A DNA stretch of 64,000 nucleotides from Candidatus Jettenia sp. (GTDB lineage: Bacteria > Planctomycetota > Brocadiia > Brocadiales > Brocadiaceae), in assembly GCA_021650895.1 (NCBI GenBank), contig CP091278.1, positions 3,563,659 through 3,627,658 of the forward strand. Direction: 5' to 3'. Shown one piece after another: positions 1 through 64,000 of this stretch. The first letter of the stretch is position 1. The number at the start of each line of letters is the position of its first letter. The notes below the pieces were generated by a model. That model did not search any database. It worked only from the letters and a program-made list of their open reading frames with translations, and was not told where the DNA came from. A program made the translations under genes and the position numbers.

Positions 1-145
1 GGGTATTTAAAATATTCATAGCAAGTTCCATTGCCTGGGGTTTCGAAAGCAGTAACTCATAATTATCAGCATTTGCCTCACCTTCTACGATGATTTCAAT
101 ACCTTCTGTCCTGGCAACAACAATAATTTTTTTCTTTTCTTCCAT
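1..145 (-). CDS. Partial hypothetical protein (N-terminal 48 residues)
   Basis: The 5' part of a minus-strand gene runs off the left edge of the window. It begins MEEKKKIIVVARTEG and is hydrophilic with a predicted strand-rich start. An AGGAGG Shine-Dalgarno at 155-160 lies 9 nt before the ATG at 145 and only 3 nt before an in-frame ATG at 151, so the inner ATG is the likelier start. It lies downstream of the iron-sulfur subunit gene on the same strand and may be co-transcribed, although about 110 nt separate them. I do not recognise the family from this fragment. Confidence 0.6.
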   Translation of the reverse strand, partial: MEEKKKIIVVARTEGIEIIVEGEANADNYELLLSKPQAMELAMNILNT

Positions 146-255
146 ACTCATTCTCCTCCTTTGATAAATAAGTAATATCAAAAATCAACCGCAGAGCTAA
201 AGAAAACTGAAAAAATTATTTCTCTGTCATCTGCCTATGTGTGGTTCATTTCTCT

Positions 256-978
256 CTAAATTTTGTTTTTAACTATTTTCATCTTTAAGTGGGCAATAGA
301 GCCAGATGGATTTAAATCTTTAGGGCATACTTCCTGACAGTTAAAGACTGTATGGCAGCGCCACACGCCATGTTCATTATTTACCATTGTCAACCGTTCT
401 TCTCTTGCACCGTCCCGCGTATCTGATACGAACCGGTCCATATTAAGAAGAGCCATCGGACCCAGGTACTTTTCGTGTGATGCTGTAACAGGACATGAAG
501 AATGACAACTGGCGCACAGGATACAATCAATCAGGATGTCTATTCTTGATCTTTCTTCCGGACTCTGGATCTGTTCTCTTGTTGCTGGTAATGGTTTGTT
601 AGGCATCAGGTATGGTTTTATATATTCGTAGTTTTTCCAGAAAGGCCCCATGTCAACAAAAAGGTCTTTGTGAATAGCCATATGGGCAAGTGGCTGTATT
701 GTAATGATATCAGATGTAAGTTTCGATATTAAGGTGTTACAGGCCAGGCGATATTTTCCATTGATATGCATGGCGCAGGAACCACAAATTGCAGCCCTGC
801 AGGAGGAGCGAAAAGCTAATGAGTTGTCCAATCGCTGTTGAATATAAAACAGCCCCTCCAGTACTGTTTGATCTTTCCGTGTGACGGGAATTTTAAATTT
901 CTGCAAATAGGGTTTTTTATCATTATCGGGATCAAAACGGAAGATATGAAAGAGAATGTTATCTTTTTTCATGGTCAT
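256..978 (-). CDS. sdhB: Succinate dehydrogenase/fumarate reductase iron-sulfur subunit (SdhB/FrdB family)
   Basis: This is the electron-transfer subunit of a complex II type enzyme. It passes electrons between a flavoprotein subunit and the quinone pool at the membrane. All three cluster motifs are visible: C61, C66, C69 and C81 for the 2Fe-2S centre (CRAAICGSC), C153, C156 and C159 with C163 (CILCASCHSSCP), and C209, C215 and C219 near the end (numbered from an upstream in-frame TTG). About 240 residues is normal for the family. The ATG at 978 is preferred over the TTG at 981; an ATG at 972 is also possible. It begins 8 nt after the ftsY stop, so it is probably co-transcribed with ftsY. No flavoprotein or membrane-anchor gene is adjacent in the window, so SDH versus FRD direction cannot be decided. 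Confidence 0.93.
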   Translation of the reverse strand: MTMKKDNILFHIFRFDPDNDKKPYLQKFKIPVTRKDQTVLEGLFYIQQRLDNSLAFRSSCRAAICGSCAMHINGKYRLACNTLISKLTSDIITIQPLAHMAIHKDLFVDMGPFWKNYEYIKPYLMPNKPLPATREQIQSPEERSRIDILIDCILCASCHSSCPVTASHEKYLGPMALLNMDRFVSDTRDGAREERLTMVNNEHGVWRCHTVFNCQEVCPKDLNPSGSIAHLKMKIVKNKI

Positions 979-986
979 CAAGTCTT

Positions 987-2438
987 TTACTGTTCAAATA
1001 AGGCATTTACGAATGCGTCAGGATTAAATTTTTCTATATCATCCGCTTTTTCTCCCAATCCAATAAATTTTACGGGAATATTTATTTCATTACGCATGCC
1101 TAACACAACGCCACCCTTTGCAGTACCATCTATTTTAGCAAGAAATATTCCTGTAATATCAACAGCTTGTTTAAACATTTTTGCCTGGGAAATTGCATTT
1201 TGCCCTGTTGTAGCATCGAGTACCATTAACACCTCATGAGGCGCCCCGGGAGATCTTTTCGAAATAACTCGTTTTATTTTACTTAATTCATTCATAAGAT
1301 TCTCATGGGTATGAAGGCGTCCGGCAGTATCAACAATTAATATATCAATACCCCTTGAAATACTGGCTTCTAATGCATCATAAGTTACTGCTGCAGGGTC
1401 AGAACCGGTTTGATGTTTTACGATATCTGCTCCGATACGTTTACTCCAAATATCCAATTGATCTGCTGCTGCAGCCCTAAAAGTATCGCCTGCAGCGACC
1501 ATTACCCTTTTACCCTCTTTGATGAAAAGACTTGCAAGTTTTGCTATGGATGTAGTTTTTCCTACACCATTAACTCCCACTACCATAATGACGGTTGGGG
1601 GTGTAGGAGCATAATTGATATCGATTTGCCAGGACTGTAGATCTTCTTTTAATCTACTTTTTATGAAATCATGTATTTGTGTTGTTTCATTTATTGTTTT
1701 AGATTTCCATGCTTCATGTATTTCCTGCATGAGTCTTTGAACAGGTTTTACCCCTATATCTGCACCAATCAGGATATCTTCCAGTTCTTCAAGCACGGAT
1801 TCATCGATAGCTCTTCTAAAAGAAAAAACACCTTTTAATCGGGACCAGAAACGGTTCCGGGTTTTTTCTAATCCTTTTTTTAGCTTTTCAGATTTGATCC
1901 TTTCTTCTATAACCGCCGTTTCTTCCAGGGATGGAATGAGCGTTTCGATCTCCTCTTCCATAACAGCAGTTTCAGATGAAGCCAAAGCTTGTTTTTCAGC
2001 ATCATCTTCAGTTACAGCAGTCTCTGGCAGGACAGAAACCTGTTCTTCAGTTTCAATAACTGTCGTTTCTGTTGGAGTAGAAATGATTTCTTTAGTATCA
2101 ACTTCTATAACTGCTGTTTCTGATAGGGCTGATACGGGCCTTTTAATAGCATCTTGCGTATCAGTAGTATCGGGTGAAATAAGGGTTGATTCTTCGGTAT
2201 CAATTTCAATAATAGCAGTTTCTTCTTCAATAACAGAAACTTCGGGTTCGATGGGAACTAATCTTACAACATCATTTTCTATAATGACCGTTTTTCGAGG
2301 TTCTGCTGTGAAGTTTTTTAGTCGATACCAAAAGCTGGCTCGCTTTTTTTTCAACCCCTTTTTTACCTTTTGAGTCTCTATCATTTCTGTTTTATTGTCA
2401 ACCATGGCTTTTTTGCCTTTTTTTGAGGCCAGTCCCAT
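987..2438 (-). CDS. ftsY: Signal recognition particle receptor FtsY with long repetitive acidic N-terminus
   Basis: FtsY is the SRP receptor GTPase that docks ribosome-nascent chain complexes at the inner membrane. The C-terminal ~300 residues form the NG domain, with the P-loop GVNGVGKTTSIAKLA, the DTAGRLHTHENL motif and a KIDGTAKGG guanine-specificity region. Residues ~45-180 are an acidic low-complexity stretch built from about six degenerate copies of an ETAVIE unit. Two copies of a K-K-x-x-F-W-x-R-L-K type segment (KKRASFWYRLKNF and KTRNRFWSRLKGV) bracket it. At 483 residues it is long because of this region, which corresponds to the variable, acidic A domain of other FtsY proteins. It is followed by sdhB. 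The assignment of the NG domain is firm; the role of the repeats is unknown. Confidence 0.96.
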   Translation of the reverse strand: MGLASKKGKKAMVDNKTEMIETQKVKKGLKKKRASFWYRLKNFTAEPRKTVIIENDVVRLVPIEPEVSVIEEETAIIEIDTEESTLISPDTTDTQDAIKRPVSALSETAVIEVDTKEIISTPTETTVIETEEQVSVLPETAVTEDDAEKQALASSETAVMEEEIETLIPSLEETAVIEERIKSEKLKKGLEKTRNRFWSRLKGVFSFRRAIDESVLEELEDILIGADIGVKPVQRLMQEIHEAWKSKTINETTQIHDFIKSRLKEDLQSWQIDINYAPTPPTVIMVVGVNGVGKTTSIAKLASLFIKEGKRVMVAAGDTFRAAAADQLDIWSKRIGADIVKHQTGSDPAAVTYDALEASISRGIDILIVDTAGRLHTHENLMNELSKIKRVISKRSPGAPHEVLMVLDATTGQNAISQAKMFKQAVDITGIFLAKIDGTAKGGVVLGMRNEINIPVKFIGLGEKADDIEKFNPDAFVNALFEQ

Positions 2439-2569
2439 AGGTTATTATCTCCTCTATAGATTTTTACAATAAGAGCCGCCTTTTCAAGAACTTTGCATAG
2501 TCGGTGTCCTTTGAATTGGAATCTATTTGTAAAACTAATATTAACAAATAATGTATAAAATAAACCTCT

Positions 2570-3853
2570 TCATTGAGAAGAGCATTTTTGTCTAAGCTTA
2601 TGAACAAACTCCTCTGGTACCGTAACTTTAGCAATGGGGGTGTCTATTTTTCTCTCTCCATGAAAATCAGAGCCACCGGTTACGGCCAAATCGTATTTTT
2701 CTGCTATCTTGAGATATTTCTTAATAGTTTGTGGGGAATGAGCTGGATAATATACTTCAATTCCTTGTAAACCGTCTTTTACCAAATCTTCAATAATGTG
2801 ATCTCTTTGGGTGAGTCCAGGATGGGCCAGAACTGATGCTCCATGAGCCTCTTTAATCAATTCAATAGCCTCTCGTGGCGTAAACGTTTTTTTAGGAACG
2901 TATGCAGGCCCATTATCTCCTATATATTTTAAAAATGCCTCTAAAATAGTGCTGCAATAACCATGTTTCCATATTACCTCTGCTACATGCATACGCCCTG
3001 GTGAGCCTTTTCCTGCTAAGGTAAGGATTTCCTCAGCATTAATGTCAACATTCAGGTTATGGAGTTTTTCAACCATAGTATAAATACGTTTTAACCTGTC
3101 TTCATGAGCTCGTTTTAACATCTTTTGCAGAGAAGTATTATGGATATCGATAAAATATCCAAGGATATGAACCTCTGAAGGACTGAGGTATGAAGAGAGT
3201 TCTATACCAGGAATAATATTCAGGTTTTTATTATCTCCGTAACGGAGCGCAATACCAACACCCTCAATAGTATCGTGATCCGTAATAGAAATAGTTGAAA
3301 CACCAGACCGAAGCGCCTCATCAACTACCTCTTCAGGTGTCATTGTACCATCGGAGTAATTTGTATGTATGTGTAAATCGGAATTTCCATAATTAACTTC
3401 TACTATATTCTGGAAAACAGGATCAGAAACGTTGTCTTTCAGCTCTCCGTTTCCGAATTGAGTGTAGATCTTATCTAAAATTCCATTTACAAAAGTTCCT
3501 GAATTTTTCGTGCTGAACTTTTTGGCAAGCTCAATGGCCTCATTAATTGAAACCTTTGGTGGAATATCGTCCCTGTACAAAAGTTCGTAGACTCCTAAGC
3601 GGAGAATATTTTTATCAATAATGGCCATGCGGTGTAATTCCCAATGTTCTGTAACACTGGATATCTTTTCATCTATTTCTTTGAGATGTGACCGGCAACC
3701 GTCAACAAGCAATATGGCAAACCTATATATGTCGGGCTTATCTGTATTTTTTTTACAGAAGGTATCGACCTCATCAAATATTCCATCACCGCGCAGGTCA
3801 AGTTGATAAAGAGCTTGAAGGGCAAGTTCACGAGCAATCGTTCTATTACGCAT
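2570..3853 (-). CDS. nusB: NusB transcription antitermination domain fused to a PHP phosphoesterase domain
   Basis: Residues ~1-135 match NusB: RTIARELALQALYQLD at the start, then the SINEAIELAKKFSTKNSGTFVNGILDKI signature (split here as SINEAIELAKKF and GTFVNGILDKI). NusB binds boxA RNA with NusE/S10 in rRNA antitermination. From residue ~158 a complete PHP domain follows, with DLHIHTNYSDGT, ITDHDTIEG, PGIELS, AHPG and GSDFHG, the metal-ligand pattern of the TrpH/YciV (RNase AM) phosphoesterases. The open reading frame is continuous with no stop between the parts. The ATG at 3853 is chosen because NusB proteins start at this point; an upstream in-frame TTG at 3880 adds nine atypical residues. 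ribH lies 113 nt upstream on the same strand, the common ribH-nusB pairing. Total length is about 427 residues against ~140 for a usual NusB. Confidence 0.9.
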   Translation of the reverse strand: MRNRTIARELALQALYQLDLRGDGIFDEVDTFCKKNTDKPDIYRFAILLVDGCRSHLKEIDEKISSVTEHWELHRMAIIDKNILRLGVYELLYRDDIPPKVSINEAIELAKKFSTKNSGTFVNGILDKIYTQFGNGELKDNVSDPVFQNIVEVNYGNSDLHIHTNYSDGTMTPEEVVDEALRSGVSTISITDHDTIEGVGIALRYGDNKNLNIIPGIELSSYLSPSEVHILGYFIDIHNTSLQKMLKRAHEDRLKRIYTMVEKLHNLNVDINAEEILTLAGKGSPGRMHVAEVIWKHGYCSTILEAFLKYIGDNGPAYVPKKTFTPREAIELIKEAHGASVLAHPGLTQRDHIIEDLVKDGLQGIEVYYPAHSPQTIKKYLKIAEKYDLAVTGGSDFHGERKIDTPIAKVTVPEEFVHKLRQKCSSQ

Positions 3854-3966
3854 AGAATAGTCAATTTTCAGTAAGAGCAATTAAATAAATAAATAAATCA
3901 ATAAAAAATGCATTTCTTTATGGTTATAAGTAGGGTGCGGGAGAGGAGAGCAAAACAGGTAACTGA

Positions 3967-4461
3967 TTAAACCTTTTTAGCTGATTTTGTACAGGATTGT
4001 ATTTGATCAAAAAGGTTTACCATTTCTATGGCTGATAAAGCAGCCTCTGCTCCTTTATTGCCAGTTTTTGCTCCAGCCCGGTCAATGGCTTGTTCCAAGG
4101 TCTCTGTTGTAATAACACCATAAATAGTTGGAATACCGGTAGACAAACCAACCTGTGCAATACCTTTAGCTGATTCGCTTGCAATATAATCAAAATGAGG
4201 TGTTTCGCCGCGGATAACAGCACCGAGGCAAATTACCGCATCATATTTTCCATTCTGTGCTACTTTAAGAGCGGCGCCTGGTATCTCATAAGAGCCAGGG
4301 ACCCAGAAAATATCAATATCCTCTTCTTTTACACCGTGCCTGATAAGTCCATCTAGTGCACCATCCAATAAACGCTTTGTTATAAAATTGTTAAATCGGC
4401 TAACAACAATTCCAAATTTCTTTCCTGTACCAATTAAATTTCCACAGAATTCAATACTCAT
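3967..4461 (-). CDS. ribH: 6,7-dimethyl-8-ribityllumazine synthase
   Basis: This is the penultimate step of riboflavin synthesis, condensing 5-amino-6-ribitylaminouracil with 3,4-dihydroxy-2-butanone 4-phosphate in the cytosol. Family motifs are clear: SRFN near the start, [21 protein letters not shown] with the catalytic histidine, [16 protein letters not shown] and GNKG. At 164 residues it has the usual length for the shell-forming enzyme. A GAGGGG stretch lies upstream of the ATG at 4461. It heads the minus-strand run ribH-nusB and faces tatC across about 240 nt. The riboflavin kinase gene ribF lies about 12 kb away rather than in a rib operon. Confidence 0.97.
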
Positions 4462-4702
4462 AAGTTTCAGAGAGTTCCCCTCATAGATAGTCAGGAAAAT
4501 AGATTGTTATATGCAAAATAGTAGCATATACCATGAAATCTTTCAAGGCTTTTCTCCTGAATTGTTTTCTTGTAATTTTAGAGGTATGTTTGTATGATAA
4601 ACTGCTTGTTTTTTGTTATGGTCTCAAAGGAAAAATAAATCATAAGGCGAGAAAGAGAAATTTTTATGTGTATTGATTTATTATAACTCACAGAGGTTTG
4701 AT

Positions 4703-5650
4703 GTGGAAAAGGTAATAAGAGAAGAAGAGATTGATGAAATTGAAAAAATAAGGATGACTTTAGGCGCACATCTTGAGGAGTTGCGACGCAGGGTGGTTTA
4801 TTCCATTATCGCCATTGTTCTTTGCTTTGTATTCTGTTGGTTTTTTAAAGTGCAGATTTTGGATATAGCCAAAAAGCCCCATAGGTTTGCTATGGGAAAG
4901 GCAGGCCTTTCATCTGAGTTACAGGTGCTCAGCTATCAGGAGGGTTTTTATGCCTACATGAAATTGTGTTTTATAACATCGGTTTTTATCGCCTATCCGT
5001 TTGTCATCTACCAGATATGGCAATTTGTAAGGGCGGGGCTTTATAAAAAAGAGAAAAAATATATACTCCTCTTCCTTCCTATTTCATACCTTGCATTCGT
5101 GGTAGGAGGAATTTTTGGATATTTTTTACTTATACCCTTTGGTCTGCAATTTTTAATCGGTATTCTTGGTCCGGGAATACAACCAATTATTACCATGCAG
5201 CAGTATGTTTCATTTGTGTTCATGCTGACTGTGGCATTGGGATTAGTATTTCAATTGCCTCTCGTTATGCTGCTCCTGTCGAAGATTGGAATTGTTAGCC
5301 CTGACAAATTTATTGCATGGAGAAAGTATGCCATCTTAGTAATATTCATTATTGCTGCTATAGTTACTCCACCCGACCCTTTTACACAGACCATGACTGC
5401 AGTTCCTATGATCATTCTCTACGAACTAGGAATCCTTATCGCAAGACCTACAAAAAGAGGATTTATTCTCTTGGGTACCGCTATTGGTTGTGGAGCTATT
5501 GCTGTAGTTGGGGTATATTTTTATTTACCCATAAGGGTGGAGAGATTAATGTGTCGAATCCGTATGGGGATATTCAGATTTTATATCCGGGCGATAGAGA
5601 GTGGAAGAAGGTATCAGGCCATATGTCCTTTCAGAAAGGTGTTACCCTGA
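4703..5650 (+). CDS. tatC: Sec-independent (Tat) protein translocase subunit TatC
   Basis: TatC is the polytopic inner-membrane receptor for twin-arginine signal peptides. The N-terminal MTLGAHLEELRRRV motif and six membrane segments match the family, including the YPFVIYQIWQFVRAGLY, FQLPLVMLLL and ITPPDP-like (VTPPDP) regions. Start choice: a GTG at 4703 follows CAGAGG with a 6-nt spacer; an upstream TTG at 4673 and an ATG at 4754 are alternatives. After the usual sixth segment there is an extra hydrophobic stretch (GTAIGCGAIAVVGVYF) and then ~40 basic residues that look out of frame. The reading frame one base over instead gives a sensible periplasmic FecR-type domain (see the next entry). 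The 3' part of this frame may therefore be an artefact or a shadow of a frameshift. Confidence 0.93.
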   Translation: MEKVIREEEIDEIEKIRMTLGAHLEELRRRVVYSIIAIVLCFVFCWFFKVQILDIAKKPHRFAMGKAGLSSELQVLSYQEGFYAYMKLCFITSVFIAYPFVIYQIWQFVRAGLYKKEKKYILLFLPISYLAFVVGGIFGYFLLIPFGLQFLIGILGPGIQPIITMQQYVSFVFMLTVALGLVFQLPLVMLLLSKIGIVSPDKFIAWRKYAILVIFIIAAIVTPPDPFTQTMTAVPMIILYELGILIARPTKRGFILLGTAIGCGAIAVVGVYFYLPIRVERLMCRIRMGIFRFYIRAIESGRRYQAICPFRKVLP

Positions 5651-6048
5651 AAACTGGCAAGGGAGGGAGAACCATCTTATCTACAAAAAGGGGGGTAAAT
5701 GTAGGGATGGACACAAATACTGAAGCGCATTTTTTTGATCCCTGGAAGATGCAACTAAAAACCGGTCAAATCCTCATTTCGATGAAGGGATCAGAAATAC
5801 CCTTAGAAGTTGATACCCCGAATGGGCGGATACGAATGAATAAAGGTACTTTAAATATCCAGGCGAAGGATATTGTTACTATTGTGACAGCCGTAAATGG
5901 CGAGGCTACCCTATTGATAGAAGGGGAAGAGAAAAAATTATTGGAAGGACGCCAGCATAAGATGTCTATCGGCGGCGAACCTGTGGATATTGGGGCTATT
6001 ATCAATTGGTCAGAGGGTATAGTAACGAAATCTGATGAGCAAAAGTGA
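5551..6048 (+). CDS. FecR-type domain protein overlapping the tatC 3' end
   Basis: About 165 residues of beta-rich sequence resemble a FecR/LptA-like periplasmic domain (GVTLKTGKGGRTILST, PLEVDTPNGRIRMNKG, TAVNGEATLLIEGEEKKL). If expressed alone, a GTG at 5551 preceded by GGTGGAG (5537-5543) is the best start, but the product would lack a signal peptide, odd for this fold. The same frame reads back into the extra hydrophobic segment of tatC. Adding one base in the T run at 5518-5522 would join TatC, its seventh membrane helix and this domain into one protein whose tail would be periplasmic. It is followed after 139 nt by the STAS-HATPase gene. Function is unknown; domain recognition is moderate. 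Confidence 0.65.
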   Translation: MSNPYGDIQILYPGDREWKKVSGHMSFQKGVTLKTGKGGRTILSTKRGVNVGMDTNTEAHFFDPWKMQLKTGQILISMKGSEIPLEVDTPNGRIRMNKGTLNIQAKDIVTIVTAVNGEATLLIEGEEKKLLEGRQHKMSIGGEPVDIGAIINWSEGIVTKSDEQK

Positions 6049-6187
6049 TAAGATTATCAAGAGAAAACGAGAGAGAATACTTGCCCTGAACTTCTGTTTG
6101 AAAACGTTGATTTCCAAAAAGTTTCTCCTTCGGATTTAGAATTATACTGTTCTCTTTCCTCAACTTGAAAAACATAATAAGTAAATA

Positions 6188-7030
6188 ATGGTTCAAGTAA
6201 CAGAAGATACTTTTGAGTATATTTTACCTACCTTCAATGAGCTACAAGAAATCAATCTTCAGGATGTAACCTTTATAGATCCTTATGGTATGGTTGGCCT
6301 TCTGGAATTAGGAGAATTATTTAAATCAAGGGATATTCGGAAAGTCATATATTTACCCCATTCAGAAGAAGTCCTTAAATATCTAGAAAGGATGGATTTC
6401 TTTCGATTTGCTTATAACTATTTTGACCTCAGGCCTTCAAGACCGGAGATATTGGAGAAATATCTGAGAAATTCGTATTCAGATGTCCTTCTTGAGATCA
6501 CACCGATAGAAAAGTCAGATGACATCCATTTCATTGTTCGTAAGGTTAAAGAGCGTGCTCATGCAATCCTCAACAGGCATCTGCATTATGATGAGAGAGC
6601 AATTCATGGTTTTATCGTTGCACTTTCGGAGGTATGCCAGAATATCATTGAACATAGCAAGGCCAGAGGGTTTGTGGGTATCCAGAAATATTTTTTCCAG
6701 AAGATAGGTAAAAATGTTGTAAAGATCGCTGTTATGGATATTGGTATGGGATTTAAAAAATCCTTATCTGAACGGTTTACTTTAAAGCATGACCTTGATG
6801 CTATTGAAAATGCCCTTCTTCGCGGTGTATCCAGATTTGCAGAAAAAGGAAGAGGACACGGATTGGCTGCCGTAAGGCGCTTTGTCAATCAATGGGATGG
6901 CAAACTCTCTATCCGTTCAGGAAACGCGAAACTTTCTATAATACCTGAGTGGGTATGGGGAAAAGAGAAAGAACTCAATCTTACTCCTTTCCCCGGCGCC
7001 CAGATAAACATCCTTCTGCCTGAAGTTTAA
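6188..7030 (+). CDS. STAS-like plus HATPase (anti-sigma/RsbW-type) regulatory protein
   Basis: Residues ~1-75 resemble a STAS or STAS-like alpha/beta domain (LQDVTFIDPYGMVGLLEL and a C-terminal helix with LKYLERMDFF). Residues ~115-280 carry a GHKL ATPase domain: N-box ALSEVCQNIIEHS with E148 and N152, DIGMG at 184-188 and GRGHGL at 221-226. This pairing resembles an anti-anti-sigma domain joined to an anti-sigma serine kinase, so a switch controlling a partner by binding or phosphorylation is plausible. No sigma factor or histidine-kinase receptor domain is adjacent. It lies just upstream of the methyltransferase island, whose other end also carries a STAS-like protein. That association is inferred from position only. 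A separate promoter follows this gene. Confidence 0.75.
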   Translation: MVQVTEDTFEYILPTFNELQEINLQDVTFIDPYGMVGLLELGELFKSRDIRKVIYLPHSEEVLKYLERMDFFRFAYNYFDLRPSRPEILEKYLRNSYSDVLLEITPIEKSDDIHFIVRKVKERAHAILNRHLHYDERAIHGFIVALSEVCQNIIEHSKARGFVGIQKYFFQKIGKNVVKIAVMDIGMGFKKSLSERFTLKHDLDAIENALLRGVSRFAEKGRGHGLAAVRRFVNQWDGKLSIRSGNAKLSIIPEWVWGKEKELNLTPFPGAQINILLPEV

Positions 7031-7055
7031 TTTTCATTTCTCCATGATATTGTAT

Positions 7056-7096
7056 TTGACATAAACTCTATTTTGTTTATAATGAATTCAATTGAA
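7056..7096 (+). promoter_or_regulatory. Strong promoter and palindrome ahead of the restriction-modification run
   Basis: TTGACA at 7056-7061 and TATAAT at 7078-7083, both perfect consensus hexamers with a 16-nt spacer, point toward the methyltransferase starting at 7159. Immediately downstream is the 10-bp palindrome TTCAATTGAA (7087-7096), near the expected transcription start, a good place for a repressor or for autoregulation by the methyltransferase. Confidence 0.75.
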
Positions 7097-7158
7097 TCCA
7101 TTGAACTAAGTGTTGTCTTCTTCTGAAGTCAAAAAAACCAATTCCCTTATCTAAAATC

Positions 7159-9012
7159 ATGACTCAACACTTTTTATCGGTAATAGATCCTCCTCTGCAA
7201 CAAAAATTCCTCAAAGCTATTGCCTCTTATTATTTCCATGAAAATGATAAGCTCGGTCTTGGACTTAGTAAGTCTCAAATAAGTACTGTATGTAGAGTCC
7301 TTTTATGTGGGAGTGAGTCCGATCCTGACAATCCTCAGACATGGCAAATACAAGAAGAAACAATATTGGATGAATACCATAAAAAAGAGTTTGCAATAAT
7401 GGATTATCTCCATGTTGTTTCTCTTGAATTAAGAAAACAGTTAGGGCAGTATTCAACACCCATAGAGATAGTTAGATATATAATAAAATCGGTTGAATAT
7501 ATTCCATTGAAAAATATTTTACAAAAGAAGCTTATAGATCCTGCCTGTGGTTCGGGTGCCTTTTTGGGAGAGGCATGCCGGGTTTACTTGAGCGCCCTCA
7601 AAAAAGCTGACATACCCATATCTGAATGGTATCCAATGATTATTTCAGCTATCAATGGGATAGATATAGACCCAAAGGCTTGTTTCTTTGCCCGGTTAAA
7701 TTTGGCAATGCTCCTTGCGCCTCCCATCCTTGAATTTATCTCCAAGAATACCATTGCTGAATTAAAACCTCTGCCTGTCTATTGTGCCGACACCTTACAT
7801 TTGTTAGCTTCAAGGAAAAAAGGTATCCCATTATTTTACGACGGAATTAGTATACCATTAGAGAGCCAGTTTGATTTTGTCGTAGGCAATCCGCCTTATT
7901 ACAAAATAAAGAATCTGGAACAAAATGTAAAAGATACTTTTACAGAATCTATTTACGGGCATCCCAATGCTTATGCCCTCTTTATTCATGCAGGTATTGA
8001 GATGTTAAGGACACACGGGAGATTGGGTTACATAGTCCCTCGCTCGATGCTTTCGGGTCTTTATTTTAAAAATCTTAGGGGGTTTATTGAAAGAAAAACA
8101 GCGATAAAGGAAATCGTTAATATCTCGGATCGGAAAAATATTTTTGACAGCGTCCTTCATGGTACGATGATTTTTTCACTGAAACGAGGTAAACAGAACG
8201 ATGAGAAAATTAACATTTCTCTCATGAAAACCCTGGAGGATATAAGAGATCAACATAGGGCCGTAATTGTTGATAGAAATAAAGTAGTCCAACGGCTTAA
8301 TGGTACAACAATATGGTTTATAGCCGATTCTTTGGATGTATATAACATTCTTAGCAAGATAATTAAGGGAAGTCCTCTCTTATCTGGACAAGAAATTAAT
8401 TATCGGGCAAAAACAGGACAGATTGTTTGGAATAGGGTTAAACCGTTATTATCAACGCAGAAAGAGCCAGATACCCTGCCATTAGTATGGGCAACAGATG
8501 TTGGGAAGTTTAGTTTTTCTTTTAATAGAATGGGCACTGCAAGACCCTGTTTCCTGAAATCCAATTCAAAAACAAAACCGCTTATTGTTAAAGGCCCTTG
8601 TATCCTTGTTCAGCGTGTTACGGCAGACGAGCAACCATTCCGCATTGTGGCTTGTATACCTGAAGAGTTTTGTAAAAAAGAGCACGATGGATATTTTGTT
8701 GAAAACCATTTAAATATTGTCCAACCTACAACTGAAAGCAATACAATCGATCTCTATTTTATTCTTGGCATCCTCAATTCAGAGGTCGTTGACTTCTTTT
8801 TCCGTACCATGAACGGTAACACGCAAGTTTCGGTGACAGAGTTGAATTTACTTCCCATACCAACAGGTAAATACGATGATAAAATTGCAGAGATTGCTAA
8901 AGAAATTCAGGCAGTTGAAGAAGCAAAGAAAAAAAAGCTATTTATAGAATTGAATGCTTTAGTGGCTAAAGCTTATGGTTTAAATACGAATGAACTTCTA
9001 AGAGTGATGTAA
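7159..9012 (+). CDS. N6-adenine DNA methyltransferase with C-terminal specificity region (Eco57I/TaqI-like)
   Basis: The enzyme should transfer a methyl group from S-adenosylmethionine to adenine in a specific DNA site. The SAM-binding motif I DPACGSGAFLGE is at residues ~127-138 and the catalytic NPPYY begins at residue 244, the gamma-class order. The C-terminal half (~370-617), with a LNSEVVDFFFRTMNGNTQVSVTELNLLPIP-like region (key parts NSEVVDFFFR and VTELNLLPIP), is typical of target-recognition domains. At 617 residues it is shorter than fused type IIG enzymes and no nuclease motif is visible in its first 120 residues, so cleavage is probably done by a partner. It is the first gene after the 7056 promoter; the large nuclease-like gene follows after 88 nt. 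Recognition sequence cannot be read from the sequence. Confidence 0.9.
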   Translation: MTQHFLSVIDPPLQQKFLKAIASYYFHENDKLGLGLSKSQISTVCRVLLCGSESDPDNPQTWQIQEETILDEYHKKEFAIMDYLHVVSLELRKQLGQYSTPIEIVRYIIKSVEYIPLKNILQKKLIDPACGSGAFLGEACRVYLSALKKADIPISEWYPMIISAINGIDIDPKACFFARLNLAMLLAPPILEFISKNTIAELKPLPVYCADTLHLLASRKKGIPLFYDGISIPLESQFDFVVGNPPYYKIKNLEQNVKDTFTESIYGHPNAYALFIHAGIEMLRTHGRLGYIVPRSMLSGLYFKNLRGFIERKTAIKEIVNISDRKNIFDSVLHGTMIFSLKRGKQNDEKINISLMKTLEDIRDQHRAVIVDRNKVVQRLNGTTIWFIADSLDVYNILSKIIKGSPLLSGQEINYRAKTGQIVWNRVKPLLSTQKEPDTLPLVWATDVGKFSFSFNRMGTARPCFLKSNSKTKPLIVKGPCILVQRVTADEQPFRIVACIPEEFCKKEHDGYFVENHLNIVQPTTESNTIDLYFILGILNSEVVDFFFRTMNGNTQVSVTELNLLPIPTGKYDDKIAEIAKEIQAVEEAKKKKLFIELNALVAKAYGLNTNELLRVM

Positions 9013-9100
9013 GGAATGTGTTGCAATATGTATCAAAAAGTCATGTAAAAAGCAATAAAGTATATTTTAAAATAAAACTAGAAAATTATTGTAAATAGAT

Positions 9101-11362
9101 ATGAGCAAAAATAAAGATATAGAAACTTTTGATTTTGGAATTTTCAGAATGGAACGCAATGGTAGGTTTATTGCGATCAGTACTAATAGATCAAAAGAAG
9201 ATCACCATAAATTTATAGCAAAACTTGCTGAGTACCATAAAACGATACCATCAAGTATTAAGACAAAAGCCGAGAAATTTGAACACTTACTACAAAAGTT
9301 TAACTCATTTGATATTATTGCTCATATTGCTTTTAAAAATACAACCATAAACCCTGAAACGTATAAAGAATACTCACATAAAGGAAGTTTTGCATTTGTT
9401 GAATATCTTACTTTACTTTGCCTTAAACATTCTTTTTCGAGCGGAAAGGTTTATTTTATAAATAGCCTTGATGTTGAAAAGATACAGGCTAGTATTGAAG
9501 ATATTTTTAGAGACGTACTTTGGTATTACATATCAGAGCATGCTTTCAATCACAAAGAAGATTACCTACCTCCTTCTCCTGTAGAGGATCTCAGATTTAA
9601 GACTATTATAAAAGAATTATATGTTCGCAATCCAGGCTATCCACATCATTTAGAAGATACACTGAAAACACTGTTTTCACCTCTTAACGAAATTCTTAAA
9701 TTAAAGATAGGGTTTAATATGGATGAAGCAGTAAATTTAGTAAAGGGAATCGCAAGTTTAGTAGAAAATCGCCTCTGTGAGCGTAGAAAGAGTGCAAAAG
9801 ACTCTGAGACACAACTTTTAAAGGAAGTAATACAATATAAGAAAGGCAAATGGAACTCAAACAAATATCCAGAGGAAGTGATAAAGACTTTAAGTATGCT
9901 TTCTGAGCAAGATGCTAAAAAGAAGATAAGGATTTGTTTTGGTAGTTGGTTTTTCTTTAGACTTGGGTCAATGTATTCTTTTTCCCCAGAGGAACTTGCC
10001 GAAGCTACTACACTTCCTATAGAAATAATTAAATCATTTCTAAATATTTTTTCCTTACCTTTTGGTTCAATAGATGCAGATTTTTACATACCTGCACCAA
10101 TTCATCCTTTAAAAACACAGCCCATCATATATCACGATGAAAGGTATATGTGCCCCTCATTTTCTTTATTGCTGTGGGCAATAAAACCGAGACTCGAAGA
10201 AATCATCAAGAATGATTCTTTATGGAAATCCTATGAGAAATCAAGGAAAAATTATTGTGAGAATGAGACTTTAAAACTACTGGGAAATGTATTGAAAGAT
10301 GCTAAAATTTATAAAAATCTCAAATATAAATTAGAAGAAAATGCTCAGACAATAAATTTTGAACTTGATGGTTTGATAATATTCGACAACACGCTGATGC
10401 TTATTGAATGTAAAGCTGGTGGTTTATCTTTACCAGCAAGGCGTGGAGGTCCAGATAGAATCGTAAGAGATTTAAAGAAGTTAGTAGCGGAAGCTCATGC
10501 CCAAGCTATCAGAGCTAGAAATTATATATTTGAAACATCAGAGCCAACCTTTGAATTACCAGATGGCAAAATCTTAACAATTGATAAAAGTAAATTTAAA
10601 TCCACATTTTTACTTACTACAACATTAGAACCACTCAGTGCTTTTACTCCTGTTTTATATAAGACCAAAGAACTAGGGATCTTCGAAGACAACGATTTGC
10701 CTTGGGCTGTTTGTTTATTCGACCTCAGAGTTATTTGTGAATTAATCGACTTTCCATCACAACTAATTCATTATTTAAAAAGACGTCTTAGAATAAATGA
10801 ATTAGGCATTGCAGAAGCTCATGATGAACTCGATTGGTTTGGCCAGTATTTAAAAGAAGGATTGTATTTTGAAGAACTGTCAAAGTCTGGTTTAGATCAC
10901 TATAGGCTTCTTTCATATACCACTGAAATAGATGATTACTATTTTTATATAAACGGCGTAAGAAAAACATACGCGCCTAAACCTTCTCAGAAAATATCAA
11001 ATACTTTTAAACAGTTAATCAATGAGTTAGAAGGTAGTGGTAAGTTAAATTACCTCGACGTTACAAGTTTGTTACTTGAAATGAGCGAAAAAGATAGAAC
11101 AGAATTTGAGAAATTAGTAAAGCAACAACGCGAGAGAACTAAATCTGATGGAAGAATTCATAACTTTACGCTCTTTTATAAACAAACCATTCAAACTGGT
11201 GTTACCTTTGTTTGTGTAAAAGGATTAGATAATTCTGGCTTGGAAAAGATGTTGTTAAATTATTCCCTGGGAAAAAAAGAGCAAACTAATATGGAACATT
11301 GGATAGCTATTGGTAATATTGTAAATAAGTGCGGTTTAGTTCATGCATTCGTTAGTGTTTGA
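9101..11362 (+). CDS. Large protein with internal PD-(D/E)XK nuclease-like motif, probable restriction component
   Basis: This is a 753-residue protein that I do not recognise end to end. The clearest signal is in the middle: ELDGLIIFDNTLMLIECKAG, with D423 and E436-x-K438, the arrangement of metal-dependent nucleases of the PD-(D/E)XK fold. It is followed by a basic R-R-G-G-P-D-R-I helix region and an A-x-x-Q-A-x-R-A helix (AEAHAQAIRARNYI), as in NERD/Mrr-like nucleases. Residues 1-400 look all-helical and hydrophilic. It sits 88 nt after an adenine methyltransferase and 18 nt before a second methyltransferase, so a cleavage role in a restriction system is the simplest inference. The local base composition is very AT-rich, consistent with acquisition by transfer. 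Alternatives include a general DNA repair or defence effector. Confidence 0.6.
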   Translation: MSKNKDIETFDFGIFRMERNGRFIAISTNRSKEDHHKFIAKLAEYHKTIPSSIKTKAEKFEHLLQKFNSFDIIAHIAFKNTTINPETYKEYSHKGSFAFVEYLTLLCLKHSFSSGKVYFINSLDVEKIQASIEDIFRDVLWYYISEHAFNHKEDYLPPSPVEDLRFKTIIKELYVRNPGYPHHLEDTLKTLFSPLNEILKLKIGFNMDEAVNLVKGIASLVENRLCERRKSAKDSETQLLKEVIQYKKGKWNSNKYPEEVIKTLSMLSEQDAKKKIRICFGSWFFFRLGSMYSFSPEELAEATTLPIEIIKSFLNIFSLPFGSIDADFYIPAPIHPLKTQPIIYHDERYMCPSFSLLLWAIKPRLEEIIKNDSLWKSYEKSRKNYCENETLKLLGNVLKDAKIYKNLKYKLEENAQTINFELDGLIIFDNTLMLIECKAGGLSLPARRGGPDRIVRDLKKLVAEAHAQAIRARNYIFETSEPTFELPDGKILTIDKSKFKSTFLLTTTLEPLSAFTPVLYKTKELGIFEDNDLPWAVCLFDLRVICELIDFPSQLIHYLKRRLRINELGIAEAHDELDWFGQYLKEGLYFEELSKSGLDHYRLLSYTTEIDDYYFYINGVRKTYAPKPSQKISNTFKQLINELEGSGKLNYLDVTSLLLEMSEKDRTEFEKLVKQQRERTKSDGRIHNFTLFYKQTIQTGVTFVCVKGLDNSGLEKMLLNYSLGKKEQTNMEHWIAIGNIVNKCGLVHAFVSV

Positions 11363-11380
11363 TAACAATTTAAAATAAAA

Positions 11381-12748
11381 ATGCAACTAAAATTACCCTT
11401 CATAGATAACAACTCAACAGACATCAGAAAGAAGAACGCTCTTTCTTCTCCAAAATTTGGCGGCTCATGCGATATTGACTCAAAACCTTACCTGAAAGAA
11501 TTGGATATTGAGATCGTTGAAAGAAAACAGCCAATACAATTTACATCAAACTTTGGTGAGCATGTTCACAGGTGGGCACCTTATATCCAGGGATTTTCTG
11601 CTGCATTTGTACAGTCAATACTCGACCAATATAAAGATGATTATACATCACCTGCTGTTCTCGACCCTTTTGCTGGCTGTGGAACTGTTCTTACCCAAAG
11701 TAAGCTAAATGGCTATAAATCTATCGGAACTGAATTAAATCCGCTCCTTCAATTTATTGCAGATGTGAAGGTTAATTCATGGAACGTTGATCCTAAATTA
11801 CTCCTGGAAATATTTTCATCTATCTCTAAAGACATGAAAACCCCTGCCCCTGAGTTTCTTAAATCCAAGAATCAATTCAATCCAGGAGTGCTAAGCAACT
11901 TAGAATTTCTCAAGGGCGGAATTGATGCTATTCCTACAAAAACCAAAGAACAAACGAAGGTCAAAAACCTCATCTTGCTTGCATTTTCTTCAATTTTGAT
12001 CGATTGCAGCAATCTTAAAAGAACTCCATGTCTTGGATACTGGAAAGGCAAAAAAGTAGCCGATAATGCCCCATGGTTACTTATGGAACATAAGATTAAA
12101 GACATTTGCAAAGACCTTGAAATTCTTCAAACGAGATATAAAAAGAATATCTTTATAGAAAGTAAAGTCTTACTTGTCGATGCGATGGAGTACAGGCATA
12201 AACACCTTTTTGATCTTGTCATTACCTCACCACCGTATATGAATGGGCTTGACTATGTTATGAATTATAAGATTGAAATGGCATGGCTTGGTTTTACTCA
12301 AGGAGCAAAGGATGCCAAAAAAGTAAAGGATAGTCTTGTCGTTTGTGACAACGTTTCCAAAGGATTAATTAAGACATTTGTTCAGTTAGACGCTAAATAT
12401 TCAAATGGTTGGATAGAAGAAATAAAAGCAAATATCGAGAAAAATATAAAAAGAAGAGGTAATTACCGCCGAAACGATATGCCTCATATTGTACATAAAT
12501 ACTTCGATGATATGTATAAGGTCATGAGTGTAGTTACAAAATCTCTTAAATCAAATGGTCGTTTTATTCTTGTTGTTGGTGATAGCTTAATTGCTGATGT
12601 TTATGTGCCTACAGATTTATTGTTAGCTAAAATCGGGACGAAGCTTGGACTTACCATTGAAAAAATAGAGAAAGCACGAAATCGCCGATCTGGCCAGATA
12701 AGAAATTATAGACTGAGAGAAACAATAATTACCCTAAAAAAGAACTAA
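11381..12748 (+). CDS. DNA methyltransferase of the N4-cytosine/N6-adenine family (TSPPY motif)
   Basis: Motif I is DPFAGCGTVLTQ at residues 95-106, followed by the acidic SAM-ribose region GTELNP. Motif IV is ITSPPYMNGLDYVMNY with TSPPY at 282-286. A serine before PPY is usual in N4-cytosine enzymes, although some adenine enzymes share it. The N-terminal NFGEHVHRWAPYIQGF stretch is typical of motif X in this group, and RFILVVGDS near the end resembles a late conserved strand. It lies 18 nt after the nuclease-like gene and 15 nt before the GIY-YIG gene, so the four genes are probably one transcript. It may methylate the second strand of an asymmetric site or belong with the GIY-YIG nuclease as its own pair. 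Confidence 0.88.
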   Translation: MQLKLPFIDNNSTDIRKKNALSSPKFGGSCDIDSKPYLKELDIEIVERKQPIQFTSNFGEHVHRWAPYIQGFSAAFVQSILDQYKDDYTSPAVLDPFAGCGTVLTQSKLNGYKSIGTELNPLLQFIADVKVNSWNVDPKLLLEIFSSISKDMKTPAPEFLKSKNQFNPGVLSNLEFLKGGIDAIPTKTKEQTKVKNLILLAFSSILIDCSNLKRTPCLGYWKGKKVADNAPWLLMEHKIKDICKDLEILQTRYKKNIFIESKVLLVDAMEYRHKHLFDLVITSPPYMNGLDYVMNYKIEMAWLGFTQGAKDAKKVKDSLVVCDNVSKGLIKTFVQLDAKYSNGWIEEIKANIEKNIKRRGNYRRNDMPHIVHKYFDDMYKVMSVVTKSLKSNGRFILVVGDSLIADVYVPTDLLLAKIGTKLGLTIEKIEKARNRRSGQIRNYRLRETIITLKKN

Positions 12749-12763
12749 AAGGAATACAAGACA

Positions 12764-13672
12764 ATGGAAGATAAATTTGGATATCATCAGGATATAAAAA
12801 ATGGTGATGGAATAATTAGGGCGAGGACTACAGGCCATTTACGTTCTTGGGATATTCCGAAAACAATGCAAGCATTGGAAACAGTAAAGAAAGAATGGGG
12901 AAATCTGGAATATCCAGGTGTCTACATCCTATTTGATGCTACATCCAGGAAGGTCTATATCGGAGAAGCAAAAGATATTTATAACAGGCTTAAAACTCAC
13001 TTAAATTCTCCTGAAAATAAAATTAAATACTGGGACCGGGCTGTCATTATCAATGATGGGAGATCGGCATTACAGTCTGATTTTAATGATTCCGTCATAA
13101 GAAAATCATTAGAATTATATTTAATTTCGTTATTCAAAGCAAACCGATATGCAGTTGTTGCACAAGGAGAACCACAAAAACATAATCCACAGCAAAAGTC
13201 CTTATTTCAGACACTAAAGGATGAGATTGATTTTCTCCTTATGAAAAAGAATTTAATTGTTAAACTTCTTGAAAAGCCGGGACAGGAAGAAGTTCTCAGA
13301 GATGAGTTGAAAACAATATTGGAAAAGAAAGGCTATAAACTTGATAAGTGGAAAGCAGACGAAGCTATCTTAAACGGAGAAAAAACATACATTAGACCTG
13401 GAAGTCCTAAACCTAAAAATAATCCAAAGCATTGGCAAATTACTTTCCGTGATAGATTTAAGGGTTCTTTACAAGAAGGAAATGGTTATCTTTTAGTGCC
13501 AAGAGGTGATGTATTACTTATTCCTCTTAAGGAAGTTCAAAAGGTTATAACTGACCTTTCAAAATATAAGCAAAATACCATAGATGTTTATATAAACTTC
13601 AAAGAAGATGCTATCAACCTATACTACACAACCAACATGATAGATGTAACACAATTTCGGTTAGTAAAATAA
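12764..13672 (+). CDS. GIY-YIG family nuclease, probable restriction endonuclease
   Basis: The GIY-YIG core is at residues ~50-80: GVYILFD (52-58), then KVYIGEAKDIYNRLKTH with Y65-I66-G67, the catalytic arginine R75 and H79. A glutamate-bearing helix (KSLELYLISLFKAN) follows in the position of the family's metal-binding glutamate. The remaining ~170 residues are of unknown fold and could bind DNA. GIY-YIG enzymes include homing and repair nucleases and some type II restriction enzymes such as the Eco29kI group. The position directly after a TSPPY methyltransferase favours a restriction role. It ends the run and is followed by an inverted-repeat element at 13694-13829. Confidence 0.82.
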   Translation: MEDKFGYHQDIKNGDGIIRARTTGHLRSWDIPKTMQALETVKKEWGNLEYPGVYILFDATSRKVYIGEAKDIYNRLKTHLNSPENKIKYWDRAVIINDGRSALQSDFNDSVIRKSLELYLISLFKANRYAVVAQGEPQKHNPQQKSLFQTLKDEIDFLLMKKNLIVKLLEKPGQEEVLRDELKTILEKKGYKLDKWKADEAILNGEKTYIRPGSPKPKNNPKHWQITFRDRFKGSLQEGNGYLLVPRGDVLLIPLKEVQKVITDLSKYKQNTIDVYINFKEDAINLYYTTNMIDVTQFRLVK

Positions 13673-13693
13673 GCAAAATATGCAACTCTAGGC

Positions 13694-13829
13694 GGGTTCA
13701 GGTTTGTAACCCAATGTCATTAAGTTAAGGATTATGTAAACCAAAACAACCCCCTTTGTCCCTCTTTTCTAAGGGGGAATTTTATGGTAGGCAGCTTAAC
13801 TTAATGACATTGGTTTGTAACCTGAACCC
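13694..13829. repeat. MITE-like element with ~36-bp imperfect inverted ends
   Basis: The left arm (13694-13729) begins GGGTTCAGGTT and ends AATGTCATTAAGTTAAG. The right arm (13795-13829) is its near-perfect reverse complement, differing only in a few bases in the middle. Inside is a second hairpin, CCCCCTTT...AAGGGGG (13750-13777), of the same G/C-run palindrome type found at 16180-16285. No open reading frame lies inside. The structure suggests a non-autonomous mobile element or a structured intergenic repeat; it could also serve as a bidirectional terminator after the GIY-YIG gene. Confidence 0.75.
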
Positions 13830-14116
13830 TCAATTTGTAATATTCCTATGATGCTTAGATGATGAGGACTCTATGAGCTATTGACCGTACAAACTCTATG
13901 GGTTCAATTTACAAAATTGAACCCGCAGGGAGCCACAAAGCACCTCAAGAGCAAGAAATTGGAAAGTTAAGAAGATAGGAAGTTGGGAATATCATAATTT
14001 CTCAACTTCTCAATCTTCCAGCTTCACATCTTCTGCTATCTTTGTGGCCTCGTGCCTTTGTGTGGTTCCTTAGTAGTAAAAATTAAGTGAGTAATTTTGA
14101 GAAAAGTGAAAGGTTG
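13830..14116. other. Non-coding spacer with a hairpin
   Basis: No convincing gene. It contains a perfect 11-bp stem with a 3-nt loop, GGGTTCAATTT (13900-13910) and its complement at 13914-13924, followed by purine- and pyrimidine-rich stretches around 13945-14020 that are roughly complementary to each other. Promoter elements for the next operon are not obvious. Confidence 0.5.
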
Positions 14117-15181
14117 ATGACTCATTTTGATAAATACGGGTTTCTAATTGAAGAAAACCAAAAATTCCCTTCAACCCGATTTCAAGGCAGCAAGCTTAAG
14201 ATTGCCGATTGGATATGGGAAGGGATAAAGGATTTGAGATTTCAAACGGTTCTCGATGCCTTTGGTGGGACAGGGAGCATGGCATATGTGCTTAAGCAAA
14301 AGGGTAAGACCGTTACATACAACGATATATTAAAATTTAACTATCATATCGGGATTGCATTGATAGAAAATGAGAGTGTTACTCTCTCCGGGAAAGATGT
14401 AGATTTTCTTTTTACGAGGCACGAGGGAATAGCCTATCCCAGTTTTATCATGGAAACCTTCAAGGATATCTATTACACAGATGAGGAAAATAGCTGGATT
14501 GATATGGTTGTGACAAATATTAGATTGCTTGGTGATACCTATAAACAAGCATTGGCATACTTTGCTCTCTTTCAGGCCTGTATTGCCAAAAGACCATTTA
14601 ATTTGTTCCACAGAAAGAATCTTTATCTGAGATTAGCTGATATTAAGCGGGATTTTGGAAATAAGGCAACCTGGGATACTCCTTTTGAGGTTCATTTTAG
14701 AAGGTTTGTTGAGGAAGCTAATAGCGCTGTTTTTTCCAATGGACAAACGAATCGAGCATTAAACCTTGATGTCTTTGATTTGAAAGAGGATTTCGACCTT
14801 GTGTACATTGATACACCTTATATATCAAAAAAGGGGGTTGGTATCGATTATCTTGGGTTTTATCATTTTCTTGAAGGTCTTGTAAATTACGAGATTTGGC
14901 CTGATATGATTGATTACAAGTCAAAGCATAAGAGGTTAAAAATAAAGCCATCAGTTTGGACTGATAAAAATAAGATCCAAGCTGCATTTGATCGATTGTT
15001 TCAAAAATTTCGGGATAGTATTATAGTCGTTTCCTATCGTTCCGATGGAATTCCTTCTGTAGAAGAGCTTGTCGGGATACTCAGTAAGTATAAGAGAACG
15101 ATACATGAGACACGGCGAAAGGATTATAAGTATGTTTTAAGTAAAAATGAGATAGAGGAAATTCTTTTCATAGGGGAGTAA
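14117..15181 (+). CDS. D12-class (Dam-like) DNA adenine methyltransferase
   Basis: About 354 residues. The N-terminal FPSTRFQGSKLKIADWI matches the substrate/SAM-binding start of Dam-type enzymes, followed by motif I LDAFGGTGSMAYVLK (FGGTG at ~49-53) and motif IV DTPY at 232-235 with a YHFLEGL segment shortly after. The alpha-class order (I, recognition domain, IV) is kept. DTPY in place of DPPY is a known minor variant. The ATG at 14117 has GAAAGG 3 nt upstream; a GTG at 14087 would add ten residues but has no ribosome-binding site. It leads a three-gene run with tiny gaps. No recognisable restriction enzyme is beside it, so it may be a solitary methylase or part of an unfamiliar system with the next two genes. 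Confidence 0.88.
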   Translation: MTHFDKYGFLIEENQKFPSTRFQGSKLKIADWIWEGIKDLRFQTVLDAFGGTGSMAYVLKQKGKTVTYNDILKFNYHIGIALIENESVTLSGKDVDFLFTRHEGIAYPSFIMETFKDIYYTDEENSWIDMVVTNIRLLGDTYKQALAYFALFQACIAKRPFNLFHRKNLYLRLADIKRDFGNKATWDTPFEVHFRRFVEEANSAVFSNGQTNRALNLDVFDLKEDFDLVYIDTPYISKKGVGIDYLGFYHFLEGLVNYEIWPDMIDYKSKHKRLKIKPSVWTDKNKIQAAFDRLFQKFRDSIIVVSYRSDGIPSVEELVGILSKYKRTIHETRRKDYKYVLSKNEIEEILFIGE

Positions 15182-15186
15182 AGAGC

Positions 15187-15483
15187 ATGGCAGCTATTAT
15201 TTGCATTGATTACTATCAAAAAGAGCAATATCAATTACTATTACAAACTGCAACTGATAAGGATAAGCTTGATGCTACGTACGATGGATGGCTCAAGTCT
15301 TTTAGAAAGGCCTTTTCAAATATAAAGAAAAGCGGATTTGAACCTGTAAAAGTAAATGTTGATGTAAAAGAGTTACTTGCCTATTGTATCGTACAAGGTC
15401 TTGAAAATAATGCTATAACACGCTCACAGTTTTGTGCAGATTTAGCCAAAGAAGGTAAATGGGAAACGATTGAAAACAATTGA
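15187..15483 (+). CDS. Hypothetical 98-residue protein between methylase and STAS-like gene
   Basis: A small soluble protein of unknown family. The start AAIICIDYYQKEQYQLLLQT is followed by helices and a C-terminal EGKWETIENN. It starts 5 nt after the methyltransferase stop and its end overlaps or abuts the STAS-like gene, so expression is almost certainly coupled. It has no transmembrane segment, nuclease signature or zinc ligands. Position suggests a partner or regulator of the two flanking products. Confidence 0.7.
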   Translation: MAAIICIDYYQKEQYQLLLQTATDKDKLDATYDGWLKSFRKAFSNIKKSGFEPVKVNVDVKELLAYCIVQGLENNAITRSQFCADLAKEGKWETIENN

Positions 15484-15490
15484 TCCTAAA

Positions 15491-16051
15491 ATGCATCTAT
15501 ATAATTTGTATACATTTTTGAAAGAAGAATTAAAAAATGGTTCAAATGATCTTGTGACAAGACCATCGGGCCAAGTAATAAGGGAACGGGTTGAGAGGGA
15601 CATTGTAAAAGAGGAGGATGGAGCTATTATTGCCCTGGATTTCTCAAGGATAGGGATAGTTGATTACTCATGTGCCGATGAGATCGTGGCAAAGCTCATA
15701 TCAAGGCTTTTGAGTGGTGAATATGGAGATAAATATATTGTACTTGTTGGTTTAAATGAGAATCAAAAAGAGAATATAGAGGTTGCCCTTGATAGAAAAG
15801 ACCTTGCCGTAATTGCGAAGATGCAGGATAAAGGGAAGATCCTTTTGGGAAAATTACATAACTATCTTCAAGATACGTTAGCTGTTGTTCTGGAAAAAGG
15901 CAGAATAACAGCAAAGGATCTCTCAGAAATTAAGAAGCTTGAGGCTAATACCAGTGGTACAAGGTTGTTAAATCTTTATAAAAAAAGGCTAGTAAAAAGA
16001 GTTGATGAGGTAGTGGCGAAGGGAAGAGTATGGGTATATGAAGAGATTTAA
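15491..16051 (+). CDS. STAS-like (DUF4325-type) domain with C-terminal winged helix
   Basis: Residues ~30-110 look like a STAS-like alpha/beta domain: IALDFSRIGIVDYSCADEIV is the strand-loop-helix that in STAS proteins carries the regulatory serine, followed by YIVLVGLNENQKENIEVAL. The last ~60 residues (RITAKDLSEIKK, TSGTRLLNLYKKRLV, GRVWVY) resemble a winged helix-turn-helix with a wing, suggesting DNA binding. The ATG at 15491 is chosen; a TTG at 15470 inside the previous gene would add seven residues. Such proteins often work with GHKL ATPases, and one with a STAS-like domain is encoded at 6188-7030, but a link is inference. Likely a regulator of the methylase set. Confidence 0.7.
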   Translation: MHLYNLYTFLKEELKNGSNDLVTRPSGQVIRERVERDIVKEEDGAIIALDFSRIGIVDYSCADEIVAKLISRLLSGEYGDKYIVLVGLNENQKENIEVALDRKDLAVIAKMQDKGKILLGKLHNYLQDTLAVVLEKGRITAKDLSEIKKLEANTSGTRLLNLYKKRLVKRVDEVVAKGRVWVYEEI

Positions 16052-16110
16052 TCTGATGTTTAGGAATTTCAATTCTGTAGAGTAATCTTTTGGGATTGTT
16101 ATCCCTGGTC

Positions 16111-16348
16111 ATGTAGGTGTAGAGGCAAGGCTAAAGCCCTTATGCATCAAGTTAAAATGTGGAAACAGTGAAGAAAACATAATCCCCCTTAATCCCCCTT
16201 TAGAAAAGGGGGAGATGCATAGTCCCCCCTTCGTCCCCCTTTAGAAAAGGGGGAAATGCATAATCTCCCTTTCCAAAGGGATACCTCCTCTTTTATGGAA
16301 CACCCTTCTTAGCTTGATGCATATGAGGCTAAAGCCTCACCCTACATC
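16111..16348. repeat. Composite palindromic repeat between the STAS-like gene and ribF
   Basis: The outer arms are inverted: ATGTAGG...GGCTAAAGCC...TATGCATCAAG at 16111-16151 and its degenerate complement at 16312-16348. Between them are tandem palindromes of the TCCCCCTTTAGAAAAGGGGGA type (16190-16255) and a weaker copy near 16264-16280, related to the hairpin inside the 13694 element. The right arm contributes the TAG stop codon of ribF (16342-16344). It may act as a bidirectional terminator; the outer arms belong to the dispersed family also seen near 53020 and 59820. Confidence 0.7.
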
Positions 16349-17298
16349 TCCGTTTTTTTAGGGAAGGCCTTCCGGAGAAGCGTCTCCTTGTCTCTTTCAA
16401 TCTGTGTCTTGAGTTCTTCTGCGGTTTCAAATGGCATTTCATCCCTTATTTTAAAGAGGAATTGTACCTCAAGATCCTGCCCGTAGAGGGAACCCTGGAA
16501 ATCAAGGATGTGGACTTCAATCTCCAGTGTTTCATCCTCATCAGGAGAGGGTTCTTTTGCAAATGTTGGTCGTAAGCCTATATTGGTCAATGCCGGATAA
16601 TCTTGTCCAGCGTGGTGAACTTTTGTTCCGTAAACGCCCCTCGGTGGCCTCACCTCATGATGTAAATTCAAATTGGCCGTAGGATAGCCCAATATCCTTC
16701 CTCTACCAGATTTCTTTACTACAGTGCCCAGAATAGAAACAGGTCTGCCAAGCATACCTTCCGCCTTCTCTAACGCTCCTTCTAAAATTGCCTGGCGGAT
16801 AGCCGTACTACTAATTATTTGACCTTTGTATATTACCGGTGGGCACTCATACACTTCAAAGTTATAGGTATCTGCCAAGGTACGGACCAATGTTATATCT
16901 CCCTCACGGTCTTTCCCAAAACGGCAATTGAATCCCAGAACAATGCATTTTACATCAAGCCAGCCGACTAATATCTCATGGATAAAATCCTCAGCAGTCA
17001 TTTGTGCAAGTTTTGGGGAGAAATTAAGTATTATAGTATAATCGACCCCCAGACGCTCAAATAATACCAATCGATGTTCTAAAGAAGTGATAAAGGAAGG
17101 AGGCCTGTTCTCCAGAAGACTTTTCGGATGACGATCAAAGGTGATTATTACCGATTCACCCTTTTTCTCCGAAGCGTAATGCCTTACGCTCTCAATAATT
17201 TTTTGATGCCCCCGGTGTACACCATCGAACATCCCAAGGGTTACCACAGGATTGTGAATTTTTCTCGTTAATTCCTTTATCCTATAGATCTTTTCCAA
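16342..17298 (-). CDS. ribF: Bifunctional riboflavin kinase / FAD synthetase
   Basis: This enzyme phosphorylates riboflavin to FMN and adenylates FMN to FAD. The N-terminal nucleotidyltransferase domain shows TLGMFDGVHRGHQKII with the HxGH-type HRGH, and STAIRQAI near residue 165. The C-terminal kinase domain shows GRGRILGYPTANL, GVYGTKV and ALTNIGLRPTF. At 318 residues it is standard length. It is preceded on the same strand by the PpiD-like gene (28 nt gap), probably one transcript. Its stop codon lies in the arm of a repeat element. Confidence 0.96.
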   Translation of the reverse strand: MEKIYRIKELTRKIHNPVVTLGMFDGVHRGHQKIIESVRHYASEKKGESVIITFDRHPKSLLENRPPSFITSLEHRLVLFERLGVDYTIILNFSPKLAQMTAEDFIHEILVGWLDVKCIVLGFNCRFGKDREGDITLVRTLADTYNFEVYECPPVIYKGQIISSTAIRQAILEGALEKAEGMLGRPVSILGTVVKKSGRGRILGYPTANLNLHHEVRPPRGVYGTKVHHAGQDYPALTNIGLRPTFAKEPSPDEDETLEIEVHILDFQGSLYGQDLEVQFLFKIRDEMPFETAEELKTQIERDKETLLRKAFPKKTEM

Positions 17299-17326
17299 GG
17301 TTTGTCTTACTCAACAGGCTTTCATT

Positions 17327-19111
17327 TTATTGAAATTTTGTATATATCTCCATGTGTCGGTTAATATCGGTCTGCCATTCGGAGATGAAAGCTTCTTGTT
17401 TCTCAAATAGGTATCGCTTGGCTATGTTCTCTTTATCTTTTTCAAAAGCGCTTTTATCAGCAGGTTTTTTATCAATTACCTCCAAGATATAGCAAGCTTT
17501 TTCTCCCAAAGGTTCTACTGCAACCCCTCGTTGACCAGGTTTCAATTCAAATGCTTTTTTTGCCACATTTGGTCTGTCCTCTTTGAGCGCTTCAATATAC
17601 TTTGAGTCTTTGTTAAAAAGCTTTATAGGACGAGTAATATAATCGATTTCAGAAACGGGAATATCGATTTGCCCGCATTCTGCCTTTATTGATTTTACCA
17701 TGTCATCAAAAGAAACCGTCTTGGCTGCTGTCCCCGCATGTTTCTCAGCAACTTCCTTAGCTCTGAGCAAGGCCTTTTCCAGCTTGAGGTCAGTTATTAC
17801 CCGATTTCGTATTTCTTCCAAAGGCGCTGGCGCCGGTAGCTTTTTATCAATAACCTGGAAGATAACCTTGCCTTCTACAAAATCAAAAGGGATAGAAGGT
17901 TCGTATTTCTCTCTGTCGAAAGCTGCCTGAATAATCTGATCTGATCCAGGGAATATTTCTAATAAATCATTCTCGGTAAGAAATTCATTCTCAGTTTTTT
18001 TCCCTTTCGGGATTTGATAGGTTACTTTATAGGTATTTGCTAAATCCTTAAAGCTTGAGCGTTCTTCTTTATCAATAGACTCGTATATTTCTTCGTCTAG
18101 CTTTGTCATAATTTCGGTAGTCTTTTCTATCGCCTTTTGCCTTACAAGGGTCTTTTGGATATCTCCCTTTACTTCATCAAAAGATTTGTAGGTTGTTACG
18201 GTTTCCTCTTTGTGTTCCTTACCTTCATCACTGTTTTTCTTCTTTTCTTTCTTTTGATTGTTTTTATTTTCTTCACTTACGGTCTCATCCGTCTTTGCAT
18301 CTTCAGGTTTTGTATCTACTTCTGTAATCTTAAATTGAACTTCCTTGTTGTCCTCATAATATTTTTTCATTTCATCCTCTGGAACGGATACCTGTTTTTC
18401 CATGTCGTCAAATTTTGCTATCAGACACTCCATCTTAACTCTTTCCGGAAGTTTGTAGCCTGGTTGATGGGATTCCTCGTTGTATTCATTATTTTTGTAT
18501 TTCTCATAATGGGAGCGAATTTCATCCTCCGTTACATTGACAGAATTTAGAAAGTCGTTGGCCCTCAAAGTAAGTGCTTTGAACTTTACCTGCTCATTTT
18601 CCATGGAGTATCTTTGCCAGGTTTCTTCCGTTGTCATTTTTGTCGATGCGCGCATTGCAGATTCCAGCTTTTCAACGAGTAATGCTTCCCTTAAGGTACG
18701 CTCTATATCATCCTGATTAAGCTTGAAGTTGCTACAGAGGAATTGTATAAGGCTATATTTATTCATATTCATTCCCGTTCCGAACATCTGAAAAGCAAGT
18801 CTCTGAATACCTTCTTCGATCTCTTGTGTTGTCACCATAATTCCCATTCGCTGGGCTTCTTCCACAAATATGAGTTGTTTCCATACTAGCGAAACAATAG
18901 ATTCGTTTGCCTGTGAAAAGAACAATCTTTGCCATCTGCGCAACATATCTGCAAACTCATTTTGGGTAATTTTCCTGCCAAGCACCTTTCCAACGGGTTT
19001 TTTAGGTATCATCTCCATTGCAGAGTAGCTGACACCCCATACAACCATTGAAAAGATCATGATGATATAAACTATTTTTTGATGTCTTCTGAACCAAGAA
19101 CTCGAAACCAT
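17327..19111 (-). CDS. SurA/PpiD-like periplasmic foldase anchored by one membrane helix
   Basis: 594 residues with an N-terminal anchor (IVYIIMIFSMVVWGVSYSAM) and then a SurA_N/PpiD-like helical chaperone region (GRKITQNEFADMLRRWQR, LVWKQLIFVEEAQRMGI). A lysine/glutamate-rich low-complexity insert lies near residues 275-305, and the later half has several PpiC-rotamase-like elements (AAFDREKYEPSIPFDFVEG, GVAVEPLGEKACYILEV). PpiD proteins help fold outer-membrane and secreted proteins leaving the Sec channel. The typical PpiC active-site block is not crisp, so chaperone activity is safer than isomerase activity. It is divergent from topA across ~180 nt and 28 nt ahead of ribF. Confidence 0.82.
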   Translation of the reverse strand: MVSSSWFRRHQKIVYIIMIFSMVVWGVSYSAMEMIPKKPVGKVLGRKITQNEFADMLRRWQRLFFSQANESIVSLVWKQLIFVEEAQRMGIMVTTQEIEEGIQRLAFQMFGTGMNMNKYSLIQFLCSNFKLNQDDIERTLREALLVEKLESAMRASTKMTTEETWQRYSMENEQVKFKALTLRANDFLNSVNVTEDEIRSHYEKYKNNEYNEESHQPGYKLPERVKMECLIAKFDDMEKQVSVPEDEMKKYYEDNKEVQFKITEVDTKPEDAKTDETVSEENKNNQKKEKKKNSDEGKEHKEETVTTYKSFDEVKGDIQKTLVRQKAIEKTTEIMTKLDEEIYESIDKEERSSFKDLANTYKVTYQIPKGKKTENEFLTENDLLEIFPGSDQIIQAAFDREKYEPSIPFDFVEGKVIFQVIDKKLPAPAPLEEIRNRVITDLKLEKALLRAKEVAEKHAGTAAKTVSFDDMVKSIKAECGQIDIPVSEIDYITRPIKLFNKDSKYIEALKEDRPNVAKKAFELKPGQRGVAVEPLGEKACYILEVIDKKPADKSAFEKDKENIAKRYLFEKQEAFISEWQTDINRHMEIYTKFQ

Positions 19112-19238
19112 ATCTCCTTATTTTCCTCTTAATTGAATAGTATCAATAGTGAAATTGAAAAGTTATAATAAAAATATTATTTTATCCATAATTTTTATAA
19201 TTATCAAATGGTTTTTTACAGTGATCAAAAAAATATCT

Positions 19239-19267
19239 TGACACTTCTTACAACCTCTGATTAAATT
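19239..19267 (+). promoter_or_regulatory. Promoter of topA
   Basis: TTGACA at 19239-19244 and TTAAAT at 19262-19267 (4 of 6 to consensus) with a 17-nt spacer, 27 nt upstream of the topA start codon. The region to the left is very AT-rich, which fits a supercoiling-sensitive promoter. Confidence 0.6.
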
Positions 19268-19294
19268 CTTCATTTTAAGGTTATAAATAAAAGT

Positions 19295-21595
19295 ATGGCA
19301 AAAACGAAAAAAAATATGGTAATTGTTGAATCCCCTGCAAAGGCGAAGACGATTGGTAAGTTTCTTGGCTCGTCCTTCTTTGTCCGCTCATCGATGGGGC
19401 ATGTGCGAGACCTGCCAGAAAAGAAACTATCAGTTGATGTGGAAAATAATTTTACACCTGAATATAAAGTAATTCCCAGCCGAAAAAAATTAGTTTCAGA
19501 ATTGCTTGGTGATTCAAAGAAAGCAGACGCTATTTATCTCGCATCCGATCTTGATCGTGAAGGGGAGGCTATCGCCTGGCATCTATCTCAAGTTCTTGAA
19601 TTACCCGAGAAAAAGGTGCACCGGGTTACCTTTAATGAAATAACAAAAGACGCTATCCTGGAAGCCTTTAAGCATCCTAACCCTATCAATATGGCTAAGG
19701 TGAATGCCCAGCAGGCGCGAAGGATACTTGACCGACTGGTAGGGTATCAGCTAAGTCCTTTACTCTGGAAGAAGATTACGAAGGGGCTTAGCGCCGGTCG
19801 TGTTCAATCCGTTGCTGTTCGGCTCATTGTGGAGCGTGAAAAAGAGATTAAGGAATTTACACCACAAGAGTACTGGAAGATTACTGCTGAATTAAAACGC
19901 ATCTCAGAGAATACAGATAAACCTGAAGATAGTAAGGCTTTTAAGGCTATTCTTCAAAAGTTTAAAAATGAAAATATTGAAATAAAAAATGAACAACAGG
20001 CGAAAGGCATTGTTGATGAACTTCAAAAGGCAGAATATCGTGTTGCGAGCGTAAAAAAGCAAACGAAACGTAATAACGCACCACCGCCCTTCACAACAAG
20101 TCTTTTACAGCAGCAAGCGTCTACGCGGTTGCAATTCAGTGCAAAAAAAACAATGCTCATCGCCCAGCAGCTTTACGAAGGTATTGACATAGGTACACAG
20201 GGTACTGTCGGGCTTATTACGTATATGAGGACGGATTCTTTCCATATCTCAGAACAGGCGCTTTCATCCTGCCGAACACACATTGCTGATACCTATGGTA
20301 AGGATTATCTCCCGGAAAAACCTAATATACATGCATCCAATAAACAAGGCACACAAGGCGCCCATGAGGCTATTCGGCCTACTGTGGTAGAATATACGCC
20401 TGAATCTATAAAGGATTTTTTAACAAAAGACCAATATAAACTGTATGAACTGATATGGAAAAGGTTTGTAGCCAGTCAGATGCAACCTGCTCTCTATGCT
20501 GTGACAGACGTTGAAATAACTTCAGGATTGTATACCTTTAAGGCAAGAGGGAGGGTATTACTTTTTGATGGTCATACCCTCATTTCAGGACATGAGATAG
20601 ATAAGGATGAACAAATCCTCCCGCCGTTGGAAAAGGATCAATGGCTTGAATTAATAACATTATCACCTACCCAGCATTTTACTCAACCACCTCCACGTTT
20701 TACCGAGGCTTCTCTTGTTAAAACTTTAGAAAAGATGGGAATAGGGAGACCAAGCACTTATGCTACCATTATCTCTACAATACAAGATCGGGGATACGTC
20801 AAACAAGAGAAACGTGCGTTCTATGCCACGGAATTAGGGATGTTGGTTACTGAAAAGCTCATTGAGCATTTTGCTAAAATAATGGATGTAAAATTTACTT
20901 CCCATATGGAAGGTGAACTTGATAAAATTGAAGATGAAAAAATTGATTGGCTTACGGTGCTGAAAGAATTTTATGATCCTTTCAAAATGGATTTGGAAAA
21001 AGCAATGGGGGAGATGAAGAGCGTAAAGGGTACTCCTGAAGAAAGTAATCAAGTCTGCACTTTGTGTAGGCAACCTATGGTTATACGGTGGGGGAGGCAT
21101 GGAAAGTTTTTGGGATGCTCAGCGTTTCCTAAATGTAAAAGCACCCTTCCTCTCGATGAGAAAGGTGAGCCAGCACAACCTGAAATGACCGAACAAAAAT
21201 GTGAAAAATGCGGCAATGCTATGGTCGTGAAGACTGGCCGGCATGGAAAATTCTTGGCCTGTTCCGGATATCCGGAGTGCAAAAATACAAAATCTCTTAA
21301 TGGTGAGGCGACAAAGGTCGAACCAACCGATGAAAAATGTGAGAAATGTGGAAGTTCTATGGTTATTCGCTTTAGTAAGAAAGGCCGGTTCATGGGTTGT
21401 TCTGCCTATCCAAAATGCAGAAATATCAAGCCCCTTCCTACAGGAGTAAAGTGCCCTCAGGAAGATTGCGGTGGTGACTTAATACAACGGAGATCAAAAC
21501 AAGGCGGGATATTCTTTGGATGTAGTAAATATCCGGAGTGCGACTATATTACAAAAGAGCTGCCGACGATTCCCCATGTATCCGAGGAGAAATAA
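19295..21595 (+). CDS. topA: DNA topoisomerase I with four C-terminal zinc ribbons
   Basis: This type IA enzyme relaxes negative supercoils through a 5'-phosphotyrosine bond. The TOPRIM domain has VIVESPAKAKTIGKFLG and LASDLDREGEAIAWHL; GLSAGRVQSVAVRLI follows; the catalytic tyrosine is Y310 in GLITYMRTDS. The C-terminus has four consecutive zinc-ribbon repeats of the C-x2-C...GRHGKFLGCSAFPKC type, from residue ~588 onward. 766 residues is normal. The ATG at 19295 follows directly from the promoter at 19239. It stands alone between divergent and convergent minus-strand genes. Confidence 0.98.
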   Translation: MAKTKKNMVIVESPAKAKTIGKFLGSSFFVRSSMGHVRDLPEKKLSVDVENNFTPEYKVIPSRKKLVSELLGDSKKADAIYLASDLDREGEAIAWHLSQVLELPEKKVHRVTFNEITKDAILEAFKHPNPINMAKVNAQQARRILDRLVGYQLSPLLWKKITKGLSAGRVQSVAVRLIVEREKEIKEFTPQEYWKITAELKRISENTDKPEDSKAFKAILQKFKNENIEIKNEQQAKGIVDELQKAEYRVASVKKQTKRNNAPPPFTTSLLQQQASTRLQFSAKKTMLIAQQLYEGIDIGTQGTVGLITYMRTDSFHISEQALSSCRTHIADTYGKDYLPEKPNIHASNKQGTQGAHEAIRPTVVEYTPESIKDFLTKDQYKLYELIWKRFVASQMQPALYAVTDVEITSGLYTFKARGRVLLFDGHTLISGHEIDKDEQILPPLEKDQWLELITLSPTQHFTQPPPRFTEASLVKTLEKMGIGRPSTYATIISTIQDRGYVKQEKRAFYATELGMLVTEKLIEHFAKIMDVKFTSHMEGELDKIEDEKIDWLTVLKEFYDPFKMDLEKAMGEMKSVKGTPEESNQVCTLCRQPMVIRWGRHGKFLGCSAFPKCKSTLPLDEKGEPAQPEMTEQKCEKCGNAMVVKTGRHGKFLACSGYPECKNTKSLNGEATKVEPTDEKCEKCGSSMVIRFSKKGRFMGCSAYPKCRNIKPLPTGVKCPQEDCGGDLIQRRSKQGGIFFGCSKYPECDYITKELPTIPHVSEEK

Positions 21596-21708
21596 GGAAT
21601 AAAGAATGAATAATATCGGTGATTGATTTTGGTGTTCAGGTTTCAGTAATTATTCAAAACAAATAAAACCTTCCAATGATATTTCTGTAAGATATTTCTT
21701 TGGTCTTA

Positions 21709-23217
21709 TTATTTTAGTGTTACAAATCCTTTGTTTTTTACAAATATACTTACTGCCCCGGTCTTATCTAAGAATTCATCCATAAGCGCCATAAATTCTA
21801 TAACGGAGTCTACCTCTCTCGTTCCTACTTTTGTAATCAAATCACCGGGTTTTATACCCGCATGTTCAGCCGGGCTATCTGATTCGACATCAACGACCAA
21901 GACACCTTTTTCCCCCTCAAAACCTAATGATTTTGCGATTTCAGGAAGGAGCTCATTTACTACCAACCCTAAAGAAAATTTTGTTGGCTCATCCAGTTTT
22001 TGAATAGCAGTATAGCTTTTGCCCGCAAGATCTTCCGGTTGTGGTTCCACCACAACTTCTAATGCATTTTCTGAACCATCCCGTATGATCTTTACGATAA
22101 TCGCTTTATTTACCTTTGCATGTCGAATAGCATGCTGAAGATCTGTTGTATTTTCAATTTTTTTCCCATCTAATTCTGAGATAATATCGCCGGGAAGAAT
22201 GCCAGCCTTTGATGCAGGAGTATCACTCCAAACTTCTAAAACAAATGCTCCCTTTTCTATTGGTAACTGTAAACGATGAATAATTTCCTTTTTGTTTTTT
22301 AGACCAAGTACCCCTGCCAAATCGTCATTAATATCGTGAGTTCCTACACCCAAATACCCTCGTACGACAGTTCCTGTGGTTATGATATTTTCAGCCGTTT
22401 CTTTTGCAATACTAGCAGAAATGGCAAATCCTACACCCTGAAAACCTCCGGACCGAGTGGCAATAGCGGTATTCACTCCAATTATTTCTCCCCTAAGGTT
22501 AACAAGCGGTCCTCCACTGTTTCCAGGGTTAATAGCTGCATCCGTTTGAAAAAAGTCTTCATAAATAAAAGGAAGTACGAATGGGATAACGTGAGTTCTT
22601 CCTTTGGCGCTGATAATACCCATAGAAACTGTTTGGTGATACCCAAAAGGACTACCAATTGCAATAACCCAGTCGCCCACTTGTACATCTTCTGAATTGC
22701 CGAATTTAACCGGTAAGCAATCTTCTGCTTCTATTTTGATAATAGCAAGATCTGTATTAGGATCGATACCAATGATCTTGACGCTTTTGTATTGTTCTCC
22801 ATTATAGGTAATCACCGTGATTTCATCTTCAGAAAAACCATCGATAACATGGTTGTTCGTTAAAATATAACCATGCTCTTCTACAATAATACCAGAACCT
22901 AGCCCTTTTTTTGGTATATCTTCCATGTGGGGATCGCGTTTGGATGGAAAATGTTGCGATGGGGGGGTGGGTTCTGTTTCGGAAGTACCACTAGGAGCCC
23001 GCTTTTTTTCCGTACTTAAACTGACAACTGATGGACTGACAAGTTGTGAGACTTTCCGGAATGTTTGGATGAGTGGCTGGGTTATCTTTTCAAGCTCTAA
23101 TAGTTCTTGCCTTAATTTATCAACCTCATTATTTTGGTTTGCAAAAGTAAGGGGGTTATTGAAAAAATAGAGGAGGGTTACTACCACAAATAAATAAAAC
23201 ATTCTTATACATTTCAT
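21709..23217 (-). CDS. degP: HtrA/Deg periplasmic serine protease with two PDZ domains
   Basis: A signal peptide (FYLFVVVTLLYFFNNPLTFA) is followed by a trypsin-like domain with the triad H123 (ILTNNHVI), D156 (NTDLAI) and S234 (NPGNSGGPL). Two PDZ domains follow, near residues 285-375 (ASKAGILPGDIISELDGK) and 415-500 (SPAEHAGIKPGDLITKVG). This is the layout of DegP/DegQ-class proteases, which degrade or refold damaged envelope proteins. Its start overlaps the stop of the small membrane protein upstream by 4 nt, so the two are translationally coupled. It is convergent with topA. DegP versus DegQ cannot be distinguished here. Confidence 0.94.
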   Translation of the reverse strand: MKCIRMFYLFVVVTLLYFFNNPLTFANQNNEVDKLRQELLELEKITQPLIQTFRKVSQLVSPSVVSLSTEKKRAPSGTSETEPTPPSQHFPSKRDPHMEDIPKKGLGSGIIVEEHGYILTNNHVIDGFSEDEITVITYNGEQYKSVKIIGIDPNTDLAIIKIEAEDCLPVKFGNSEDVQVGDWVIAIGSPFGYHQTVSMGIISAKGRTHVIPFVLPFIYEDFFQTDAAINPGNSGGPLVNLRGEIIGVNTAIATRSGGFQGVGFAISASIAKETAENIITTGTVVRGYLGVGTHDINDDLAGVLGLKNKKEIIHRLQLPIEKGAFVLEVWSDTPASKAGILPGDIISELDGKKIENTTDLQHAIRHAKVNKAIIVKIIRDGSENALEVVVEPQPEDLAGKSYTAIQKLDEPTKFSLGLVVNELLPEIAKSLGFEGEKGVLVVDVESDSPAEHAGIKPGDLITKVGTREVDSVIEFMALMDEFLDKTGAVSIFVKNKGFVTLK

Positions 23218-23432
23218 TTTTTTTCTGTAGGAACTTTCAATTTATAAACTAAATATCCGCTACCTGCAAATATGCATACATTTACGAAAAAAGTTAACAC
23301 AACAATCCTTTTAGCTACTATAGGATTGTTTGTTCTGTATACTCTTGAAACAGCGTTAAAGGTAAAATATATAATTGAAATATATGCTAAACATAGTAAC
23401 GCAATCAAGATGAATTTTTTGAACGGTTTCAT
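23214..23432 (-). CDS. Small two-helix membrane protein coupled to htrA
   Basis: 72 residues with two hydrophobic helices (FILIALLCLAYISIIYFTF and VVLTFFVNVCIFAGSGYLVY) and charged ends. The ATGA overlap with the htrA start (23214-23217) implies translational coupling. I know no family for it; by position it may help regulate or anchor the protease, which is inference. Confidence 0.65.
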   Translation of the reverse strand: MKPFKKFILIALLCLAYISIIYFTFNAVSRVYRTNNPIVAKRIVVLTFFVNVCIFAGSGYLVYKLKVPTEKK

Positions 23433-23494
23433 GTAACTGAATTAAATTTACTGCTAAATTATGTTTAATAGACAATAATTAAGAATCTATATTT

Positions 23495-23953
23495 TTAGGG
23501 ATTTGCTGGAAGTTCGGTTTTCTTTTTTACCTCTTCTTTTATATCCAACTTTATCATTTCCAGTCGATTGGCCAATTCAATTTCAGCTTTCTGAATATCA
23601 TGTATCTGCTTATTAAAATTTTCCTCAATAGTCTGATAATTAGCCTTTAAATTGCAAATATTATCATGCATAATTTTGACCAATAGTTCTATCTCTTTCA
23701 CATTTTGCTGAATATCCTTGCCATGTACCTTTATGTTATCCACTTCGCTATGCAGCCTATTCCCATCGTTTACCAATAATGAAATAGATTTGGATACATC
23801 ATCAATCCTTTTTTCCAACATCTGATTTGTTTTAGAAAGATCGGCTATCTTACGATCGGTATCCTTTTGCCATCCTTTTGAAGCAATACCGCATCCATAT
23901 GAAAACAACGTTAAAAATGAGATACCAGCACATATTATCACCTGTTTTTTCAT
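23495..23953 (-). CDS. Exported coiled-coil protein, possible lipoprotein
   Basis: 152 residues with an N-terminal hydrophobic export segment (VIICAGISFLTLFSYGCG). The cysteine could be a lipidation site, but S-Y-G-C is a poor lipobox because tyrosine is at -2. The rest is one long coiled coil with heptads (LSKTNQMLEKRIDDVSKS and later), like the Lpp or YbgF type of periplasmic spacer. It is upstream of the small membrane protein and htrA on the same strand, perhaps in the same transcript. Confidence 0.7.
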   Translation of the reverse strand: MKKQVIICAGISFLTLFSYGCGIASKGWQKDTDRKIADLSKTNQMLEKRIDDVSKSISLLVNDGNRLHSEVDNIKVHGKDIQQNVKEIELLVKIMHDNICNLKANYQTIEENFNKQIHDIQKAEIELANRLEMIKLDIKEEVKKKTELPANP

Positions 23954-24062
23954 TGTTCGTGATAATTATAATTCAATTGTGTACAAACACAAAGATAAAT
24001 TTTTTAGAAAAGGGGAACTTTTTTTGGAGTATGGATGTTTTTATTAGTAATTGTTCTCCTTA

Positions 24063-24111
24063 GGCAAGCTGACTTTTCGCTTTCCTCCTTTTCTTCGAAA
24101 GTCAGCTTGCC
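24063..24111. terminator. Hairpin with 14-bp perfect stem upstream of ssrA
   Basis: GGCAAGCTGACTTT at 24063-24076 pairs perfectly with 24098-24111 across a 21-nt pyrimidine-rich loop, and is followed by ACTTTTAAT. It lies between the start of the minus-strand coiled-coil gene and the ssrA promoter. Possible terminator or dispersed palindrome; the large loop makes the terminator reading uncertain. Confidence 0.45.
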
Positions 24112-24227
24112 ACTTTTAATAGACTTTTTACTAATTTTCTCATATCAAAAATACTTCGTCTTCAATATACTGTACGGGCATATCATAAATATATAATCAG
24201 GAATGTACTCAATAATCTCTTGTTTAA

Positions 24228-24255
24228 TTGCTTTTTATGTTCTTTGTGTTATAAT
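24228..24255 (+). promoter_or_regulatory. Probable ssrA promoter
   Basis: A perfect TATAAT at 24250-24255 and a weak -35 TTGCTT at 24228-24233 with a 16-nt spacer. Transcription would start near 24262, giving a ~40-nt leader that is removed to make the mature tmRNA 5' end at 24304. Confidence 0.55.
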
Positions 24256-24303
24256 AATACGTGATTTTATACAGTTCTTTTCTTTCAATAAGTTTATGAA
24301 TAG

Positions 24304-24657
24304 GGGGGCGAAAGGATTCGACCGGATACGTTGAGGTATAGGCGGCGTATTGAGGTTGTCAGGCGGCCTCATTAAAAACCTGGCAAAATGATTTAAATGC
24401 CGAATATCCAATGGCAATGGCTGCTTAAGTGTAGCCACGTTTAATTAACCTTACCTGCGAGATTAATTAAACGACAACGAGCAGGATAGTTTAGTTCCTG
24501 TGCTCGGTGGGAACTAAGCGAACCTTTAAACGGAGCTAGTCATGAGAAATCCTGTCTATTGGAGTTTTTGATGGCGAAATTAAAAAATAGACTATGTACG
24601 TAGAAACCTATGCTGAAATATCCAGGGACGCGGGTTCAATTCCCGCCGCCTCCACCA
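24304..24657 (+). ncRNA. ssrA: Transfer-messenger RNA (tmRNA, SsrA)
   Basis: tmRNA rescues stalled ribosomes and tags their products for proteolysis. The 5' end GGGGGCGAAAGGATTCGACC and the 3' end, with a TTCAATTCCC T-loop and CGCCTCCACCA, pair as a 7-bp tRNA-like acceptor stem (GGGGGCG with CGCCTCC, one G-U) and end in an encoded CCA. The tag reading frame ends NDLNAEYPMAMAA and then TAA at about 24424-24426; the exact resume codon upstream is uncertain (codons before are TGG CAA). Length of 354 nt is normal. The accessory region at 24658-30900 starts right after its 3' end, a common integration site. Confidence 0.95.
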
Positions 24658-24686
24658 ATTAAGTTATTGAAAATCAAATTAATGCA

Positions 24687-24715
24687 CACAGTATACCGAT
24701 AGACTTTATACTGTG
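24687..24715 (+). terminator. Hairpin after ssrA
   Basis: CACAGTATA (24687-24695) pairs with TATACTGTG (24707-24715) across an 11-nt loop, 30 nt beyond the tmRNA 3' end. It lacks a T run, so it is a weak or factor-assisted terminator at best. Confidence 0.4.
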
Positions 24716-24850
24716 GTATTGACAAATTTGGCCAGAATTGCAGGCTTTAGACATTACTAAATGACTACTGGCCATAATTTAGCAGCTTACTTTTCAAACT
24801 TTAACAGCCTCTTTTCCTAATATATTACCAAATCTTCTCTACTAATTTGT

Positions 24851-24866
24851 CAAGATGAAAGATTTG
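24851..24866. repeat. Left end of a perfect 16-bp inverted repeat
   Basis: CAAGATGAAAGATTTG here is repeated as an exact reverse complement at 28904-28919. The two copies face each other across ~4.07 kb that holds only accessory genes and relics. This fits terminal repeats of a mobile element or two copies of a dispersed repeat. Confidence 0.6.
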
Positions 24867-24870
24867 GCTC

Positions 24871-25221
24871 CTATTTCACTCTTTTTGGATTGATTTTGAC
24901 CATTAAACCGATAAAACCATCAAGGGTTAAAGCCATAACTTCATAGTTTTTGCCGTCAGTCATGGTCATTACAACGGTAACTGACCACTCTTTTAGAAAC
25001 ATATCTTCGTTAATTAACCTCCAAAGATTCTTTTTATCATGGTCTGTATAGCCAGCAATGTCAGATAACGATACCACCGGTACCTTTTCACCACTTATCG
25101 TTACAATAGCAATCCTTAGAGGCTTCCCGTTAAACTCTTCAAATCTCACATCTGCCGGCTTAAGCGCCTTCTGCCTGTCAAACCCTTCCTTTACGTCTTC
25201 AAACTTCACTAAACTTTCCAT
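24871..25221 (-). CDS. Phage antirepressor N-terminal (P22_AR_N-like) domain protein
   Basis: 116 residues. FNGKPLRIAIVTISGEKVPV at the start, a helical VSLSDIAGYTDHDKKNLWRLI middle and the ending LTLDGFIGLMVKINPKRVK fit the N-terminal domain of P22-type antirepressors, which normally ends near ...NRVK before a second domain. Here the protein stops right there, so it is the N-terminal domain alone. GGAGG 8 nt before the ATG at 25221 fixes the start. It is divergent from the ribbon-helix-helix gene across a shared, operator-like region. It probably regulates a prophage or island, now decayed. Confidence 0.72.
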   Translation of the reverse strand: MESLVKFEDVKEGFDRQKALKPADVRFEEFNGKPLRIAIVTISGEKVPVVSLSDIAGYTDHDKKNLWRLINEDMFLKEWSVTVVMTMTDGKNYEVMALTLDGFIGLMVKINPKRVK

Positions 25222-25258
25222 AACTTTTACCTCCATAATAAAATAGATAAAGATTAAA

Positions 25259-25343
25259 TTGTATTTTTAATACAAATAATACAATTAATATTAATTTTCA
25301 ACATAATTTTTTATATTGACAATACAAAGTGTATAAATATAAT
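25259..25343 (+). promoter_or_regulatory. Consensus promoter with repeated AATACAA sites
   Basis: Perfect TTGACA (25316-25321) and TATAAT (25338-25343), 16-nt spacer, drive the ribbon-helix-helix gene. Upstream are an inverted repeat TTGTATT/AATACAA (25259-25265 and 25269-25275), another AATACAA at 25278-25284 and one overlapping the -35 end at 25321-25327. These repeated half-sites between divergent genes suit binding by the small regulator itself. Confidence 0.65.
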
Positions 25344-25362
25344 GAAAACTAAAGGAGATACG

Positions 25363-25533
25363 ATGCCAGAAAAAACAGATAAAACTTTTATAAATATTCA
25401 AATTCCAACGGAGATGTTGGATTGGATTGATGACTATCGCTTTAAAAATAGGATTCAATCTAGGTCAGAAGCTGTAAGGCAATTGTTAGAGAAGGCCTTG
25501 GGCAGTCCAAAAAAAGATCCCTTAAAGAAGTAA
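25363..25533 (+). CDS. Ribbon-helix-helix (Arc/MetJ-type) regulator
   Basis: 56 residues. KTFINIQIPTEMLDWIDDY is the DNA-contacting strand and first helix, and SRSEAVRQLLEKAL the second helix of the ribbon-helix-helix fold. The ATG at 25363 has AAGGAG 5 nt upstream; an ATG at 25342 overlaps the -10 box and lies before the transcription start, so it cannot be used. It probably binds the AATACAA sites next to it. Small regulators of this type can be antitoxins; no toxin of its own follows directly. Confidence 0.82.
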   Translation: MPEKTDKTFINIQIPTEMLDWIDDYRFKNRIQSRSEAVRQLLEKALGSPKKDPLKK

Positions 25534-25737
25534 GGGTACAAGCGGTTAGCCTAACTTGTCCTTTGGGTAAAACCCATTGATGAGATAATAGGAGATGGCG
25601 CCCCTACTCTTGTACCTCTTGGGAACGTATATGAGCAGTGGGGACGCCCGCTCAAAACTGCCTATACGGGCCTTAGCGCGCTTCGCTTCGGTTATGTTCC
25701 AGTGTGTTTATATGCGTTTTTGTTAGGAGAATATATA
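25534..25737. other. Unexplained GC-richer spacer before the toxin-antitoxin pair
   Basis: About 200 nt with a higher GC content than its surroundings, no convincing gene, an 8-bp inverted repeat GGTACAAG/CTTGTACC (25535-25542, 25609-25616) and a small GGGTAAAACCC hairpin near 25565. It may be a structured RNA leader or a relic of inserted DNA. Confidence 0.35.
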
Positions 25738-25986
25738 ATGACTACCACCATAAAGCAAGGAACCGATCTTATCAAAGTCAGGCAATACATCATTGATAAT
25801 GAGGGTCACAAGGTAGCTGCAATAATTGACATTGAAGAGCTTAACAGGCTGGGAGAAGTGTTAAAGCATATTCCATCATCAGAGGTATTGCTCTATCAAA
25901 ATAGCGAAGCCTTTGAAGGCGTCCAAAGAGGTTTAAAAGAGGCATCGGAAGGAAAAATCTCAAAACTTAATCTTGATGACCTATAG
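25738..25986 (+). CDS. Type II antitoxin (RelB/Phd-like)
   Basis: 82 residues. The N-terminal half (KVRQYIIDNEGHKVAAIIDI) looks like the DNA-binding, dimerising part of Phd/RelB-like antitoxins, and the C-terminal part (EAFEGVQRGLKEASEGKISK) the toxin-binding tail. The ATG at 25738 follows TTAGGAG with an 8-nt spacer. The toxin-like gene starts 9 nt after its stop. A decayed paralogue of the same pair lies at 28991-29284 in the same orientation. Confidence 0.82.
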   Translation: MTTTIKQGTDLIKVRQYIIDNEGHKVAAIIDIEELNRLGEVLKHIPSSEVLLYQNSEAFEGVQRGLKEASEGKISKLNLDDL

Positions 25987-25995
25987 GAACATCCC

Positions 25996-26355
25996 TTGTT
26001 TGAAATATTCTTAACCAATCAGGCGCAAGAACAACTCGACAAACTCAAAACCGACAAGGGACTTTTCAAGAGATACAAGGCGGTAAAAAAGGCCATTCAA
26101 TTTTTATCTCAAAATCCAAGGCATCCTGGCTTACAAACCCATGAGTTTACCACGCTGAAAGGGCCAAAAGGAGAAAAGGTTTTTGAGGCTTATGTCGAAC
26201 AATCCACACCGGCAGCATATCGAATATTTTGGTGTTACGGCCCTAACAAGAAGCAGATCACCCATAGCACTTCGTACATACCATTCACGGTGAAAACGAA
26301 ATTCGCTTCCCGGATCTATCAACCGATAACAGATCAACGCCTTCAGCATATTTAG
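25996..26355 (+). pseudogene. RelE/ParE-like toxin with IS-replaced C-terminus
   Basis: The first ~88 residues match RelE/ParE toxins: EIFLTNQAQEQLDKLKTDKG, the PRHPGLQTHEF strand, EKVFEAYVEQ and AAYRIFWCYGP. The TTG start at 25996 is supported by the same TTG in the relic copy at 29243. From about 26258 the frame runs into a reverse-strand transposase fragment, so the last ~30 residues are read from transposon DNA and the usual final strand is lost. The product may be inactive or altered. It is preceded by an intact antitoxin. Confidence 0.72.
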
Positions 26356-26751
26356 CCAGCTTGTCCCCTTGCGACTTGACGGCAAACGCTGCATCCAGAA
26401 TATGTCCAGTTCCAGCATATTCCACAAATACAACCCCAACCAGCATGCACCCCATTCCCGTGGATGGCGCAATTCTATTTTGTCCAACCGCACCCGGATG
26501 GTTTCGCAAGCCACTACGGGTAACTCTTCCCGATCATCCGGAAACAACGCCAGTTGTTTTGGCTGCCTCTTTTCACCCCAAAGTGCCTCTATCGTCCGAA
26601 CCCATCCCACCCGCTGGTTGTCATTGAGTTCTCCCAAATAGAGAACTTGCCTCTGCACCACTCTTCTTCCGTTAACCCGGCGGTTCTCTACAACGCTCCA
26701 ATACCGGTGTGTCTTCCCATCTTTCGTCTGTGTTTTCTCTCGTAAAAACAT
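26256..26751 (-). mobile_element. IS1634-like transposase remnant (N-terminal ~165 residues)
   Basis: The reverse strand from an ATG at 26751 encodes MFLREKTQTKDGKTHRYWS, VVENRRVNGRRVVQRQVLYL, GELNDNQRVGWVRTIEALWG and later LIDPGSEFRFHREWYVRSAM, the N-terminal part of IS1634/IS4-type transposases. Similarity stops after ...SAMGDLL, exactly where the toxin gene begins in the other direction, so the catalytic core is gone. The element is dead. The GC content here is higher than around it. Confidence 0.78.
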
Positions 26752-27298
26752 GCAGGCATTTTCGCAGTTTCCTGTGAATGCATCGGGTAGGTCGGCACTA
26801 CATGCCATTTTGAAATTTGATCCCTGTAAAATTAAGAGTTTCTGGGTAATTTTTGCCAAAAAACTACCTTTTTTGGGTACGAATTGCGAAAGTCGGGTTA
26901 ATCTGGAATCCAGACAATCCAGACCTACCCTAACCCCCCAACGAACAAGAAGTGAAAAATGGATGTTGAAATAGGCTCTTTCGTTTTAACTGAAATTCAA
27001 GATATCTAATTGTTAAGCTGTTGTTGTTTAATGACTTAATTAATTGAGCGACAAAAACATCGATTTCTTAAGCACTTGAAATTAAAAACATACAAAAAAC
27101 CTCTCGAATGTCAGTTCTAAGATATTTTACTAAGGAATTTTACTTTAGGGAGAATCAGGTAGGTCTTCTATAAACTTTAGAGTTAAAAAATCACATTTGA
27201 TTTTTAGTAGATACGTTGGGTATACTGTTACTCCAAAAAATAAATAAAAATTGGAATTGTCTTGTTGTTTTATGCTTAACTGAAACTTAAGGCTATGA
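26752..27298. other. Non-coding spacer, probable IS flank
   Basis: No gene supported. 26752-26945 is GC-richer and contains palindromic TCTGGAATCCAGA (26909-26921 region), probably the outer end of the IS remnant. 26946-27298 is AT-rich with no clear signal. Confidence 0.4.
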
Positions 27299-28141
27299 AT
27301 GTTAAGACAAGAACTTTCTGAGAAAGTATATTCTTTTCTACAAAAGGTTAAATATGTATCCGGAGGGATTGTTTTATTTGTAAGCACTTTACTAAAAGCC
27401 AATGTACCTCACATACCTTTTATATCTTCATTTATTGACCTTTGTCAGCATAATGCCTGGTGGATTATTATACTTTTTACTTTCGCTGGAGGACTGTCAC
27501 AATTTTTAAGCAATCGCATAGGTTCACCAAACATTTGGCGGGTAGTACAACATATTCTTGATCAATACCGAGAAGAGGTTTTTGGTAAAGATGAAAATAC
27601 TAAAGAAGATGCTGAACATTTTCACCGTATAACACTTTTTAAACATTTAAAGTGGCGTTGGGCATTAGTAAAATGGCCTTGGTCTGGATGGGTAGTGCCG
27701 GTTGCACGATCTGGTTCAAGTACTAAAACAAAAATCCAATGCTTTCTGGCATCAAAAGAGCGCCCTGACGATGCTGAAGGTGTTGTAGGGAAAACTTGGG
27801 CAAGTAATCGTGAAGTAAAAGTTTTTAATTTACCCGATTGTAAAAGTTTTTAATTTACCCGATTTAAGTGTAGACAATCCACCAGAAAGCGATATTATAG
27901 AATATGCGCGGGAAGCATTTGTAACCAAAGAATGGATACATAACCGGATACGAACGAATAAGAGAGGGCTACAATGTCGCTCATTATTTGGCGTTTGTAT
28001 TGAGGTAAAAGGTATTCCCTGGGGTGCTTTGGTAATAGATAGTCGAAATCCAGAACCCTCCCGGCTTAGAAAATCTTACAAAAAAAACGCCAAGTTAGAA
28101 GCCTATAAAGATATTTTAAGTAAGCTTCTTGAAAAAGTATA
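27299..28141 (+). pseudogene. Membrane-anchored GAF-like protein broken by a 25-bp duplication
   Basis: The N-terminal part has two membrane segments (SGGIVLFVSTLL and WWIIILFTFAGGLSQF) followed by a soluble domain with VGKTWASNREVKVFNLPD, a GAF-like signature. The frame breaks at a perfect 25-bp tandem duplication (27815-27839 and 27840-27864). Removing one copy restores the frame into ESDIIEYAREAF, RSLFGVCIEVKGIPWGALVI and onward. That frame meets a TAG at 28095 just after an A7 run; one more A would carry it to 28141. So there are one or two frameshifts. The next gene follows closely with its own ribosome-binding site. It could have been a sensor of the island. Confidence 0.72.
27815..27864 (+). 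repeat. Perfect 25-bp tandem duplication
   Basis: Two adjacent identical 25-bp units beginning GTAAAAGTTTTTAATT and ending CCCGATT. Because 25 is not a multiple of three, the duplication shifts the frame of the GAF-like gene and adds a premature stop. It may be a recent slippage event or phase-variable. Confidence 0.92.
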
Positions 28142-28160
28142 AATCAGAAAGGAGAAAATT

Positions 28161-28622
28161 ATGTCAAAATGGCTTCAAGTAAATCCCGATGCTGAAGAAT
28201 TCACGAAGCGACCACAAACCAAAGGTTCTAAGGTTAAAGTTGAATTCCTGGTATCATCATACGATATACCAGAGGCTGTTCGTGGTTCCTATAACAAGGA
28301 GAAGGACCGATTTGTTATTGAATTTAAATATATAGGCGATGAACCAACGAAAGAGCAACCCCAAGATAATTACGTTACATTCGTAATTGGCAAAAACAGT
28401 GGCCGATTATATGGAATTGAAATTGACGTTAAAGCTCTAAGGGTAGAAAAGGTTGAGTTACGAATGAAAATAAAAGATGAAGTCAAGAAAACACTCAACA
28501 ACCTCATCCAGAAACCAATAAATCGGCTTAGACAGGATAACTACCGCCTCACACAGAAGGCTTTATCTGAAATAGAAGATGAGCTTTATTCTCCTCTATT
28601 AGAACTATCTCATAGCCGATAA
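28161..28622 (+). CDS. Hypothetical 153-residue protein downstream of the GAF-like gene
   Basis: Starts MSKWLQVNPDAEEF and has a good AAAGGAG site 6-7 nt before the ATG. Beta-rich first half (KVKVEFLVSSYDIP, RFVIEFKYIGDE, YVTFVIGKNSGRLYGIEIDV) and a long helical second half (VKKTLNNLIQKPINRLRQDN). It follows the GAF-like pseudogene by 19 nt, so they were probably one operon. Family not recognised. Confidence 0.7.
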   Translation: MSKWLQVNPDAEEFTKRPQTKGSKVKVEFLVSSYDIPEAVRGSYNKEKDRFVIEFKYIGDEPTKEQPQDNYVTFVIGKNSGRLYGIEIDVKALRVEKVELRMKIKDEVKKTLNNLIQKPINRLRQDNYRLTQKALSEIEDELYSPLLELSHSR

Positions 28623-28790
28623 TTCAGATTATAAGCCCCCACGAACCCAACTTGAAAAATTACAAATTCTGGACAGTTTCGGGTAATTCCATGGACACTT
28701 TACTTAGAACTTATCCGTAAATAACTAGATATTTTTCAGGAAATATGCTATATTTCACCTCATCTATAATTTTCGAGAGAGGATGTGGAT

Positions 28791-28925
28791 ATGTCAAAGA
28801 TACGATCATGGGAAGTATCAGATGCATTGTGGGAGAGAGTACAGCCACTGATTCCAGTTTTGCCGAAGAGAAAAGCAGAGAAAGAGGGTAAAAGAAATGG
28901 GGTCAAATCTTTCATCTTGGTATAA
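28791..28925 (+). mobile_element. IS5-like transposase N-terminal fragment
   Basis: MSKIRSWEVSDALWERVQPL followed by IPVLPKRKAEKEGKRNG matches the start of IS5/IS1182-type transposases (the usual ...D-x-x-W-x-x-I-x-P-L-L-P pattern). It runs only 44 codons before a stop; the last residues come from the 16-bp inverted repeat at 28904-28919, which seems to have replaced the rest. Dead fragment. Confidence 0.7.
28904..28919. repeat. Right end of the perfect 16-bp inverted repeat
   Basis: CAAATCTTTCATCTTG, the exact reverse complement of 24851-24866. It interrupts the IS5-like fragment, so it arrived after that insertion. It is preceded by GGGGT. Confidence 0.6.
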
Positions 28926-28990
28926 TATTTTTATACTGTAAAGAATTGAAAACTAAGATATTTATCTAAAATAAATCTAAAGAAAGTAAA

Positions 28991-29284
28991 ATGAGTATCA
29001 CGTTAAAGAAAAAAGTGACTTAATCAATCAAACAATATATCACGGATAATAAAGGTCATAAAATAGCTGCGATTATCGAAATAGAAGAGCTTAATACATC
29101 GAAAGCACTACTAAAAACAATTCCATCATCAGAATCCTGGCTCTATGAGAACAAAGAAGCTTTTGAGAGTGTACAGAGAGTAAAAGAAGCATCAGAAGGC
29201 AAAATTTCAAAACTTAATCTTGATGAGCTTTAGGATTATTCCTTGTTTGAAATACTTCTAACCAATCACGCAAAAGAACAGTAA
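28991..29284 (+). pseudogene. Relic of a second copy of the RelB/RelE-like pair
   Basis: The DNA encodes, with one frameshift near 29015, a close paralogue of the antitoxin at 25738 (ITDNKGHKIAAIIEIEEL, TIPSSESWLYENKEAFESV, EASEGKISKLNLDEL). It is followed at the same spacing by the TTG start of the toxin (LFEILLTNHAKEQ), which stops after 13 residues at 29282-29284. The original start ATG at 28991 leads to a stop in 12 codons. Both genes are therefore dead. Divergence from the first copy shows this is an old duplication or independent acquisition. Confidence 0.8.
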
Positions 29285-29778
29285 AATTTGATCTAATCCG
29301 AAGTCCTGAACTTTTTTAAAAACTCTTATTTCTTCTTTTATTCGATACCCTTTCTCGATCAATTCAAGTAATAAAGCTTCCACTTTTATTTTATCAAGTT
29401 TGCCATTCTTGTATGAATCCCACAATATACCAAGTGTCCCTTTGGGATTAAGCCCTTTGAATCGCGCAGCAGTCCTTGCTTTCGATTCGTCTATAAATAC
29501 TCTCTCAATATTCTTTCTCACTGCAAGGTTTATTACTGCCTTTTCTCCATCACCAAGAAATTCTGGCAAATCTTTTAGAATAGTAACTCGGTAAGAAATT
29601 ATATTTTTACTTTTGAGATATCGTAGTATCAGTTGTGCATTTTCTTTTTTTCTTTTGACACCATTCTTGATCTCTAATTCTGCCTGGGAAGGAATATAAA
29701 GAGTGTAACTATCAAGAAGATTAATTTGACCTATTTTGGCAAGAAATATAAGAGGTGATGCATTACATACAACCTCAT
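29258..29778 (-). pseudogene. PIN-like (DUF3368/VapC-type) toxin, damaged at both ends
   Basis: The coding frame gives VCNASPLIFLAKIGQINLLD, the N-terminal DxSPLI-like block of DUF3368 PIN proteins (here N in place of the usual D), then FLGDGEKAVINLAV, VFIDESKARTAARFKGL and GTLGILWDSYKNGKL, all typical. No ATG, GTG or TTG exists in frame before this block; the ATG at 29778 is one base out of frame, so a single-base loss near 29774 is likely. The 3' end reads through into the antitoxin/toxin relic and stops at 29258. The intact UPF0175-type antitoxin gene ends 4 nt upstream. Probably an inactivated toxin, unless started by an unusual codon further in. Confidence 0.7.
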
Positions 29779-29782
29779 GCGT

Positions 29783-30064
29783 TTATTTTAGGTCCTCAAC
29801 CAGATTCTCCATGGTATAGTCAAGATGTATATCGGCCTTTTTTAATTTATCTATTATGTCCCATATATCTAAAGAAAGCATTTCAGCAGCCTTCTGAAGG
29901 GTAATTTTGCGGTTTCTATAAAGTTCGAGGATATTCTTCTCATTCAACAACTCAATACCCTCATTTATCACCTTGTTAACAAGGTCGTCAACCTCCATAC
30001 CATGTGTTTTTGAAGCTTTTTCCACTTTTTTATATAAATTATCGCTAAGTTTAACTACCTTCAT
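29783..30064 (-). CDS. UPF0175-type antitoxin
   Basis: 93 residues. MKVVKLSDNLYKKVEKAS is a ribbon-helix-helix-like start; ILELYRNRKITLQKAAEMLS and LDIWDIIDKLKKADIHLDY form the UPF0175 core, ending ENLVEDLK. The ATG at 30064 has AGGGATG upstream; an in-frame start at 30091 would add nine residues. UPF0175 proteins are antitoxins of DUF3368 PIN toxins, and such a toxin frame follows directly. Confidence 0.82.
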   Translation of the reverse strand: MKVVKLSDNLYKKVEKASKTHGMEVDDLVNKVINEGIELLNEKNILELYRNRKITLQKAAEMLSLDIWDIIDKLKKADIHLDYTMENLVEDLK

Positions 30065-30923
30065 CTTTTCATCCCTAAAAATAAATGACATTCATACAGC
30101 CTATAATAATATCTAAAAATATCTATAATACTCTTTATAATTTTTATTCTAAAGTATAGTAAACTTCCACTATTGGCTTGTCAAGTCTATTGGCTTTTAT
30201 ACCAGTAAGCTAATTCTGTGTTTATAAATTAAGGCTTTCCTAAACATTTTATTTCTCACTCCGGGGCGAACATCTGTTATAGCAATAGTTATAGAAATAT
30301 GATTGAAAACTTATTCTTTCCTATTGTCTTCTTCTTGACAGCCCTTTGATACGTTTATGTAAAGTTATATCCAATGTCTTGACTCTTTCCACTGCCTTTT
30401 TATGAAGCTCTTGTAATACCTTTTTAATTTATCCTCTGATGACACATTAAGCGAGCGATATGACACATCTTTTATGGCACACTTCTGAGACATGTCACAT
30501 TCATTATTCTTGTTTTGAATAACCTGCCCTTAATTGCCGCATAATATTTTTTAATAAAAACATAAGAGAATTGAAATCAAAAAGAGTGAAATTTAAATAG
30601 CGGTAAAGTTTAAAATAAGATTTGAATGTGTAATATTTTAGAATATACCCTCAATTAAAAAAAAATAACCACAACGTATATCACACCCATCCGTTATCAT
30701 TATAGTTTGTTTTGATCCAGCTCTATCCATCCCTTTTCATGGTATATTTTTTGATATAACAAATGTTTAATCTTAGGGCTAAAGCAGAATTTATCTCAGA
30801 AATAAGGTTTTCTCCGTTGTTCATCATATATCTTTAGCAGCTATTATTCGGTAACTGATTTTTCCAGGGTGAATTTTTTCCAAATTATATGGTAGTTCGA
30901 AACATATTATACGGAGACTAGAT
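30065..30923. other. Long AT-rich spacer with a small gene relic
   Basis: No intact gene in ~860 nt. On the minus strand between 30493 and 30321 there is a decayed reading frame: MSQKCAIKDVSYRSLN, then after a one-base shift QELHKKAVERVKTLDITLHK and RIKGLSRRRQ with a stop at 30321. It looks like the end of a lost gene. The rest is AT-rich and contains the probable promoter region of the asparagine-synthetase-like gene. Confidence 0.4.
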
Positions 30924-32822
30924 ATGAGCAGCATGTATGGATTTTCAGCACAAAAACGGATCAATAATCCCGCTATCATACTTAATAAAATGTTCAGGGC
31001 TATTCCCTCCCCATGTTTATCGGCCAATCATCAGTGGACTACACTAGAAGGACTCGTAGGTCTTGGAACAACTTATCCTGCAAAAGCCAGTGGATCCAAA
31101 TATTATGCTGAAGATTTATCAAGCGGTATGTATTGTATTTTTGATGGTATTATATACCGTGATAATAACGATCTAAACAGAAAGAGCCTTGTAGAAACTG
31201 ATGGAGCTGCTTTTTTACTTGAGCAATATCAGAGATTAGGGATTAATTGTTTAAGGAATATCAATGGCAGTTTCAATGTAGCCTGGTGGGATGAAAAAGC
31301 ACATCGGTTAATTTTAGCTAATGATAAGTTAGGTCATAACCTCTTATTTTGGGGTATTCGGGATAATATCCTTGTCTTTGCATCCATGCTGGCACGGATT
31401 ATGACAATCGGCATTTTATCCTCTGATATAGATATAGAGGGGTTTGCTGATCTATTAAACTACGGATACATTCTGGGTGAAAGAACCCTTTTCAAAGATA
31501 TCCATGTTCTGCCACCCGCCAGTTTCCTTATCTTTGAAGGAGGTAAGGTATGCATCAAACAATATTGGCATTTGAATCAGGTGGAATCTCATGGAAGGTA
31601 TGATAAACAACGGTTAGATGAACTGGAGAATATTTTTAAATTAGCAGTAAAGCGTTCTATTCTGCCGGATAAAACATGTGCTATTGACCTGACAGGAGGA
31701 CTTGATTCACGGTGTATACTAGCAGCCGCTGTAAACCAACGATTACCATTTATTACCCATACCGGTGGCCAACCGGATACTACGGATGTCGTAATTGCCA
31801 AAAGATTGTCTGCTCAAATTGGAGTACAGCATTGTTTTGAGTCAATTAACCCACAAATGTTAAGCGAATGGCTCGTTCCTATGGTACTTTATCAAGGGGG
31901 TATTTTTGCAACCATTCATTGTCACCCTTGTCAACTCCTCTATTCTCCGTTACCATTCGATGCAGTAGTGCAAGGGACCGGAGGAGAATTTGCCCGGGGC
32001 GCCGATTGGGTCTCTCCCGGCGACCTCCGTATCAGCAATCTTACTACTGAGTTTATCATGCGCCGCTTATCACCAAGAACAGCTCAATGCCTAAACATGG
32101 AGCAACTTTGGAAACGGGAATTCAGATTCATCGGCATGCATGCTCCGCGAGAACATTTATATAGCTTACTTGCAGGATACAAACCAAAAGATTCTCCTAT
32201 TGCTGTTATGAAGTACCTTTCTCTTAACGAACTTGGACGTAAATTTCTCAATAAGGCAATTTTAATTGCGCGTGGCAGCAAGGGCGCATATTTTCCCTAC
32301 TTTGACCATCAATGGGTAGAGGCTATCGCCTCTATTCCCATATCTGAACGAGTAAACAATAGAATACAAACTGATTTAATTAAGAGGCTTTGTCCTGAAA
32401 TCAAAGATATTCCCTATACACATGATCCTTTTCCTCTACTAGCTCCTTTGTGGAAAATCTTTATGAGAAAAGGCTATAGAGTAGTTAAGCGGAGAACATT
32501 ACAAAAGTTACAATTTACTAATATAAATCCTGATGAAGTTCCCAGTACCTATTATTTTCGTTGGTCCCGTAAGGAAATGTACAATACTTTCATTGAACTC
32601 CTCTATAATCCCCATGCCGCATTTCGAACCTATCTTAACTGGAAAACCGTTGAAACCTTGCTCAATCAGCATTTTACAGGCAAAAGGAACTGGGAAATCC
32701 TTGTAGCTGCTCTGACCGTATTTGAAATCTCTCATAAACTATGGGTAGCTCCCTATAAACCTTACACCGATGAACATGTTATTCCGTTATTTTTACCATC
32801 TGATTTGAGAAAAGCGATTTGA
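30924..32822 (+). CDS. Asparagine synthetase-like enzyme lacking the N-terminal glutaminase cysteine
   Basis: 632 residues. The N-terminal ~210 residues resemble a class II glutamine amidotransferase domain, but it begins M-S-S-M-Y-G rather than M-C-G, so the catalytic Cys2 is absent. The C-terminal domain has the ATP pyrophosphatase loop TGGLDS (257-262) followed by RCILAAAV. Such proteins adenylate a carboxylate and use ammonia or another amine; relatives act in asparagine synthesis, lasso-peptide cyclisation and surface polysaccharide modification. The ATG at 30924 has ACGGAGA upstream. It is followed by a GNAT-like gene 89 nt away, suggesting a modification pathway rather than amino-acid supply. 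Exact substrate unknown. Confidence 0.82.
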   Translation: MSSMYGFSAQKRINNPAIILNKMFRAIPSPCLSANHQWTTLEGLVGLGTTYPAKASGSKYYAEDLSSGMYCIFDGIIYRDNNDLNRKSLVETDGAAFLLEQYQRLGINCLRNINGSFNVAWWDEKAHRLILANDKLGHNLLFWGIRDNILVFASMLARIMTIGILSSDIDIEGFADLLNYGYILGERTLFKDIHVLPPASFLIFEGGKVCIKQYWHLNQVESHGRYDKQRLDELENIFKLAVKRSILPDKTCAIDLTGGLDSRCILAAAVNQRLPFITHTGGQPDTTDVVIAKRLSAQIGVQHCFESINPQMLSEWLVPMVLYQGGIFATIHCHPCQLLYSPLPFDAVVQGTGGEFARGADWVSPGDLRISNLTTEFIMRRLSPRTAQCLNMEQLWKREFRFIGMHAPREHLYSLLAGYKPKDSPIAVMKYLSLNELGRKFLNKAILIARGSKGAYFPYFDHQWVEAIASIPISERVNNRIQTDLIKRLCPEIKDIPYTHDPFPLLAPLWKIFMRKGYRVVKRRTLQKLQFTNINPDEVPSTYYFRWSRKEMYNTFIELLYNPHAAFRTYLNWKTVETLLNQHFTGKRNWEILVAALTVFEISHKLWVAPYKPYTDEHVIPLFLPSDLRKAI

Positions 32823-32911
32823 AAAAGTCTGTCAATATACATAAGTTTACTGTATGGCAAAATGGATGAATACCCTATAAATTTTGTAGAGTAATAATAA
32901 GGCAATTAATT

Positions 32912-34105
32912 ATGAATAATACAGAATTAAAGGAATTTATACCTCCTGTTAAGCAAACTTACCGGAAAACATCTTATTCCCCTCGTGGGTTTCTCTCTCC
33001 TATAAGATTGTTGTACCGATTACTACAACAGTTCGACCGTAAATTCAGAGTTAATGCATGGGTTATATCAGGAGATGAATCACTGAAAACATCCATCACT
33101 ACGATCTTCACAGGAAATAAAAAAAATAAAAATTATCTTAATAATCTGCTATTCAATAATTTCTGTAGCGAGATTTATATTGGCAAAATATGGAGATGGA
33201 ATAGTATCAAAATTGTTCATAAAAAACCTCTGGGTTGTTCTCTCAGAATTTCAGAGATTCATAAGAATTCTCGTAAATTACCTGGTAATAAGGCAAGTTT
33301 CTTTATCCCCTGCTGGGTTGGTGGTGAGGCAGATCTCTCTGCCGACATTTCAACAATTATCCATAAAAAAAGCCTTAATTCAGATTTGAATAAAATAAAA
33401 CAAGGTAACATGCAATTCGAGATTACCAAAGAGAAGAGCCGGTTTGATAATTTTTATTATACTATGTATTTACCCTATATTACCCGTGTTCATAAGAATA
33501 GAGTTATACCATTGCCATACGAGACGATGAAAAAAAATCTTAAAAGATGTGATTTACTGATGATTAAAAAAGATAGTGAATTTATTGCAGGCCAACTGAT
33601 TATTTATAATAATGATATGCCGCGTCTTTGGTTTACAGGTCTTAAAAATGGTAACATTGATTATTTAAAAGATCACATAACAGGCGCAATGTATTATTTT
33701 GCTATGACTTATTTGAAACAAAAAGGTTACAAAAGAGTCCATTTTGGATTAACAAGGCCTTTTTTAAACGACGGTGTGTTCCAGTATAAAAAAAAGCGGA
33801 GCTTACAAATTACAGATTCATCAAAAATTGGATTTTTGATTCAGCCACTAACCAAATCAGTGAATGTAAAGAACTTCTTTTTAAGAAACCCTTTCATATA
33901 CATAGATGAAGATAAGCTCAATGGAGCCGTTTTCATAGAAAGTGACCAATTGTGCTCTCAAGAGGATTTAAAAAAAATATATAAGAACTATTATTTAAAA
34001 GGTCTGTCTAAGTTAAATATATACCTATTTGGTGATAATGAGAGGAATACGAGAGAAATTATTCCTCCAGAATTACGTGAAAGGATGTCTATACAATTGT
34101 TTTAG
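32912..34105 (+). CDS. GNAT/FemAB-like acyltransferase
   Basis: 397 residues. The second half (FIAGQLIIYNNDMPRLWFTG, GAMYYFAMTYLKQKGYKRVH, FGLTRPFLNDGVFQYKKK) resembles the acetyltransferase_6/FemAB type of GNAT fold, used to add acyl or aminoacyl groups to sugars, lipids or peptides. The first ~150 residues are basic and unplaced. It lies 89 nt after the asparagine-synthetase-like gene and before an exported coiled-coil protein. Together they may decorate a surface molecule or small peptide; this is inference. Confidence 0.65.
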   Translation: MNNTELKEFIPPVKQTYRKTSYSPRGFLSPIRLLYRLLQQFDRKFRVNAWVISGDESLKTSITTIFTGNKKNKNYLNNLLFNNFCSEIYIGKIWRWNSIKIVHKKPLGCSLRISEIHKNSRKLPGNKASFFIPCWVGGEADLSADISTIIHKKSLNSDLNKIKQGNMQFEITKEKSRFDNFYYTMYLPYITRVHKNRVIPLPYETMKKNLKRCDLLMIKKDSEFIAGQLIIYNNDMPRLWFTGLKNGNIDYLKDHITGAMYYFAMTYLKQKGYKRVHFGLTRPFLNDGVFQYKKKRSLQITDSSKIGFLIQPLTKSVNVKNFFLRNPFIYIDEDKLNGAVFIESDQLCSQEDLKKIYKNYYLKGLSKLNIYLFGDNERNTREIIPPELRERMSIQLF

Positions 34106-34348
34106 TATTTATTTAACTGATATTCCAGGGAGAAAATGAAAATACCCCAAGAGAAGATTCTTCTATCACTTTACTTTCTTAGCATGGTAATATAATGACA
34201 AATACCATCCAGTTTTGCCAGGAATTCTGTATGGTGAGTAACTTTATAACCGGGAAGAATGTGACAAAGAATTTTCCGCCTATCATTCTCTTACTCCTTT
34301 TTTATTTCTGTTGGGCTATACGGCTTTTTGAAGAATTTCCTATTTGCT

Positions 34349-35335
34349 ATGAGGATAAAGGGTGTTTTTACTCTACTGATATTTCTCTGGATTCAGATTT
34401 ACTTTGGAATTATTCATACTTTGATGCAAAAAGAAGTATGCTTCGCTAAGGATATAGCAACTATTGAAAAAGAGTATAATAAGGTTGCGAAGAAGATAAA
34501 ACAGTTCGATAAGGATCATCCCTTATTCATGATCACAGGAAAAATTAAAAATCGGGAAGATAAGTCCATTCAGGTTTGGGGATTAGCAATACCTCGGGAT
34601 AATAATCAGAATATTTTTGGCGCAGTTTGGAATGATTCCAATATTATCATTGAAAATCCTAGTCAAAATGGCATCTTGATAGATCATTATCAGGGTGAAC
34701 ATAATTTTTTTAGGAAACAATACGGAAAAAATATTTTTGGATCGCCCGTGCCTGTTTGGGTATATGGAGATGAACCTGAGCGGTTGAAACTGCAAAATCT
34801 CTTATCTAAACTGAAGGGTAAAATTGAAAAATACAGACAGGCAGAACTTGAACAGGGAAAAGGTAAAGAAGTGAGACTTACTGTTGAACGGAAGAGACTC
34901 GAGCAGGAAAAGATTAAGATTGGGAATAGTATAGAAGAGATAAAACAGGAAATAGTGAAATGTAAGGAGAGTTCTGAACTGGCAAGGCTTCATCTTAAAG
35001 ATAGTCTGAGAATAGTTCAGGAAATGCTGAAAACGACTCAGGAAAGCCCCGGACAGACAGAATCTCAGTTAACGGAAAGTCTTAAAAAATTTCAAAAATT
35101 GCTCGCACAGGAAAAGCTGGAATTTGAAAAGAATTGGGAAGAATTTGAGCAGGCAGAAGTGAAAATGAAACAAAGCCGGGAAAAACTCGAACAGGCAAAT
35201 AGCAGGGAAGAGCTTGAAAATGCAGAACCAAGATTGAAAGAGCTTTTAGAGAAGATGAAACAGTATCGGAAAGGATTTGAGACAAAAATAAAAAACCTAA
35301 AAGAGGGCAAAGAGTTTTTCATGAAATGTAGATAG
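34349..35335 (+). CDS. Exported protein with long coiled-coil C-terminus
   Basis: An N-terminal hydrophobic segment (GVFTLLIFLWIQIYFGII) acts as signal or anchor, followed by a ~120-residue globular part (GKIKNREDKSIQVWGLAI, NIFGSPVPVWVYGDEPERL) and a highly charged coiled coil from ~residue 165 to the end, rich in E, K and Q. The ATG at 34349 starts the membrane segment; a TTG at 34328 is an alternative. No family recognised. An overlapping frame from 34195 is not convincing as a gene. Confidence 0.7.
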   Translation: MRIKGVFTLLIFLWIQIYFGIIHTLMQKEVCFAKDIATIEKEYNKVAKKIKQFDKDHPLFMITGKIKNREDKSIQVWGLAIPRDNNQNIFGAVWNDSNIIIENPSQNGILIDHYQGEHNFFRKQYGKNIFGSPVPVWVYGDEPERLKLQNLLSKLKGKIEKYRQAELEQGKGKEVRLTVERKRLEQEKIKIGNSIEEIKQEIVKCKESSELARLHLKDSLRIVQEMLKTTQESPGQTESQLTESLKKFQKLLAQEKLEFEKNWEEFEQAEVKMKQSREKLEQANSREELENAEPRLKELLEKMKQYRKGFETKIKNLKEGKEFFMKCR

Positions 35336-35611
35336 TAGAGACGCATTACTACGCATCTCTAAGATTTAACCATCAAATCCAATAATTAGTCACTGATTAT
35401 ATAAGTCTTATATCTCCTAAATGCTCAGTGCTTTCCTGTAGAGATGGACGTTATCAATAAGATTGTTATTATGAGTGTAAGTATCTGTTATTTATACTGA
35501 TACTGTTTACTAACACTATCCACTGTTACAAGACCCTTTCTTTACTTTACGGCTCCCTGCTTACTCAGGATTTGCCTGTATTGCTCTATATCTATTTTTC
35601 TGTCTAAATTC
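35336..35611. other. Intergenic region between convergent genes
   Basis: About 275 nt with no coding signal between the coiled-coil gene and the aquaporin gene. I see no strong terminator hairpin. Confidence 0.4.
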
Positions 35612-36322
35612 TTATTTCTTTTTAGTACCTACAGTTTTTGCTTCTTCCTCTGCAAGAATAGTATCATATAAAAATGCGGCGATGATACTACCTACAATTG
35701 GGCCAATCCACCAGACATAGTGATGGGTAAATTGGCCTGATGCGAGAGCGGGACCAAAGGCACGTGCAGGGTTCATTACCCCGCCGCTGATAGGACCTCC
35801 TATTAAGACACCGAATAGTACGACCAGGCCTATTGCCAATCCGGCAAATCCGCTATATGCCCTTTTATCAAGAACTGTTCCACAGAATGTCAGAACGAGC
35901 AAGAAGCTAATAATGGATTCCATAACAATACCCTGAAGAACAGAAACTTCATTTCCCAAAGTACTTGTACCTAAATAAACCGTGTACAGCGCTTCCGGAA
36001 ATAATATTTTTAGTACAAAACCTGCTAATGAAGCGCCGAGGATTTGCGATAGTATATACTTAATTGCAGTATCCGGATTTATTCTTCTGGTGACCCAATG
36101 AGCAATGGTAATTGCTGGATTGATATGCGCACCTGAAACATAACTAATGGCATAAATTACTGAGGTTGTTGCCAGACCAAAAGCAATCGAAATTCCTAAA
36201 ATACCTAAACCCTGTCCACTACTTTTTCTCAGATAATAATCTGTGCATACCGCACCGGCTGCAATGAAAACAAGGGTAAATGTACCTAAAAATTCTGCAA
36301 CATATTTTTTGAATGCATCCAT
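35612..36322 (-). CDS. aqpZ: Aquaporin (MIP family)
   Basis: 236 residues, six membrane helices. The two pore motifs are AHINPAITIAHW and GGVMNPARAFGPAL, each with NPA (asparagine-proline-alanine). Length and the second motif (NPARAFGPA) favour a water-selective AqpZ-type channel over GlpF, but selectivity cannot be proven. It stands alone on the minus strand, 181 nt upstream of the CCA-adding enzyme gene in transcription order. Confidence 0.93.
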   Translation of the reverse strand: MDAFKKYVAEFLGTFTLVFIAAGAVCTDYYLRKSSGQGLGILGISIAFGLATTSVIYAISYVSGAHINPAITIAHWVTRRINPDTAIKYILSQILGASLAGFVLKILFPEALYTVYLGTSTLGNEVSVLQGIVMESIISFLLVLTFCGTVLDKRAYSGFAGLAIGLVVLFGVLIGGPISGGVMNPARAFGPALASGQFTHHYVWWIGPIVGSIIAAFLYDTILAEEEAKTVGTKKK

Positions 36323-36502
36323 CGATTTCTCCTGATTGTTTTAAAGATATTGTTCAATGGAAATGTTAGATGAATTTAATAACTTTCCCCCGCAACCCTG
36401 AAGGTGCAGGTTAATTGAGTACTTCGATCATGGAATTTTCTGACATTAATATAGTAAAGAAAGCAACTGCTTATACAGAGAATGAGGGAATTTGTCAAGC
36501 AT

Positions 36503-37807
36503 TTATTTCATGAATAACTCTTTTACCCTTTCAATAGCTGTTTCCTTTGTTGTGAGATTTCCGTCAAGTTGTTCATCCTCTATTTTCGTTAAAATCTCTT
36601 TAAATAAAGGACCTGGTTTTAGTCCCATTGCTATGAGATCATGTCCTGTTATAAGAGGTTCCGGTTTAACCTCCTCACGGCTCAATTTCTGAAACATCTC
36701 CTGACAGTAATCGTAATCTGACAGATCGCCACTACTGGCAAGAGCATCGACACGGCATAATTCCGCCAATTCCGGATAACCCTCCTCTGCAAATAGTCTC
36801 TTCAGCTTGTTAAGCCGCATCTTTTGGGCATCCTTAAAGCAAAGGTGTTTCAAAACGAGCCAGCGAATCCGTTCCTTATCGTCTGTAGAGGTTTTTAACC
36901 GATCACAAATTTTGGTTGCCATATCTGCCCCTACTTTCTCGTGCAGATTGAATCGGATTCGATCTGTTACCGTAAAAGTAACGGCCTTACCGATATCGTG
37001 TAACAGTACTCCCATGGCTAGTGTCCATGATGGGTTCTCCATCTTGGATAAAGCTAACAAAGTGTGGATAAACACATCGCCCTCGGGGTGAAAATTTTCT
37101 GGCTGTTGTACACCTCTGGTATTGGATACCTCCGGTAATATTTCTTGTAAAAGATGAAGCTCTTCCAGGAGTTTTATGCCGATATGTGGATTAGGACCGG
37201 TTATTATTTTTTCTAATTCTTCCCGTATGCGTTCTGCGCTGACCATGTGAATTTGCGGCGCAAGCTGCATAATTGCCTGTTGTGTATCTTTATGGATGGA
37301 GAAATGAAAGCGACACGCAAATCGGGCGGCCCGTATCATGCGTAACTTATCTTCAGTAAATCGTTCGATAGGATCTCCAATAGTGCGAACAATCCCTGCC
37401 TCGATATCTTTTCGCCCGCCAACATAATCAAGTATCTCATCTTTTACTGGATCATAGAGGAGACCATTTATAGTAAAATCTCTTCGTTTTACATCATTTT
37501 CGGGGGTACTGAAGCTTATCCGGTCGGGATGGCGTCCGTCGCTGTATGAGTCCTCCGCGCGGAAAGTTGCTACTTCAAAATTATGTCCTTCTTTAACGAC
37601 AATAACAACGCCAAATTGTATTCCTACGGGAATGGTCTTCTGAAAGATTCTTATAACATCGTGGGGCATGGCATCCGTGGCAATATCGTAATCAAAAGAC
37701 TCCTTGCCCATAATCATATCGCGTACACATCCGCCCGCAAGAAAGGCCTTATAGCCATGTTCCTGCAAAGTTTGTACAATTTGAACAGCATGTTGTTTGA
37801 TGGTCAT
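36503..37807 (-). CDS. cca: CCA-adding tRNA nucleotidyltransferase / poly(A) polymerase family with HD domain
   Basis: The class II nucleotidyltransferase head has AFLAGGCVRDMIMG and the DYDIATDA catalytic aspartates, then RRDFTINGLLYDP and RMIRAARFACRF. The C-terminal half has the HD-domain signature GVLLHDIGKAVTF. It repairs or completes the 3' CCA of tRNAs. The tRNA-Pro fragment and the tmRNA in this window have encoded CCA, so its role may be repair, unless it is the poly(A) polymerase type. Standard length. Gap of 207 nt to guaB on the same strand. Confidence 0.93.
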   Translation of the reverse strand: MTIKQHAVQIVQTLQEHGYKAFLAGGCVRDMIMGKESFDYDIATDAMPHDVIRIFQKTIPVGIQFGVVIVVKEGHNFEVATFRAEDSYSDGRHPDRISFSTPENDVKRRDFTINGLLYDPVKDEILDYVGGRKDIEAGIVRTIGDPIERFTEDKLRMIRAARFACRFHFSIHKDTQQAIMQLAPQIHMVSAERIREELEKIITGPNPHIGIKLLEELHLLQEILPEVSNTRGVQQPENFHPEGDVFIHTLLALSKMENPSWTLAMGVLLHDIGKAVTFTVTDRIRFNLHEKVGADMATKICDRLKTSTDDKERIRWLVLKHLCFKDAQKMRLNKLKRLFAEEGYPELAELCRVDALASSGDLSDYDYCQEMFQKLSREEVKPEPLITGHDLIAMGLKPGPLFKEILTKIEDEQLDGNLTTKETAIERVKELFMK

Positions 37808-38014
37808 TTTTACGGTAATTTACCAAAAGTTGATTTTCGTTGAAGTGTTGCATTCGCGGGAGCAGTAAGGCCGTTACCATAGAAGTTTATTGCATTATCT
37901 ATGAGGAAGCGGCCTACTGATTATAGAAAAGAAACCATAGGAAACATACTAAGAACTTTCATAAAAATTAACGCTTGATCCATAATATTCCTGTAATAGA
38001 TTGACTGTTATGGT

Positions 38015-39529
38015 TTATCTGTTCATTCTCAGTAAACCAAGATGGGGTTCTTTGAAGGAATAGAGATTATGGACACTGCCTTCGGTTTGAGCAGATTGCG
38101 AACGCATTTCAAATCGCAGTGTATCATCATATAATCCCTTATGAAGTTCCTGAATATTTTTGGATCCAAGTTCCTGGAATGAATGCAATAAGCTTTGCAT
38201 TAAATATTGAACAAAATGTACAACAGAACCTTTATCTACAACGGTACCTGCAACACCCTGTGAAACTTTTATCCTGTCTTCAGCAGAGAGATATCTTTTC
38301 CCTCCTCCTTTTTCCATTGCCTCCTGAGAAGCCATACCCCGGTATTTTTTAACACGCATTCCGCCCTCGTAAAAATATTCTCCGGGCGCTTCGCTCGTCC
38401 CCGCAAGTAAACCACCCATCATAACGGTGCTTGCACCCAGGGCTAGTGCTTTTACAATATGCCCGATATGGGCTATACCACCATCTGCAATAACGGGTAT
38501 ATTGGCGTATTCCCTTGAGAATTTTGCCGTATGGTATACCGCTGAGCCCTGGGCTCTTCCCACAGAAAGGGTATCCTGCGTTATACAAATCGAACCGCTA
38601 CCCATACCGATACGAAGCGCATCTACCCCGGCATCGATGAGTGACTTGCACTGTCTGGCAGTAACGACATTTCCGCCGATTACATCAAGATGCGGGTATT
38701 TTTTCTTGATATGGTGTACCATATTGATTTGAAAAACAGAATCGCCCTGAGATGAATCAATTACGATAACATCTACACCAGCCTTCACCAGTTCGTCGAG
38801 ACGTTCTTTATCATCTTCACGGGTAGAGAGCGCAGCTCCTGCGAGGAGTTGTTTATCTTTGTTTTTCGACGAAAAGGGGAAATCATTGTTCTTGAGCAAA
38901 TCAGTACGGCTCATGAGAGAGACGAGGCGGCCTTGCTTATCAACAATAGGAAGTTTTCCCTTCTTACTCTCCTTGAGTATCTTGTTACCCTCTGCCAGAG
39001 ATATACCAGCCGGAGCCGTAACTAACTGAGTGGTCATTACCGCTTTTAGTTTTTTAGTCCGGTCTTCTTCAAAATCCGTATCCCGCTTGGTTACAATACC
39101 GATGAGTTTCGAATGTAATGTGCCGTCTTCTGTAATGGGGATACCTGAGAAACCATACATCTCTTTGAGAACATCAACATCCTTAATGGTATGATTTGGG
39201 CTGAGGACGACAGGCTCAGAGATAAATCCGTTCTCAAATCTCTTAACCCGACGTACTTCTTTTACCTGCTCCTCAATAGTGTTATTGTAATGGATAATGC
39301 CGATACCCCCTAATAAAGCCATGCTAATAGCCATCTTGGATTCAGTTACCGTATCCATAGGAGAACTGACCACAGGTCTTTTGATCTTTATATTACGGGT
39401 AAGATTGGTTTCGAGACTTATCTCATCGAGTGAAAAATTAATATGACCTGGAAGCAGGATAAAATCGTTGTACGTAATACCCCCCTGGTACTCAAAAAAT
39501 GTTTTTGCATCCAGTCCGTTAGGTGACAT
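38015..39529 (-). CDS. guaB: Inosine-5'-monophosphate dehydrogenase
   Basis: This is the rate-limiting step of guanine nucleotide synthesis (IMP to XMP, NAD-dependent). [20 protein letters not shown] at the start, two CBS domains inserted at ~100-230, catalytic loop [11 protein letters not shown] with the nucleophilic cysteine, [19 protein letters not shown] and the GMASQEAM flap region. 504 residues is slightly long. It has its own start, with 177 nt to priA upstream; both are minus-strand. Confidence 0.97.
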
Positions 39530-39706
39530 AAAAGTTGTTTTATTACCTCCGATGTAAAATTGTTATTTGGCTATAGAATTATTTTGTAGATATTATAGTA
39601 ATCTTACTGCTATAAAATCACGAAGATACGAGGATGATAAAATCTTTATTCTTTACAGGTGTCTTTCTTTGTGTCTTTTTGCCTTGTAAGTTAATTTACT
39701 TTATTA

Positions 39707-41977
39707 TTATAACATCATATAGGGGTCAACATCAACCATAGCTTGTACACCTTTTGAAGATTTTAGCATATCTGCAATGCCTTGAAGGGCATGGTGGATG
39801 CTATCGTAGTTCTGTGCCTTTAGTAAAAGATGCCATCGGAACATATTATTGATTTTCGTTAGAGGTGTTGGTGATGGTCCGAGGATTTCCAGGCAATTGC
39901 CATTCGCTTTTACCATCTCTTTTAATGTATTGGCAACCAGAGAAGCCTTCTCTTTAACTTTCTCCTCATTTGGACTCCGGAATACAATCCTGGTTAATTT
40001 TCCAAAAGGAGGGTAGTTCAATGGTTTTCTATATCCTAGCTCCTTTTCTGCAAATCCATCATAATCGTGCGCAGCAGCATAGGTAATACTGTAATGCTGA
40101 GGGTTAAAAGATTGTACTACAACGCGTCCTCCCTTTGGCCCTCTCCCCGTACGGCCAGCAACTTGTGAGATAAGTTGAAAAGTCCGTTCACTTGACCGGA
40201 AATCGGGCAGGTTAAGTACCGTATCTGCCGAGATTACACCGACTAAGGTGACATTGGGAAAGTCTAACCCTTTTGCTATCATCTGTGTACCGAGTAATAT
40301 TTGAATTTCTCCTCTTTCAAATGCGGTTAAAGCCTTTTCGTGTGCGCCTCGTACACGCATGGAGTCACTATCCATCCGTATGATTTTATAATGAGGGAAT
40401 TTCGCTATAATCTCATCCTCAATTTTTTCTGTCCCAAAACCCCGATAGTTTATGTGGCTGGCCAGGCACTCCGGACATGATTCCGGCGGGACTGCTTCTG
40501 CATGACAATAATGGCACAGGGTGATATGTAACTTTTTATGAAAAGTTACAGGAATATCACATTGGTGGCATTTTAATACAAATCCACACCGTTTACAATG
40601 GATATATGGCGCAAATCCTCTGCGGTTCAAAAACAGGATTACCTGCTCATTTTTTGCCAGGGCCTGGTTCATGTAATATTCCAGTCGTTGGGAAATAATA
40701 CGATACCTTTTGCGTTTACAAACTTCTTCACGCATGTCTACAATCTCGACAGAGGGAAGTCGTCGCTCTCCAATTCTCTTGGGAAGCACAATTTTCTCAT
40801 AATCTCCACACAATGCATGATGATAACTCTCAAGAGAGGGAGTGGCTGATCCCAGTATTACTAAGGCATTTTCATAGGTTGCTCTGAGAATCGCAATATC
40901 CCTGGCATGATAGCGTGGAGCATTTTCCTGCTTATAGGTATTCTCATGCTCTTCGTCAAGAATAATGAGTCCGATATTTTTTAAAGGGGCAAATATAGAC
41001 GATCGTGCGCCAATTACGATATCTACCTTATTTTCTTTAATATCATTCCATTGTAAATGATGAAAAGTTCCCAGAAGATGGCTGTGCAGTACAGCTACAT
41101 GGTTAAACCGTGCCCTTATTCTTTCGATGGTCTGAGAAGTAAGAGATATTTCGGGAACCAGGAATATAACTTTGCGATTTTGCCCAATTACCTTACTCAT
41201 AGTTTGAAGATAGATTTCTGTCTTTCCACTCCCGGTAATACCATGAAGCAGGATAACACCTGGCATGGGCTGTGTGAGCCTTTTGTTAATTTTATCGAAT
41301 GCATCTTGCTGTTCCTGGGTAAAAGTTAAATGTTGCTGCAATAAGGCAATATCAACGGGTTGATTTTCTGTCTCCAGAAGTTTCCTTTTCACAATAATAA
41401 GGCCTTTTTTCTCCAGTTGGCGAAGGCCTTGCATTTGACAGCCGCTGATACGGCTCAGTTCTTTAGCGCTTATTTCACCTGAGAATTCTCTGAGAATTTC
41501 CAACGCCCTGGCCTGTTTCGGTGCACGTGTCTTTATTTCTGAGAGGGTTGTATGGTCAAGCATTGGGATATGATCGGCACCTTTAATAAAGATATTCCAT
41601 TTCTCTTTTACTCTGCTCCGTACAACGGGTGGGATAACAGCATATATAGCTTCCCCCCATCCACAGCAATAATGGGATGATAACCATTTAGTGACCTGAA
41701 GCATGCCATTATCAATGAGCGGAACTGTATCCAGCACGCTTATGATATCTTTCATAGTGTAAGGAAGAGGGGTGTTAGCAAACCCGACACAAATACCGGT
41801 CACTATTTTATTACTAAAAGGTATTTTTACCCGCATACCTATGGTGAGATTTTCTTTGAGACCTGGAGGTATATTGTAATGAAATACCCTGTTTAGGGGA
41901 ATATTGATAACTACTTCTGCATATGATGTATCTAACTGCTGATTTGGGGATATGAATTGATTTTTTGATAGTATCAA
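39707..41977 (-). CDS. priA: Primosomal replication-restart helicase PriA
   Basis: 756 residues. N-terminal 3'-DNA-end binding part, Walker A GITGSGKTEIYL, the DEEHENTYKQE box, helicase motifs LGSATPSLESY and SQVAGRTGRG, and two zinc sites in CKRCGFVLKCHQCD and CHYCHAEAVPPESC. PriA reloads DnaB at stalled forks. It is divergent from purA across ~340 nt; start at 41977. Confidence 0.97.
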   Translation of the reverse strand: MILSKNQFISPNQQLDTSYAEVVINIPLNRVFHYNIPPGLKENLTIGMRVKIPFSNKIVTGICVGFANTPLPYTMKDIISVLDTVPLIDNGMLQVTKWLSSHYCCGWGEAIYAVIPPVVRSRVKEKWNIFIKGADHIPMLDHTTLSEIKTRAPKQARALEILREFSGEISAKELSRISGCQMQGLRQLEKKGLIIVKRKLLETENQPVDIALLQQHLTFTQEQQDAFDKINKRLTQPMPGVILLHGITGSGKTEIYLQTMSKVIGQNRKVIFLVPEISLTSQTIERIRARFNHVAVLHSHLLGTFHHLQWNDIKENKVDIVIGARSSIFAPLKNIGLIILDEEHENTYKQENAPRYHARDIAILRATYENALVILGSATPSLESYHHALCGDYEKIVLPKRIGERRLPSVEIVDMREEVCKRKRYRIISQRLEYYMNQALAKNEQVILFLNRRGFAPYIHCKRCGFVLKCHQCDIPVTFHKKLHITLCHYCHAEAVPPESCPECLASHINYRGFGTEKIEDEIIAKFPHYKIIRMDSDSMRVRGAHEKALTAFERGEIQILLGTQMIAKGLDFPNVTLVGVISADTVLNLPDFRSSERTFQLISQVAGRTGRGPKGGRVVVQSFNPQHYSITYAAAHDYDGFAEKELGYRKPLNYPPFGKLTRIVFRSPNEEKVKEKASLVANTLKEMVKANGNCLEILGPSPTPLTKINNMFRWHLLLKAQNYDSIHHALQGIADMLKSSKGVQAMVDVDPYMML

Positions 41978-44319
<2,342 letters not shown>

Positions 44320-44323
<4 letters not shown>

Positions 44324-45183
44324 GTACACTTAAGACAAGAATCATACTTGGTATCGTGATGTTTGGAATGTTCTTTGGCATTCTATGCTTCGATGTAATA
44401 TTTCATACTGACATAGGATTTGGTTGTTTGGCTATCTTGGCGGGCGCTATTAGTTTATATGAGTTTTACACTATTGCGGGTAAAAGCGGTTTCTCTCCAT
44501 TCCGGATATCTGGTATTGGTATTGGCGGATGGCTATTTGTAGTATACTGGTTATCCCTGCGCAAAAATACTGGAATTGATCCCAGTTTTTTCAGGCAAGA
44601 AGTCCTTATTATACTTATCTTTTGGCTATTTTTAATCCAGGCTATTACTCATGGTACAAAAGATGCTATTAAAAATATTTCAGTAACGATATTTGGTATT
44701 TTCTATATATTTTTCCTTTTAAGTTTTGCCATTACTATACGTCATCTTCACCAGGGTATTTGCATAGTAATTATGGTTTTGTTAATATCTAAATTTGGTG
44801 ATGCGGGAGGTTATCTCTTAGGCCGAAAGTATGGCAAGCATAAGCTCGTGAAGTCTATCAGTCCAAATAAGACGATCGAAGGTGCCTGTTTCTCCCTTTT
44901 ATGTAGTGTTCTTATTGCAGTAATTTTTAATCTAATTCCTCAAATTAAGGTAATTGATCTGCCGTGGTCAATCTTGTTTGGCATCGTAGTAGGTTGTTCA
45001 GCCATATTGGGTGATCTGGCAGAATCCCTCATTAAAAGAGATGTTAATGCGAAAGATGCAAGTAACCTGGTACCTGCCTTTGGTGGTATACTGGATATTA
45101 TTGATTGTTTACTGGTTAGTATGCCAGTTGCGTATTATTTCTTAGTGTTTTTTAAGTTTGTTTCGTATGAACCAAAAGGTTAA
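44320..45183 (+). CDS. cdsA: Phosphatidate cytidylyltransferase
   Basis: Makes CDP-diacylglycerol for phospholipid synthesis; an inner-membrane protein with about eight helices. The signature near the C-terminus reads SLIKRDVNAKDASNLVPAFG, then GGILDIID. It keeps the K-R and K-D-x(5)-P parts, but the usual H-G-G-x-x-D-R ends as F-G-G-x-x-D-I: the histidine and arginine are replaced. Start is GTG at 44320, overlapping uppS. Position after uppS is the usual uppS-cdsA order. Confidence 0.92.
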
Positions 45184-45226
45184 AACACAAAATTATTTTA
45201 CTGATAAGGAGGATTATTAAGAACCA

Positions 45227-46159
45227 TTGACACATCAAAACACCGTTATTGTACAAAATGATACAGAGGCATCTATATTATATGGTAGTCATGACCGATA
45301 TCTTCGTCTCGTCAGAGACGCCTTTCAGGTGCAATTAGTAGCCCGCCGTGGATTACTGAAACTGGAGGGAGAAAAAGAACAGGTCGATACAAGTAGAGAG
45401 GTATTAAATAAATTGCTGGAAATTGTTCGTTCTACGGGAAGATTAGATTTAGAAGATGTTGAACAAGCCATCGTAGATGCAAAGAGTGATGCAGGCGAAG
45501 AAACTACCCAGACTATCGATGTCTTCCTGAAAGGTATTTTTATAAAACCAAAGACGGAAGGTCAGGCGAAATACATAGAAGCCATTAAAAAAAATGATTT
45601 GGTTTTTTGTATTGGCCCTGCAGGGACAGGGAAGACGTATTTAGCAGTAGCTATGGCCCTTTCTTTTCTGAAAAGCGGACGTATAAGAAGAATCGTACTT
45701 GCCAGACCAGCAGTTGAAGCGGGTGAAAAACTTGGATATTTACCTGGCGATATCAAGGCTAAGGTAAACCCGTATTTACGGCCACTCTACGATGCAATAG
45801 CAGATATGATGGATGTCGGACACGTTAAAAAATATCTGGAAAGTGATATCATCGAGATTCTGCCACTTGCTTATATGCGGGGGAGAACACTGAATGATTC
45901 TTTTATTATTCTTGATGAAGCACAAAACTGCACCGTGAAGCAAATGAAGACTTTTTTAACGAGACTCGGTATGAGATCAAGGGTTGTTGTAACAGGGGAT
46001 ATTACCCAGGTTGACTTGCCTGCAGGAGAGATGTCTGGCTTAATTGATGTGCAAGAGAGGCTCATGAATATCCATAATATCTCTTTTGTATATTTAACTA
46101 AATCTGATATTATCCGTCACAAACTGGTTCAAGACATTGTTGATGCATATGAGATGTAA
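45227..46159 (+). CDS. PhoH-like ATPase
   Basis: PhoH/YbeZ family, usually partnered with YbeY in RNA metabolism. P-loop GPAGTGKTYLAVAMALSF, Walker B FIILDEAQNCTVKQMKTFL and sensor RVVVTGDITQVDLP. The N-terminal ~100 residues resemble the RNA-binding KH-like part. Start codon is TTG at 45227, with GGAGG 14 nt upstream, a long spacing; no better start was found. Its stop (TAATG) overlaps the ybeY start. Confidence 0.93.
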   Translation: MTHQNTVIVQNDTEASILYGSHDRYLRLVRDAFQVQLVARRGLLKLEGEKEQVDTSREVLNKLLEIVRSTGRLDLEDVEQAIVDAKSDAGEETTQTIDVFLKGIFIKPKTEGQAKYIEAIKKNDLVFCIGPAGTGKTYLAVAMALSFLKSGRIRRIVLARPAVEAGEKLGYLPGDIKAKVNPYLRPLYDAIADMMDVGHVKKYLESDIIEILPLAYMRGRTLNDSFIILDEAQNCTVKQMKTFLTRLGMRSRVVVTGDITQVDLPAGEMSGLIDVQERLMNIHNISFVYLTKSDIIRHKLVQDIVDAYEM

Positions 46160-46698
46160 TGGTTATCACCATGATAAAACTGGAAATTATAGACCTGCAG
46201 GAGTTCTATCCTATCAATAAAAGTTGGGTAAAAAGACTTTTAAAAGCCATTCTGAAAATGGAGGGAAAGAATGCAGAACTTAACATTGTCTTTGTTGATA
46301 ATAAAAGAATAAAAGAGATTAATAGGGCATTCCTGGGACATAATTATGCTACTGATGTGCTTAGTTTTGCTTATGATGAACCTTTCCTCTCCAGGAATAG
46401 TATGATGCCATATAGTCAGCGTAAAACTAATCACCTTATACCTTCAGACGAAAAGGAAAAGAATCCTTTACCAGAGGATACTATCATAGGTGAAATAATA
46501 ATCTCTGTTGAAATGGCTAAAAAAATAGCCCAAAAGCGCAGATATGGAGTTGAAGGAGAAATTGCCCTTTATCTCATTCACGGATTACTTCACTTGCTTG
46601 GATACGATGACAAGCAAAGAAAAGAGGCAAAAGAAATGCATCGAAGAGAGAAAGAACTTCTTCTGAATTTTGGCTATAGTATTCCTGTACCTCATTAA
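46159..46698 (+). CDS. ybeY: Endoribonuclease YbeY
   Basis: Metal-dependent RNase needed for 16S rRNA 3'-end maturation and ribosome quality control. The zinc motif reads HGLLHLLGYDD followed by KQRKEAKEMHRREKELL. In other YbeY proteins the third ligand is the histidine of GYDH; here it is aspartate, although a histidine occurs nine residues later. An ATG at 46159 overlaps the PhoH stop by one base; a second ATG at 46171 is possible. 179 residues, with a short insert near 75-95. Confidence 0.93.
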   Translation: MVITMIKLEIIDLQEFYPINKSWVKRLLKAILKMEGKNAELNIVFVDNKRIKEINRAFLGHNYATDVLSFAYDEPFLSRNSMMPYSQRKTNHLIPSDEKEKNPLPEDTIIGEIIISVEMAKKIAQKRRYGVEGEIALYLIHGLLHLLGYDDKQRKEAKEMHRREKELLLNFGYSIPVPH

Positions 46699-46732
46699 AA
46701 TTTTTCTATAAAGAAGTTTGTTTTCATAAACT

Positions 46733-47485
46733 ATGTCTGTCTTAAAAACAGAGGCAATTGCACTGGGAAGGACAGATTACAGTAATTCCAGTCAAATAAT
46801 TACTTTCTATACGCGTGACTACGGAAAGATCCGTACCCTTGCTAAGGGATTCAAGCGTTCATCGGGAAAGTACAGTTCGAAAGCAATTGATCTTTTAACG
46901 TATTATCAAATCCTCTTTATCAGGAAAGAGCATACATCGCTTCATCTCCTTACAGACGCTATTTTACGAGATAATTATCCGTTGTTTCGAAGTAATCTGG
47001 ATAAATACTATAAGGCTTCGTATATAGCGGAGCTTTTAAATGAATTTACCGAGGAAAGCGATCCCAGTGAACAACTTTTTGATATTTGCTTAAATACATT
47101 AATCGGCATATCCATTGATGAAGATACAACCATACGATTGTTAGCCTTCGAATTGAAAATGTTGAGAATTTTGGGCTATCTGCCAGAATTGGGATATTGT
47201 GTGAATTGTAAAAATAGCATTGAGCAAATATCTAAAGTGCATTTTGATGCAAAAGAAGGAGGGGTTTTATGCAGGACATGCCAGGGAAGATCTAAGAATG
47301 GGATTGTTATTCCTACTGGTGCTGTTCTCATTGCGGGCCGATTAGTGAACTTTACCCTGCAAAGGCTGGAGCGTATCAGAATACAATCATCTATTTGTAT
47401 TGAAATAGAAAAGATGCTGAGATATTATATCGCCTTTGTACTGAATAAGGAGTTAAATTCCTGGAAATACATGAGTCTTTATTAA
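46733..47485 (+). CDS. recO: DNA repair protein RecO
   Basis: RecO binds single-stranded DNA and helps load RecA with RecF and RecR. N-terminal OB fold (TEAIALGRTDYSNSSQIITF, YGKIRTLAKGFKRS), helical core, and a zinc finger CVNCKNS...GVLCRTC. 250 residues. Follows ybeY after 34 nt. Confidence 0.95.
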   Translation: MSVLKTEAIALGRTDYSNSSQIITFYTRDYGKIRTLAKGFKRSSGKYSSKAIDLLTYYQILFIRKEHTSLHLLTDAILRDNYPLFRSNLDKYYKASYIAELLNEFTEESDPSEQLFDICLNTLIGISIDEDTTIRLLAFELKMLRILGYLPELGYCVNCKNSIEQISKVHFDAKEGGVLCRTCQGRSKNGIVIPTGAVLIAGRLVNFTLQRLERIRIQSSICIEIEKMLRYYIAFVLNKELNSWKYMSLY

Positions 47486-47495
47486 AGATATTTGC

Positions 47496-48428
47496 ATGAA
47501 TAAGAGGATGAAACTACACTATATTCTTTCTGTAGTATGCATTGTAAAATGCATAATGGCAACACCCTCCTATGGGAAATGGGTCTGGAATAAGGAAACA
47601 GGCTGGATGGAATCTCCTTCAACAGCCATTACCACCCTGGAACAACGGTATAAGTATGCGCTTTCTCTTCTCGTAGAACAAAAATACGTAAATGCAGTAA
47701 AAGAATTTGAATCTATTATTAAGATTGAACCTACCTCTGAATATGCAGAGGTCTCTCAAATAAATATTGGATGGGCCTATTTTCTTAATGGTGATTACAA
47801 AAGGGCGCTAAAGGCTTATGAGAAGGTATTGCAGAAACACCCTGGTACGAAAAGGACAAAAGAAATACTTGAAAAAGAATATCAAGTGGGTGTTGCTCAA
47901 ATGGATACGAATGAAGAGGCAGCTATAGCTGTTTTTGAAAAGATTATCGAAAAGCATCCGCTCGGACCTGTAGCTCCTGATGCACAGGTTAAAATTGCAG
48001 ATGCTTACTTTAAACTTGGCCAATATGAGGAAGCTCTTGATGCCTATGAGAAATTTTTGGAAAATTATCCGAAAAATGAATGGATTCCTTATGTGCAATA
48101 TCAAATACCTCTTACAAAAGTGCGCCACGAGAAACTGCAGGAGCGTAATTATGGTCTTCTTGTCTCTGCGCGAGAGGGTTTTGAAGAATATTTAATCTCA
48201 AATCCACAAGGTGTACATGTAGGGGATGCAAAGAGGATGATTGAAGAGATAAGAGCCATCGAGGCAGAACGAGAATTCAACATTGGAGACTTTTACTTAA
48301 GAGTCAAGAGGCCTGCTTCTGCCGCTATGTACTTTGAATTTGTGATAAACGATTTTCCTGGTACCATTTGGGCAGAGAGAGCGAGTGAAAGATTAGAATT
48401 CCTGAGAATGATAGAAGCTATAAAATAA
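47496..48428 (+). CDS. Exported TPR protein (BamD/YbgF-like)
   Basis: A signal peptide (YILSVVCIVKCIMATPSYG) precedes KWVWNKETGWMESPS and at least five TPR units (YKYALSLLVEQKYVNAVKEF, AKYFLNGDYKRALKAYEKVL-type, and so on). Such proteins serve as periplasmic scaffolds in outer-membrane assembly. A lipobox is absent, unlike true BamD. It lies between recO and lptE, so an envelope role is plausible. Confidence 0.8.
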   Translation: MNKRMKLHYILSVVCIVKCIMATPSYGKWVWNKETGWMESPSTAITTLEQRYKYALSLLVEQKYVNAVKEFESIIKIEPTSEYAEVSQINIGWAYFLNGDYKRALKAYEKVLQKHPGTKRTKEILEKEYQVGVAQMDTNEEAAIAVFEKIIEKHPLGPVAPDAQVKIADAYFKLGQYEEALDAYEKFLENYPKNEWIPYVQYQIPLTKVRHEKLQERNYGLLVSAREGFEEYLISNPQGVHVGDAKRMIEEIRAIEAEREFNIGDFYLRVKRPASAAMYFEFVINDFPGTIWAERASERLEFLRMIEAIK

Positions 48429-48449
48429 TAAGGGAAATGATACGATAAA

Positions 48450-49028
48450 ATGATTATGGTAAGCTATTTCTTTACGCAAAAATTTTGTATGTTCTCGTTG
48501 CCGGTGAAGCCAAATGTTATTTTAAACTCCTGTAAGATATCCGTTTATTCCATTGCATTATTGTTGCTGCTTGTTATTCCGATGGGAGGATGCGGTTATT
48601 CGTCAAAATCGTTACTCCGCTCCAATGTTCGGAGTGTCTATATTCCAATCTTTGATAATGATACCTTCCGCAGAGGATTTGAATTTGATCTTACGAAGGC
48701 CATCCGTGACCAAATATTAATGAGAACTCCTCTGAACATTGTAAATAAAGATGAGGCAGATTCTGTCTTGTTTGGAAAGATTACGAATGTATATGAAAAT
48801 GTATTAATCGAAGATACGAGGGATAATATAGTCGAGAGTAAGGTTACTATCGGATTAGAAATCCGGTGGGTTGATAAGAGGACAGGGAGAGTTATTGTTG
48901 AGCGAAAGAATATCCACGCACCGGCAGAATTCATTGTTCGTAGAAATGAAACACTTACTTCTGCCAGTAATGAAGCGTTTGTAAGAGTTGCCCGGAGTGT
49001 TGTGGAAGCGATGCAAGAGGATTGGTAA
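48450..49028 (+). CDS. lptE: LPS-assembly lipoprotein LptE-like
   Basis: LptE plugs and assists the LptD outer-membrane LPS translocon. A hydrophobic export segment ends LLVIPMGGCGYSSKS; cysteine after G-G is a lipidation site and GCGYS is typical of LptE. Then SVYIPIFDNDTFRRGFEFDL and later VERKNIHAPAEF, as in this family. 192 residues from an ATG at 48450, which has only a weak ribosome-binding site; the long N-terminal tail before the signal suggests that a start nearer residue 14 is possible. The gene ends before folP. Confidence 0.82.
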   Translation: MIMVSYFFTQKFCMFSLPVKPNVILNSCKISVYSIALLLLLVIPMGGCGYSSKSLLRSNVRSVYIPIFDNDTFRRGFEFDLTKAIRDQILMRTPLNIVNKDEADSVLFGKITNVYENVLIEDTRDNIVESKVTIGLEIRWVDKRTGRVIVERKNIHAPAEFIVRRNETLTSASNEAFVRVARSVVEAMQEDW

Positions 49029-49030
49029 GA

Positions 49031-50224
49031 ATGCGAGAGGGAGCTATTTTAAATATTCCGAGAATAGTTGGATATAGTTATTTAGAGGGAGTAACATGCG
49101 AAATACAAAACACGAATAAGGCAGGTAAAGACAAACAACAACCAGAACAGAATGAGTCTTATGTGTTGAAGTTTGATAATCTCTCTCCCCATGCATATAA
49201 ATTGCTAAAAAGCAAATCATTATGCAATAACTCCACGTCCCTGTTTGACCACTCAAACAAACTATTATATATTACTCGCAGGCAGCTTGAGTATATTGTG
49301 TCTCACGATACGGAACAATCAGATGAATCAATTGAGCATGCTATCGTGGATACTATTGATAATTTTAAAAAAGAATTCTTCGATATATCGTATCCTCGTG
49401 GTGCGTTACATCTTGGCAATAAAACACACGTTATGGGAATTCTCAATGTAACCCCAGACTCATTCTACGATGGTAAACGGTATACTATGCTGCAAGATGC
49501 GATTAGCCGTGCGCATAAAATGGTGGAAGAAGGGGCTGATATTATCGATGTTGGCGGTGAATCCACAAGACCCGGTGCCGATCCTCTCTCAGTGGCAGAG
49601 GAAATAAAAAGGGTAATTCCCGTTATAAAAGAATTATCAAAACAAATCCGTAAACCTATTTCTATCGATACCTATAAGGCAAAAGTTGCCGAGAAAGCAA
49701 TTCATGCAGGGGCATCAATGATAAATGATATCGGTGGGTTGTTGAAGGATAAACAGATGGCAAAGATTGCTGCTGAAGCGAAGGTGCCCGTTGTAATTAT
49801 GCATAAAAAAGGAACACCAAAGACTATGCAAAAATATCCCATACGGAAAAATTTATTATCGGAAATACTATCGTATCTGAGGAGATCTGTTTCTCTCGCA
49901 ATTGATGCTGGAATAGAAAGGGACAAAATCATCTTAGATCCGGGTATTGGCTTTGGTAAGACACTGGAACACAATCTGGAGATATTGAAAAGATTAAGAG
50001 AATTGAAAAGTATGGGATTGCCGCTCCTGGTTGGCACATCAAGAAAGAGGTTTATCGGTGCTGTTTTGAATGTTTCGGTTCAGGAAAGTTTATACGGAAC
50101 ACTTGCAACCCTGGCGGTCGCAGTTATGAATGGCGCCCACATTGTACGAGTGCATGATGTACATGAAGCTGTCCAAATAGTAACCATGTGTGATGCAATG
50201 AGAAATGTAAAAAATAAAACGTAA
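49031..50224 (+). CDS. folP: Dihydropteroate synthase with N-terminal extension
   Basis: Joins p-aminobenzoate to dihydropterin diphosphate, the sulfonamide target. HVMGILNVTPDSFYDGKRY, DIIDVGGESTRPGADP, PISIDTYKAKVAEKAI, MINDIGG, VIMHKKGTPKTM, DPGIGFGKTLEHNLEIL and GTSRKRFIG cover the pterin and substrate loops. About 130 residues precede this barrel, much longer than in E. coli; they are of unknown role. The ATG at 49031, just after the lptE stop, has AGAGGA upstream; a TTG at 49022 is the alternative. Confidence 0.95.
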   Translation: MREGAILNIPRIVGYSYLEGVTCEIQNTNKAGKDKQQPEQNESYVLKFDNLSPHAYKLLKSKSLCNNSTSLFDHSNKLLYITRRQLEYIVSHDTEQSDESIEHAIVDTIDNFKKEFFDISYPRGALHLGNKTHVMGILNVTPDSFYDGKRYTMLQDAISRAHKMVEEGADIIDVGGESTRPGADPLSVAEEIKRVIPVIKELSKQIRKPISIDTYKAKVAEKAIHAGASMINDIGGLLKDKQMAKIAAEAKVPVVIMHKKGTPKTMQKYPIRKNLLSEILSYLRRSVSLAIDAGIERDKIILDPGIGFGKTLEHNLEILKRLRELKSMGLPLLVGTSRKRFIGAVLNVSVQESLYGTLATLAVAVMNGAHIVRVHDVHEAVQIVTMCDAMRNVKNKT

Positions 50225-50252
50225 TCCATCAAAACATCGATAAAGGTTTTCC

Positions 50253-51071
50253 ATGCCTGGAAAAATAGTTGAATTGTTTGAAAATGTAAACGTCTGGATG
50301 GTAGGAAGGTCGCTAGGTGAGATATTTCTTATCTATATGGTAGTTTATGTTGTCCTGAGAATTATGCAGGGAACACGGGGTACAAGTGTGCTCAGGGGTT
50401 TGGCATTCATTATCGTCATGATTTCTGTTGGTGTACTATTTTTTGTCAGAAAATTACAACTCTATACAATCGATTGGCTTATAACAGAATTTGTCCCTGT
50501 ATTCATCATTCCCATAATTATCCTTTTCCAGCCTGAATTCCGGCGCGCATTGTTGCGGCTTGGCCAAAATCCCGTTTTCAAGGTATTTTTAAAACCAGGA
50601 TATCAGGTAACGAACGAAATTATAAAGGCTATTGAGATTTTGTCTAAAGATAAAATTGGTGCATTAATTGCCATTGAAAGGGAAGTTGGTCTGGATAACT
50701 TTGTGGAAACGGGGACGAAATTAAATGCAGATGTCTCAAGTGAATTAATACGTACTATATTTTGGTCTGGCTCGCCTTTACATGATGGGGCAATTATTAT
50801 TCAGGAACAAAAGATAAGTGCCGCAGGCTGTTTACTTCCCCTTACCGAAAACACAGAATTATCGAAGAGTCTCGGTACACGCCATAGAGCGGGCATAGGG
50901 CTTACCGAAGAGACCGATGCCATTGTTATTATTGTATCAGAAGAAACAGGTACGATCTCAACTGGGTTCAAAGGGGGGCTAAATCGGGGTAACGATGTAA
51001 AAGGGTTAAAGAAAATTCTCGATGAGCTATTTACCGAAAGATTTGGTGTTGCCAGGAGTGCTCAGGAATGA
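50253..51071 (+). CDS. cdaA: Diadenylate cyclase CdaA
   Basis: Makes cyclic di-AMP from two ATP. Three N-terminal membrane helices (LIYMVVYVVLRIMQ-like, GLAFIIVMISVGVLFFV and VPVFIIPIIILFQPEF) precede the DisA_N domain, with the catalytic SPLHDGAIIIQ and GTRHRAGIGLTEETDA. Pairs with the downstream YbbR-domain protein as in other bacteria; overlap of 4 nt. Confidence 0.95.
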   Translation: MPGKIVELFENVNVWMVGRSLGEIFLIYMVVYVVLRIMQGTRGTSVLRGLAFIIVMISVGVLFFVRKLQLYTIDWLITEFVPVFIIPIIILFQPEFRRALLRLGQNPVFKVFLKPGYQVTNEIIKAIEILSKDKIGALIAIEREVGLDNFVETGTKLNADVSSELIRTIFWSGSPLHDGAIIIQEQKISAAGCLLPLTENTELSKSLGTRHRAGIGLTEETDAIVIIVSEETGTISTGFKGGLNRGNDVKGLKKILDELFTERFGVARSAQE

Positions 51072-52057
51072 TTAAAAAGATAATTACCGGTAATATCCTT
51101 ACCAAGCTTATGGCTCTTGTTATGGCGGTTGCCCTTTGGCTTTATGCAATTAATCGGCATACAGGAGATGTAACAGAGGTAGTAAAACTGAACATTCTTG
51201 TTCCTAATGGCGTTGCGATAGTTGAACAAGGCGCAGAGGAGATTACTATACATCTTCGCGGTCCACAGAATATTATTGATGGTCTAACGAGCATGATAAA
51301 GGAACAAAAAATTCAAGCAACCTATGTTATAGAGGAATCCCGTACCGAAATCGAAGACCAGGAGAAACAGACGATTCTTATATCACGGGAGCATCTGAAT
51401 ATACCAAATGATGTTAAATTAATGGGTTTGTATCCTGATAAGGTCGATGTAGTACTGAGCAAACTCCAACAGAAGAGATTAAAAGTTAATGTACAAAAGA
51501 AAGGCGAGCCTGCTATCGGATATAGTGTTGCGAATGAATTCGTATTTCCTTCTGAGATAGAAGTGACAGGACCTCTTAACACATTAAAGGAGGCTTCTTC
51601 TATCAATACGGTTCCGATTGATATTGATGGGATTACTATAGAGCAAAATCGTACATTTCCATGGAGGATCGGAATTGATAAGAAAATAGCAGTTACAAGG
51701 GGTGATAAGAATATTTCTGTGCCTGTCGAGTGTAATGAAGATGTAAGGGTATGGTTGCAGATCGTGGAGCAGCAAGATACAAAATTTTTTGAGAAAATAA
51801 AGATTAAAGTAATGAGTCCGGCAGATTATCCTTATGAGATTAAATTACAGGACGAATTTACGAATATAAAAGTAAAAGGTCCTAAACTTGTATTGGATAA
51901 ACTGAACAATGAAAATATCTTGTTATATATAGACGTTACCTCTTTAAAACCACCAGGGCCTTATAAACAACCAATAAAATATGTTCTGCCTAAAAATGTT
52001 GAACTTTTTGATAAATTACCAGAGGCACATTTAGACATTCGGGAAACTGTTCGTTAA
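51068..52057 (+). CDS. cdaR: YbbR-domain protein CdaR
   Basis: Membrane-anchored regulator of CdaA. One N-terminal helix (LTKLMALVMAVALWLYAIN) and about three extracytoplasmic YbbR repeats (VVKLNILVPNGVAIVEQGAE, RLKVNVQKKGEPAIGYSVAN, and later KIKVMSPADYPYEIKL). 329 residues. Start overlaps the cdaA stop by ATGA, so they are co-translated. Confidence 0.92.
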   Translation: MIKKIITGNILTKLMALVMAVALWLYAINRHTGDVTEVVKLNILVPNGVAIVEQGAEEITIHLRGPQNIIDGLTSMIKEQKIQATYVIEESRTEIEDQEKQTILISREHLNIPNDVKLMGLYPDKVDVVLSKLQQKRLKVNVQKKGEPAIGYSVANEFVFPSEIEVTGPLNTLKEASSINTVPIDIDGITIEQNRTFPWRIGIDKKIAVTRGDKNISVPVECNEDVRVWLQIVEQQDTKFFEKIKIKVMSPADYPYEIKLQDEFTNIKVKGPKLVLDKLNNENILLYIDVTSLKPPGPYKQPIKYVLPKNVELFDKLPEAHLDIRETVR

Positions 52058-52069
52058 TCAGAGGGAAAA

Positions 52070-52828
52070 ATGATAAAGTTAGGGGTAAATATAGACCATA
52101 TTGCTACAATTCGACAGGCGAGAAAGACGTTTGAGCCTGATCCGGTAACCGCAGCATCACTTGCGACTCTCGGAGGTGCAGATATCATTACTGTCCATCT
52201 AAGAGAAGATCGGAGGCATATACAAGACCGCGATGTGAGATTACTCAAAGAGATGGTGTTTACGAAATTGAATCTTGAGATGGCTGTTGCACGCGATATA
52301 GTAGACATTGCAATTGAAATAAAACCAGATCAGGTTACTCTTGTTCCTGAGAAAAGACAGGAGATTACAACGGAAGGTGGATTAGACGTTGTATCTCAAA
52401 AAGAAACACTGGTGGAGGTTATCAAGAGACTGAAGAGCGCCGGCATATTGGTCAGCCTTTTTATCGACCCGGAAGAAAGTCAGATATCTGTATCAAGAGA
52501 TGTGGGTGCACAGTATATCGAATTGCATACAGGAAATTATGCCCTTGCAAGGGATGATGTATCAAGGGGTAAAATGATTGAGAAACTTCAGATGGGGCTA
52601 AAGACCGCTCAAAAGCTAGGCTTACAGGTAAATGCAGGGCATGGACTAACGTATCATAATACTGGTCTCATCGTAGAATCTTTAGATGTTGAGGAACTGC
52701 ATATTGGCCATAGTATCATATCACGTTCAGTCTTCGTAGGAATTCAGAAGGCTGTCTCTGAGATGAAAGAGCTAATTATCAGGCATTCTTCACAGAAACA
52801 ACAATCCAATAGAAAGGATGACTATTAA
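52070..52828 (+). CDS. pdxJ: Pyridoxine 5'-phosphate synthase
   Basis: Last step of vitamin B6 synthesis by the DXP-dependent route. [59 protein letters not shown] and [14 protein letters not shown] with the HIGHSIIS segment are all characteristic. 252 residues. Last gene of the purA run. Confidence 0.97.
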
Positions 52829-53505
52829 GGAGCTTAGAGCAAAAGGTATAAAAGTATATAAATCATGGTAAGATATCGAGAACTTAAACCCAGGATATTT
52901 TGGACTAAAATTGTACATACTGTCCCTATAGATAACTTAAGGAGAAATGCTCCGTTGTTGTTCTTTTCCTATTTACATTTAATGATGCTGCCTTTGGCAG
53001 CGCTCATGAGAAAACGATGTTGATGTAGGGCAAGGCTTTAGCCTTGCCACCCCCGCCTAAATATGTGCACGGGGGTAGCAACCCTAAAGGGTTGCCCTTT
53101 ATAGTATTCAAAGGATGAACCGGACATTATTATGATAGGGTGATACGGACAAACCCTGGCTCATTGTGTTCGGTTTTATTTTTGGATTACTATAGGTTTT
53201 TAAAAAATAACCCTATAGGGATATATGCGTTACCTTAAGAAGTAAAATACATCTTACCTTGTGACTATAACCGCACCTCTCAGGTTGAACACGGACAAAC
53301 AAGTTTGTCCGTGCCACCCCATAACTCGTAACATGATAGTCTTTTGAAAAACAACCCATAGGGGTGAAATGTTTATAGAAATTCTGTTCAGCAACAGATC
53401 TAGATAAAGATACATTGCTTTCACCTGTTGTTTTCAGAACATACCCGGGGAATTGTATCGATTCATTATCCTCTTGGAATAAAGTCTGTGTACTGGAAAT
53501 TTCTA
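52829..53505. other. Repeat-rich intergenic region
   Basis: About 680 nt with no credible gene; a minus-strand open frame at 53213-53512 is judged spurious. It contains a dispersed repeat copy at 52931-53100 and a perfect 11-bp inverted repeat CACGGACAAAC (53290-53300) with its complement at 53303-53313. Confidence 0.55.
52931..53100 (+). repeat. Dispersed repeat, copy A (with three palindromes)
   Basis: Starts GATAACTTAAGGAGAAAT and contains the palindromes GGCAAGGC-TTTA-GCCTTGCC (53029-53048), CCCCCG/CGGGGG (around 53049-53075) and GCAACCC-TAAA-GGGTTGC (53078-53095). Homologous copies are at 59795-59865 (reverse orientation) and 62193-62300 (degenerate), and the ends of the 16111-16348 repeat are related. 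Confidence 0.75.
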
Positions 53506-53550
53506 TTGACAATTCATTTTACCAAAGTTAGTATGTGATTACTTACATAC
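53506..53550 (+). promoter_or_regulatory. tetR-efflux operon promoter with overlapping operator
   Basis: TTGACA at 53506-53511, 17-nt spacer, TAGTAT at 53529-53534. The inverted repeat GTATGTGATTACTTACATAC (53531-53550) overlaps the -10 box and the start site, the usual position of a TetR-family operator, and predicts autorepression. Confidence 0.75.
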
Positions 53551-53578
53551 CATAAAGATTTAAAAAATAAGTTTGTTT

Positions 53579-54157
53579 ATGAAAACAAAGGATAGAATTC
53601 TAAAAACTGGATTAAAACTCTTTTCTAAAAAGGGCTATCTTGGTGCAACGACAAAGGAAATAGCAAAAACGGCTGGTATTGCAGAGATTACTCTCTTCAG
53701 GCATTTTTCCTCAAAGGAAAGACTTTTTGAAGAAGTGATTAATGCTTATTCATTTCTTCCGGCTCTTAAGGGACTTCTCCCGGAAATTGCAGAGTTATCA
53801 TACGAAGAGGGATTACGGATAATTGCAAAAAGATTTCTGGACTCACTTATCATAAGAAAAGATTTAATACAAATAATGCACTCAGAAATACACCGGTATA
53901 GTGAAAAAATTCACAGGATTTACCATTCCATTATTGACGAAATATTTAAAACCCTAGCGTCCTATTTTGCTGAAATGCAAAAAAAAGGAGTCTTGAAAGC
54001 TTTTGATACAGAATTAGGTGCAAGGGCATTCCTTGGAATGTTCTTTTCATATTTTGATGCAGAGAACTTCTTAATGCTGAAAAAATACCGACGTACTGAT
54101 ACGGAAACCATTATCAAAGAATTTGTGATGATATTTGCCGAAGGGACAAAAAAATGA
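53579..54157 (+). CDS. TetR/AcrR-family transcriptional repressor
   Basis: 192 residues. TKDRILKTGLKLFSKKGYLG and TTKEIAKTAGIAEITLFRHF are the helix-turn-helix of TetR proteins; the rest is the helical ligand-binding domain. ATG at 53579 preferred; a TTG at 53573 adds two residues. Overlaps the membrane fusion gene by ATGA. It probably binds the palindrome in its own promoter and responds to a pump substrate. Confidence 0.93.
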   Translation: MKTKDRILKTGLKLFSKKGYLGATTKEIAKTAGIAEITLFRHFSSKERLFEEVINAYSFLPALKGLLPEIAELSYEEGLRIIAKRFLDSLIIRKDLIQIMHSEIHRYSEKIHRIYHSIIDEIFKTLASYFAEMQKKGVLKAFDTELGARAFLGMFFSYFDAENFLMLKKYRRTDTETIIKEFVMIFAEGTKK

Positions 54158-55317
54158 AACCATTCCTCGTCACAAAATTCTGTTTTGTTTTAGGATGCAT
54201 GGCCGTTATTGCTGCTTGCTCTCCTGGAACAATGGAAAAAGCCGAGATATCGAAAGGTGTGCCAGTTACCGCAGCCATTGCAGTGCAAAAAGACGTTCCT
54301 GTTCAAATGTCCACTATTGGAAATGTAGAGGCTTATTCTACCGTATCGGTCAAAACACAAGTCGAAGGGGAACTGTTGCGTGTCTGTTTTCAAGAAGGTC
54401 AGGAAGTAGAAAAAGGAGATCTTCTTTTCATCGTTGATCCCCGCCCTTTTAAAACTTTACAGAGACAGTTTGAGGCCAGTTTGGCAAGAGACAGAGCTCT
54501 GATGAATAAGGCAGAAGCTGATGCCAATCGCTATGAGGAACTATTCAAAAATGGTGTTGCCTCCCAACAAGAATACGATCAATATCGTACTAATTTTGAA
54601 GCCCTTAAGGAGACCGTTAGTGCTGATGCTGCTGCTGTAGTAAATGCTAAGCTACAGGTAGGGTACTGCTATATCCGTTCCCCGATTAATGGGCGGGTTG
54701 GAAAGCTCTTCGTCAATCAGGGTAACATTGTTAAGGCCAATGATACAGTATTGGTAACTATTAATCAAACAAAGCCAATATACGTTACTTTCCACTTACC
54801 AGAACAGAAATTATTGAAAATTCGGAAATACATGGCTCTGGGAAATGTGAAGGTAGAAGCAATTCTTCCTCAAAATGAAATAAAACCAATCGTTGGAGAG
54901 TTAACCTTCATAAACAACGAAGTAAATAATTCTACAGGGACTATTTTCCTGAGAGCGGTCTTCGCTAATACGGAAGAGTTACTTTGGCCAAAGCAGTTTG
55001 TTCATGTTGCAATAACACTTACCATACAACGCAATGCGGTGGTTGTTCCCGTACAAGCAATTCAAACAGGACAAGAGGGTAAATATGTCTTTATTATCAA
55101 GCCCGACCTTACTATAGAATATCGTCCTGTTGTTCTGGGGAATGGTTTTGATAAGGAAATCATCGTTGTAAAAGGGGTTCAGCCAGGCGAGAAAGTAGTA
55201 ACGAACGGGCAACTTCAACTCGCTTCTGGTAGCAAAGTTGAAATAAAAAACGACTTGGAGCGCTGGGCTCAAAAGACCTCTGGTTTGAATGATCAAAAAA
55301 TGGCAACGTATGAGTAA
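54154..55317 (+). CDS. RND efflux membrane fusion protein (AcrA-like lipoprotein)
   Basis: 387 residues. Export signal FVLGCMAVIAACSPGTMEKA with lipobox-like V-I-A-A-C. Barrel-sandwich and hairpin parts: QVEGELLRVCFQEGQEVEKG, a coiled hairpin around residues 90-150, then YIRSPINGRVGKLFVNQGN; late beta domain ...GQEGKYVFIIK. Links the inner-membrane pump to an outer-membrane channel. Coupled to tetR by overlap, 30 nt before the pump gene. Confidence 0.94.
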   Translation: MKPFLVTKFCFVLGCMAVIAACSPGTMEKAEISKGVPVTAAIAVQKDVPVQMSTIGNVEAYSTVSVKTQVEGELLRVCFQEGQEVEKGDLLFIVDPRPFKTLQRQFEASLARDRALMNKAEADANRYEELFKNGVASQQEYDQYRTNFEALKETVSADAAAVVNAKLQVGYCYIRSPINGRVGKLFVNQGNIVKANDTVLVTINQTKPIYVTFHLPEQKLLKIRKYMALGNVKVEAILPQNEIKPIVGELTFINNEVNNSTGTIFLRAVFANTEELLWPKQFVHVAITLTIQRNAVVVPVQAIQTGQEGKYVFIIKPDLTIEYRPVVLGNGFDKEIIVVKGVQPGEKVVTNGQLQLASGSKVEIKNDLERWAQKTSGLNDQKMATYE

Positions 55318-55346
55318 TCTTGCAGGTAAAACCAGGGGATGAACGC

Positions 55347-58300
55347 ATGAATATCTCAGAACCATTCATTCGCCGTCCTGTCATGACAACGGTTGTCATG
55401 ATAGGAGTACTCCTCGCGGGCATTATAGGATATAGGATTCTACCCGTAAGCGATCTTCCCAATGTTGACTTTCCGACACTCCTGATAAGTGCAAATCTTC
55501 CCGGGTCGAGTTCTGAAACAATGGCTTCTTCCGTTGCTACCCCCCTGGAACGACAATTTTCTACCATAGAAGGTCTCAGTTCTATGACTTCTGTCAGTTC
55601 CTTAGGGAATACTCAAATCACGCTCCAGTTTGATTTGAGCCGGGATCTTGATGCTGCTGCCCAGGATGTTCAGACTGCGATTACTCAGGCTACACCATTC
55701 CTGCCCAGGGATATGCCACAACCTCCGACGTATGAAAAGGTAAATCCTGCTGATCAACCTATCCTGTTCATTGCTTTAACTTCCCGTACACTCCCTCTTT
55801 GGGAGTTGAATGATTATGCAGATACACTCATGGCTCAGAGTATTTCTATGATCAGTGGGGTAGCACAGGTACAGATTTTCGGACCTCAGAAGTATGCTGT
55901 TCGTGTTCAACTTAATCCGCACTTACTTGCAAGCCGGGGAATTGGAATTGATGAAGTAGAAGAATCGCTCCAGAATGAGAATATCAATTTGCCTACAGGA
56001 TCTCTGTATGGACCACAGAAAGCATTTACTATTCTGGCTACCGGACAGTTATTCAAAGCCGATGCCTATCGTTCCATCATTACTGCTTATCGTAACGGTT
56101 CTCCGGTATATCTTGAAGAATTGGGAAAGGTTATTGACAGCGTCGAAAACGATAAAGCAGCAGCCTGGTATACAAATCAGGATGGAAGTCAACGGGCTAT
56201 TGTACTTGCGATACGGCGTCAGCCAGGAACGAATACTGTTGCAGTAGCAAAAGCTGTCAAAGAGCTGTTACCTGTCTTTGAATCGTATCTTCCACCTTCG
56301 GCTAAGTTACATATTCTTTATGATCAGTCAGAATCGACCCGTGAATCAATTTACGAAGTCAAGTTTACTATGGTATTGACCTTAGCTTTAGTCATTATGG
56401 CTATATTTCTTTTCCTGCGTAATCTCTCAGCCACGGTAATTCCCAGCCTGGCGCTCCCCTTATCTATTGTGGGCACCTTTGCAGCTATGTATCTGCTAGG
56501 ATATAGTATAGATAACCTTTCCCTTGTTGCCCTTATTCTTGCGATTGGGTTTGTAGTAGATGATGCTATAGTCATGCTTGAAAATATCGTTCGGCATATG
56601 GAGATGGGAAAGAAACCTCTTCAAGCAGCACTCCATGGCTCAAAAGAGATAGGTTTTACTATCTTGTCCATGACACTTTCACTTACCGCTGTGTTTATTC
56701 CGGTACTCTTCATGGGAGGGGTTATTGGAAGATTATTTCGCGAGTTTGCTGTAACGATCTGTGTGGCAATTTTGATTTCTGGCTTTGTTTCTTTAACCCT
56801 TACTCCCATGCTTTGCAGTCGCTTTTTACGTCCGTTGAAAGAGAAAAAATACGGACGTTTTTATATGATCACTGAGCGTTTTTTTGATGGTATGCTTAAG
56901 GTTTATGAGTGGAGCCTCAAGAGGGTTTTAAATCACCGGTTAGCTATCATGATTATTTTTGGCATCATATTTCTTGCTACAGGTTATCTTTTTATCGCGA
57001 TACCAAAAGGATTTCTTCCTAATGAGGATCAAGGTACGATCTTTACTATTACAGAAGCACAACAGGGAACCTCTTTTGATAAGATGGTACAGCTTCAACA
57101 AAATGTTGCTGATATTATTCAAAAAGACCCGAATGTCAAGAGCTTCTATTCAAGTGTTGGTAGTTCTAGTATAACTGTCAGTCCCAACCAGGGTGCTATG
57201 TTTATCCATTTAAAGCCTCGCCCGGAGCGTCGCCTGAGTTCTGAAGAAGTAATCGAGCAATTACGTTCAAAACTGACTGCGCTCCCTGACATCAGAGTTT
57301 TTATGCAGGATCCTCCTGAGATTCACATAGGAGGCCAAATGACAAAAAGCCTTTATCAATTTACCTTACAGAGTCCCAATATAGAAGATCTTTATCATTA
57401 TGCTTCAATTCTGGAAGTTAAAATGCGTGAATTACCGATATTACAGGACGTTACCAGCGATCTGCAGATGAACAATCCCCAGATAAATGTAGCGATTCAT
57501 CGGGACAAGGCCTCAACCCTTGGTGTAACGGCAAAACGGATTGAAAATACGCTTTATTGCTCTTATGGTAATCGATGGGTCTCGACTATCTATGCACCAA
57601 ATGATCAATATAAGGTTATTATGGAATTGGAGCCACAGTATCAGATGGACCCCAGTGCCTTGTCCATGCTCTATGTGAATTCTTCGAATGGTTATCCGGT
57701 TCCTTTACATACCGTTGCAACGCTGACAGAGAATCTGGGACCACAGACAATTAATCACTCAGGACAGTTTCCCTCTGTTACGATCTCATTTAACCTTAAA
57801 TCAGGGATCTCGCTGGGTGAAGCTATAGCAAAGGTAGACAAGCTTGCACATGAGATATTGCCTCCCACTATGAAGACCAGCTTTCAAGGTGCCGCACAAG
57901 AGTTTCAATCATCATTGAAAGGTTTGGGAATCCTCCTTCTTTTTGCTATTGTGGTTATTTATATGGTACTCAGTATCCTTTATGAGAGCTTTATCCATCC
58001 AATAACCATTTTATCAGGACTTCCCTCCGCAGGATTTGGAGCACTACTGACACTGTTTGTTTTCGGTATTGATCTGGACGTTTACGCTTTTGTGGGCCTC
58101 ATTATGTTGATAGGAATCGTCAAGAAGAATGCCATTATGCAGATTGATTTTGCTTTGGAAGCTCAGAGGCAGGAGGGTAAAACCCCTTTAGATGCAATCT
58201 ATCAGGGTTGCGTTGTCCGGTTCCGCCCGATTATGATGACGACCCTGGCTGCTTTTTTGGGTGCTTTACCTCTTGCGATAGGCTTCGGTGCAGGAGGAGA

Positions 58301-58484
58301 GGCCCGTCGTCCATTAGGCATTGTCATGGTAGGAGGTCTGCTCTTTTCGCAAATTATCACACTCTATCTTACTCCTGTTTTTTATACGTATATGGATACG
58401 TTTCAAGAAAAAATCCGAAAATTCTCACAACGCTTATCGTATAAAAAAGAGATAAACCTTGGATGTGCTGAAAAAGCAAGGTAA
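55347..58484 (+). CDS. RND multidrug efflux transporter (AcrB/HAE1 family)
   Basis: 1045 residues, twelve membrane helices and two large periplasmic loops. FIRRPVMTTVVMIGVLLAGI at the start; proton-relay helix ALILAIGFVVDDAIVMLENI (D-D pair) and the second-half equivalents (MLIGIVKKNAIMQIDFALEA). This is the HAE1 drug class, not the metal class. The ATG at 55347 has GGGG upstream; an upstream TTG at 55320 adds nine residues. Forms an operon with tetR and the fusion protein. The outer-membrane partner may be the TolC-like protein at 60513. Confidence 0.96.
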   Translation: MNISEPFIRRPVMTTVVMIGVLLAGIIGYRILPVSDLPNVDFPTLLISANLPGSSSETMASSVATPLERQFSTIEGLSSMTSVSSLGNTQITLQFDLSRDLDAAAQDVQTAITQATPFLPRDMPQPPTYEKVNPADQPILFIALTSRTLPLWELNDYADTLMAQSISMISGVAQVQIFGPQKYAVRVQLNPHLLASRGIGIDEVEESLQNENINLPTGSLYGPQKAFTILATGQLFKADAYRSIITAYRNGSPVYLEELGKVIDSVENDKAAAWYTNQDGSQRAIVLAIRRQPGTNTVAVAKAVKELLPVFESYLPPSAKLHILYDQSESTRESIYEVKFTMVLTLALVIMAIFLFLRNLSATVIPSLALPLSIVGTFAAMYLLGYSIDNLSLVALILAIGFVVDDAIVMLENIVRHMEMGKKPLQAALHGSKEIGFTILSMTLSLTAVFIPVLFMGGVIGRLFREFAVTICVAILISGFVSLTLTPMLCSRFLRPLKEKKYGRFYMITERFFDGMLKVYEWSLKRVLNHRLAIMIIFGIIFLATGYLFIAIPKGFLPNEDQGTIFTITEAQQGTSFDKMVQLQQNVADIIQKDPNVKSFYSSVGSSSITVSPNQGAMFIHLKPRPERRLSSEEVIEQLRSKLTALPDIRVFMQDPPEIHIGGQMTKSLYQFTLQSPNIEDLYHYASILEVKMRELPILQDVTSDLQMNNPQINVAIHRDKASTLGVTAKRIENTLYCSYGNRWVSTIYAPNDQYKVIMELEPQYQMDPSALSMLYVNSSNGYPVPLHTVATLTENLGPQTINHSGQFPSVTISFNLKSGISLGEAIAKVDKLAHEILPPTMKTSFQGAAQEFQSSLKGLGILLLFAIVVIYMVLSILYESFIHPITILSGLPSAGFGALLTLFVFGIDLDVYAFVGLIMLIGIVKKNAIMQIDFALEAQRQEGKTPLDAIYQGCVVRFRPIMMTTLAAFLGALPLAIGFGAGGEARRPLGIVMVGGLLFSQIITLYLTPVFYTYMDTFQEKIRKFSQRLSYKKEINLGCAEKAR

Positions 58485-58641
58485 TATTTTATGAGATGTA
58501 GGACAAGACTTGAATAAGTGATGTTTTATGTTATAGTATTACGAAATGGTCAGAAGATTTTTTATTGAGAAATCTTGTCCTTGCGTGGGATGTGCGAGGA
58601 GGGAACGTATTTGATTTCAGATGGAATAAAGGAGAATAAGT

Positions 58642-59517
58642 ATGTTTGAGGGTTCCTTTGTAGCATTAGTCACACCATTTAAAAATGGAGAAGTTGACTA
58701 TAAAAAACTAAAAGAACTCATTGAGTACCATATTGAGAATGGGACAAATGGGATTGTCCCCTGTGGCACGACTGGTGAGTCTGCAACCCTTTCATTTGAT
58801 GAACACGAACGGGTAATTGGTGAGGTTGTCAGCATGGTGGCCGGGAGAATCATCGTTCTGGCAGGAACCGGTTCAAACAATAGCAGGGAAGCGTTACGCC
58901 TGACAAAGCATGCTAAAAAGTCGGGGGCACATGGGGCATTGCTCATTACTCCTTACTATAATAAACCCACACCAGAGGGACTTTACCGGCATTATAAATT
59001 GATTGCAGAAGAGGTCGATATCCCTATTGTAATATATAATGTTCCTTCCCGAACTGGTATATCCATTCTGCCAGAGACCGTAGCAAAACTTTCTGAAATG
59101 AAAAATATTGTTGGAATAAAAGAAGCGAGCGGAAATATTGATCAGACAACCCAGATATTGCAATGGTGTAATATCACAGTTCTTTCGGGGGATGATTCTC
59201 TTACCTTGCCTATTATGTCAGTTGGAGGGAAGGGGGTAATATCGGTAGTAGCCAATATTGTTCCTGCGGATGTAGCCGCATTGACCCGTCATTGTTTAGA
59301 AAGTAATTTTGACGCAGCGAGGAAGTGCCATCATAAACTTTTTCCACTTTCAAAAGGCATGTTTATAGAAACAAATCCTATTCCGGTAAAAACTGCTATG
59401 AGATTGTTGGGAAGGATAAATGGTGAGATGCGTTTACCGCTTTGCGATATGACTCAGGAGCATGAGAGCCAGTTAGTGAGTATTCTGAAAAAATATGGTT
59501 TAATGTCCACAGTTTGA
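58642..59517 (+). CDS. dapA: 4-hydroxy-tetrahydrodipicolinate synthase
   Basis: Condenses pyruvate with aspartate semialdehyde in the lysine/diaminopimelate pathway. GTTGESATLSFDEH, YNVPSRTG with the proton-relay tyrosine and VGIKEASGNIDQ with the Schiff-base lysine are all present. 291 residues. AAGGAG precedes the ATG. About 157 nt separate it from the pump gene. Confidence 0.97.
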   Translation: MFEGSFVALVTPFKNGEVDYKKLKELIEYHIENGTNGIVPCGTTGESATLSFDEHERVIGEVVSMVAGRIIVLAGTGSNNSREALRLTKHAKKSGAHGALLITPYYNKPTPEGLYRHYKLIAEEVDIPIVIYNVPSRTGISILPETVAKLSEMKNIVGIKEASGNIDQTTQILQWCNITVLSGDDSLTLPIMSVGGKGVISVVANIVPADVAALTRHCLESNFDAARKCHHKLFPLSKGMFIETNPIPVKTAMRLLGRINGEMRLPLCDMTQEHESQLVSILKKYGLMSTV

Positions 59518-59937
59518 TTTCCTCGTTGAGCGATATAACAAGCAAAACGAATAGGGAAAGATAATAATGCATAGCGCAGCAAAGCCGCAACCAAAAAGAG
59601 TTTAACCACAAAGCACACAAAGTTTTACACAAAGAATACAAAGAAAAGCTTACAAAAAAAGAAGTTTTTACAGGGTAATACTATAAATCTGGCGTATTGG
59701 CAGGGGCTGAAGATTTTTAGTCTTTACACTGAACGTTTTATCCAAAAAAGTTGCCAAAGGCTTCCTCATTGGACGTATAGAAATTTCAATCCTGAGTAGG
59801 GCAACCCTTTAGGGTTGCCTGGCAAGGCTAAGGCCTCGCCCTGCATCAATTCTGTTTGTTTCATGAGTAGGGACAGGTTGTAACATGCCTCTGCAGCTAA
59901 AGGAAGCTTAATTTGAGACACGGAAAAGGAGTTTGTT
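59518..59937. other. Intergenic region with dispersed repeat copy C
   Basis: About 420 nt without a gene. 59795-59865 holds a reverse-oriented copy of the 52931 repeat: GCAACCC-TTTA-GGGTTGC (59801-59818) and GGCAAGGC...CTCGCC (59821-59840), then CTGCATCAAT. Around 59605-59645 there is an ACCACAAAGCACACAAAG-type repeat, common in intergenic regions here (also near 14040). Confidence 0.6.
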
Positions 59938-60501
59938 TTGGTAGATAAAAAGAAAATTATAGAATCTATCCGTTTGTTCATCGAGGGTATTGGTGAAGAT
60001 CCCGCTCGTGAGGGGCTTAGAGAGACACCGGAAAGAGTTGCCGATATGTGTGAAGAGATATTTGCAGGCATTGGAATAGATTCACATGCAGAGATAAAGG
60101 TATTAAAATCTGAAAAGTACGATGAGATCGTACTCTTAAAGGATATTCCCTTTTACTCAATATGTGAACATCACCTTCTCCCGTTTAGTGGCGTCGCACA
60201 TGTAGCCTATATTCCGCAAGGAAATAGAGTAACAGGGATTAGTAAACTGGCAAGGGTTGTTGAAATAGAGGCAAAGCGCTTGCAAGTTCAGGAAAGACTG
60301 ACCACAGACATAGCAGAGTCTATCATGAAGGCATTGCGTCCCAAAGGCGTACTCGTTATTATCGAGGCCGGGCATCTTTGCATGACTATGAGGGGCATTA
60401 AGAAACCGGGTACAACAGTACACACATCTGTTGTGCGTGGTATTTTCCGGGATAATCCTGCTACTCGTGCAGAAGCTATGGCACTTATTAAAGGACATTA
60501 A
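59938..60501 (+). CDS. folE: GTP cyclohydrolase I
   Basis: First step of folate/pterin synthesis. [20 protein letters not shown] with the zinc ligands, [16 protein letters not shown], and [20 protein letters not shown] are signatures. Start is TTG at 59938 with AAGGAG 7 nt upstream; no ATG exists at a suitable place. 187 residues. Twelve nt before the TolC-like gene. Confidence 0.97.
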
Positions 60502-60512
60502 CTCAAATACCC

Positions 60513-62132
60513 ATGATAAAAAAAATTACCAAAGACAGGAATCCTTACCGTAAAATATTCTTTTTAGCTAGTATCTTATTTCTGATTTTATCTTATGGCG
60601 TTTTTTCCTTTGGCGAAGAAGATCAAACGACGGTACAGATACCTTCTGCAATATCACCGGAAAATACTATAGAAATAGTTGCAAACCTAAAGTCTCTTAG
60701 TCTTGGTGTAAGAGAAAGCATTCTTTATGCATTGCGCAATAATTTTGATATCGAATTATCAAGATTGAATTCAGACTTAAGTGATTATGATATTACTATA
60801 GAAAAAGCAAGGTACGACCCTGTCATGTCGTTAACCGGTACTATTGAAAATAATGATACCCCTATTAATAGTGAATTGGTTGGTGGCTTTGAAACAACAG
60901 TCTTTACTCCTTTTATTCAACGGGGAAGAACAGCGAGCGCCGTGATTCAATCTCTCATTCCTACAGGTGCAACCTTGGCTTTAGAGTATAACATATTTAG
61001 AGATTTTGTCGATCCCAACCGTTTCCGGTTCTTAAATCCATCCGTTACCAACTTCCTTGAGGCAAGGATTACACAACCTTTATTAAAAGGCGCTGGCTGG
61101 TTTTATAACAGGAGTCTTATTTATATCGCCCGAAATAATAAAAAGATTTCCCTCGCTCAATTTAAAACTACAGCAATAGAGGTCTCTAATTCTATCCAAG
61201 AAGCATATTGGAATTTCGTTAAGGCATTGGAGGATTTAAAGGTAGCACAAAAATCTCTGGAACGTGCAGAAGATTTATTGAGAAAGAATAAAATACAAGT
61301 AGAAGCGGGTACCCTTGCACCAATTGAGATTATCGATGCAGAAGCCGGGGTAGCATCGAGGGTTGAGGCAGTAATTTCTGCGGAGAATGCTATTAAGGAT
61401 AGTGAAGATGAACTCAAAAGAATTATGAATCTGGAAAATAACGAGATTATTTCGGATGCTACTATTATTCCTATTGACGAGCCGAGTTTTGAGCCGAAAA
61501 AAATTGAATTAAAGGATGCCATTAAGACAGCTATGGAGAGGCGTCCTGAATTATATGAACTTCAACTTAGGGTTGAAAATGCAGGTATGCAGACCAGAAG
61601 ACGAAAGAACGAATTATATCCACAATTAGATTTTACCGGAGGAGTGCGATACACGGGTCTTGGGGAGGATGTAGATGATGCCAATTCCTCTACAGTTTCG
61701 GAGGACTTTCAGGGGGAATTTTTTGGACTTTCCCTGTCGATTCCTGTTGGAAACCGGTCAGCGAGGAGCGAATATAATAAATCAAAAATCGAAAAACGAC
61801 AAGCTCATATGAATGTTAAAAAAAAGGAATTAGATATTGTCGTAGAGGTGCGGGAGGCCGTTCGGGATGTGATAACAAATAGAGGGCGGGTTAATGCTAC
61901 AAGGAAAGCCAGGGAGTTGGCACAAGAGAGGTTAGAATCTGAAGAGAAGAAATTTAGTGTGGGCAGAACAACGAGTCTGGAAGTATTACGTGCACAGGAG
62001 GATTTGGCAACTGCGGAAGGTAATGCGGCAAAAGCAATTGTCGATTATGAGATATCTCTCGGTAATTTAGAGAAGGCTAAAGGAACGATCCTCGATGCTT
62101 ATAATATCATGTTGGAAGAAGAAACTATGTAA
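60513..62132 (+). CDS. TolC-family outer-membrane efflux protein
   Basis: 539 residues with signal IFFLASILFLILSYGVFSFG and the two-repeat TolC layout: long helices (ALRNNFDIELSRLNSDLSDY, VQEAYWNFVKALEDLKVAQK-type and KTAMERRPELYELQLRVENA) and beta parts. Forms the outer-membrane channel of tripartite pumps; 11 nt after folE and ~2 kb after the RND pump, so it may complete that system. Its stop codon lies in the left arm of the terminator. Confidence 0.92.
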   Translation: MIKKITKDRNPYRKIFFLASILFLILSYGVFSFGEEDQTTVQIPSAISPENTIEIVANLKSLSLGVRESILYALRNNFDIELSRLNSDLSDYDITIEKARYDPVMSLTGTIENNDTPINSELVGGFETTVFTPFIQRGRTASAVIQSLIPTGATLALEYNIFRDFVDPNRFRFLNPSVTNFLEARITQPLLKGAGWFYNRSLIYIARNNKKISLAQFKTTAIEVSNSIQEAYWNFVKALEDLKVAQKSLERAEDLLRKNKIQVEAGTLAPIEIIDAEAGVASRVEAVISAENAIKDSEDELKRIMNLENNEIISDATIIPIDEPSFEPKKIELKDAIKTAMERRPELYELQLRVENAGMQTRRRKNELYPQLDFTGGVRYTGLGEDVDDANSSTVSEDFQGEFFGLSLSIPVGNRSARSEYNKSKIEKRQAHMNVKKKELDIVVEVREAVRDVITNRGRVNATRKARELAQERLESEEKKFSVGRTTSLEVLRAQEDLATAEGNAAKAIVDYEISLGNLEKAKGTILDAYNIMLEEETM

Positions 62133-62160
62133 ATCTCACCAGGGAGATTTACATAGTTTC
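62121..62160 (+). terminator. Rho-independent terminator with 17-bp perfect stem
   Basis: GAAACTATGTAAATCTC (62121-62137) pairs perfectly with 62144-62160 across a 6-nt loop and is followed by TTT. The TolC stop codon TAA (62130-62132) lies within the left arm. Confidence 0.85.
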
Positions 62161-62192
62161 TTTGTGGCAAGAATTCCGGAAAAGATTACCAC

Positions 62193-62300
62193 GATAGACA
62201 ACTTAAAGAGAAACACTCCTGGCTATTGTTCTCTCATTTACAGTCTCTTCTCATGAAAAAACAGGAGTTGATGTAGGACAAAGCTTCACAGGTTGTCCGA
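62193..62300 (+). repeat. Dispersed repeat, copy B (degenerate)
   Basis: ATAGACAACTTAAAGAGAAA at the start and GAGTTGATGTAGGACAAAGC near 62266 match copy A at 52931-53050 in order and spacing, with losses in the middle. Supports a family of at least three copies. Confidence 0.6.
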
Positions 62301-62458
62301 GAATGCAGCATGCTGGTTTTCTCCATTTTAGTCATAAAAAATGGGTCAAAAATGGTTGCGTAACAGAAGTACAAAGATATAATAAAACTCTATGAAATCT
62401 CTCCAGCAAAACCACACCAAGCAGTTACATGATATGCAAGAAAACAGGATAAGTATTC

Positions 62459-62996
62459 ATGCTCAATATCCCACCCGCTTTATTTACTAAATACAGCAAA
62501 TTGTTGAATAAAAAAAGTAAGGCATTATTCCCCGAAGACATTGAGATCGTATTCTACATGGGTACGGAAGTTCCAAGCCTTTACAAAAAGCAAGAAACCT
62601 TCTGATTTGAATCCATCCGATGTGAAGGATTTTATACGCTTTCTGGCTGTACAATGCCGCGTCTCGGCTTCCTCCCAGAACCAGGCGTTTAATGCCATTT
62701 TGTTTTTATACAGGCAAGTATTAAAAACCGATTTTGGCGACCAGAGCGATAATGTGAGGGCCAGGCAGACCAAATATATACCTGTTGTGCTGTCTCGGGA
62801 GGAAGTGAATTCGGTAATAAGCAACCTTAATTATCCTTATGGCCTTGTTGTTAGGCTTTTGTACGGTTGCGGCCTCCGGTTGTTTGAGTGCATGAAGCTC
62901 AGGCTGCACAATTTCAATTCCACTAAGGACGTTATTATTTTATCAGAAAATATCATTGAAATAATTTATTGTGCTTTTTATACTTCTGATAAATAG
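62459..62996 (+). pseudogene. Decayed tyrosine recombinase (integron-integrase-like)
   Basis: An ATG at 62459 starts MLNIPPALFTKYSKLLNKK, then the frame shifts by one base in the A run near 62511-62516 and continues VRHYSPKTLRSYSTWVRKF, the SAM-like DNA-binding domain (PSDVKDFIRFLAVQC, SASSQNQAFNAILFLYRQVL) and the start of the catalytic domain with LLYGCGLRLFECMKLRLHNF, where the first catalytic arginine lies. The frame then departs from the family near residue ~130 and ends; the His-x-x-Arg and Tyr parts are missing. Inactive. It stands between the terminator and small toxin-antitoxin-like genes, and a tRNA 3' fragment lies 0.9 kb on. Confidence 0.78.
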
Positions 62997-63111
62997 TAAT
63001 CTGAAATAAATGTTACTATTGAAAATTTTTCAAAATTTTTATTCTTTTAGCCCTTTAGCGCTGAGCAATTTACCTGCAATGCAATTGTATTAATTTTTTT
63101 AGGGGTTTATC

Positions 63112-63366
63112 ATGAAAATTAAAACAATCTACGAAGAAGAAATTTTAAAAGAAATACAAGATTTGTCAGAATCCATGCAGGAAAAATTAGTCAAAATTAT
63201 GCATTTCCTAAAAAAAGAAATTATCCATCCCGAATTAAGCGAAAAGAATGCAACCGATGAATTTCTCTCTGTATGTGGAACATGGGAAGACGACAGAACC
63301 ATTAACGAACAGTTAAAGGATATTTATTCAAGCAGAAAATCAACCACAGAGATGGAGAACGTATGA
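63112..63366 (+). CDS. Small antitoxin-like protein
   Basis: 84 residues, KIKTIYEEEILKEIQDLSES then a helical middle and FLSVCGTWEDDRTINEQLKD near the end. The F-L-S-x-x-G-x-W-E-D-D-R motif is found in antitoxins next to PIN or RelE toxins. Its stop overlaps the next start by ATGA. No PIN toxin follows. Confidence 0.65.
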   Translation: MKIKTIYEEEILKEIQDLSESMQEKLVKIMHFLKKEIIHPELSEKNATDEFLSVCGTWEDDRTINEQLKDIYSSRKSTTEMENV

Positions 63367-63674
63367 AAACAGAAAAAATTCTTAATCAGTTAATTAAGCC
63401 TTTAGTACTTTCCGGGGTATATAAGGACGAAACTGTCGCACTGAAAGATATTGTAGCCACTCAGATAGAGAAGAAAATAAAGTCCTACGACAGAACTGTA
63501 AAAAACTTAAAAAAAAAATATAGAAAGGATTTTGATGTATTCTCAAAAGACTTGGAAAACAAGGCAACTCCTGAATTAGAAGACGACTGGATGGAATGGA
63601 AGGGAGCAATAGAAATGAAAGAGTCCTGGAATGAGGCATTAAAAGAGGTTATTGATAGTGAAATATCAGTTTAA
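63363..63674 (+). CDS. Hypothetical protein coupled to the antitoxin-like gene
   Basis: 103 residues, charged and helical (KTEKILNQLIKPLVLSGVYK, KSYDRTVKNLKKKYRKDFDV, DDWMEWKGAIEMKESWNEAL). Family not recognised; the coupling suggests it is the partner or an added component of a toxin-antitoxin locus. Confidence 0.6.
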   Translation: MKTEKILNQLIKPLVLSGVYKDETVALKDIVATQIEKKIKSYDRTVKNLKKKYRKDFDVFSKDLENKATPELEDDWMEWKGAIEMKESWNEALKEVIDSEISV

Positions 63675-63774
63675 TTTTCTTGAAGTGATTTCATTACTAA
63701 AAGAAAATGAACTTATATCAAAGATAGAAATAAAAACTATTGATGAAATTTATGGCTGTATAATTTTTGTATAG
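63658..63774 (+). CDS. Possible 38-residue overlapping ORF
   Basis: GTG at 63658 overlaps the end of the previous gene in another frame and reads MKYQFNFLEVISLLKENELI then KIEIKTIDEIYGCIIFV. It looks protein-like, similar in feel to a TumE-type or truncated toxin start, but is very short and may be a remnant. Confidence 0.35.
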   Translation: MKYQFNFLEVISLLKENELISKIEIKTIDEIYGCIIFV

Positions 63775-63893
63775 TAGACAATAAAAAACAAGGGATAACA
63801 TCCTATAAGATACTATCCCTTAAAGTCATACTTTTCCGGTAAAATCAAGCATTAGAGAATATTATGTAAAAGCACTAATCTCCATTAAAAAGA

Positions 63894-63938
63894 ATGGGGT
63901 TCAAGAGGTCGTGGGTTCAAATCCCGCCACCCCGACCA
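63894..63938 (+). tRNA. 3' fragment of tRNA-Pro (GGG), probable attachment site
   Basis: The 45-nt stretch from 63894 fits a tRNA from the anticodon loop onward: loop ATGGGGT with anticodon GGG, stem half TCAAG, variable loop AGGTC, T arm GTGGG-TTCAAAT-CCCGC, acceptor half CACCCCG and ACCA. An acceptor ending in G72 implies C1, a mark of proline tRNAs. The 5' half (CGGGGTG...) is not upstream. A bare 3' tRNA copy next to an integrase relic is typical of the far end of an integrated element. Confidence 0.75.
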
Positions 63939-64000
63939 ATAAATTCAAGGGTTTCACGAATTTGCCACATCTCGCTTTTCCTCAATTGTAGTCAGCCTCA

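Follow-up and report, generated by a model that had tools for sequence, protein, structure and literature searches.

A NusB domain fused to an RNase AM-type PHP domain in Candidatus Jettenia and its planctomycete class, with a possible link between antitermination and pre-rRNA 5'-end processing

The window analysed here is the whole stretch of 64,000 nucleotides taken from contig CP091278.1 (positions 3,563,659 to 3,627,658) of a Candidatus Jettenia sp. genome. The genome is complete, a single contig of 3.82 Mb, and the nearest named relative is the anammox planctomycete Candidatus Jettenia ecosi (98% identical). On the minus strand of the window, a frame of 427 codons runs from an ATG at 3853 to a stop at 2570 (2570..3853) with no internal stop and no frameshift. 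The 427-residue product joins a NusB domain (residues 1–133; 3455..3853, minus strand) to an RNase AM-type PHP domain with its insertion subdomain (residues 157–427; 2573..3385, minus strand) through a disordered, non-conserved linker (residues 134–156; 3386..3454, minus strand). The single intact frame proposed in an earlier sequence-only reading of this DNA is thus borne out, with both Pfam domains above their cut-offs. The gene lies between ribH, encoding lumazine synthase (3967..4461, minus strand; upstream), and ftsY (987..2438, minus strand; downstream), all on the same strand; ribH is also found ahead of nusB in relatives and Omnitrophota, and ftsY follows php across the class. AlphaFold2 models the protein as two confident domains (mean pLDDT 91) whose mutual orientation is not fixed (pTM 0.64).

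The N-terminal domain is a full NusB, the rRNA and lambda antitermination factor. PF01029 matches residues 6–130 (E = 1.4e-36; 126 bits against a cut-off of 23), and the NCBIfam nusB profile TIGR01951 scores 141 bits against a cut-off of 88. The block modelled over residues 1–133 is helical from residue 3 to residue 133, with pLDDT mostly 83–96, and is matched by Foldseek to 1tzt, 3r2c (NusB/NusE/boxA) and 3d3c. The NusB core residues are conserved in an alignment of the fused proteins, and a search of the genome found NusB in single copy only, as the fusion itself. As in many bacteria the gene sits beside ribH, and boxA-like sites are present in the rRNA operons. On the basis of a function established for the NusB family, this domain should join S10 on the boxA of nascent pre-rRNA. 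Where it departs from a plain NusB of ~140 residues is in the C-terminal enzyme of ~270 residues that the fusion adds. NCBIfam rsmB profiles also match this part of the protein. RsmB-type proteins, in which a NusB-like domain is joined to an rRNA methyltransferase, provide a functional precedent for linking a NusB-type RNA-binding domain to an enzyme acting on rRNA, although the enzyme there is a different one and the NusB-like domain is diverged, whereas the domain described here is of the antitermination type.

The C-terminal part was assigned to the PHP superfamily by PF02811 (residues 159–280; E = 1.5e-11; 45 bits against a cut-off of 26) and carries the motifs picked out in the earlier reading, ITDHDT and GSDFHG among them; its identification of both domain types agrees with the Pfam and NCBIfam profiles. 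Two NCBIfam equivalog profiles match the PHP part almost equally (both ~1e-48) and both fall below their cut-offs, namely RNase RNM at 164.8 bits against 375 and 3',5'-nucleoside bisphosphate phosphatase at 167.7 bits against 400. Foldseek likewise returns 3e0f, Vibrio cholerae RNase AM (9etk) and Chromobacterium violaceum CV1693 (2yb1). This is the only RNase AM-type PHP domain found in the genome, where the other PHP proteins are one of 1159 residues and one of 580 residues, judged by length to be probably DnaE and PolX, and one of the histidinol-phosphatase type.

Metal ligands and residues of the 5'-phosphate pocket have been assigned in the structure of E. coli RNase AM (PMC9410882). All eight ligands of its three-metal site (H13, D20, H45, E72, H83, H198, D255 and H257) are present, as H161, D168, H193, E218, H229, H344, D396 and H398, and so are the pocket arginines R107, R110 and R141 and the stacking F161, as R253, R256, R287 and F307. 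These residues are invariant among the fused and adjacent homologues, save for the first two ligands in two sequences of family f5, which lack the first motif because the mechanically called frame begins too late. The exception is Arg201, which in RNase AM forms a salt bridge to the active-site sulfate at the phosphate position; here it is L347, and the position is variable in the homologues. Because the ligands and pocket are all invariant, the PHP domain is expected to work as a hydrolase with recognition of a 5'-phosphorylated nucleotide; as far as the sequence goes, its natural substrate may be RNA or pAp. Residues and fold together make it most likely a three-metal hydrolase of the RNase AM/nucleoside bisphosphatase group with 5'-3' exoribonuclease activity. 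With RNase AM/RNM (E. coli YciV, V. cholerae 9etk) it shares the PHP fold with insertion subdomain, the eight ligands, the pocket and the stacking phenylalanine, but it scores below the equivalog cut-off, lacks Arg201 and sits behind NusB, whereas E. coli rnm is a stand-alone gene beside yciO. With CV1693 it shares the active-site architecture, the fold and an equal profile score, again below cut-off; that enzyme is known as a stand-alone protein with no link to NusB.

The two domains are separated by a stretch modelled with pLDDT below 50 (residues 136–150). Between its flanking motifs the linker ranges from 16 to 74 residues in fused relatives and has no common motif. Identity to other Brocadiaceae outside the genus is 77–89% for NusB and 69–80% for PHP but 22–57% for the linker, and dN/dS is ~0.05–0.08 in both domains (0.13 in the comparison with Ca. 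Jettenia ecosi, a very near relative), with higher values for the linker where these could be computed. Both domains are under strong purifying selection, while the linker varies freely.

The same domain pair was sought in related genomes, with a sample of the frames inspected. In the planctomycete class of the host, which includes the anammox bacteria, 63 of 75 genomes carry the orthologous fusion, 5 are unfused, and in 7 the gene is absent or truncated where a contig ends. The fusion occurs in families f1 (31/33), f2 (8/9), f3 (1/1), f4 (14/17), f8 (8/9) and f9 (1/1), and several of the fused genomes are closed, single-contig assemblies; the unfused genomes belong to f5 (two), f6 (two) and f7 (one). 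The remaining genomes sampled from the phylum showed no fusion. Long frames precede NusB at two loci (L118 and L120), and no further Pfam domain was found in them.

Gene order is ribH, nusB-php, ftsY in the fused genomes. Relatives with two separate genes, which the sequence-only reading had held would speak against a genuine fusion, do exist, but they are mainly more distant lineages in which the pair is kept in an overlapping state; this looks like a forerunner of the fusion and gives no hint of an artefact. In f6, f7 and Omnitrophota, nusB and php are separate, in the order ribH-nusB-php with or without ftsY next, and either overlap by 4 bases (ATGA or GTGA type) or have little or no gap between them, and the overlap in f7 is 37 bases. 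Of 117 Omnitrophota genomes, at least 47 have nusB directly before php on one strand, in no case fused. Since these groups keep the genes separate but overlapping or nearly abutting, the fusion probably arose from a translationally coupled gene pair. An overlapping nusB-php followed by ftsY is also carried by a 4.8-kb contig assigned to Limisphaerales (Verrucomicrobiota) in binning (L055, 2549–4802); in the NusB and PHP trees alike this contig clusters with one from Omnitrophota (L057), and it is either mis-binned or a case of gene transfer. Separately, a locus of the archaeon Candidatus Hadarchaeum (L060, 4995–7496) has three PHP genes of the RNase AM-like type in tandem.

In quick trees f9 falls outside the order for both NusB and PHP, and f8 does so for PHP, and yet a constraint holding all fused rows together was not rejected (AU p 0.50 for NusB and 0.75 for PHP), so that the number of fusion events is not fixed by the trees. 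The unfused f5 sits within fused groups in the NusB tree, whereas the PHP tree makes it the sister of the fused Brocadiales; it may be a secondary split or may never have been fused. In one f5 genome ~200 bases separate nusB from php; in the other, ribH-nusB is on one contig and php-ftsY on another. Such a separation onto two contigs is found in G039, of the same order, and in G084, outside the class (L107, L108, L112 and L113), and indicates that the nusB/php junction can be the very point at which the operon breaks. In the unfused f5 php genes at L102 (near 4620) and L108 (near 4000–4080), no ATG, GTG or TTG lies ahead of the essential DLHIH motif, and where the start is expected each gene reads ATT, preceded in L102 by AAGGAAGG. 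Judged from these letters, AUU is a possible rare start codon of f5 php, and infC is a precedent for such a start.

Both rRNA operons of the genome have the order 16S-tRNA-tRNA-23S-5S and share one sequence over the 117 bases that precede 16S. In both operons a boxA-like AGTTCTTTG begins 116 nt before 16S, and a boxA-like TGTTCTTTG lies 69 nt before 23S. Leader and trailer are predicted to pair with -58 kcal/mol around 16S and -51 kcal/mol around 23S, below all 300 of 300 shuffles, and each boxA-like site stands at the 5' edge of the main predicted processing stem. A spacer boxA was present in almost all relatives examined and a strict leader boxA in about half; the leader scan used a permissive pattern and a simple mononucleotide shuffle (9% per leader expected by chance), so single leader matches are weak and the spacer sites are the better evidence. 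RNase E/G is encoded in the genome, and an NrnA-like DHH protein is encoded elsewhere in it. RNase J was found neither in the genome nor in any of 98 genomes of the phylum sample, which rendered a test for anticorrelation between RNase J and the fusion uninformative (0/98).

These features would suit a bifunctional rRNA biogenesis factor. The NusB domain would be an arm that binds RNA and the transcription complex, together with S10 on boxA, and the disordered, variable linker would loosely tether the PHP enzyme to the transcription/processing complex. Once RNase III or RNase E/G had opened the leader-trailer helices of 16S and 23S, the tethered enzyme would be well placed to shorten the resulting 5'-monophosphate ends until the mature 5' ends are reached, or to remove the excised leader. 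As boxA lies upstream of the presumed cut, NusB would remain on the excised side; any trimming of the mature side would have to happen in trans or ahead of release, or else the enzyme could clear the leader and free NusB. We consider the chances about even that NusB on boxA, by way of the flexible tether, holds a 5'-3' exonuclease at nascent pre-rRNA and so couples antitermination to 5'-end maturation, a proposal in which the exonuclease activity, the rRNA substrate and the gain from tethering are all inferred. A coupling of rRNA antitermination to RNA processing had been suggested in the earlier reading. It draws indirect support from the canonical and sole NusB, the intact catalytic and 5'-phosphate residues, the boxA-like sites beside both stems, the lack of RNase J and the linkage or fusion of nusB and php in two phyla. 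Counted against it are the PHP scores, equal for RNM and the bisphosphatase and far below both cut-offs, the replacement of Arg201 by L347, the strict leader boxA in only about half of the relatives, the position of boxA on the excised side, the relative domain orientation left open by the model (pTM 0.64) and the fact that operon adjacency alone can yield a fusion.

The same equality of NCBIfam scores, together with the presence in CV1693 of the whole active site and the same mechanism, is what would be expected of a housekeeping hydrolase for pAp and 5'-phosphorylated short RNA that became joined to NusB only through the proximity of ribH, nusB, php and ftsY, with no benefit specific to rRNA. 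The overlapping two-gene state that probably preceded the fusion and the unconserved linker fit this as well. However, the NrnA-like DHH protein could cover the pAp work, a cytosolic clean-up enzyme alone would hardly account for the linkage of php to nusB in two phyla, and the fusion has been retained in six family-level groups; we regard a purely housekeeping role as possible but doubtful.

The position of boxA on the 5' side of both predicted stems, in the fragment that is cut away, would also accommodate NusB-directed decay, in which the tethered exonuclease destroys the boxA-bearing excised leader or spacer, or rRNA from failed antitermination complexes, while other enzymes make the mature 5' ends. 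NusB would then be recycled and defective rRNA removed, and the catalytic residues argue for this as they do for coupled maturation. Yet no RNase J-type 5'-3' exonuclease was found that could make the mature ends, although the RNase E/G present could cut directly, and such a decay role appears improbable. That assembly or annotation falsely joined two genes, conceivable as relatives have nusB and php as neighbours, can be dismissed with near certainty because the same in-frame fusion recurs in 63 genomes of independent assembly, closed ones included, which excludes both chance and an assembly join, and because dN/dS is well below 1 in both domains.

Returning to coupled maturation, its broadest form would be an rRNA maturation module kept as one chain across the class, with NusB docked on boxA bringing a 5'-3' exonuclease to nascent pre-rRNA and so linking antitermination physically to 5'-end processing, and with the Omnitrophota nusB-php pair as a two-gene version; this we put forward tentatively, at somewhat short of even odds. 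Both domains are members of known families. A literature search covering few subscription papers turned up no account of their combination, of its retention throughout the class or of the linked two-gene form of the other phylum, and an earlier description is possible; to that extent the view that this is not a standard fusion holds. In E. coli, antitermination (NusB/boxA) and rRNA 5' trimming (RNase AM) are done by unlinked proteins, the latter being credited with maturing rRNA 5' ends in passages of PMC9848016 and PMC10250234 that cite Jain 2020; a passage of PMC10250234 also describes the effect of the antitermination complex on ribosome quality as unclear. A NusB fused class-wide to a probable RNA 5'-end trimmer suggests that the making and trimming of rRNA are physically coupled in these bacteria, and the single chain in one lineage and the overlapping genes in relatives point to a direct functional link. 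The fusion also suggests a substrate that can be tested for RNase AM-like PHP proteins outside Proteobacteria, and is a candidate for the missing 5' exonuclease of bacteria that lack RNase J, the anammox bacteria included.

In the same part of the window, the neighbouring tatC (4673–6048, plus strand) is split into a 325-residue frame (4673–5650) and an overlapping frame (5317–6048). In relatives tatC is a single frame of ~446–450 residues that matches the first window frame only to about residue 286, which places a frameshift, either real or a sequencing error, near 5530–5545.
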